Assembly: GCA_030539495.1 (NCBI GenBank)
Contig: JAUNRX010000027.1
Coordinates: 1-34,257, forward strand
DNA length: 34,257 nt
DNA from: a bacterium
Lineage (GTDB): Bacteria; Bacillota; Clostridia; Lachnospirales; Lachnospiraceae
Direction of reading: 5' to 3'
Positions 1 through 34,257 of this stretch are shown here, piece after piece (the first letter of the stretch is position 1; the number at the start of each line of letters is the position of its first letter). The notes under the pieces were generated by a model. It was given only the letters and a program-made list of their open reading frames with translations, was not told the DNA's origin and searched no databases. Both the position numbers and the translations under genes were made by a program.

Positions 1-256
1 ACAGCCTTCCTCCGACCTCCACGAAAGGGTCCGGGGAACTCTTCCCCGTTCTTTCCACCACACTACCTATAGAGCAAAATTCACTTTTGCTCGGTCACAG
101 CCTTCCTCCGACCTCCACGAAAGGGTCCGGGGAACTCTTCCCCGTTCTTTCACCCCACACTGCATATAGAGCAAAATTCACTTTTGCTCGTCCACATCCT
201 CCCTTCGACCTCCACGAAAGGGTCCGGGGAACTCCTTCCCCGTTCTTTCACCCCAG
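1..256 (+). repeat. Tandem array of hairpin modules (head of structured element, copy 1)
   Basis: About 2.6 tandem units start at 1, 97 and 194 (period 96-97) and probably continue beyond the window edge. Each unit has a conserved linker with the words CCTCCACGAAAGGGTCCG and a small hairpin, GGGGAA / CTC loop / TTCCCC (33-47, again at 129-143; four-base loop at 226-241). Units are joined by a hairpin with arms GAGCAAAA and TTTTGCTC around a TTCAC loop (72-92 and 169-189). The open reading frames crossing this region simply read through the repeats and hairpins, so I treat it as non-coding. The same module, with different stem sequences, recurs at 20290-20375 and 34113-34257. Confidence 0.85.
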
Positions 257-456
257 AGGGAACTTATCTCACTCACAGCGCCAAACCCGGGGGAAGGTAT
301 GGAAACCATCGGTGTCCTTTGGAATCATTTTTCGGGGATTCACTCCCCGAAAAATGGAAAGAGCTAGTGCCACGCAAAGCGTGACACTAGCTCTTTCATT
401 ACCTCCAGCACCGGATGAAATCCTGATTTCATCCGAAGGCACCGTCCTCGGTGCCG
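257..456 (+). repeat. Four-hairpin structured element, copy 1
   Basis: The conserved lead-in AAACCATCGGTGTCC is followed by four hairpins. Hairpin a (327-355) has a perfect 12-bp stem, ATTTTTCGGGGA with its complement, and a TTCAC loop. Hairpin b (358-396) has a 12-bp outer stem beginning AAAGAGCTAGTG, one C/A mismatch and a 5-bp inner stem. Hairpin c (412-435) is a 24-base palindrome built on GGATGAAATC. Hairpin d (438-455) has arms GGCACCG and CGGTGCC with a TCCT loop. The block ends 4 bases before the stop codon of the minus-strand oxidoreductase gene and may serve as its transcript 3' end. The same hairpin order is found at 7730-7901 and 20355-20508. Function and family are unknown to me. 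Confidence 0.85.
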
Positions 457-459
457 CCC

Positions 460-1719
460 CTAGAAGAATCTTTCTACAAGCTCTTTAGAGTACTGAGCAA
501 CCTCATTCATATCTCCAAAACTCATAACCTCACCAGCATAGTAAGTGTTTAGGTTTCCCTGCCAGCTTTCTACTGTATCATACCAGCCATTTTTATATTC
601 ATAGCTATTCACGTGAGGGAAGTAATACCATGATTTATGTAATACGATATTGTCCACTTCAAAACCACAAAGCTTCATATCTTCTTCGATTAATTGTTTG
701 GATTCTTCCACACCGATTTTTTCATTTCGATCCCCTAATACATATACTGTAATGATTTGGTCAGGTTCATTTTCCCAACGGTGATAATATACCATAGCAT
801 GTCCTGAACGGTGAGGAACCATATTTTCCTGAATATAAGCACTGATTTCTGGATAGTTCTTAACTGTACAAGCAAATACTTTATAATCCTCATTGATGAT
901 CTTAGAGAAATATTTTTGTTCGTCTTCTGTCACATCAAAGAAGTTCTCCATCTGATCAAGTGGGGAAGTAACGATAATTTTATCATATTCTTCTTTTCCA
1001 AACTCTGTATATACATAGACTTTTCCATCTTTACGGACAACTTTGCTAATCTTAGTTGCAAGTCTTGGTTTATTCGCAAGCTTGTAGCTTAAGCGTTCCC
1101 AGATACTTTGTGCTCCGTCTTTCCAAGTCCATAACTGTTTCTTTAAGAATAGTAATAATTCATTGCAATCAAGATATTTAAATACATATGCTGCAGGAAT
1201 TAAATCCAAATATCCGTATCCAAATGAAGTAAATGGATTTAACCAAAGTTTCTTTACTAAAGGCACTCCATTTTTTTCACAGAATTCTGTAAATGGTACT
1301 GCTAAGTCAGGATGAGTTCCCATATGTCCATTTTTCTCACAGTTTGGATATTTTGTCTTTAACAGAATTGCAAGTTTTTTCAATTGTCCCATAATTTCAG
1401 GACCTTCTGCAGGGTTAAATGGTTCTTCCACTTCTCCTGTATATGCATTACGGAATTCACGATCGAGCGCTGGACCATCGGGCTCAATTCCACAGTAATC
1501 CATAACTTCTTTCACTGCATAGTAGCATTCCGCTCCCATTAATGCACCCATTTCATAACGTTTTCCTTTATAGTAAGGAGAATAGCATTTACCACCTACA
1601 TAATCTTCTTTTTCAAGAATGGTGTAATTGGTATACCCCTTTTGTTCTAAATACATAGCTGCACTTAATCCGGCAGGACCTGCGCCAATAATACAAATAC
1701 GTTCGTCAAATTTCCTCAT
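460..1719 (-). CDS. FAD-dependent oxidoreductase (amine oxidase / protoporphyrinogen oxidase-like fold)
   Basis: The 419-residue protein opens with a dinucleotide-binding beta-alpha-beta unit: GAGPAG at residues 12-17, an acidic residue ending the second strand (E36), then VGGK near 41-44. This is the usual FAD site of the NAD(P)-binding/amine-oxidase superfamily. The late segment TYYAGEVMSFGD resembles the C-terminal FAD-contact region of these flavoproteins. No signal peptide or membrane segment is evident, so it is probably cytoplasmic. The substrate cannot be inferred. I chose the ATG at 1719 because GAAGG lies 7-8 bases upstream and the Rossmann motif follows at once; a TTG start at 1764 would add 15 charged residues without a good ribosome site. 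The stop codon directly abuts the hairpin element. The gene is transcribed divergently from the DUF11 gene. Confidence 0.8.
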   Translation of the reverse strand: MRKFDERICIIGAGPAGLSAAMYLEQKGYTNYTILEKEDYVGGKCYSPYYKGKRYEMGALMGAECYYAVKEVMDYCGIEPDGPALDREFRNAYTGEVEEPFNPAEGPEIMGQLKKLAILLKTKYPNCEKNGHMGTHPDLAVPFTEFCEKNGVPLVKKLWLNPFTSFGYGYLDLIPAAYVFKYLDCNELLLFLKKQLWTWKDGAQSIWERLSYKLANKPRLATKISKVVRKDGKVYVYTEFGKEEYDKIIVTSPLDQMENFFDVTEDEQKYFSKIINEDYKVFACTVKNYPEISAYIQENMVPHRSGHAMVYYHRWENEPDQIITVYVLGDRNEKIGVEESKQLIEEDMKLCGFEVDNIVLHKSWYYFPHVNSYEYKNGWYDTVESWQGNLNTYYAGEVMSFGDMNEVAQYSKELVERFF

Positions 1720-1988
1720 TTCTTTGCCTTCTTTCTCTTTATTTTTTTCATTGATGCATATCAATCTTGCATCTCATATGTGTATTACATTTATGTAACT
1801 AGCTTCCCTATTTTACCATAAAGCTTTGATACAGACAACATGTAGTTATAAAAACTACATAATATTTTTATAAAGACTTATCGAATATTGTAGTTTCCTT
1901 AGTTGTCCTGTCACAATTCCAAAATGCAGGAATAAAATATAGTAACTACAAGTATGTATTTTTATTTCAGGAAAGGAATGACAACTAG
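1720..1988. promoter_or_regulatory. Divergent intergenic region with repeated TGTAGTT / AACTACA half-sites
   Basis: This 270-base AT-rich region separates two divergent genes. It holds an 8-bp inverted repeat, ATGTAGTT (1840-1847) and AACTACAT (1853-1860), and a second, wider pair, TTGTAGTT (1888-1895) and AACTACAA (1944-1951). The four half-sites share TGTAGTT or its complement, suggesting a binding site for one dimeric regulator. No convincing sigma-A promoter for the DUF11 gene is visible. A weak sigma-K-like arrangement exists: CACA at 1912-1915, then 16 bases after the AC an AATAAAATA (1931-1939), compared with the CATANNNTA consensus. A plausible ribosome site, GGAAAGG, lies just upstream of the DUF11 ATG. 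Confidence 0.4.
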
Positions 1989-4900
1989 ATGTCGATAGAC
2001 TTTCGAAAAGAATTTACTATTAAAGGTGGAATGACTTTTACCGGAAATACTCTCGGTTTAGCAAAAAAAGAAAACGAACTGAATGCTGGAATTGTAAACT
2101 CAATCGGAACCTTTACCTCCTTAAACACCAATATAAAACAAGGCAATTTTCCCTTAGGAACCACCCTAAATTCCGCACAAAATGGTTCCTATGCTTACTT
2201 AAACCTTCCACAGACAGCACAAATCGTATATGCAGAATTACTCTGGGCCGGAACCTGTGCACTTCCTGCTGCATCTGGATATCCTGCACAAACTATCACA
2301 AATCAAGCAATTGACTCCAATGTAATTACACTACAAACTCCAGACAGAACAAATCGTGCTGTAGTAGTAGATGATAATACTATAAAATACCGTGGTACTA
2401 ATGTCACAAATCAACAATTTTATGTCCGCAGCAAGGATGTAACTGATTTACTCTTACTCTCTTCACGAGATGACCTACGATTTGCAGTTTCAAATGTTCC
2501 TGCACTGATCGGACAATATGAAACTCAGAATGGTTACACTTGTTTCGCCGGCTGGACATTAATGGTGATTTACGAAGATCACACCATGCCTCTTCGAAAT
2601 ATGGTACTATCTGTTGGTGGCGAAATCATCAATAGCTATAGTGAAGATGTAATTATCCCTTATTCCCATTTTGTAACTCCTAAAAACGGGAATTTTAATG
2701 CAAGGATCTTAATAACCACAGCTGAAGGCGACACTGAATATCATGGTGACTCAGTTTACTTTGCCCCAACAATGGATGATTTAAAAGAACCTGCCTTTAT
2801 ATTATCCGGTCCTAGAAATCCATCTGATAATTTCTTTTGTTCACAAATTAATAAGGATGATGGAACACTGGATGAATCCGGATCCTTTGGTACTTTAAAT
2901 AACATTCCCGATCCTATAGACTTAATGTCAGCAGCAAGACAAGGATGGGATATTACCAATATTAATGCTAGCAGATATATGACAAACAACCAACAAAATG
3001 CATTTCTACGTCTGACTACCAGCCAGGATATCTATATGCCTATGGCAATTGGTACACAAATTGATATGGAACAACTTAATCTAACTGTGATCAAATCTGC
3101 AACTCCATCTGATAACAGCCTTGTATCCATTGATCAGACAATTACTTATACACTTTCCATCGCTAATGATGATGCTAGTTTAGACGGCAAGGATATCCAT
3201 ATCCTTGATTCTCTGCCAACCGGTCTATCCTTCGTTCCAAACAGTGTCAAAATAAACGGAGTCGAAAATCCTTCCAATATAACGACTGGTGACGGTGTAA
3301 CGATTCCTGATTTACCACCTAACTCTTCGCCTGTGATTGTAACTTTTGACGCAGTTGTATCAGGACTTCCAACTCCTAATACAACGTATGACAATATAGC
3401 TCGCGTAACCTTTACCTATAGCCCTGCTCCTACCATTACAAAGACAGTAAGCACGTTTAGCAACATCATTAAACACAGGCCATTTATTGATAGCTCTAGT
3501 TTCACTAAAACAGTAACTCCTGACAGAGCACTTACTCCACTTTCTACACAGACTTTCACACTCTCCTTTACAAACAATTCAAACGAGACCATGACTCGTG
3601 TGACCCTGATGGATTCACTAGATTCTCAATATACCTTAATAAGCGAACCAACCTCTTTATTTGACACCGGTATTACTTATTTAGATATTCCTGCAGGAGA
3701 AACCGTGTCTACCAGCTACACCGTACAGATTAAGCAAGGAACTAACCGCAGTCTTAAAAATAATGCATCCGCCAGCTATACCTATACTAGTGGATTTACC
3801 GGAACTAAGACAGCAGCAATTACAACTCCTATTCTTGTTCCTTCTATAGACATTGTAAAAAGACAAAATAAAAACACTGTAATTAAAGACGACACTGTAA
3901 TCTATTCTCTAAGAATAAGAAATACTGGATTTGCTCCCCTCGCCAATCTATCCATTTCCGACCTACTCCCTACCGGTTTAACGTATGTTCAAGATAGCCT
4001 TACCATTAATAATGAAATCATATCCGGTCCGATCGACTTAAGCGACTATACACTTCCGGCAAAATACGCTCTACCAAACAATGGAAGTACCATTACTATA
4101 CAGTTTACTGTACGGGTAAATGACATATCGGAAGCACCATTTACAAATAATGCATCCGTGCAAGCCTACTATCCTGTATATAACTCAGATGGAACTATAT
4201 CACAAATGATTTCTGATCAAAGCAACGATGTAATCCTAAATGCAGCCACACCTACCCTTAACGTAAGCAAACAAGCTGACAAGACATTAATCAAAGCGGA
4301 TGGAACCGATATTGTAACCTACCGCATTAGAGTGCAGCCATCTGGCTCTGCTACTAATTTCATCTTGCAGGAAGGGCGCCCAATCACTCTTGACAAAGAT
4401 ACCATGAGTATTGACGAAGCAAGTATTACTGTGAATGGAATCGCCGATTTTACACTTGACATTCAAAAAGATGCCGTAGGAGACGTTATCGGTTTTACCG
4501 TTACTATTCCATCAATTGCTGCAACTGACGATATTACAATTACCTTTGAAGCCTCCGCTTCAAAGCTTGAGCCTGGCGGTTCTTCAAGAACATTCTCAAA
4601 TACTGCTGATTACGAATATTACTATCCAAAAGATCCAGAAAATCCAACTGAAGAAATAAAAGTTGATAACTCTACGTTTCCTCCTCAATTTGTAACACAG
4701 GCTGCAATTAATTTAGACTTAACTAAAGTAATTACAAATGAGCAGGAAGAGGAGATCAGTCAGGCCTTTGTTGGTGATACCGTTACAGTTTCCATCGGAG
4801 TTTCAAACCCTGGAGATACCCCAGTTGAAGTAAATATTATAGAAGATCGTGTCCTAGAATTAAATAAATTTACACCGGTGCCTGGTTCGATCACTCTAAA

Positions 4901-7667
4901 GACCAATACGGGTGCAGATGTTCCATTTACTCCTAGCATAGATCCAATTACCGGAATAATCACTGTAGCATTGTCAACACCACAGGAGCTTTCTACTGAC
5001 GAAGGGCTTACGCTCTCATTTAAAGCAGTTGCACTCAACAAGGCTGCAGGTTTAAATTATGACTATGGTGTTGTTAAATTTAACGAACCAGATTCCACAT
5101 TTATTCAAACCGTATTGACTCCAATTGCCGAACTCTTTGTTGCTAATCCATCGATTCAAATTAGCAAACAAGCAGATATCGCTACTGTAGAAGAAGGCGA
5201 TAGTTTTGAGTATGAACTTCTTGTTACTAATACTGGAAATATCCGTTTAACAAATGTAAGTCTTTCCGATACAAAATTAGCTGCCTATATTGCAAATGCA
5301 AATCTAACAATAAACGGGGACATTACAGTAAATGGATCCGTCCTTCAAACCCCTGACTTATCCAATGTCCAACTTCCTAATTTAGAAATTAATGCAGTTC
5401 ACACAATCCTAATTCCAGTAACTGCTACGCTGCTTCCAGACTCTAATGTATACGAGAATACTGCCACTGTTTCTACTATAGCAACCATTGAGTCTCCAAG
5501 AGCACGTGAACTTAAAGTACGCCACGAGGATACTTCCATTGTAAATGGCTATTATCTCAATGTAATTCTTACAAAAAGTGCTGCACAAGAAGTTGTAAAA
5601 AATGGCGATACCATTTCTTATACAATTACCGTAGAGAATGCATCTAGTGTTGCAATCGATCATGCTTATGTACAGGATATTATCCCAAAAGAACTCATTG
5701 TAGATGAAGCAAGTATTATCCCTGCCGGAAACTTAGAACTTGGCATCGACGTCGGACCTATGCAACCTGGGGAGACTGCTACTGTAACATTTGACGCAAT
5801 TGTTGACAATCCAGACAACATAGGAGAAATTCAAAACTGTGCCTATGTAAATTACTCACATATTTGGAATGACGTTACGATTTGTGGCCAGTCCTCTGTC
5901 GCTTGTTTCACTATACGCTATATTAATCCTGAAATCAGCGTCATCAAGTCAGCTCCAGCTAAAGAGTATATTCTTGGCAGCCAGTTTGACTATACTATTA
6001 CAATCAAGAATACAGGCCTGACTCCTATCACCAGGTTAGAATTTAGCGATCTGCTTCCTGTCGAACTCTCTTTAACTTCTAAAACTATAGTGGTAGCACA
6101 AGGAGACAATTCCACTACTGTTTCGATCGACCTAACTACTCCTGATTTCCATACGTTACCTTATAACTTTGCAACTGATAATACGGATATCATACTCACA
6201 ATTCCTGTTACGGTAACTTCCATTCCGAATCCAGCCAGTCCAACAGATTATTTGGATAACATTGCGACAATCCTTTACTATTTTAATCAGAATGACGAAG
6301 AACAATCCTTGCAGGCAATCTCTAATAAAGCAACGGTCCGCATTATTTACCCACTTATTTCAACATCCAAACAAGCCTATCCGATAACAGCAAAACTAGG
6401 AAGCACTATCCTTTATATGATCCGAATTGATAACCACGGTAATACTCCACTTACTAACATTACTGTGACAGACACTTTGCCTGAAGGCATGGAGTTTGTA
6501 GAAGAATTCAGTTGGTTAAATGGTCTCCGCTATCCTGCTACGATTACGGAAGGCATTAAAATTGCTACTTTATACACTGGTGGAATTGCTACTATTTCTT
6601 TCCTTGCAAAAATCACCGAAGTTGCCAACGATGGTATTTATATAAATAGGAGCACGTATTCCTATAACTATAGATTAAATGATGAGTTCAAATCCATTAC
6701 AAATCAAAAGACCAATGAAGCAGTCGTAACAATTTCAACTGGAGAAAATGCTTCCATGAGCATTGTAAAGAGCTCATCAGACCAAACGGTACGTCGTGGC
6801 GACATCGTAGACTATATGCTTGTTGTTAGCAATACTGGAGATACTCTTTTGACCGATATTATAATTAAAGATACTCTCCCATCCGGTTTAGAATTTGTTT
6901 CCGGATCACTAGCAATCGATGGCACAGCTACTGACTACGACATTACGTCCGACGCAGGCGTCCCTCTTCCAACTTTAGATACCAAAGACTCCCAAAATAA
7001 GAGATCGTCTATTATCACATTCCGTGTGAAAGCCACCTCACCTCTGCAATTAAGCTACCATAATACAGCAACCGGAACCTACAATTACGAGACGAGTACC
7101 GGAATTGTAACTGGCACTAGTACTAGCAATACCCATATACTGAGAAATGCCGCTCTTTCTGTAACTAAAGAAGTAGATAAGACTCAGGCTGCTCCAGGCG
7201 ATACACTAAACTATACCGTAATAATTAAGAACGAAGGCAATACGACAATAACAGATCTAAACTTCTTGGAATTTACAGATACAAAAGTAATTGTTGATAC
7301 TTCAAATGTAATGTTAAATGACTTGTTAGTTACCGGTTTCCCTAATATTGAAATTGGAACACTAGCAGCCTCCGGTTATCCTGATGACACTGCAATACTA
7401 ACGTACTCCGCGAAAATCAAAGACGATGTAGCTAACTCCTCGATTGTAAATAAATTAGTTGTAAAAGGTTCCACTATTGATAATAAGGATCTGGTTGCAA
7501 GCGATTATACGGTTACCAACCTTCTCTCTCCTTGCAAAGAATGTCCTGAATGTCCAAAATGTGATAAATGCGATAAGCCAAACGGCAAAGGTCCTAAACC
7601 TCCAAAAACAAATGGACCAAAGGTACCAAAAGTAAAGGCCCCTAAACCTCCAAAGAAATCTTGCTAA
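1989..7667 (+). CDS. Giant DUF11-repeat protein with Cys/Lys/Pro-rich tail
   Basis: The protein has 1,892 residues. Residues 1 to about 360 form a distinct N-terminal region with GGMTFTGNTLGLAKK near residue 13. Then come eleven repeats of about 130 residues, each opening with a strand such as LTVIKSA, VSKQAD or SVTKEVD and containing YTLSIAN- or YELLVTNTG-like and LPTGLSFV-like motifs. These are typical of DUF11, an Ig-like beta-sandwich repeat found in cell-surface proteins. The tail (about 1848-1892) has five cysteines spaced CxxCxxCxxCxxC, then KPPK-type lysine/proline segments and a final cysteine. There is no N-terminal signal peptide, no LPXTG and no transmembrane helix. A spore-surface or other cross-linked outer-layer role is therefore possible but is inference. 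The ATG at 1989 has GGAAAGG about 12 bases upstream. A structured element and a terminator follow. Confidence 0.85.
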   Translation: MSIDFRKEFTIKGGMTFTGNTLGLAKKENELNAGIVNSIGTFTSLNTNIKQGNFPLGTTLNSAQNGSYAYLNLPQTAQIVYAELLWAGTCALPAASGYPAQTITNQAIDSNVITLQTPDRTNRAVVVDDNTIKYRGTNVTNQQFYVRSKDVTDLLLLSSRDDLRFAVSNVPALIGQYETQNGYTCFAGWTLMVIYEDHTMPLRNMVLSVGGEIINSYSEDVIIPYSHFVTPKNGNFNARILITTAEGDTEYHGDSVYFAPTMDDLKEPAFILSGPRNPSDNFFCSQINKDDGTLDESGSFGTLNNIPDPIDLMSAARQGWDITNINASRYMTNNQQNAFLRLTTSQDIYMPMAIGTQIDMEQLNLTVIKSATPSDNSLVSIDQTITYTLSIANDDASLDGKDIHILDSLPTGLSFVPNSVKINGVENPSNITTGDGVTIPDLPPNSSPVIVTFDAVVSGLPTPNTTYDNIARVTFTYSPAPTITKTVSTFSNIIKHRPFIDSSSFTKTVTPDRALTPLSTQTFTLSFTNNSNETMTRVTLMDSLDSQYTLISEPTSLFDTGITYLDIPAGETVSTSYTVQIKQGTNRSLKNNASASYTYTSGFTGTKTAAITTPILVPSIDIVKRQNKNTVIKDDTVIYSLRIRNTGFAPLANLSISDLLPTGLTYVQDSLTINNEIISGPIDLSDYTLPAKYALPNNGSTITIQFTVRVNDISEAPFTNNASVQAYYPVYNSDGTISQMISDQSNDVILNAATPTLNVSKQADKTLIKADGTDIVTYRIRVQPSGSATNFILQEGRPITLDKDTMSIDEASITVNGIADFTLDIQKDAVGDVIGFTVTIPSIAATDDITITFEASASKLEPGGSSRTFSNTADYEYYYPKDPENPTEEIKVDNSTFPPQFVTQAAINLDLTKVITNEQEEEISQAFVGDTVTVSIGVSNPGDTPVEVNIIEDRVLELNKFTPVPGSITLKTNTGADVPFTPSIDPITGIITVALSTPQELSTDEGLTLSFKAVALNKAAGLNYDYGVVKFNEPDSTFIQTVLTPIAELFVANPSIQISKQADIATVEEGDSFEYELLVTNTGNIRLTNVSLSDTKLAAYIANANLTINGDITVNGSVLQTPDLSNVQLPNLEINAVHTILIPVTATLLPDSNVYENTATVSTIATIESPRARELKVRHEDTSIVNGYYLNVILTKSAAQEVVKNGDTISYTITVENASSVAIDHAYVQDIIPKELIVDEASIIPAGNLELGIDVGPMQPGETATVTFDAIVDNPDNIGEIQNCAYVNYSHIWNDVTICGQSSVACFTIRYINPEISVIKSAPAKEYILGSQFDYTITIKNTGLTPITRLEFSDLLPVELSLTSKTIVVAQGDNSTTVSIDLTTPDFHTLPYNFATDNTDIILTIPVTVTSIPNPASPTDYLDNIATILYYFNQNDEEQSLQAISNKATVRIIYPLISTSKQAYPITAKLGSTILYMIRIDNHGNTPLTNITVTDTLPEGMEFVEEFSWLNGLRYPATITEGIKIATLYTGGIATISFLAKITEVANDGIYINRSTYSYNYRLNDEFKSITNQKTNEAVVTISTGENASMSIVKSSSDQTVRRGDIVDYMLVVSNTGDTLLTDIIIKDTLPSGLEFVSGSLAIDGTATDYDITSDAGVPLPTLDTKDSQNKRSSIITFRVKATSPLQLSYHNTATGTYNYETSTGIVTGTSTSNTHILRNAALSVTKEVDKTQAAPGDTLNYTVIIKNEGNTTITDLNFLEFTDTKVIVDTSNVMLNDLLVTGFPNIEIGTLAASGYPDDTAILTYSAKIKDDVANSSIVNKLVVKGSTIDNKDLVASDYTVTNLLSPCKECPECPKCDKCDKPNGKGPKPPKTNGPKVPKVKAPKPPKKSC

Positions 7668-7689
7668 GAAATAAACACAAAAAGCCTTA

Positions 7690-7901
7690 GAGACAATAAC
7701 TCCAACGCACAGCTTGGGAGAAAGTTTGAAAACCATCGGTTGTCATTCCAATCAATATCCGGAAACCGCGCTTTTCGGATATTGGATTAGTGCGAATAGG
7801 TCCCGTATTTTAGGGACTTGCACGAGTGAGCACTAATCATTTCATTCAGGGAATGGATGAAATCAGGATTTCATCCAAGCTTGGCGACTTTGTCGACAAG
7901 C
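7690..7901 (+). repeat. Four-hairpin structured element, copy 3 (diverged)
   Basis: The block begins shortly after the DUF11 stop codon and keeps the lead-in AAACCATCGGT and the order a-b-c-d. Hairpin a (7753-7784) has arms CAATATCCG and CGGATATTG, extendable with a G-T pair. Hairpin b (7785-7838) has GATTAGTGC and GCACTAATC, with an inner GTCCC/GGGAC stem. Hairpin c (7854-7877) is a palindrome on TGGATGAAATC. Hairpin d (7879-7901) has GCTTG..CGAC pairing with GTCG..CAAGC around a TTT loop. The stems of a, b and d differ entirely from copy 1 yet still pair, while the lead-in and hairpin c are nearly identical. It has no tandem head modules. Confidence 0.75.
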
Positions 7902-7940
7902 AAAAAAGACCTATGGACTTATGCCCATAGGTCTTTTCTA
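7902..7940. terminator. Bidirectional intrinsic terminator between DUF11 gene and efp
   Basis: A perfect 13-bp stem, AAAAGACCTATGG (7904-7916) with CCATAGGTCTTTT (7925-7937), has an A-run on one side and a T-run on the other. It lies between convergent genes and follows hairpin d of the structured element directly. Confidence 0.85.
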
Positions 7941-7996
7941 CGTTATACTCCAAAGAAAAACTAGCCTTCCTTAAATACAACGATTTTGAGTACTGA

Positions 7997-8554
7997 CTAA
8001 AGTCTCTTAAGATAATCGCCTGTACGAGTATCGATTTGGATTCTGTCTCCTTGGTTTACGAATAATGGTACGTAAACTGTTGCTCCAGTTTCAACTGTTG
8101 CTGGTTTAGTAGCACCTTGAGCTGTGTCACCTTTTAATCCTGGTTCACATTCAGTGATTTCTAATTCAGCGAACATTGGAGGTTCGATTGCGAATACTTC
8201 GTTGTTATGAGATAACATTTTAACCATGTCATTTTCTTTAACAAATTTTAAAGAATCGCCAATTGCTTCTTCAGATAAAGCAAATTGATCGAAAGTTTCA
8301 ACATCCATGAAGTGGTATAATTCACCATCAGAATATAAATATTGTTTATCACTTTTGTCAATGTGTGCTTGTGGGCATTTTTCAGTTGGTCTGAAAGTTT
8401 TTTCCACAACACCACCGTTTTTAATATCTCTAAGTTTAGTTCTTACGAACGCAGCACCTTTACCTGGTTTAACGTGTTGGAAATCAATAACTTGATATAC
8501 GCTGTTATCGTATTCAATTGTTAAGCCATTTCTAAATTCGCCTGCTGATACCAT
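7997..8554 (-). CDS. efp: Translation elongation factor P
   Basis: This 185-residue protein has the full length and three beta-barrel layout of EF-P. EF-P binds ribosomes stalled on consecutive prolines, between the P and E sites, and promotes peptide bond formation. The N-terminal barrel carries the loop [12 protein letters not shown], with K32 at the position that is post-translationally modified in many bacteria. The C-terminal signature is seen as [20 protein letters not shown]. No EpmA/EpmB-type modification gene lies nearby. The start at 8554 follows AGGAGGAA closely. It lies last in a minus-strand run uppP-yqeG-aroK-efp, but the 155-base gap before it contains a promoter, so it can be expressed alone. 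Confidence 0.97.
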
Positions 8555-8590
8555 ACAAAAAATTCCTCCTTAAAATACACTACTTGTATT

Positions 8591-8619
8591 AGTTTATAAT
8601 AATACTACTAATTTTTCAA
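8591..8619 (-). promoter_or_regulatory. Probable sigma-A promoter of efp
   Basis: On the minus strand TTGAAA (8614-8619) is followed by 17 bases and TAAACT (8591-8596), about 37 bases before the efp start codon. Shorter spacings using an overlapping TATAAA are also possible. Confidence 0.5.
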
Positions 8620-8709
8620 CTGTTATTTTGCTTCTACTCTTATTTTTCATCATTTTTTGCTATTATATTATATATATTATGTAGATTCGTCGTTATATTC
8701 TTCCACATT

Positions 8710-9231
8710 TTATAAAATATTCTTTTTATAGCCCGAAATAACTCGTTCTGCCACTTGATCCGGAGTACCAATTTCTGCATTTATCTGCATATGACATACT
8801 GATTGATAAATAGAGTCACGGGAAGATAACAGTCGTTCTACCTTTTCTTCCACGTTTTCTCCTGCTAATAAAGGGCGAGTCATATCGCCCTTAAGTCGCT
8901 CTAAAACGACTTCTTTTGTAACTTTTAGATAATTTACGAGTCCAAGCTTCTTTAACAGAGAGGCATTCTCCTCACGCAATGGCAGTCCGCCTCCGGTAGA
9001 AATCACTGCATGTGTCACCGTTGCATTGAGTTCCTTTAAAAGGTCAACTTCCATCTTCCGAAATGCTGCTTCTCCCTGTGTTTCAAAAATATCAGTAATC
9101 TCCATGCCGGCCTTTTTCACGATCATTTCATCCGTATCAAGAAAGGTGAAACCTAATTCCCCGGCAATCTTTTGCCCTACTGTGGTCTTTCCAGACCCCA
9201 TGAAGCCAATTAAAATAATATTTTCTTTCAT
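8710..9231 (-). CDS. aroK: Shikimate kinase
   Basis: Phosphorylates shikimate at the 3-hydroxyl with ATP, the fifth step of the chorismate pathway, in the cytosol. The 173-residue protein has the Walker A loop GFMGSGKTT (9-17), substrate-binding D34 in DTDEM, R58 in FRKME, the GGG turn at 80-82, lid arginine R119 in DMTRP, and the adenine-side RDSIY segment (138-142). All expected functional residues are present and the length is normal. An AGGAGG lies 8 bases before the ATG at 9231, inside the short gap after yqeG. The next pathway enzyme, EPSP synthase, is encoded about 7 kb away on the other strand in a separate operon. Confidence 0.95.
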   Translation of the reverse strand: MKENIILIGFMGSGKTTVGQKIAGELGFTFLDTDEMIVKKAGMEITDIFETQGEAAFRKMEVDLLKELNATVTHAVISTGGGLPLREENASLLKKLGLVNYLKVTKEVVLERLKGDMTRPLLAGENVEEKVERLLSSRDSIYQSVCHMQINAEIGTPDQVAERVISGYKKNIL

Positions 9232-9263
9232 CTTAAGCCTCCTGCTCGCAAATTATCTTTTGC

Positions 9264-9761
9264 TTATTTCAACGTCTTTTTGTAAAAATGTAATACGATT
9301 CGTTCAAGATAACGTTTGAATACAATCTGTATTTCCTCTTTTTTATCAATTGGCTCTACAAGGATATGATGCATTCCACAACGCTTTGCTCCGTAGACAT
9401 CTGTAAATAGCTGGTCTCCGATAAACATTGTGTTGGTAAGATTAGTATGCATCAGCTCCATTGCCTTTAAGTAATTCTTTCTACTAGGCTTGTGTGCATC
9501 ATAGATATAATTCACGTTGATTTCTTTGTTAAAACGTTCTACTCGTTCAATCTGATTATTTGAAATCAGACAAACTTGAAATCCCATGTCTTTTAACCCT
9601 TTAAATAATTCTATTGCCTCTTCGGTTGCATCTGCTCCATGCTTTACAAGAGTATTGTCTATATCAAAAAGAAGGCCACGATAGCCCTCTTTATATAACT
9701 CTGCAAAGTCTATGGAATACGTAGATGTCACCCATTTTTCAGGATAAAACTTTTGTAACAT
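9264..9761 (-). CDS. yqeG: YqeG-family HAD IIIA phosphatase
   Basis: This 165-residue member of the haloacid dehalogenase superfamily has motif I DIDNT (33-37, nucleophile D33 and D35), motif II LISNN (66-69), the motif III lysine K91 in HKPSRK, and motif IV GDQLFTD (115-121). YqeG proteins resemble phosphatidylglycerophosphate phosphatase-type enzymes; the physiological substrate is not proved in most bacteria. There is no cap domain of significant size. An AAGGAG lies before the ATG at 9761. Only 19 bases separate it from uppP upstream and 32 from aroK downstream, so these three genes are probably co-transcribed. A lipid phosphate substrate would fit its position next to undecaprenyl-diphosphatase, but this is inference. 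Confidence 0.9.
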   Translation of the reverse strand: MLQKFYPEKWVTSTYSIDFAELYKEGYRGLLFDIDNTLVKHGADATEEAIELFKGLKDMGFQVCLISNNQIERVERFNKEINVNYIYDAHKPSRKNYLKAMELMHTNLTNTMFIGDQLFTDVYGAKRCGMHHILVEPIDKKEEIQIVFKRYLERIVLHFYKKTLK

Positions 9762-9780
9762 AACTAACTCCTTAAACTAA

Positions 9781-10605
9781 CTAGTGTGCAAACATATAAG
9801 CGATTAAAATAAAACCTAATACAATTCTATAATAACCAAAAACTTTAAAATCATGCTTTTTAATGTATCCCATTAAGAATTTAATTGCAAATACGGATAC
9901 TAAGAATGCAGTAATCATACCAACTACTAAGATACAAGCTTCGCCAAGTGTAAAGTTTAAACCGAAACGAAGTAATTTTAAGAAACTTGCACCAAACATA
10001 ACTGGGATTGCAAGATAGAATGTAAATTCTGCTGCAACTGTTCTGCTTACGCCGATTAATAAAGCACCGATAATTGTAGCACCAGATCTTGATGTACCAG
10101 GGATTAAAGATAATAACTGGAATACACCAATAATAAGTGCTGTATTATATGTGATATCTTTTAATGAATTTACTTTTGGAGAACGTCCCTTGTTCCACAT
10201 TTCAATTACGATAAATAATACACCATAGATAATAAGTGTCATAGATACTGTCTGGAAATTATAGAAATGAGCATCTAAATAATCATCGAATAATAATCCG
10301 ATAATTGCCGCCGGAACGCTTGCAACAAGAATTCTGAACCAAAGATTCATAATCCCCATATCTACTTCGATACCTTTTCCTTTTTTCTTAAATGGGAAAA
10401 TCTTATTCCAATATAATACAACAACGGCCATAATAGCGCCTAATTGAACTACTACACGAAACATTTCCATAAACGCATCATTAGTGGAAAGCGTAATAAA
10501 TTTCTCAACTAAGATCATATGTCCTGTACTACTAATTGGTAACCACTCTGTAATACCTTCTACGAGACCAAATAGCAGGGTCACTAAAAGTTCATGTAAA
10601 CTCAT
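9781..10605 (-). CDS. uppP: Undecaprenyl-diphosphatase
   Basis: This integral membrane enzyme converts undecaprenyl diphosphate to the monophosphate, recycling the lipid carrier for peptidoglycan and other wall polymers; overproduction of the family gives bacitracin resistance. The 274-residue protein has the family's [14 protein letters not shown] box (16-29, including E16, E20, S26 and H29) and the second signature PGTSRSG (169-175, catalytic R173). Several hydrophobic helices follow, ending in a short cytoplasmic-type tail. Length is normal. The start at 10605 has AGGAG about 11 bases upstream. It heads the run uppP-yqeG-aroK and is divergent from the alarmone synthetase gene across a 207-base AT-rich gap. 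Confidence 0.96.
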
Positions 10606-10812
10606 AACTCATCTTTCTCCTTTTTTTCATATACTACGCCTATTCTACCGAAAACAATTTACAAATTCAAGTACTTTCACTACCGTTGCCATTTTCCTGC
10701 TAATGATTAAGAACTTTCACAGAATATTCAGAAATTTTACACAAATACATGCTATATTTACTTAAGAACTTAAGAAGTATACATTTTCTTTATTAAAGGA
10801 GGCATATGCACA

Positions 10813-11433
10813 GTGGGAAAAAACAAACTTTCACAGGTCGATTATGATTCTCTTATCCGTCCTTATCGGGATGCCCTTTTTACCATACAGCTCCGTCTCG
10901 ATGGGCTGAATGCGGATTATCTTAAGATGTACAAGAATTATCCCATTCACCATATTCAGCAGCGGATCAAAGTAAAGACAAGCATCGAAAATAAACTAAA
11001 GAAGCGTGGACTTCCCATTACCGCTCAAATTGCAAGGGACGAGCTGACCGATATTGCAGGCATCCGCGTTATCTGCTATTTTACTGAAGATGTCTATCAC
11101 CTCGTCCGTCAAATGAAAAAGCAAACAGATCTTATCTTAATTAAGGAATCTGACTATATAAAGGAGCCAAAAGAGAATGGCTATCGCAGCTATCATCTTG
11201 TCCTTGGCATTCCCGTCTATAATATGGACGGCCTGCAATACTATCCGGTAGAACTTCAAATTCGTACATTGACTATGGACTTGTGGGCAAGCATGGAGCA
11301 TCGGATCTGCTACAAGCCAGAAGATGGCTTGTCTTCCTCAAATTCTTCCCACTTTAGAAGATATACTGCCCTGCTTGATGAAATAGAACATGAATGTAAA
11401 GAGATGTGTGGATATGAAGTCACACGATGTTAA
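10813..11433 (+). CDS. Small alarmone synthetase (RelQ/YjbM-type GTP pyrophosphokinase)
   Basis: The 206-residue protein is a lone RelA/SpoT synthetase domain: it lacks the HD hydrolase, TGS and ACT domains of long Rel enzymes. It transfers pyrophosphate from ATP to GTP or GDP to make (p)ppGpp. Visible motifs are RIKVKTSIENKL (51-62), DIAGIRV (80-86, metal-binding D80), the substrate loop DYIKEPKENGYRSYH (114-128) and VELQIRT (146-152, E147). The length matches RelQ rather than the slightly different RelP class, but I do not assign the subtype firmly. Translation starts at a GTG, with AAAGGAGG 10 bases upstream; the ATG at 10805 is in another frame. A structured 3' region and a terminator follow. 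Confidence 0.9.
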   Translation: MGKNKLSQVDYDSLIRPYRDALFTIQLRLDGLNADYLKMYKNYPIHHIQQRIKVKTSIENKLKKRGLPITAQIARDELTDIAGIRVICYFTEDVYHLVRQMKKQTDLILIKESDYIKEPKENGYRSYHLVLGIPVYNMDGLQYYPVELQIRTLTMDLWASMEHRICYKPEDGLSSSNSSHFRRYTALLDEIEHECKEMCGYEVTRC

Positions 11434-11500
11434 TGGCATCGTCAAGTTCACTGGTGACACTTTGCTCGCGACGAAGTTGGTCGCATTAGCGACATGCTCT
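11434..11500 (+). other. Hairpin-rich 3' region with a motif shared with 31253-31273
   Basis: Immediately after the synthetase stop codon, bases 11456-11476 match 31253-31273 at 19 of 21 positions (shared core GACACTTTGCTC). The first copy is followed by GCGAC (11468-11472), GTCGC (11480-11484) and GCGAC (11489-11493), so the middle segment can pair with either neighbour, giving mutually exclusive hairpins. The word CACTTTGCTCG also resembles a stem arm of the structured element at 82-93. It could be a decayed relative of that element. Confidence 0.4.
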
Positions 11501-11609
11501 GCGAATTTCTTTTGAATGCCCAATTGCTTTCCCCATCATAAGACGGCTTATAAAACGAGTTGCTATTGTAACTATTTCAAGATTATTTCATCGGGCTTTC
11601 CAATTAACC

Positions 11610-11652
11610 ACAAAAAAGACAGAATGTCTCAACGTCATACTGTCTTTTTTGT
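11610..11652. terminator. Bidirectional intrinsic terminator
   Basis: A perfect 13-bp stem, ACAAAAAAGACAG (11610-11622) with CTGTCTTTTTTGT (11640-11652), and a 17-base loop. It sits between the convergent synthetase and EF-G-like genes and has A/T runs on both sides. Confidence 0.88.
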
Positions 11653-11669
11653 ATTTATTCATTCACTAA

Positions 11670-13760
11670 TTACTTCGAAACCTTTTCTTCTTCCTTCGCA
11701 TTCTCAGCAATTACTTTTTCTTGAATATCATGTGGAGCTTGTTCGTATCTGGAGAATTCATAACTGAAATCACCAATGCCACCTGTCATGGATCTTAAAT
11801 CCGTAGAATAGCCATGAACTCCTGCTAATGGAATATCAGCCACAATTTCCTGCTTTCCACCATCGATTGGATTCATGCCAAGCACTCTGCCTCGGCGTTT
11901 ATTCAAATCGCCCATAATATCACCGGTAAACTTATCCGGAACCACTACCTTTAAAGTAACGATTGGCTCAAGAAGCACCGGATTTGCTTGTGAAAAGGCT
12001 TGCTTAAATGCAAGGATGGTTGCCATCTTGAATGCCTGCTCACTGGAGTCTACTGGATGGTAGGAACCATCTACTAAAGTTGCCTTAATGCCTACTACCG
12101 GATACCCTGCTAAAGGTCCCTTTAAAACACTTTCCTGTAAGCCCTTCTCAACTGCTGGGAAGTAGTTCTTAGGAACTGAACCGCCGAAGATCTTCTCTTC
12201 AAACTCATAGGATTTTTCTACATCATTTAATGGCTCAAAATCCATTAAGACATCACCATACTGACCATGACCACCCGATTGTTTCTTATGTTTGCCACGT
12301 ACCTGGACTTTCTTACGGATAGTTTCTCTGTATGGAACTCTTGCCTTGCTTGTGATAATCTCAACTTTATATTTGGATAACAGCTTGCTTACCACCACAT
12401 CTAACTGCTGCTCTCCAATACCATATAGCAACGTCTGATGGTTTTCATTATCATTTACCTCTTTTAGTGTATGGTCTTCATCCATTAGTTTCTGTAATGC
12501 CTGGCTGACCTTATCATCATCGCCCTTATTCTTTGTCTCAAAGCGGACATACGTATAAGGTTTTGGAAAATCAATTGGTGCAAATTCAACAGGAGTTCCT
12601 TTTGTTGCAAGGCTATGGCCGGTTGCCGTATTACTTAACTTACCTAGAGCCCCAATATCGCCTGCGCATAACTCTTTTACTTCAATCTGATCTTTTCCAC
12701 GGAATACATAAAGTCTTGAAATCTTCTCTTCTGTCTCCGTATTTACATTATATATAGTTGAGTCTGCTTTGATTTTACCTGAGTTAACCTTGATTAGTGA
12801 GAACTTACCGATAAATGGATCTGCAATCGTCTTAAATACTCTTGAAGTAAATGGCTTGTTTACATCATAATCGGCAGCAAACTCTTCTTTTGTCTTTATA
12901 TTGGTTCCTGATATCTTCACCTTGTCTGGTGATGGGAAATATTTTTCAATGACCTGCAACAGCATGATCGTACCATTCCCACTGATACCGGAACCCATCA
13001 ATACGGGAACTACCGTTCCATCTATTACATTGCCGCGAAGTGCTTGAGAAATCTCTTCATACGTAAATACTTCGCCTGCAAAATATTTTTCCATTAATTC
13101 TTCGCTTGTTTCAGCTACTGATTCTAACAATGCTTCACGCACTGTCGTAAGATTCTTATGTGAATAGTCCGGAATCTCACATTCTTCATATTTACTTAAT
13201 TCAGTAAATCTTCTGCCCTTCATCTTTACCACGTTGACGTAGCCAACAAATTTCTCATTTTCACGAATTGGCAGATGAAATGGTGCTATTTTCTTTCCGT
13301 ATAACTCAGTCAGTTTTTCCACAACCTCTCGGTAACTGGCCTGGTCATCATCCATATCTGTTACAAAAAATAGTCTTGGCAACTTATATTTCTCACAATA
13401 CTCCCATGCCTTCATCGTTCCAACTTCCACTCCAGCTTTGGCTGAAATAACGATAACAGCGGCATCTGCAGCACTTAAGGCCTCTTCTGTCTCACCAACA
13501 AAATCAAAATATCCAGGAGTATCCAAAAAATTAATCTTGGTTTTTTCCCATTCAATTGGTACAATCGATGTACTGATAGAGAATAAACGTTTGACTTCCT
13601 CCTTATCGTAATCACTGATCGTAGATCCATCTTCGATTTTTCCTTGTCGTTTGACTGCACCGGTAATATAAGCCATGGCTTCGACTAAAGTTGTCTTGCC
13701 ACAGCTACCGTGCCCCAAAACGACTACATTACGAATATTTTCAGTTGTGTAAGTCTCCAT
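11670..13760 (-). CDS. Elongation factor G-like GTPase (EF-G paralogue)
   Basis: The 696-residue protein has the five-domain layout of EF-G: a GTPase domain, beta-barrel domain II, and C-terminal domains including the domain IV signature KQSGGHGQYGDV. The P loop is GHGSCGKTT (16-24) and G3 is DTPG (80-83). It departs from canonical EF-G: switch I lacks the RGITI box, having KRLFSISTS instead, and G4 is TDMD (134-137) where NKxD is expected. These changes suit a paralogue rather than the main translocase. Such EF-G-like proteins are common in Clostridia, but their job (ribosome rescue, recycling or other) is not established from sequence. ATG 13760 has GGAGG 8 bases upstream; a more upstream start at 13802 would add 14 residues without a ribosome site. 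Confidence 0.9.
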   Translation of the reverse strand: METYTTENIRNVVVLGHGSCGKTTLVEAMAYITGAVKRQGKIEDGSTISDYDKEEVKRLFSISTSIVPIEWEKTKINFLDTPGYFDFVGETEEALSAADAAVIVISAKAGVEVGTMKAWEYCEKYKLPRLFFVTDMDDDQASYREVVEKLTELYGKKIAPFHLPIRENEKFVGYVNVVKMKGRRFTELSKYEECEIPDYSHKNLTTVREALLESVAETSEELMEKYFAGEVFTYEEISQALRGNVIDGTVVPVLMGSGISGNGTIMLLQVIEKYFPSPDKVKISGTNIKTKEEFAADYDVNKPFTSRVFKTIADPFIGKFSLIKVNSGKIKADSTIYNVNTETEEKISRLYVFRGKDQIEVKELCAGDIGALGKLSNTATGHSLATKGTPVEFAPIDFPKPYTYVRFETKNKGDDDKVSQALQKLMDEDHTLKEVNDNENHQTLLYGIGEQQLDVVVSKLLSKYKVEIITSKARVPYRETIRKKVQVRGKHKKQSGGHGQYGDVLMDFEPLNDVEKSYEFEEKIFGGSVPKNYFPAVEKGLQESVLKGPLAGYPVVGIKATLVDGSYHPVDSSEQAFKMATILAFKQAFSQANPVLLEPIVTLKVVVPDKFTGDIMGDLNKRRGRVLGMNPIDGGKQEIVADIPLAGVHGYSTDLRSMTGGIGDFSYEFSRYEQAPHDIQEKVIAENAKEEEKVSK

Positions 13761-13975
13761 ATAAATACCTCCAATACTATTTACTATGGATAAACTATCC
13801 ATGTAAATATTGTACTAATTTTCCACTAAGTATACAACCTTTTTATAAACAATTGATAGGGGGTAATTTAAAAGTCAAACATTTTTCATCATATTGTAAA
13901 AATATCATTGCAATTTACGCAAATTAATATAAATAATGCGTCAAAAAAGTCGAATATGTTAGGTTTATATGTTTC

Positions 13976-14008
13976 GCTTTAAAGTGTTAAAGTTTAACAC
14001 TTTAAAGC
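13976..14008. promoter_or_regulatory. 33-bp perfect dyad, candidate operator of the aro operon
   Basis: Arms GCTTTAAAGTGTTAAA (13976-13991) and TTTAACACTTTAAAGC (13993-14008) are exact reverse complements around a single G. The dyad ends one base before the -35 box of the aroF promoter. It has no following T-run, so it is not a terminator. The rest of the 386-base gap between the EF-G-like start and aroF is AT-rich with no gene visible. The cognate regulator is not in the window. Confidence 0.6.
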
Positions 14009-14009
14009 A

Positions 14010-14038
14010 TTGACATTTTAGTTTTTTAAGAGTACTAT
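14010..14038 (+). promoter_or_regulatory. Sigma-A promoter of aroF-tyrA-aroA
   Basis: A consensus -35 TTGACA (14010-14015), a 17-base spacer and TACTAT (14033-14038). The expected leader of about 85-100 bases shows no T-box or other riboswitch signature I can recognise. Confidence 0.85.
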
Positions 14039-14146
14039 TTTAAGTAAGAAAAATATAGAAAACATAAATACTCTTTTCAAGGAAATACTAATCTTGCCTA
14101 CATAAAATTTGAAAGGAGTTCAAAAATTATGACAGGAGATATAAAT

Positions 14147-15160
14147 ATGATTATCGTAATGAAACCAGGAGCAAGCGAGGCTTCTATAAAGAATGTAAAA
14201 CAAATCGTGGAAAGTAAAGGTCTTGAGACTCATATTTCCAGTGGACAGGAAGTAACCGTAATCGGTGTTATCGGAGATAAATCCAAATTAGAACAAGGTA
14301 ATATTGAAATTGCGCCAGAAGTTGACAAAATTGTTCCAGTAACAGAAAGTTATAAATTAAGCAACCGTAAATTCCATCCAGAAAGCTCAAAGATCAAAGT
14401 AGGGAATACAATCATTGGCGGAGATGAATTTACCATTATGTCCGGACCTTGTTCCGTAGAAAGTGAAGAACAAATTCTTCAAACTGCATTTGCCATCAAA
14501 AAAGCTGGTGCACAAATCCTTCGAGGTGGTGCTTACAAGCCAAGAACAAGCCCATATGCATTCCAAGGACTTGAAGAACGCGGCTTACAATTAATGAAAG
14601 AAGCCAAAGATGCAACCGGCCTTAACATCGTTTGTGAAGTAACTAGCCTTGAAGCAATTGAATCTGCGGTCAAATATGTAGATATGCTTCAGATCGGAAC
14701 TCGTAACATGCAAAACTTCTACCTTTTAAAAGAAGCTGGCAAGACTGGTCTTCCAATCCTTTTAAAACGTGGTATGGCAGCTACCATTGATGAATGGTTA
14801 AATGCAGCAGAATATATTATGGCAGAAGGAAATCCTAACGTTGTCCTTTGCGAACGTGGTATTAGAACTTTTGAAACAGCGACACGTAATACGTTAGACT
14901 TAAGTGCAGTTCCTGTGATCAAACAAAAGAGCCACCTTCCAATTATCGTGGATCCTAGCCATGCAACGGGAGTTAGAGATTATGTTGCTCCTCTTTCCAA
15001 AGCAGCATTGGCAGTTGGCGCTGACGGCCTTATGATCGAGAGCCATCCAGATCCAAAGACTGCATTATCGGATGGTCCTCAATCCCTTACTTTCGACCAA
15101 TTTGAAGAACTTATGGGTGAGCTTAAGACAATTGCTCCTCTCTTCAAGAAAACACTTTAG
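14147..15160 (+). CDS. aroF: 3-deoxy-7-phosphoheptulonate (DAHP) synthase, type I-beta
   Basis: Condenses phosphoenolpyruvate with erythrose 4-phosphate, the first step of the shikimate pathway. The protein has an N-terminal ferredoxin-like regulatory domain (about 1-70, starting [10 protein letters not shown]), which in this family mediates feedback inhibition by aromatic amino acids, and then a TIM barrel with AGPCSVE-like [35 protein letters not shown] and the metal-site DPSHATG. ATG 14147 agrees with the usual family start and has AGGAG 8 bases upstream. A second in-frame ATG at 14129 also has a site (AAAGGAG, 10-base spacing) and would add six residues, so either or both may be used. The TyrA ribosome site overlaps its stop codon. 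Confidence 0.95.
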
Positions 15161-15172
15161 GAGGCAAATGGA

Positions 15173-16282
15173 ATGGAAGACACTTGTATCGGCTTTATTG
15201 GCTTTGGACTAATTGGTGGTTCCATTGCCAGAGCACTAAAATCAAAGAATCAGGCAGCAAAATTAATTGCTTATAATTATCATATAGGGAAACCAAATGC
15301 AAGTTTAGAACTTGCTAAAAGTGACGGTGTGTTAGATCGCATCGTCACTTCTTTCGATAATGGATTTGAAAACTGTGATATCATCTTTTTATGTGCTCCT
15401 GTGCTTGACAACATTAAATATCTTAGCCAATTAAAAGCTATTTTAAAACCATCCTGTATCTTAACTGACGTAGGAAGTGTGAAAGGCAACATTCACAAAG
15501 CAGTTTCTAACTTAGGACTTGAGGATCATTTTATCGGCGGTCATCCAATGGCAGGAACCGAAAAGACGGGATATGAACATTCCATGACAACCTTGCTTGA
15601 AAATGCCTACTATGTGCTTACTCCTACAAAACTGACCACGGAAGCTGCTCTTAGTAAACTTATTTCCATAGTAAGTCTTACCGGTGCCATTCCGGTTATC
15701 TTAGATCCCGATTACCATGATGACATTGTTTCTGCCATCAGCCATGTTCCTCACATTATCTCCGCAAGCCTTGTAAATATGGTAAAAGACCATGATGATA
15801 AAAATGAGACCATGCGTCTGCTTGCAGCCGGTGGATTTAAGGATATCACAAGGATTTCCTCTTCTTCCCCTATTATGTGGCAAAATATATGTCTTACCAA
15901 CAAAGACAGTATCCTTCGGTTTTTACATTATTACATAGAAAAACTAACCTACATCCAAACTTATATTGAAGACCAGGATCATGATAAGCTCCTAGGTTTC
16001 TTTGAAGAAGCGAAATCCTACCGTGATCAGATTCCAACGAAATCAGTTGGCCTAATACAGAAAGTACACGAACTCTATCTGGATCTGATGGATGAGGAAG
16101 GAGCAATTGCCACGGTTGCCACAATCTTAGCAACCAACCATATCAGTATTAAGAATATTGGCATTATCCATAATCGAGAATTTGAAGATGGTGTTCTCCG
16201 TTTAGAACTCTATACGGAAGAAGGTGCCATAAAAGCTGCAAAATGTCTAAGAAATTACAATTATACTATCTATGAGCGATAG
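15173..16282 (+). CDS. tyrA: Prephenate dehydrogenase with C-terminal ACT domain
   Basis: Oxidatively decarboxylates prephenate to 4-hydroxyphenylpyruvate for tyrosine synthesis, using NAD(P). The 369-residue protein has an N-terminal Rossmann motif, GFIGFGLIGGS (7-17), the catalytic-region GGHPMAGTEKTG, and HVPHIISASL in the helical dimerisation domain. The last 70 or so residues (EEGAIATVATILATNHISI onward) form an ACT domain, which in this family binds tyrosine for feedback control. The start ATG at 15173 is 12 bases after the aroF stop, with AGGAGG overlapping that stop, implying translational coupling. aroA follows 51 bases later. Confidence 0.95.
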   Translation: MEDTCIGFIGFGLIGGSIARALKSKNQAAKLIAYNYHIGKPNASLELAKSDGVLDRIVTSFDNGFENCDIIFLCAPVLDNIKYLSQLKAILKPSCILTDVGSVKGNIHKAVSNLGLEDHFIGGHPMAGTEKTGYEHSMTTLLENAYYVLTPTKLTTEAALSKLISIVSLTGAIPVILDPDYHDDIVSAISHVPHIISASLVNMVKDHDDKNETMRLLAAGGFKDITRISSSSPIMWQNICLTNKDSILRFLHYYIEKLTYIQTYIEDQDHDKLLGFFEEAKSYRDQIPTKSVGLIQKVHELYLDLMDEEGAIATVATILATNHISIKNIGIIHNREFEDGVLRLELYTEEGAIKAAKCLRNYNYTIYER

Positions 16283-16333
16283 AGATATGTTAGAATAAAT
16301 AATATTTTTGATAACCAGGAGGAAAAACAGCAT

Positions 16334-17611
16334 ATGAAATTCAAAAAAGTATCCCATTTAATTGGAGAAATAGATGTCCCTGGCGATAAATCCATCTCCC
16401 ATAGAGCAATTATGCTTGGAACTTTAGCAAATGGAACAACCACCGTTACAAACTTCTTACAAGGCGCTGACTGTCTTTCTAGTATCGACTGCTTTCGTAA
16501 GTTAGGTATCCAGATCGAAAATAAAATTGATACGGTAATCATTCACGGCAATGGCCTTCATGGATTAAAAAAGCCAACAGAGACACTTGATGTAGGAAAC
16601 AGCGGTACAACGATGCGCCTTATGTCAGGGATTCTTTCTGCAGCTGATTTTGATGTAGTCGTAACCGGAGATGCTTCCATTCAGAAACGTCCCATGGGTC
16701 GAATCATGACTCCTCTACGCCTTATGGGTGCCGACATTACAAGCCTAAACAACAATAACTGTGCTCCATTAAAAATCAATGGAACAAAGGTACATCCAAT
16801 TTCTTATCAATCACCGGTTGCTTCTGCACAGGTAAAATCCAGTATTTTATTAGCAGGATTATATGCTGATGGGAAAACTTCCGTAACAGAACCATTTGTT
16901 TCAAGAAACCATAGTGAACTGATGTTAAACTATTTTGGTGCAACAGTTACAAGCGAGGGCACTACTGCTACGATTACGCCTCCAGAAGCACTCTATGGAC
17001 GTGAAATCAACGTTCCAGGCGATATCTCTTCTGCAGCATATTTTATAGGTGCTGGCTTAATCACTCCAAATTCCGAAATCCTGATTAAAAACGTGGGTGT
17101 AAATAAGACAAGAGATGGTATTCTTCGCGTAGTCAAAGCCATGGGTGGAAACGTGACCCTTCTTAACAAACGTTTACAAGGACTAGAAGAGACAGCTGAC
17201 CTACTTGTTAAGACAAGCAGCTTACATGGGACAACCATCGAAGGCGAAGTGATTCCAACCTTAATCGATGAAATTCCTTTACTTGCTGTACTTGCCTGCT
17301 TTGCCTCTGGTACAACGGTAATTAAAGATGCTGCTGAATTAAAAGTAAAAGAATCGAACCGTATCGATGTCATGGTTACCAACCTTAAGGCAATGGGTGC
17401 AGACATCACTGCTACTGAGGATGGAATGATTATAAATGGTGGAGCCGAGTTACATGGGGCAAATATTGATTCCCATCTGGATCACCGAATTGCCATGTCA
17501 TTTGCCGTAGCTGGCATTAATGCTTCTGGTGAGACAAAAATTAAGGGAAGTGAATGCGTGGATATCTCCTATCCAACCTTCTATCAAGACCTAAATCGAT
17601 TAATCCAATAA
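16334..17611 (+). CDS. aroA: 3-phosphoshikimate 1-carboxyvinyltransferase (EPSP synthase)
   Basis: Transfers the enolpyruvyl group of PEP to shikimate 3-phosphate. The 425-residue protein has the PEP/shikimate-binding PGDKSISHR near the N terminus, NSGTTMRLMSG, KRPMGRIMTPL, SAQVKSSILLAG, a late LKVKESNRID and the C-terminal DHRIAMSFAVAG: the complete active-site set of two-domain EPSP synthases. The GDKSISHR and RPMGRI forms resemble the Bacillus/Staphylococcus type more than the enterobacterial one. AGGAGG lies 11 bases before the ATG. It is third in aroF-tyrA-aroA; no clear terminator is seen directly after it. Confidence 0.96.
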   Translation: MKFKKVSHLIGEIDVPGDKSISHRAIMLGTLANGTTTVTNFLQGADCLSSIDCFRKLGIQIENKIDTVIIHGNGLHGLKKPTETLDVGNSGTTMRLMSGILSAADFDVVVTGDASIQKRPMGRIMTPLRLMGADITSLNNNNCAPLKINGTKVHPISYQSPVASAQVKSSILLAGLYADGKTSVTEPFVSRNHSELMLNYFGATVTSEGTTATITPPEALYGREINVPGDISSAAYFIGAGLITPNSEILIKNVGVNKTRDGILRVVKAMGGNVTLLNKRLQGLEETADLLVKTSSLHGTTIEGEVIPTLIDEIPLLAVLACFASGTTVIKDAAELKVKESNRIDVMVTNLKAMGADITATEDGMIINGGAELHGANIDSHLDHRIAMSFAVAGINASGETKIKGSECVDISYPTFYQDLNRLIQ

Positions 17612-17707
17612 ATTTTCACAATTAGAACACACTCTATTCACACTTTTTCGTAATAATGATATCCATAGTAATTTATTACACAATACAATCAGAAAGGGTG
17701 TGTACAT

Positions 17708-18376
17708 ATGAGACACAAAACATTAAAAATAGTAAGTATAGGGGTTATGAGCGCAATGCTTCTAGTTGGTTGTGGCGGATCAAGCTCTTCAACCACTGAT
17801 TCCAATACAAATGCGGAAACAAATGCAGGTAATGTAAATAATGAGGCTTCCAATCAAGAAAATGACAACAAGACTTATGGTCAAATAACAGCCATCGATG
17901 GTTCTACCATCACAGTTGCCTTAGGAACAATGAAAAATAGAGGAAACAGAGGAGATGGCAGCGGACAGACAATGCCTTCTGGAAAACCAGACATGCCACA
18001 AGGCTCTGATAATGCAAATGCTCCAGAAGCTCCTACTGGCTCTGATAATGCAAACGCTCCAGAAGCTCCTACTGGCTCCAATGATGCAAATAAAAAAGGC
18101 GGCCAAGGTTTCTCTATGCTAGACCTTACTGGTGAAACTGCAACAATCAGTGTTTCTGACTCCACAAAGATTTCAATCAAATCTAGAACTGAGTCTACAG
18201 ATGGAACCATCAGTGATTTACAAGTTGGAGATACGATTTCCTTTGAACTATCCGATGACAATAAGACAGCAACAACGATCACAAGCCAGTCCATGGGTGG
18301 CAAAGGCGGACAAGGCGGTCAAAAGCCATCCACTGATGCTTCTCAAGCACCAGCTGCAACAGCTAAAGCAAGCTAA
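17708..18376 (+). CDS. Putative lipoprotein with DUF5666-like domain and repeat linker
   Basis: The 222-residue protein begins with a lipoprotein signal: positive MRHKTLK, a hydrophobic stretch, and lipobox LVGC with C22 as the expected lipidated cysteine. A Ser/Thr/Asn-rich linker follows. The sequence YGQITAIDGSTITVALG and the later ATISVSDSTKISI...DLQVGDTISFELS resemble the beta-rich DUF5666 type, interrupted by a low-complexity insert with two copies of GSDNANAPEAPT and a third partial one. The C terminus is Gly/Gln/Ala-rich. Function is unknown; it should be anchored on the outer face of the cytoplasmic membrane. AAAGGGTG precedes the ATG. It stands 97 bases after aroA and is convergent with the carboxypeptidase gene. 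Confidence 0.8.
   Translation: MRHKTLKIVSIGVMSAMLLVGCGGSSSSTTDSNTNAETNAGNVNNEASNQENDNKTYGQITAIDGSTITVALGTMKNRGNRGDGSGQTMPSGKPDMPQGSDNANAPEAPTGSDNANAPEAPTGSNDANKKGGQGFSMLDLTGETATISVSDSTKISIKSRTESTDGTISDLQVGDTISFELSDDNKTATTITSQSMGGKGGQGGQKPSTDASQAPAATAKAS
18002..18073 (+). repeat. Two in-frame 36-bp tandem repeats in the lipoprotein gene
   Basis: Units start at 18002 and 18038, differ at a single base, and each encodes GSDNANAPEAPT. A diverged third unit begins at 18074. The length of a multiple of three allows copy-number change without frameshift. Confidence 0.9.
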
Positions 18377-18404
18377 AACCTATATTTTTATTTGTATATC
18401 TAAG

Positions 18405-18453
18405 AAAAAGGGATAAGATACGAATTTTATAGTTCGTACCTTATCCCTTTTTT
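18405..18453. terminator. Bidirectional intrinsic terminator
   Basis: A 13-bp outer stem, AAAAAGGGATAAG (18405-18417) with CTTATCCCTTTTT (18440-18452), a single A/C mismatch, then a 6-bp TACGAA/TTCGTA inner stem. It separates the convergent lipoprotein and carboxypeptidase genes. Confidence 0.9.
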
Positions 18454-18466
18454 CTATACTAAATGA

Positions 18467-20182
18467 TTAATAGAATAATTTTGTTAATGATTCAATGACG
18501 TAACGGTTATCTTTCCAAAGACGATTATAGTAGGAATATGGAAGTGGACAACGAACATTACCTGTTTCAATCGTAATATTTGGCATTTCACTTTTTCCAT
18601 TACTTAACCATGTTCCCATTGTTCCACCTACTCCTCCTGCCAAATCAGACGCAGGATATCGATATCCTGTTAACTTTTTCGTAATTTCTCCCATACGTTT
18701 ATTTACGGAATAATACTTGCTTTTCTTATTGGTATTCCAGTCAGCTAGATTTCCCATGGAATGGTAAGCAATACTTCCTACTGGATTGCTTAATGAATTG
18801 TACAGCTTGATCACAGCTTTTGTCTCCTTTTCAGAAGCACCTGATTTCCCTGCATAAGTTGTCGCATTTGGTTTTTTCGACGGACTATTAACACCAAACT
18901 TTGTCGGGAAGTTACGATTTAAGTTAACCCCTCTTGCGTTGGCCTTCCAATTTGTATAGGAAGTACCTTTTAACATTTTCTTTACACTAGCCCTAAGTGT
19001 CTTATTATTAATTCCATTGGCACCATACTGGGCAATCTGAACACCATCCGGGTTTACCATAGGCACAATATAAAGGCAGACCTCATTAAATAGCTTCTCA
19101 TAGGTCATGCTAATCTTTCCACTTTTCTTCTTGTAATTATTCATATAATGCTCGATCTGTTCCATTACAAAATACGTATTAAGGTATTCCCTTGCATGCA
19201 TAGATACCGTTACTACCATTTGTTTCTTGGCTTTTGTATTTCCTATTGCCGCATAATATAAATTACGGTTATCGTGAGATTTTCCTAATGACTTTACTTC
19301 CATCCATTGAGGATATGTCTTTGCTAATTCTTTTAAATTCTTTTCCATTGTTACAAAGTCATAGTGTTTCTTTGTCTTCACTACAATATTGGTTGTTGGT
19401 TTTTTTGTTGTAAGCTCCTTTGTACGAATATACCCTGTCTTTTTTGTTTTCACATTCATTACAGCAGTAAATTGGCCTGATGTTACACCTGCGGAATAGT
19501 ATAACTGATTCTTAACAGCATCCTCTAACTTATAACGGGTAGAGTTAGTTGTATATACCTTTGTATTCTTTGTTAAGTATACTGATTTGTCGTACTTCTT
19601 CCATTGCGCACTAAATGTAATATTTCCTGTCGCACCTGCTGCAATTGTGCTCTGACTACGATTCCCAACTTTCCATCCTGTAAAATAATATCCGCTTCTA
19701 GTTGGATTTTTCAATACAATTTTCTTTGATAAAATTGTATAACTTGCAGGATTGGAACGATCATTTTGTCCGCCATTTAACTGATAAGAAATCTTGTACT
19801 TTACTGCTTCCCATTTTGCATATACTACAACATCTTCAGCAAATGTTTCATCGATCATTTTAATTTTAGTCTTATAGGATGCATCCTTATACCATCCAAG
19901 GAATGTATACCCATGTCTTGTCGCATTAGCAAATACAACGGTATCTCCCTCCTGATAGCTTTCCGGATTTCCCTTTGCATTTGTTCCACCTATTAGATTA
20001 TATGTAATCTTATACGTTTCCCTAACCTCATTATCGTCCCCTTCTGTGACGTCCTCTGTAACATCCTCTGTGACTTGATCCCCTGTCACTGATTGCTCCG
20101 CATATGCCCTTGTCGTCGGCAGCCCAAGCATAAACACAAGCAGTGCCACACCAAATAAAATGCTTTTTCCTTTTTTTCTCAT
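18467..20182 (-). CDS. Secreted M14 zinc carboxypeptidase with InlB-type B-repeats
   Basis: The 571-residue preprotein has an N-terminal signal peptide with likely cleavage after AYA (residue 28). Two Listeria-Bacteroides (InlB B-type) repeats span about 57-125 and 129-196, each with YKI.Y.L.GG and a Y.F.GW motif. A short SH3-like linker region (about 200-260) precedes the M14 peptidase domain (about 273-571). Active-site residues are complete: zinc ligands H329 and E332 (HARE) and H474, substrate-binding N422-R423 (LNRNF), and catalytic E539 in ITIETGN. It should trim C-terminal residues from peptides or wall stems outside the cell. There is no LPXTG sorting signal, so retention could rely on the repeats. 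GGGAG lies 6-7 bases before the ATG. Confidence 0.9.
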   Translation of the reverse strand: MRKKGKSILFGVALLVFMLGLPTTRAYAEQSVTGDQVTEDVTEDVTEGDDNEVRETYKITYNLIGGTNAKGNPESYQEGDTVVFANATRHGYTFLGWYKDASYKTKIKMIDETFAEDVVVYAKWEAVKYKISYQLNGGQNDRSNPASYTILSKKIVLKNPTRSGYYFTGWKVGNRSQSTIAAGATGNITFSAQWKKYDKSVYLTKNTKVYTTNSTRYKLEDAVKNQLYYSAGVTSGQFTAVMNVKTKKTGYIRTKELTTKKPTTNIVVKTKKHYDFVTMEKNLKELAKTYPQWMEVKSLGKSHDNRNLYYAAIGNTKAKKQMVVTVSMHAREYLNTYFVMEQIEHYMNNYKKKSGKISMTYEKLFNEVCLYIVPMVNPDGVQIAQYGANGINNKTLRASVKKMLKGTSYTNWKANARGVNLNRNFPTKFGVNSPSKKPNATTYAGKSGASEKETKAVIKLYNSLSNPVGSIAYHSMGNLADWNTNKKSKYYSVNKRMGEITKKLTGYRYPASDLAGGVGGTMGTWLSNGKSEMPNITIETGNVRCPLPYSYYNRLWKDNRYVIESLTKLFY

Positions 20183-20289
20183 ATATGTCTCCCTTTTCCT
20201 ACGTAAATTCCAGTACTATTATATCAAATTTTGTCGTAATTACAACTATTAGAACCGTTTATCCTAATTTTTATATAAGAAAACTACTG

Positions 20290-20508
20290 ACAAGGGAACA
20301 CTTGCTTTTCCCTTGCTCGCACTCTTCCGTCACGCCAACAAGGAGAGGTCCGGGAAACCATCGGTATCCTTTGGAATCACTTTCCTGGGATTCACTCCCC
20401 GGAAACTTAGAAAGAGGTAGTATCACGCTCCGCATGACACTACCTCTTTCATTACCTACAGCACCAGCTAAAACCCTGATTTTAGCTGAGGGCACCGTCC
20501 TCGCTGCC
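20290..20508 (+). repeat. Four-hairpin structured element, copy 2
   Basis: It begins with a head hairpin (20291-20315, arms CAAGGGAA and TTCCCTTG), then linker words CTTCCGTCA, GAGAGGTCCGGG and AAACCATCGGTATCC. Hairpin a (20381-20405) has one T/C mismatch and the TTCAC loop. Hairpin b (20411-20449) has arms AAAGAGGTAGT and ACTACCTCTTT: relative to copy 1 a C-G pair is replaced by G-C. Hairpin c (20465-20488) has arms CAGCTAAAA and TTTTAGCTG, replaced on both sides relative to copy 1. Hairpin d (20491-20508) has GGCACCG and CGCTGCC with a TCCT loop and one mismatch. Its end overlaps the 3' end of the lipid kinase gene. Confidence 0.85.
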
Positions 20509-21399
20509 ACGTACCTTAAATGATATTGCATGTTTTAAATTATAAATATCTGCTTCCTTTAAGTTGCCCCCAAATTCTCCATCCATCGTCCAAGGAACCA
20601 TTTCGTCAGAAACAAAACGGACATGGCTCGTATGGAAAGAAATTATATGCTTGCTTGTCTTATCTTCACTAAGTAAGGCATTGATAATGGACTGAAGCTC
20701 AAGGGCATTATGAGGAGGCTTAATCAGCGTTACCTCGAACATACCGTCATTTAACGATACATCCGGTCCATTTAAGCCTTTAAATCCACCAATTGAGTTA
20801 GAATTACTAACCATGCCGTAAAGGAACGTATCATCGATTTCCTGATCATCATAGTATACCTTGTAATGATAGGATTGTAGACTTGGAATACGCTTTACTC
20901 CTTCAAGCAAATATGCCAGTCTTCCAAACATATTTTTAACGGTCTGGCTTGTCGCATAGCTAACATCGGTAAAAGCACCAAATCCTGCTACATAAATAAA
21001 ATAATCATCATTTAGCTTACCTAAGTCATAAGGAAACAAATCCCCCTCAACAATCGTCTTAGCGGCTTCTACCATGTTCTTTGGAATGCCTAAGCTCGTT
21101 GCACAATCATTGGTGGTACCAGTTGGAATATATCCACAAGGTGGCTTCTTCTCACATTGCATAATTCCCATCGCAACTTCATTTAAGGTGCCGTCCCCAC
21201 CAGAGCAAGCCACCACATCGTATTCACTGCCATATTTGGCAACGATCTCAGTCGCATCATTTCTTCGTCTTGTCGCATGAACTGTAACTTCATAGTCTGC
21301 ATTCGAAAAAGTTTCGAGTATATAAGATAGCTTGCTTCTTATCACTCCTTTTCCGGCAAAAGGATTATAGACAAATAATAACTTCTTTCGATCCAACAT
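20482..21399 (-). CDS. Diacylglycerol kinase-family lipid kinase (YegS/DagK type)
   Basis: The 305-residue protein has YNPFAGKG near the N terminus, the nucleotide-binding SGGDGTLNEV, and PTGTTNDCATSLGIP, the signatures of the DAGK catalytic domain shared by DgkB, YegS and sphingosine kinase-like enzymes. It should phosphorylate a lipid such as diacylglycerol at the membrane; the exact substrate is unsure. ATG 21399 is preferred, with GAGGG 5 bases upstream; a GTG at 21405 would leave almost no spacer. It follows queA by 18 bases, so the two are probably co-transcribed. The last eight residues, GSEDGALS, and the TAA stop come from hairpins d and c of the structured element, so the native C terminus has apparently been replaced. 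Confidence 0.9.
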   Translation of the reverse strand: MLDRKKLLFVYNPFAGKGVIRSKLSYILETFSNADYEVTVHATRRRNDATEIVAKYGSEYDVVACSGGDGTLNEVAMGIMQCEKKPPCGYIPTGTTNDCATSLGIPKNMVEAAKTIVEGDLFPYDLGKLNDDYFIYVAGFGAFTDVSYATSQTVKNMFGRLAYLLEGVKRIPSLQSYHYKVYYDDQEIDDTFLYGMVSNSNSIGGFKGLNGPDVSLNDGMFEVTLIKPPHNALELQSIINALLSEDKTSKHIISFHTSHVRFVSDEMVPWTMDGEFGGNLKEADIYNLKHAISFKVRGSEDGALS

Positions 21400-21417
21400 A
21401 ACCACCCTCTTACTTAT

Positions 21418-22452
21418 TTATACGTTAGTTGTAATAAACATGGCATCTCCGAAACTAAAGAATCTGTAGCGTTCTTTTACTGCTTCTTCATAGGCAGCCA
21501 TCACATGTTCTTTTCCAGCTAATGCGGATATTAACATTAACAATGTAGACTCTGGTAAATGGAAGTTCGTAATTAATTCATCTAACACTTTAAATTTATA
21601 ACCTGGATAGATAAAGATTGTCGTATCACCATGTCCAGCTTTTACAATACCATCTTCTGTTGCAGCACTTTCAATTGTTCTACAGCTTGTCGTACCTACA
21701 CAGATAACTTTATGTCCATTTGCTTTTGCATCGTTGATTTTCTTCGCTTCGCTTTCTTCTACTTGGTAGAATTCAGAGTGCATATGGTGGTTTGTTACGT
21801 CGTCTACTTTAACCGGACGGAATGTACCAAGACCAACATGAAGTGTTACGGTAGCAATTACAATCCCTTTTTTCTGAATTCTTTCTAATAGGTCTTTTGT
21901 AAAATGTAAGCCTGCAGTTGGTGCTGCTGCACTACCTTCATATTTTGCATATACTGTCTGATAACGGTTCTTATCTTCTAATCTATGTGTAATGTATGGA
22001 GGAAGAGGCATTTGACCTAATTGTTCTAAGATCTCCTCGAAAATTCCTTCGTATTCAAATTGAATGTGACGATTTCCATCATCTAATACTTCAATTACAG
22101 TAGCAGCAAGTAAGCCGCCACCAAAGATAATCTTTGTTCCGACTTTTGCTTTTTTGCCTGGTTTCACTAATGTTTCCCAAACATCATTTTCTTTTCTTTT
22201 TAGTAAAAGAAGTTCTATTTTTGCTCCTGTACCTTCTTTTTCACCAATTAATCTAGCTGGAATTACCTTTGTATTATTAAGGACTAAACAATCACCTGGA
22301 TTTAAATAATCAATAATATCATGGAATATTTTATGCTTATAAACGCCTGTTTCCTTATCTAAAAGTAATAGTCTGGAACTATCACGGTTTTCTAAAGGAT
22401 CTTGAGCGATTAATTCTTCTGGTAAATCAAAATAAAAGTCACTTGTTTTCAT
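21418..22452 (-). CDS. queA: S-adenosylmethionine:tRNA ribosyltransferase-isomerase
   Basis: Transfers and isomerises the ribosyl part of SAM onto 7-aminomethyl-7-deazaguanine at tRNA position 34, the epoxyqueuosine step of queuosine synthesis. The 344-residue length is typical. Family signatures seen are the N-terminal [54 protein letters not shown], and the C-terminal [17 protein letters not shown]. No other queuosine genes are in the window; in many bacteria queA neighbours tgt or ruv genes, but here it is paired with a lipid kinase. The ribosome site is weak (GAAAGAGAG upstream of the ATG). A TATAAT at 22495-22500 on the minus strand could be its -10 box, without a clear -35. Confidence 0.97.
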
Positions 22453-22669
22453 CGTATTACTCTCTTTCTGCTTTCAGTGTTTCTACTTCCATCCATTATA
22501 GCCACTTATACTAAAAAAATCTACTAAAATACTCAACTTCTCACAATTTATGTTCTGCTATTCAAAGTAAATTCATACGTATGCTGATTTAGGGTAGTCT
22601 GAGTTTCTTCAAAAACTGATATTTGGGGCATCACAGCGTTTTTTTGCTTCTAATGCCCACGAAACAAAC

Positions 22670-22721
22670 AAAAAGTCCTCTCATAAGGAACTCACTGGCC
22701 TCCTCTATGAAAGAACTTTTT
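22670..22721 (-). terminator. Intrinsic terminator of the galactosidase operon
   Basis: On the minus strand, AAAAAGTTCTTTCATA pairs with TATGAGAGGACTTTTT using G-T wobbles, topped by an AGGA/TCCT stem, and followed by a T-rich tract. It lies 31 bases beyond the galactosidase stop codon. The remaining part of the 299-base gap up to queA (22453-22669) shows only AT-rich sequence and a weak 6-bp hairpin at 22625-22658. Confidence 0.75.
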
Positions 22722-22751
22722 CTTTGTAAACTAACTAGCCGTTTTTATATC

Positions 22752-24704
22752 TTATTTCACCGTCTGGATCATGCACTGGAATGGCTCCAAGATAAGTCTG
22801 TCAAACTCTACTTGGGATTCATTATGGTTCATAAGGATTCTCACCTTTTCTTCCCCATTCATTCGCTCTACCACTTCCACTCCATCTGGACTATGAATTC
22901 CAGTAAGTGACACTTCTTTGATGATTTCTTCGATAATGGTTCCCACCACTTCTTCTTCCGGTGCGCAGCCTATATAATATACTTCCCCGTCATAATACTT
23001 ATTTTTTGTGACTGCTGCAAATTCCTGATAGAAGGTATCCCCGTAAGAATATAAAATTTCTGCCGTAGTTGCCACGATCATATCACGGAATACGCCGGCT
23101 TTTCCTTGACGGCCTTCATATCTTCCTTGACCTACAAGGCTAAGGCTCGCTTCCTCCTGAAGGCTTTCTGTCTCGCAAACATAAAGTCCTGCAAGATTGG
23201 TATAACCTACCGGAAGCTCTTCATTTAATGTCAGATTATTATCCTGATCCTTTACTGCTGTACGATAAGTCATCACAAGACGACCGCCATTTTTCACGTA
23301 TTCTTCCATCTTTTCTCTAAACTCTTTTGTCTGAATGATCATGACTGGGATCATGACCACCTTATAGTCTGAGAAATCTGCCGAAGATGGAATAACATCA
23401 ACTGTAATATTACGATCATAAAATGGCTTATATAGACGTTTCATTTCCTCTTCGCATTGAAGCAGGATGCTTTGCGTCTGAATTCGGAAGGATGCTAATG
23501 AATCATAATCATAAATAATGCAGACATCACTTTTCATAGGTGCTTCTAATACATCCTCGTGATTCTTCACATCAGCAAAGAAGCTTTGCACCTCATAGAA
23601 TTTTCTACGTTTCTTATTGTCCGCATCAAGGATACCGTAACAGAACTGTTCTGCTCCTTTGGTTGCTCCACGGTATCTAAAGTACATAAGAGAATCACAT
23701 CCTCTTGCCACTCCCTGGTATGACCATAGTTTTGCCTGGTTTGGTCTTGGAAGATAGCCGGTAACATCATGTCCCTGAGCCCCCATGATTGCTTCTGTAA
23801 TCCAGAAATTCTGTTTCTTTAATCCTCTGATATAGTCAAGCCCAAATGCAATCTCATGTGGCTTGATCGGTTCTTTCTGTCCACCCCATACCGGATAGTT
23901 ATTATAAGCAACCACATCTAGATCTTTTGCGATTTCAGAATAATCTACATGTTTCGTTAAGCCGCCGCCTGGGAAATCATGAATTACTACCGCATCCCCA
24001 TTAATCTCTTTGATTAAATCTGTTTGGAATTTGGCATATCTTACGATACTTTCACTTCTGAATCTTTCCCAGTCTAAACGTAAGGAAGGATTATGCGTTG
24101 TAATCGTCTGCATTGGCGTTGGTATTTCATCAAATTCATTATACTCTTGGGACCAGAACGCAGTTCCATACGTCTGATTTAACTGTTCAATGTTACCGCC
24201 AAACTTCTTGCTTAAGAAGGTCTGAAATGCATCCTGACAGTTTTTACAGTAACACTCGTCACTTCCCTCATGACCAAACTCATTGTCAATCTGCCAAGCA
24301 ACGATTGCGTCTTCGTCTTTATAGTGATTCACTAATTCACGAATGATTTTTTCAGAGTAATCCCAGAAAATGCTGCTGTTAAAGCAGTATACATGACGGC
24401 CCCCAAAGGCACGCTTTTGTCCATTTTCAAATTCTGAAATTGTCTCTGGATACTTCTTTGCAAGCCATGCCGGCATAGTAGCCGTTGGCGTTCCGAAGAT
24501 TACATCTAGCCCTTTTTCCTTAGCTTTCTCAATTACATGGTCGAAGAAAGAGAAGTCATATGCTCCTTCTGTCTTCTCCATTAAATGCCAGGCAAACTCA
24601 CCGATTCGGATTACGTTACATCCAAGTTCCAGCATCGTATCTAAATCGGACTCAATCATTTCAATATCCCACTGTTCTGGGTAATAATCTACGCCTAAAT
24701 ACAT
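22752..24704 (-). CDS. GH42 beta-galactosidase
   Basis: The 650-residue cytoplasmic glycosidase hydrolyses terminal beta-galactosides with retention of configuration. It starts with the family's LGVDYYPEQW and has a TIM barrel with acid/base E142 in WQIDNEFGHE and nucleophile E304 in FWITEAIMGAQGH. C107, C151, C153 and C156 fall at the places of the structural zinc cysteines known in Thermus GH42 enzymes. A trimerisation domain and a small C-terminal beta domain follow. No signal peptide is present, so substrate must be imported, which fits the symporter gene whose last 10 bases overlap this start. The ribosome site is inside the transporter's end. Lactose, galacto-oligosaccharides or plant galactan fragments are possible substrates. 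Confidence 0.95.
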   Translation of the reverse strand: MYLGVDYYPEQWDIEMIESDLDTMLELGCNVIRIGEFAWHLMEKTEGAYDFSFFDHVIEKAKEKGLDVIFGTPTATMPAWLAKKYPETISEFENGQKRAFGGRHVYCFNSSIFWDYSEKIIRELVNHYKDEDAIVAWQIDNEFGHEGSDECYCKNCQDAFQTFLSKKFGGNIEQLNQTYGTAFWSQEYNEFDEIPTPMQTITTHNPSLRLDWERFRSESIVRYAKFQTDLIKEINGDAVVIHDFPGGGLTKHVDYSEIAKDLDVVAYNNYPVWGGQKEPIKPHEIAFGLDYIRGLKKQNFWITEAIMGAQGHDVTGYLPRPNQAKLWSYQGVARGCDSLMYFRYRGATKGAEQFCYGILDADNKKRRKFYEVQSFFADVKNHEDVLEAPMKSDVCIIYDYDSLASFRIQTQSILLQCEEEMKRLYKPFYDRNITVDVIPSSADFSDYKVVMIPVMIIQTKEFREKMEEYVKNGGRLVMTYRTAVKDQDNNLTLNEELPVGYTNLAGLYVCETESLQEEASLSLVGQGRYEGRQGKAGVFRDMIVATTAEILYSYGDTFYQEFAAVTKNKYYDGEVYYIGCAPEEEVVGTIIEEIIKEVSLTGIHSPDGVEVVERMNGEEKVRILMNHNESQVEFDRLILEPFQCMIQTVK

Positions 24705-26065
24705 TCTTCCATTTCCCCTTTTCTCTCTTCCAGTATGTCAATCATATTGCGATAGTACGTATCATTTAGCTTATAGCTTCTTTTGTAAATGAAAAGACAT
24801 GACATGGATAAAAGACTTGGAAGTGCAATCATAAGGATTCTCATACCAAGAATAGCACCACTGCTTTGAGTCGTGTCCGGAACATATCCTATGATCGTTA
24901 AGCCAACACCACTGATAAATCCACTAAATGCACCTGCAAATTTTACTACAAAGGTCTGCATAGAGAATAAAATACTTTCATTTCTTGTTTTTAACTTGAA
25001 CTCACCATAATCTACAACTTCGGATAAGATTACAGTAACCTGTGCTAACATAAATCCAATACCGGCATTTACAATTGCACTACAAACTCCTACAAATAAT
25101 GCATTTTTAGGAATCACTGCCCCACCAACTAATAAGATTACCCAGCCTACGACCGGACAAATGGATCCAACCATAAAGGTTGTTTTCTTACCAAACTTTT
25201 TCACGAAGTTGGAGAATAATGCTAATGCTCCCATTTGTGCAAATCCTGCAACACCAGAGTAAACTGTATAGAGTGCCTTTGGACTTCCTGTTACATATTT
25301 AAAATAATAAATGGCAAAGCTGTTAGATAACTGATATGCAATATTAAAGAATAACGCAATCCCTAAAATCACTTTTACCTGATCATTTTTTACTAAAACA
25401 TGAATCATTTGTTTTACTGTTGTCTTTTCCTGTGTCGTTGCAACAACACGTTCTTTTACATTTAAGACTGTGATAATCGAAGCTACAATAAATAGCAAGC
25501 TTATGATTAATGCAAATCTTGAAAATCCAGTTGCTTCATTTCCATTTCCTAAAAACTTGACTATGTATAAGCCACCGGAGCCTACAACTAACCAAGCAAA
25601 GCTGGCGAAGAAACGTGGAATTGCTGCCATCTGATTACGTTCATCGATGTTAGATGATAACGCAGGAACCATGGACCAATAAGGAATATCCATAATTGTA
25701 TATGTCATGCCCCATAAAATATAAAAGATAGAAACAAATACTAAGTATGCCGTATTTGACATGTTAAAATTACTATAAAGGAATACTAGGACGATCGCAT
25801 TTAGGACTGTTCCAATCATAATCCATGGTCTAAATTTACCAAACTTACTTCTTGTATTATCAACGACCATTCCCATAAATGGATCATTGAATGCATCCCA
25901 TATTCTAGCTACTAAAAATAGCGTCCCTACGAATGCTGGTGCAACCATCTTGATGTCTGTCAGATAGTAAAGTAAAAATGTACCTACAATTGCATAAACG
26001 GCATCTTTACCGAATGCTCCAATACCAAAACTCAATTTAGAAATCCAAGAAAGTTTATTGTTCAT
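24695..26065 (-). CDS. GPH-family (MelB-like) glycoside:cation symporter
   Basis: The 456-residue protein has about twelve hydrophobic segments and the features of the glycoside-pentoside-hexuronide:cation symporter family: an N-terminal LSFGIGAFGKD, LVARIWDAFNDPFMGMVVDNTRSKFGKFRPW in the first half, and YTIMDIPYWSMVPAL. The paired acidic residues in WDAFNDP correspond to the cation-binding region of MelB. It probably imports a galactoside with sodium or protons for the GH42 enzyme. AAAGGAG lies 9 bases before the ATG. The stop codon overlaps the galactosidase start, implying coupled translation. A promoter and operator-like sites lie directly upstream. Confidence 0.93.
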   Translation of the reverse strand: MNNKLSWISKLSFGIGAFGKDAVYAIVGTFLLYYLTDIKMVAPAFVGTLFLVARIWDAFNDPFMGMVVDNTRSKFGKFRPWIMIGTVLNAIVLVFLYSNFNMSNTAYLVFVSIFYILWGMTYTIMDIPYWSMVPALSSNIDERNQMAAIPRFFASFAWLVVGSGGLYIVKFLGNGNEATGFSRFALIISLLFIVASIITVLNVKERVVATTQEKTTVKQMIHVLVKNDQVKVILGIALFFNIAYQLSNSFAIYYFKYVTGSPKALYTVYSGVAGFAQMGALALFSNFVKKFGKKTTFMVGSICPVVGWVILLVGGAVIPKNALFVGVCSAIVNAGIGFMLAQVTVILSEVVDYGEFKLKTRNESILFSMQTFVVKFAGAFSGFISGVGLTIIGYVPDTTQSSGAILGMRILMIALPSLLSMSCLFIYKRSYKLNDTYYRNMIDILEERKGEMEECI

Positions 26066-26107
26066 ATAGTATCTCTCCTTTGAATACTCTTCTCTTTTGA
26101 TAGTCTT

Positions 26108-26135
26108 ATTATAACTCGTTTTTAGTGAAAATCAA
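26108..26135 (-). promoter_or_regulatory. Promoter of the symporter-galactosidase operon
   Basis: On the minus strand TTGATT (26130-26135), a 16-base spacer and a consensus TATAAT (26108-26113). An operator-like site (26120-26131) lies over the spacer and the edge of the -35 box, a position where a bound repressor would block RNA polymerase. Confidence 0.75.
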
Positions 26136-26182
26136 TATATATTTTAGTAAAATTATATGTTTTGTTTACATTTTTACTAAAA
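26120..26182. promoter_or_regulatory. Three TTTTAGTAAAA-type operator sites
   Basis: Sites are TTTTAGTGAAAA (26120-26131), TTTTAGTAAAA (26142-26152) and TTTTACTAAAA (26172-26182). The last two are perfect 5-bp dyads around a central G/C. Centres are about 21-22 and 30 bases apart, near two and three helical turns. They lie in the symporter promoter region next to the LacI-type gene, its likely ligand-sensing repressor. Confidence 0.6.
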
Positions 26183-26221
26183 CATATATGTTCACCTATT
26201 GATATGTAGGAGTAATCAGCT

Positions 26222-26276
26222 AAAAAAGCACCCGTAATCCGGTCGTTAAAGACCACATCATTACGAATGCCTTTTT
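26222..26276 (-). terminator. Intrinsic terminator of the LacI-type regulator gene
   Basis: On the minus strand AAAAAGGCATTCGTAAT pairs with ATTACGGGTGCTTTTTT (with G-T pairs), with an inner GGTC/GACC stem, followed by a T-run. It lies just after the regulator's stop codon and would insulate the symporter promoter from read-through. Confidence 0.75.
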
Positions 26277-26279
26277 CAT

Positions 26280-27314
26280 TTACTTTATTTCTTTTACACT
26301 TGCCCTGCAATTTAAACTACATGGAATTACTAATTTCTTTGGATACATAGAGCCTTCTAGCTGTTCCATAAAGAACTGGACTGCTGCTTTTGCAAACTCC
26401 GGAATCAAAATATGCACCGAAGTAATTGGCGGATCTGAAAGCTCAGACAGTTTCGTATCGTTATAGGTAACCAAGCTGATATCTTCTGGGACCCGTACTT
26501 TCATTTCCCTCAGTGCCTTCATTACGCCAGGAATCATTACATCTGAAGAAACAAAGAACGCACTCGGCCACTCCGATTGATCCTTGTTCTTTAGAAAAAG
26601 AAGCAACTGCTCATAGGAACTTTTTGAATTCATCTCACAGTCAATGACCCACTCTTCCTGATATCTTCCCCTGTCATTTAGGATATTTCTAAAATAGTAA
26701 AGGCGGGAATCCAGAATTAAATACTTGCTCTTTTGATAAATCAGCTTACTTCCCACATAGCCAATTTTCTCATGCCCTTTTTTACTAAATTCCGCAATTA
26801 CTTGATTCATTCCCAAATGAACATTGGGAACGATACTGAAATATGTTTCTTCATCCGGACTTGAGTCCACAAATACAAGATTCTTCGTATATCGTTTAAA
26901 GCTTTCAATCTCTTTTGTCGTAAAACAGCCAATTCCAAAAATCCCATCCAGCTTGGCGTCCTCATGCATTACAAATTCCCCATCTTCATTTCGAAATAAG
27001 GTTACGGTATCAATATTTTTACTAAAACATGCTTCTTCCAAAGCACTTTTCAGCATTAAATAATAAATATCTTCTAATACTCGTTCTTTTTCAAACATTT
27101 GCGCAATTCCAACACGAATAACCTTCTCCTCTGCCTGAGCAGGCACTTCTTTTTCTTTTCGTTTTTTAACTTTATATCCAAGCTCATTTGCCACATCAAA
27201 AATTCGCTTTCTTGTCTCCGGGGTCACGCTGATCTCATGGTCGTTTTTCAACACTCTAGAAACCGTGGTGATAGAAACATTTGCTAACCCCGCAATATCT
27301 TTTAACGTTGCCAT
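26280..27314 (-). CDS. LacI/GalR-family transcriptional regulator
   Basis: The 344-residue protein has an N-terminal helix-turn-helix plus hinge, TLKDIAGLANVSITTVSRVL (3-22) continuing to VANELGYKVKK, then a periplasmic-binding-protein-like sugar-sensing domain. FVSSDVMIPGVMKALREMKVRVPEDISLVTYND is the family's typical late segment. It most probably represses the adjacent symporter-galactosidase operon and releases DNA when a galactoside-derived inducer binds. An operator-like 16-base word inside its own gene (27015-27030) is identical to one in the symporter promoter region. The start at 27314 has a GGAGAG about 5 bases upstream. It is divergent from ppx. Confidence 0.92.
   Translation of the reverse strand: MATLKDIAGLANVSITTVSRVLKNDHEISVTPETRKRIFDVANELGYKVKKRKEKEVPAQAEEKVIRVGIAQMFEKERVLEDIYYLMLKSALEEACFSKNIDTVTLFRNEDGEFVMHEDAKLDGIFGIGCFTTKEIESFKRYTKNLVFVDSSPDEETYFSIVPNVHLGMNQVIAEFSKKGHEKIGYVGSKLIYQKSKYLILDSRLYYFRNILNDRGRYQEEWVIDCEMNSKSSYEQLLLFLKNKDQSEWPSAFFVSSDVMIPGVMKALREMKVRVPEDISLVTYNDTKLSELSDPPITSVHILIPEFAKAAVQFFMEQLEGSMYPKKLVIPCSLNCRASVKEIK
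27015..27030. promoter_or_regulatory. Candidate intragenic auxiliary operator
   Basis: ATTTTTACTAAAACAT here is identical over 16 bases to 26170-26185 in the symporter control region. It includes the perfect dyad TTTTACTAAAA and lies about 95-100 codons into the regulator gene, encoding part of ACFSKNID. The two copies are about 845 bases apart, compatible with looping by a tetrameric LacI-type protein. Confidence 0.4.
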
Positions 27315-27356
27315 CTTACTCTCCTATTACCAGTCATACTAAATCATATTGCTCCT

Positions 27357-27385
27357 AGTTTAGCATACATTTCATAACTTAGCAA
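27357..27385 (-). promoter_or_regulatory. Probable promoter of the LacI-type gene
   Basis: On the minus strand TTGCTA (27380-27385), a 17-base spacer and TAAACT (27357-27362), about 43 bases before the start codon. Confidence 0.45.
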
Positions 27386-27416
27386 TTTTACCTAAAAACA
27401 AATCAGATCCCGTCCT

Positions 27417-27430
27417 CTTAAACGTTTACA
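27417..27430. promoter_or_regulatory. cre-like / LacI-family-like site
   Basis: CTTAAACGTTTACA, read on the other strand as TGTAAACGTTTAAG, matches the TGNAANCGNTNNCA catabolite-response consensus except for two bases at one end. It lies between the divergent regulator and ppx promoters, so CcpA control of either is possible. Confidence 0.35.
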
Positions 27431-27477
27431 CCCTCTCCTCTTCGGTAATACTCCATACAGAAATATTTCTTAGGTAC

Positions 27478-27506
27478 TTAACATTTTACAAAATTGCATG
27501 TAAAAT
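27478..27506 (+). promoter_or_regulatory. Promoter of ppx-ppk1 with overlapping dyad
   Basis: TTAACA (27478-27483), a 17-base spacer and TAAAAT (27501-27506). An 8-bp inverted repeat, ATTTTACA (27483-27490) and TGTAAAAT (27499-27506), covers the spacer and the whole -10 box, suggesting an operator for a repressor. Confidence 0.6.
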
Positions 27507-27558
27507 AGGTAATATATGTAAATTGTCATATATCAATCAAAAAAGAGGTGATTTCAAT

Positions 27559-29106
27559 ATGTCCGTTACGACGTTTGCTGCTATTGATGTTGGGTCCAAT
27601 AACCTTGCAATGAAAATATATGAATTTTCAAAAAAGAACGGACTTCACGAAATAGATTCGATCAAGCACACGCTAGAACTTGGCTCAGATACGTACACCT
27701 TTGGCGCATTAAGCTATCCTGTCATCAATGAACTGATTCAAGTACTTGAAAAATTCGTGGTGAAAATGAAAGAATATGCTGTCAGCGAGTATGCCGCCTG
27801 TGCTACCAGCGGCCTTCGTGAAGCCCAAAACTGTATCTTTGTTTTAGATCAAATTCAATTACGTACCGGATTACACATCCGAATATTATCCAATTCTGAA
27901 CAGCGATTCCTTTGCTATAAAGCAATGGCATTTTTTGAAAAGCCATTCAATCAGATGATTGCAAAAAATACGGCTGTGGTAGATGTTGGCGCAGGAAGTA
28001 TACAAATTAGTCTTTTCAACCATAATGTGCTGCAAAATACACAGAATATCAAACTCGGATCTCTTCGCATCCGTGAACTCTTAAGTAATGTAGAAAAAGA
28101 AACTCTCGATTATACAAGCCTGATTAACGAATATATGGAATATGATCTTTCTACTTATGAACATCTATTCCTCCCCAAAAATAAGGTAAAACATATGATT
28201 GGCTTTGGAGAACATCTAACAGAGCTTGTAAAGCTTTCGAAAAAGCTTGCATTTAAACAGCCCCTTGATATTGAGACTTATACTGCTGCCTTTCAAGCCA
28301 TTTCTAAAAAAGGCATTGAACAATGCAGCAAAGAGCTTAACCTTTCCAAGGAACAAGCAAGCCTGCTGCTTCCAACTGCCGTTGTCTTTCACAAGCTATT
28401 AAAGAAAAGCAAGGCTGCCGATTTATATTTATCTAACACCTGTCTTTGCGATGCTCTTGCCGTAGACTTCGCCCTAAAGCAGGAAAAGCTGTCTCTTCCT
28501 CATGATTTCATAGCAGATATTGTAGAGACATCAAGAAACATTGCCAGACGATATGAATGTAATGAGGCACACCTGAACAATGTGGAACATATTGCACTTG
28601 CCTTATTTGACAGTATGAAAAAGGTACACGGCATGAATCGAAGGGACCGCTTATATCTTCAGATTGCAGTCATCCTCCATAGCTGTGGACAATTTATCAA
28701 TATGAACCAGATTCAGTACAACTCCTATCATATCGTCATGTCTACTGAAATTATCGGGCTTAGCCATGAAGAACGAAAACTGGTTGCAAATGTTGTTCGA
28801 TACAAGTCGACCAACTTTCCCAGCTTTAAGGAGACTAACCATTGTTTCGATAAGACAACCTATGTAAAACTGGCAAAACTGACTGCAATTTTACGGCTTG
28901 CAAATTCCCTAGATAAAAGTCACAAGCAAAAGCTAAATGCTATTTCTTGCCGTTTAAAATATACAGAAACCGAAACACAGTTAATTATTGAAACAGAGAC
29001 CTTTGAAGATATTACACTAGAACAAGGATTATTTACTAGAAATGCTGAATTTTTTAGTCAAATATACGGGATTCGTCCTGTGTTAAAACAGAAAAGGAGT
29101 ATCTAA
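27559..29106 (+). CDS. ppx: Ppx/GppA-family exopolyphosphatase
   Basis: The 515-residue protein hydrolyses terminal phosphates of polyphosphate or pppGpp. The N-terminal actin-like fold shows AAIDVGSNNLAMKIYEF with the phosphate-1 loop, CATSGLREAQN, and AVVDVGAGSIQISLF (phosphate-2). The C-terminal half (about 310-515) is HD-like, but its metal motif reads HSCG (374-377) in place of HD, so the aspartate is lost and that domain may be structural. ATG 27559 has AGAGGTGA about 8 bases upstream; an earlier in-frame start at 27523 would add 12 residues without a ribosome site. Its TAA stop is followed immediately by the ppk1 ATG, so synthesis and breakdown of polyphosphate are co-expressed. Confidence 0.92.
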   Translation: MSVTTFAAIDVGSNNLAMKIYEFSKKNGLHEIDSIKHTLELGSDTYTFGALSYPVINELIQVLEKFVVKMKEYAVSEYAACATSGLREAQNCIFVLDQIQLRTGLHIRILSNSEQRFLCYKAMAFFEKPFNQMIAKNTAVVDVGAGSIQISLFNHNVLQNTQNIKLGSLRIRELLSNVEKETLDYTSLINEYMEYDLSTYEHLFLPKNKVKHMIGFGEHLTELVKLSKKLAFKQPLDIETYTAAFQAISKKGIEQCSKELNLSKEQASLLLPTAVVFHKLLKKSKAADLYLSNTCLCDALAVDFALKQEKLSLPHDFIADIVETSRNIARRYECNEAHLNNVEHIALALFDSMKKVHGMNRRDRLYLQIAVILHSCGQFINMNQIQYNSYHIVMSTEIIGLSHEERKLVANVVRYKSTNFPSFKETNHCFDKTTYVKLAKLTAILRLANSLDKSHKQKLNAISCRLKYTETETQLIIETETFEDITLEQGLFTRNAEFFSQIYGIRPVLKQKRSI

Positions 29107-31248
29107 ATGAAGCAGGCAAAATCAGATTTTATGAAACCACAGTACTTTAGGAATCGTGAACTAAGCTGGCTTGATTTTAACTACCGTGTCCTGCATGAAG
29201 CAAGAGACAAATCCATCCCTCTATTGGAACGCACCAAATTTCTCTCCATTACGGCTTCCAATCTGGATGAATTCTTCATGGTGCGTGTTGCGTCCTTAAA
29301 GGATATGGTAAATGCCAAGTATCTAAAGCCCGACCTGTCCGGACTGACCCCTGGTGAACAATTGATCCAGATTCTAAAAAAAGCTCATGAATTAGTAAAC
29401 CTACAGTACTCCACATATAACCGTTCTCTTCTACCTACATTAAAGCAAAATGATATTATTATTATTCCAGAATACGAAAAACTAAATGAAGTCCAAAGCG
29501 AGTATGTCGATAAATATTTCGAAGATTTCGTCTATCCGGTTCTGACCCCTATGGCAGTAGATTCCAGCAGGCCATTTCCCCTGCTAAGAAATAAAACGTT
29601 AAATATCGCTGCATTATTAAAGGATCGAAAGAAGGATAAGCCTTATGACTTTGCAACGGTCCAGGTACCAAGCGTACTTCCCCGTATCATTCCGATTCCT
29701 TCCGAGGACATAACGAGCAAGACCTTTATCCTCCTAGAACAAGTCATTGAAAAGAACATACAGAAACTATTCCTGAATTATGAGGTAAAGGAAGCCCATC
29801 CCTATCGAATTATGCGAAATGCGGATCTCTCCATTGACGAAGAAGAAGCTGCTGATCTTTTAAGTGAGATTGAAAATAAGCTAAAGAAACGAAAATGGGG
29901 CGAAGTCATTCGGCTAGAAGTCGAAGAAGGCTGTGACAGCCAGTTGCTAAAGATCCTAACAAAGGAGTTAAAGATTAAAAATGAACCTGATATCTTTTAT
30001 GTGAATGGTCCGATTGATTTAACTTTCCTTATGAAACTTTCGGGATTAGAAGGATTCGACCACTTACGATATGAAAAATATATCCCTAAACCAGTACCTG
30101 GCCTAGATTTAGAAGGTGATATTTTTGAACAGATTCGTTCTCATGATTATTTGCTAAATCATCCTTATTACACCTTTGATGCAGTCGTAGAATTTGTAAG
30201 AAAGGCCGCATTTGATCCTAATGTATTGGCAATCAAGCAGACCCTATATCGAGTAAGTAGTCATTCACCAATTATTGCATCCCTTGCCACTGCTGCTGAA
30301 AATGGGAAACAAGTCACAGTTTTAGTAGAATTAAAAGCTAGATTTGATGAAGAAAATAATATTAATTGGGCGAAAAAGTTAGAAAAAGCCGGGTGCCACG
30401 TAATCTATGGCCTTGTAGGCTTAAAGACGCACTGTAAAATCACCTTAATAGTTCGAAAAGAGGAAGACGGCATCCGTCGCTATGTCCACCTTGGAACAGG
30501 AAACTATAATGACAGTACGGCCAAGCTTTATACCGATCTAGGTATCTTAACCTGCAAGACTCCATATGGGGAAGATGCTACTGCTGTCTTTAACATGCTT
30601 TCCGGATACTCTGAACCATTATCTTGGCATAAGCTTTCATTAGCTCCTATTTGGCTTAGAGATCGTTTTATGGAACTGATTGAACGTGAGACCGCCCATG
30701 CAAAAGAAGGAAAGAAAGCTGTAATTATTGCTAAAATGAATTCTTTATGTGATGCCAAGATGATTGCCGCCCTATATGAGGCATCTGCTGCCGGTGTAGA
30801 AATCCATCTAATCATTCGTGGTATCTGTTGTCTTAAAGTCGGTATGGAAGGCATCAGTGAAACGATTACCGTACGCTCCATTGTAGGAAATTTCCTAGAG
30901 CATGCAAGAATTTATTATTTTTATAACGATGGCTTTGAAGAAGTCTATATGAGCAGCGCAGACCTAATGCCTCGGAATCTGGACCGACGTGTAGAAATCA
31001 TGTTTCCCATAGAGGATGAAAAAGCAAAAAGTGAAGTGTTAGAACTCTTAGATATTGAGTTAAAAGATACCGTTAAGGCACATATTCTGACGGCCGATGG
31101 TACTTATGAAAAAATAGATAAGCGCGGCAAAGTATTGCTTGATTCTCAAGAGTACTTTTGCAAGAAAGCAACCGAAGATGCCGCTAAGCTTGTTCAGGAA
31201 AAAGAAACCTATCGTGTCTTTGAACCCTTGGTTCCTCCTGAATCTTAA
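29107..31248 (+). CDS. ppk1: Polyphosphate kinase 1
   Basis: Makes polyphosphate reversibly from ATP gamma-phosphate. The 713-residue length and domain order are typical: N-terminal RNRELSWLDFNYRVL and ITASNLDEFFMVRV, a head domain, and two phospholipase D-like C-terminal domains. H461 in YVHLGTGNYN is the autophosphorylated histidine, and H599 in FLEHARIYYF is the second conserved histidine. R and K residues lining the ATP tunnel, for instance in AIKQTLYRVSS, are present. The start ATG directly follows the ppx stop; the ribosome site AAAGGAG lies within the last ppx codons. A bidirectional terminator follows the gene. Confidence 0.97.
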   Translation: MKQAKSDFMKPQYFRNRELSWLDFNYRVLHEARDKSIPLLERTKFLSITASNLDEFFMVRVASLKDMVNAKYLKPDLSGLTPGEQLIQILKKAHELVNLQYSTYNRSLLPTLKQNDIIIIPEYEKLNEVQSEYVDKYFEDFVYPVLTPMAVDSSRPFPLLRNKTLNIAALLKDRKKDKPYDFATVQVPSVLPRIIPIPSEDITSKTFILLEQVIEKNIQKLFLNYEVKEAHPYRIMRNADLSIDEEEAADLLSEIENKLKKRKWGEVIRLEVEEGCDSQLLKILTKELKIKNEPDIFYVNGPIDLTFLMKLSGLEGFDHLRYEKYIPKPVPGLDLEGDIFEQIRSHDYLLNHPYYTFDAVVEFVRKAAFDPNVLAIKQTLYRVSSHSPIIASLATAAENGKQVTVLVELKARFDEENNINWAKKLEKAGCHVIYGLVGLKTHCKITLIVRKEEDGIRRYVHLGTGNYNDSTAKLYTDLGILTCKTPYGEDATAVFNMLSGYSEPLSWHKLSLAPIWLRDRFMELIERETAHAKEGKKAVIIAKMNSLCDAKMIAALYEASAAGVEIHLIIRGICCLKVGMEGISETITVRSIVGNFLEHARIYYFYNDGFEEVYMSSADLMPRNLDRRVEIMFPIEDEKAKSEVLELLDIELKDTVKAHILTADGTYEKIDKRGKVLLDSQEYFCKKATEDAAKLVQEKETYRVFEPLVPPES

Positions 31249-31252
31249 CTAA

Positions 31253-31273
31253 GACACTTTGCTCACGCCGAAG
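31253..31273 (+). other. Second copy of the 21-base motif found at 11456-11476
   Basis: It begins 5 bases after the ppk1 stop and matches the post-synthetase sequence at 19 of 21 positions (core GACACTTTGCTC, then CGAAG). The flanks are not similar. It may be a relict of the structured element family. Confidence 0.4.
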
Positions 31274-31294
31274 AGAACTTTCTTATCAATTAAT

Positions 31295-31334
31295 AAAGCA
31301 GCCATAGACATTATTCTGTCCTGGCTGCTTTTAT
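31295..31334. terminator. Bidirectional intrinsic terminator
   Basis: A 10-bp stem, AAAGCAGCCA (31295-31304) with TGGCTGCTTT (31322-31331), topped by GACA/TGTC and flanked by A/T-rich runs. It serves the convergent ppk1 and DUF815 genes. Confidence 0.85.
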
Positions 31335-31424
31335 TTACGCAAACAACGATTGAAAGTAATGCTTGTATTACCTTGGCGACTGTTGCGATAACGAGAAAAA
31401 CTCTCAGAATGTGTTTCTTCTCGC

Positions 31425-32750
31425 TTACTTCTGCTCTTCTTCCTGTTCTGGAAGTTTTCCAAGTACATAAGAGATAAACTGTTCTGCACAACGTCCGGAC
31501 ATACCACCGTGGCTTAACTCCCACTGATTTGCCATTAGCTTCAGTTCATCATCTGTATACGTAATCTCTTTATATCTTCTTGCAAGTCCGAGTACAATCT
31601 CATTAAACTGTGTCTTGTTTGGCTTGGAGAAATGAATGGTCACACCAAATCTCGCAACTAAGGATAACTTTTCTTGCATTGTATCCGAATGATGCATTTC
31701 TTCATCCCTTACGTCCTCACGATCTGACCAAGTCTCACGAATTAAATGTCTACGATTGGATGTTGCGTAAATCAATACATTTCTTGGCTTGATTTCCAGG
31801 CCGCCTTCAATTACAGCCTTAAGATACTTGTACTCGATTTCAAACTCTTCAAATGATAAGTCATCCATATAAATGATAAACTTATAGTTACGGTTTTTGA
31901 TCATAGCGATGACTTTGGATAAATCCTCAAACTGATGCTTGTAGATTTCTATAATACGAAGCCCATCCTCATAATACTCATTTAGCAAAGCCTTAATGCT
32001 GGTAGACTTACCGGTTCCAGAATCACCAAACATCAAAACATTGTTCGCTTTCTTTCCCTGTAAAAAGGCTTCTGTATTATCTCTTAATTTTTGCTTTTGT
32101 GACTCATATCCTACAATATTATCAAAACGAACAATTTCGGTATTGGTAATTGGTGTTAAGACAACTTCACCCTTTTGCTTATCCACACGAAATGCCTTAT
32201 TTAATCCAAGTACGCCAACTCCATAGTCACGGTAAAATGCAGTTACCAATGTATAGAATTCATGTTCATCTTTAGCAGCTGCTAATTTTTCGCTTAATGC
32301 CACTACCTTTTCGCTGACATTTTTATTATAGGTGGTCTCTAACTTAGGAATGGAATGATAATTGGTAATTGTGGTAAAACAATCAATCCCTAGTTCTTGT
32401 TCCATCTTGCTAAAATCATAGTGGAACAACTCCATAAATACCTGGAACTCTTTTTCCGCAAATATATTGATGCTTCCATCTAAGGCTCCCGTCTTTTCAG
32501 ATGTTATACTAAATGGAGTTTCTGTCGTAATAAGTAAATATGTAAGATAATTCTGCCATAGGTTATTGTTAAATCCATACGTAGTAGCCACTTCTAATAA
32601 GTTATGGATCTGTGCATAGATTTTAAATGTTGCTTCCTCTTTTGTAATTGCCTGTTCTTCAAATTCTTTGAATATGTACGCTAACTGCTTTAATACGCTG
32701 TCATCAGAAATGTTATTATAGATGACTAGCTTGGATGTCTCTTTAAACAT
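31425..32750 (-). CDS. DUF815-family AAA-type ATPase
   Basis: The 441-residue protein has a long N-terminal helical region (about 1-190) and then an AAA-like ATPase core. Walker A is FGDSGTGKST, Walker B is FIIYMDDLSFEEFE, and a sensor-like NVLIYATSNRRHLI follows. The run YATSNRRHL...W.DR after Walker B is characteristic of DUF815 proteins. Their function is not established; they resemble DnaA/IstB-like loaders in fold. The ATG at 32750 is preceded by GAGGG 8 bases away. It appears to be a single-gene transcript ending at the terminator shared with ppk1. Confidence 0.9.
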   Translation of the reverse strand: MFKETSKLVIYNNISDDSVLKQLAYIFKEFEEQAITKEEATFKIYAQIHNLLEVATTYGFNNNLWQNYLTYLLITTETPFSITSEKTGALDGSINIFAEKEFQVFMELFHYDFSKMEQELGIDCFTTITNYHSIPKLETTYNKNVSEKVVALSEKLAAAKDEHEFYTLVTAFYRDYGVGVLGLNKAFRVDKQKGEVVLTPITNTEIVRFDNIVGYESQKQKLRDNTEAFLQGKKANNVLMFGDSGTGKSTSIKALLNEYYEDGLRIIEIYKHQFEDLSKVIAMIKNRNYKFIIYMDDLSFEEFEIEYKYLKAVIEGGLEIKPRNVLIYATSNRRHLIRETWSDREDVRDEEMHHSDTMQEKLSLVARFGVTIHFSKPNKTQFNEIVLGLARRYKEITYTDDELKLMANQWELSHGGMSGRCAEQFISYVLGKLPEQEEEQK

Positions 32751-32824
32751 TCTTATCCCTCTTTTTTATCCTATTTTTAAGTATTTATAACATAATACCC
32801 CTCTTTAATCTATAATGCAACTTT

Positions 32825-33532
32825 CTATTTCCAAGGTCGAACCTTCTTAGTCCATTCCTGGCTTACCCACCACTCACGATCCTTTGGATTCCAAGATCCC
32901 TCTGGCGACATCTGCATCTTTCTAAATATATAGAAAAACATCTTATTACGAATACTTGCATGAGGATGCTGCACTTGTTTTTTGACTTTCTTCGCTATTT
33001 TCTCTGTTGTCTTTTCTATTTTCATTTTCTTTTCCTGCTTTAAATCAGCCACTCCCATTGCACTACTAATCAATGGGAAATAATAGACCCTAGGTACTCC
33101 CATCCATTTTAACTGTCTTGCCATAGATTTGGTCGTATGCTTTGGAGGTGCTCCCGCAGAAGAGCATATGGTAACTGCCACCTTTTTAAACATTGCTTTG
33201 GATGGTCGATGGGTTACCCAACGGTAGGCAAAATGATCCATTAAGTTTTTCATTGCCCCGCTCATCTCCATAGCATAATTGGGAGTGTCCAATATAATCA
33301 CATCCGCTGCCTCCATCGCCTTGATGATCGGCTGCACCTTATCAGCACTTGGACAATGTTCCTCTCCTTTAAGAAAACAGGAATTACAACCTATACAAAA
33401 TTCCGGTCCATCTTTTGGGAGAAAGAATTCCATGATCTGTGTATCCGCCTCTTTCAATTTATCAACCAAGGAACTGGTCATTGTATAGGTAACTCCTTTA
33501 TGCCCCTGACCATGAATTACTGCAAGTTTCAT
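32825..33532 (-). CDS. Flavodoxin-fold NAD(P)H-dependent oxidoreductase
   Basis: The 235-residue protein opens with a beta strand and FMN phosphate-type loop, LAVIHGQGHKGVTYT, and contains FCIGCNSCFLKGEEHCP, a cysteine cluster seen in FMN-reductase-like and iron-sulphur flavoprotein-like relatives. VIILDTPNYAMEMSGAMKNLMDHF is the typical flavin-contact segment. The basic C-terminal third (many K, W) is less conserved. It probably binds FMN and reduces quinone-like or other small acceptors in the cytosol; the substrate is unknown. ATG 33532 has GGAGG with 8-base spacing; upstream in-frame ATGs are too close to or before that site. It follows the acetyltransferase gene by 47 bases and is likely in the same transcript. 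Confidence 0.82.
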   Translation of the reverse strand: MKLAVIHGQGHKGVTYTMTSSLVDKLKEADTQIMEFFLPKDGPEFCIGCNSCFLKGEEHCPSADKVQPIIKAMEAADVIILDTPNYAMEMSGAMKNLMDHFAYRWVTHRPSKAMFKKVAVTICSSAGAPPKHTTKSMARQLKWMGVPRVYYFPLISSAMGVADLKQEKKMKIEKTTEKIAKKVKKQVQHPHASIRNKMFFYIFRKMQMSPEGSWNPKDREWWVSQEWTKKVRPWK

Positions 33533-33579
33533 CTTCATTTCCTCCATTCTAATAATTCTCAACTCCCTAGTACTTATTA

Positions 33580-34020
33580 TCAGGTATCAAGACGTATAAG
33601 TTGGACTAACGCCTTATTTCGATAAACTAAATCCTCTCGTTTCGTAAATCCAAGCTTCTCCCAAAACTCATTTCCGCCTATATTCTTTTCAAATACGACA
33701 AGTGCTACTTTCGTAATTCCTTCTCTATGTAATGCTTCCAACGCTTTCTCCACCAACTGTCTTCCAATTCCCTGTTTCTGTCTCTCCCCATCGACTGCTG
33801 TATGACTGATATACCCCCGCCTACCATCATTTCCGGTTAAAATAACTCCTATAATCTCTCCCTCTTCTTCTGCCACAAAACAAGTATCCGGATTTCTGTT
33901 AAGATACCTAGCAATCCCTTCTCTTGAGTCATCTACAGAATTTAACCCCATCCCCGGAGTCCTGACCCAAAGACCATATACCTGTTCATAATCCTCAATC
34001 ACCATTTTTCTAATCCTCAT
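33580..34020 (-). CDS. GNAT-family N-acetyltransferase
   Basis: The 146-residue single-domain protein shows the acetyl-CoA-binding motif A, YISHTAVDGERQKQGIG followed by RQLVEKAL (the R/QxxGxG pyrophosphate loop), preceded by strands VAEEEGEIIGVIL and followed by NEFWEKLGF, a typical C-terminal element. It transfers an acetyl group to an amine; the acceptor cannot be told from sequence. AGGAGG lies 8 bases upstream of the ATG at 34020. It is followed by the flavodoxin-fold gene in the same direction. The region upstream (34021-34112) is AT-rich, and beyond it lies a structured repeat element. Confidence 0.9.
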   Translation of the reverse strand: MRIRKMVIEDYEQVYGLWVRTPGMGLNSVDDSREGIARYLNRNPDTCFVAEEEGEIIGVILTGNDGRRGYISHTAVDGERQKQGIGRQLVEKALEALHREGITKVALVVFEKNIGGNEFWEKLGFTKREDLVYRNKALVQLIRLDT

Positions 34021-34112
34021 ATAATTCCTCCTATTTAAAAAAAGAAAGCCTGCTACTACTTAAATTATACCTTAACCTGAGCACATTTTTTATCATATTA
34101 ATACTTTTCAAT

Positions 34113-34257
34113 CAGAAAATTCAGACGTACCTTCTCCAATTTTTCGCTCTCAGCCTTCCGTCATCCGCAGGAGAGGTCCGGGGAACCCTCGGTTCCCAGC
34201 TCTTTTCACTCCAAACAGAAAATTTGGACGTACCTTCTCCAAATTTTCGCTCTCAGC
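34113..34257 (+). repeat. Structured element, copy 4 (tandem head modules, cut by window end)
   Basis: Two units start at 34113 and 34216 (period 103). The second carries a perfect 11-bp hairpin, GAAAATTTGGA (34218-34228) with TCCAAATTTTC (34238-34248); the first has a weaker version. Between them the linker CTTCCGTCA...GAGAGGTCCGGGGAA matches copy 2, and GGGAACC / CTC loop / GGTTCCC (34181-34197) corresponds to the GGGGAA-CTC-TTCCCC hairpin of copy 1 with altered but still paired arms. The a-d block, if present, is outside the window. Confidence 0.8.

Follow-up and report, generated by a model that had tools for sequence, protein, structure and literature searches.

BOX and REP/BIME elements are dispersed, modular, hairpin-forming and extragenic, and REP sequences occur in 3′ UTRs, where they stabilise 3′ ends. 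MITEs are short and geneless, have inverted ends that match those of an autonomous IS, and are flanked by a target duplication. Among autonomous elements, IS1272 and TnSha1 of staphylococci, both of the IS1182 family, insert at hairpins that share no sequence consensus and are in many cases transcription terminators; insertion is reported to remove part of the hairpin without duplicating the target (PMC4923244). A survey of IS positions places IS1182 among the families that are over-represented where genes converge (PMC9208149), which fits a terminator target.

The family analysed here is likewise dispersed, modular, hairpin-forming and extragenic. Compared by description rather than sequence, it is unlike BOX and REP/BIME elements in standing flush at stop codons, in its tandem units of ~100 bp and in its link to IS1182. 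Our best explanation of the whole, to which we assign a probability of roughly 0.68, is a single modular hairpin element in two lineages, type B being a MITE and type A a 3′-UTR element. Type B resembles MITEs in being short, without a gene, and bordered by IS-matching inverted ends and a target duplication; it differs from them in its interior of five conserved hairpins with covarying stems and in having a sister lineage, type A, that is without these ends. Like IS1272 and TnSha1, type B targets hairpins, many of them terminators, but the complete hairpin is duplicated, over 19–39 bp beside type B and 21–61 bp beside the IS elements, in contrast to the hairpin deletion reported for IS1272. 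In type A, hairpin c has the shape of an intrinsic (rho-independent) terminator, although its T-run is weak; unlike such terminators, it belongs to a five-hairpin unit, and in the loci read a separate terminator lies beyond a tandem array.

The window, the whole stretch of DNA analysed, is an entire contig (C176; 34,257 b) of a draft genome (G000; 3.96 Mb, 257 contigs). It was compared with three congeners, of which G001 is a draft, G002 is 76% complete and G003 is complete; L-numbers denote single loci extracted from the genomes compared. The lead-in AAACCATCGGT occurs exactly three times in the window, at 303, 7730 and 20355, each time heading the same layout. With at most one mismatch, these three occurrences compare with 0.46 expected, and none of 100 shuffles of the window reached three. 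A preliminary description had treated the three loci as copies of a single family with hairpins a to d and conserved loops and linkers. Those loops, linkers and hairpins are present at 257–456, 7690–7901 and 20355–20508, except that the 20355 copy is without most of the head, and a further conserved hairpin lies at the gene end (438–455, GGCACC-GTCCTC-GGTGCC). Reading copies side by side nevertheless divided the presumed single family into two lineages with a common layout and linkers: type A, at 257–456 and 20353–20510, and type B, at 7690–7901. The 7690 copy, earlier taken to be like the others, belongs to another subtype, and its outer ends differ. A fourth locus said to carry the head module does so, and holds only the tandem head unit. 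The two types probably derive from one ancestor. The features of the window are the following.

1–255, no strand assigned: tandem head module, 2.6 units of 97 bp (repeat finding and TRF)
257–456, minus strand: type A core copy (alignments and covariance model; fold z −7.67)
299–321, minus strand: hairpin a, limits approximate, containing AAACCATCGGT at 303–313 (alignment)
326–356, minus strand: hairpin b, with conserved loop GTGAAT or GTAAAT (alignment)
357–397, minus strand: hairpin c, AAAGAGC../..GCTCTTT, terminator-like in gene sense (terminator scan)
412–435, minus strand: hairpin d, CGGATGAAAT..ATTTCATCCG (alignment)
438–455, minus strand: hairpin e, 4 nt past the stop codon of gene 460–1764 (alignment)
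460–1764, minus strand: gene upstream in sense, ending at the element (orthologous arrangement in G001, L061)
7690–7901, minus strand: type B copy, one end decayed (L031; at least one end missed by the end-finding script)
7886–7901, minus strand: e-side inverted repeat of the type B copy, GACTTTGTCGACAAGC
7906–7937, no strand assigned: terminator-type hairpin beside the type B copy (self-complementary match; missed by the simple terminator scan)
20353–20510, minus strand: type A copy, head truncated (covariance-model match 20341–20510)
34109–34257, no strand assigned: tandem head module again, about 1.4 units, with a different locus-specific hairpin (repeat finding)

Read in gene sense, on the minus strand, 257–456 runs through hairpins e, d, c, b and a and then a linker to the array; hairpin c corresponds to hairpin b of the preliminary description. 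The stem of hairpin e varies among copies, and its loop GAGGAC is invariant in the 20 aligned copies. Each unit of the array at 1–255 carries a locus-specific hairpin, GAGCAAAA-TTCAC-TTTTGCTC, and the contig start falls inside this array. The gene at 460–1764 we take from its sequence to be FAD-dependent oxidoreductase-like. Hairpin 7906–7937 lies between the type B copy and a presumably elongation-factor-P-like gene (7997–8554, minus). The type A copy at 20353–20510 overlaps the 3′ end of gene 20482–21405 (minus). At the far end of the window, the array at 34109–34257 probably continues into contig C124, which holds the type A copy L008, judging from the common unit sequence.

Searches of the window's own genome gave 44 matches with 257–470 as query and 76 with 7660–7935, partial and self-complementary matches included. 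With a covariance model of type A, matches to the two types at E ≤ 1e-6 numbered 41 in G000 and 57 in G001; in G003, whose genome is complete, a cutoff of E ≤ 1 gave 32, and the copies read there were all type B (5 by reading and 22 with both ends, the sets partly overlapping). Type A stands behind about 13 genes per genome. Further afield, a DNA search detected the family in 2 of 61 relatives, and a model search with strict filters and seven candidates scored per genome did so in 2 of 397 family genomes; both genomes belonged to the genus of the window in either search. Plasmid, phage and viral collections gave no match, two of these searches being made with type A only. A pattern search of genome contigs returned 16 stretches, 13 in the metagenome-assembled genome S2R_St_11 and 3 in other named genomes. 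These last three hits aside, every copy that the searches turned up came from the genus of the window. The preliminary view that no named family has this layout holds for Rfam, which gave 0 matches to the window at gathering score. Ten weaker Rfam matches at seven loci (E ≤ 1) were all below gathering and were judged to be chance. No description of the family was found in the open-licence PubMed Central literature.

Type B is very probably a non-autonomous IS1182-family mini-transposon that inserts into terminators. We tested 74 type B loci (30 from G000; 15 from G001, 14 of them chosen for matching both ends; 29 from G003), dropped 22 in which an end was not found, and kept 52. These copies are 230–237 bp long, and 46 lie between direct repeats that reach 18 bp or more (range 19–39 bp, at least 75% identity); the remaining six have no long direct repeat. 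By the script's simple test, 42 of the 46 flanking repeats are palindromic, and they are mostly complete terminator-type hairpins. Read in element sense with the e side first, the T-run past the second hairpin copy is the longer one in 39 of 46 cases, equal in 7 and shorter in none. The orientation of type B to the terminator is therefore fixed, and we infer that transcription entering from the e side would reach an intact T-run only behind the element. At L070 (G001), type B is inserted in hairpin c of a type A copy, and the hairpin is now doubled; the type A copy of the same gene in G000 (L002) is without the insertion. The ends, the hairpin duplication and this nested insertion beside its un-inserted ortholog are read directly from the loci. 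In co-directional cases, the e side of type B points toward the upstream gene 23 times and the reverse 6 times (p 0.0023); of all 52 copies, 17 lie at convergent gene pairs, none at divergent pairs, and 6 have a neighbour missing.

Individual type B loci show two further features. At L108 (1461–1770, G003), the terminator copies beside type B differ with both arms changed to match (CGACTAATTGTCG vs CGGCTGGTTGCCG). A hybrid copy at G000:C132:35998–36208 (L016, L023, L051) combines type A outer parts with a type B core, which suggests that the lineages may have exchanged segments.

The terminal inverted repeats of type B match the ends of IS1182-family elements, namely CAGACTGTAGACAAA at L105 and CAGACTGTAGAC elsewhere. 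At L105 (G002), the frame of an IS1182-family transposase fragment (NF033551, E 2.3e-50) terminates with TTT-CAGACTGTAGACAAA, and CAGACTGTAGACAAA there directly adjoins a terminator-type hairpin. Searching with this fragment identified relatives in 22 of the 397 family genomes and yielded 27 loci from other genera. Eight of these have inverted ends of this kind and whole-hairpin direct repeats of 21–61 bp; the other 19 have no such ends and hairpin repeats within the stretch tested. The ends CAGACTGTAGAC occur in IS1182-family loci of other genera (L169, L170, L171, L176, L181 and L182). Target and mode of duplication are common to type B (46/52) and the IS1182-family elements (8/27), and the G002 fragment together with the loci of other genera points to an IS1182-family transposase as the probable mover of type B. 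The mobilising enzyme envisaged in the preliminary description is accordingly retained for type B only, on its inverted repeats and hairpin duplication, and the indicated partner is an IS1182-family transposase, not a REP-type Y1 enzyme. Type A ends differ from the IS1182 type, and the copies read have no flanking hairpin repeat at the stop-codon side.

An IS1182 transposase was not found in G000 or G001, both drafts, and the IS1182-family gene of G003 was ruled out as the type B partner by its different ends; it also has a stop. Among 150 places matching the end pattern (25 in G003, 82 in G001 and 43 in G000; coordinates read by eye), none showed a longer, autonomous element bounded by the two type B ends. 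Lack of a cognate transposase within the same genome makes current type B activity less likely and leaves the proposed origin unaffected. In the mechanism we propose, an IS1182-family transposase would act on the type B ends CAGACTGTAGACAAA / CAGCTTGTCGACAAA and cut the hairpin of a terminator at its two bases, and gap repair would leave type B between two copies of that hairpin. The e side tends to point toward the 3′ end of the upstream gene, and since the second hairpin copy retains the T-run, type B is probably transcribed as part of the 3′ UTR.

Type A is the stranger half of the family, a structure-conserving element tied to stop codons. In the copies read, it lies directly behind the stop codon, and in gene sense hairpin e comes first. 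Of 26 copies tested, 24 have a readable frame, and in 18 of these the stop codon is separated from stem e by −1 to +6 nt. The gap is 10 to 41 nt in four, mostly with extra or duplicated modules or N between, and beyond −20 in two (L005, L012), where stem e lies inside the coding end. The stop is TAG in 19 of 26 type A genes, those of L007 and L061 being read by eye, against 33 of 120 in a background of genes taken from the window and from either side of type B and orthologous loci (p 2.3e-5); with one of each orthologous pair kept, the count is 14 of 19 (p 1.6e-4). Judging from this excess, the first G is probably part of the element. TRF found arrays of 97–110 bp units in 6 of 23 sequences (window start, L008, L012, L062, L067 and L069). 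Such an array often lies on the side of type A away from the stop codon. Its unit hairpin differs by locus and is nearly the same within the two ortholog pairs compared (window start/L061 and L008/L062), and a terminator A-run follows beyond the array in the loci read (L003, L012, L061 and L063).

Type A is common to G000 and G001 at seven genes (L001/L061, L002/L070, L003/L063, L004/L066, L008/L062, L009/L071 and L011/L074). Eight further orthologous ends hold a decayed remnant in four cases (L216, L218, L219 and L221) and no type A trace in three (L215, L220 and L222), and at one (L217) the contig breaks off; in G003, type A is missing from all six matching ends. Its absence without trace at L215, L220 and L222 means that it is not needed there. 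Shared at orthologous genes and decaying at others, type A is old. At two unrelated genes of G001 (L064/L067), a 238-bp stretch of element and array is 99.2% identical, reflecting either a recent copy or an assembly fault.

Covariation was assessed in an alignment of 20 type A copies from two species, with a structure from RNAalifold. Standard pairs fill 97.0% of 1,159 pair cells, and 34 of 58 pairs have double-sided changes (203 cells), including 11 of 17 pairs in hairpin c. The covariation score is 0.489, against 0.164 in shuffled alignments and no more than 0.120 when partners are slid; none of 500 shuffles equals the alignment on any measure, and sliding partners by 1–3 columns lowers pairing to 40–47%, although these controls flatter the structure, as the copies are related and the structure derives from the same sequences. 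The stems thus covary as the preliminary description had claimed, and its view that folding is maintained is supported in these copies. Orthologs differ by double point changes in hairpin c at L001/L061, L003/L063 and L004/L066, and whole stems are replaced in L008/L062 and L009/L071. Fold z-scores on the minus strand are −7.7 for 248–457 and −3.9 for 7677–7901. Coding potential was rejected because 1-nt indels in hairpin d shift every frame.

In an RNA of one sense under selection, G-U pairs are tolerated and A-C mismatches, which are G-U pairs of the other sense, are not. In gene sense, the ratio of G-U to A-C in type A is 1:1 for hairpin e (24 copies), 16:1 for c (23) and 6:2 for b (22), or 23 to 4 when pooled (p 3e-4, the copies not being independent). 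Counting distinct hairpins once gives 1:0 for e, 10:0 for d, 10:1 for c, 6:4 for b and 0:1 for a, where eight of the ten for d come from one nearly invariant outer U-G pair picked by the folding program. On the program's own pairs, the type A counts vary with the strand folded, at 48:8 or 17:18. RNAalifold energy favours gene sense for type A (−95.3 vs −88.4 for the opposite strand). Hairpin c has a weak T-run in the terminator scan and survives with seven T in the decayed copy L218. The wobble polarity supports transcription of type A in gene sense, clearly only at hairpin c, and selection at the RNA level on this hairpin, the same one called terminator-like in gene sense, is supported as well. 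For type B, there are 9 G-U against 12 A-C, the program pairs common to both strands are 7:7, and the opposite strand folds better (−60.2 vs −51.0 in gene sense). Neither this lack of polarity nor the better fold of the opposite strand favours type B as an RNA in gene sense, and the evidence leans against such a role for that lineage.

These counts bear on an alternative in which both types are DNA-only palindromes, their arms matched by template switching or arm-to-arm repair and neither having an RNA function. We consider this unlikely. The behaviour of type B agrees with it, as do the exchange of entire stems between copies (L008 vs its ortholog L062) and the near-identical 238-bp stretch at two G001 genes, signs that copying between loci may occur. 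Against it stand the 16:1 ratio of type A hairpin c, the changing of stems while loops and linkers are conserved, and the single base-pair swaps that separate orthologs. Of the causes that the preliminary description had offered for the matched arms, RNA folding gains from the excess of G-U over A-C in type A, strong only in hairpin c, and fails to gain in type B (9:12); arm-to-arm repair may still account for type B, given that same lack of polarity, and fits poorly with type A hairpin c.

A second alternative starts from type A as a regulatory or trans-acting ncRNA borne in 3′ UTRs and later captured by IS1182 ends to give type B. Such an RNA would consist of hairpins c, b and a as a multibranch core, which GAAGG/CCUUC closes, plus two fixed-loop hairpins outside it. 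Its fixed loops with replaced stems, the multibranch closing helix, the fixed orientation and spacing to stop codons and its retention at orthologous genes all suit this idea, which we nonetheless judge improbable: copies are decayed or missing at other orthologs, the searches made found one genus only and no Rfam match, and just one of the four pairs in the closing helix has changed on both sides. An origin as REP/BIME-type repeats, through a Y1 (RAYT) transposase, is far less probable still, for although modular extragenic palindromes at gene 3′ ends resemble BIMEs, the type B inverted terminal repeats match the IS1182 family and come with whole-hairpin direct repeats, features that Y1 insertion is not known to give.

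The most economical mechanism for type A is that of a 3′-UTR hairpin element with a terminator-like arm, which on position, conservation and wobble polarity we put at about even odds. Sharing layout and linkers with type B and having other ends, type A lies between stop codon and terminator and would be transcribed with the gene. Hairpin c would serve as terminator or 3′-end hairpin, its pairing kept by selection on RNA, and the other hairpins would be kept likewise, for a stable 3′ end, or through DNA-level processes. Type A may in this way affect mRNA ends. A bolder version, which we regard as something of a long shot, would make type A a new kind of 3′-UTR RNA element, multibranch, with fixed loops and free stems, flush at the stops of housekeeping genes, whose layout was adopted by IS1182 ends to yield a terminator-hunting mini-transposon; if true, an RNA-bearing mobile family would rebuild the gene 3′ ends of the genus. 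Type B offers a natural set of dozens of IS1182-type mini-transposon insertions that duplicate whole terminator hairpins in fixed orientation. In the sister lineage, fixed at stop codons, compensatory change can be traced stem by stem between orthologs. Both lineages make the role of repeated hairpins at gene 3′ ends testable within one genus.

Several minor observations accompany these loci. Comparison of window positions 20482–20531 with L220 indicates that the type A copy replaced the final residues of a protein we take to be kinase-like, and the congener's protein at L220 has a longer acidic tail. Window positions 1989–7667 (plus strand) encode a 1,892-aa repeat protein, perhaps surface-exposed, with a proline-/lysine-rich tail behind a cysteine-rich stretch. 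Past the terminators of L215 and L220, where type A is absent, lies a third multi-hairpin intergenic element with AATTATAGGAA..TTCCTATAATT and ACTTTGTTC parts. Near type A or B copies at L011 (900–1400), L013 (1730–1970) and L046 there is a further short repeat, also dispersed and palindromic, whose arms resemble TTGGGCATATA / TATATGCCCAA.
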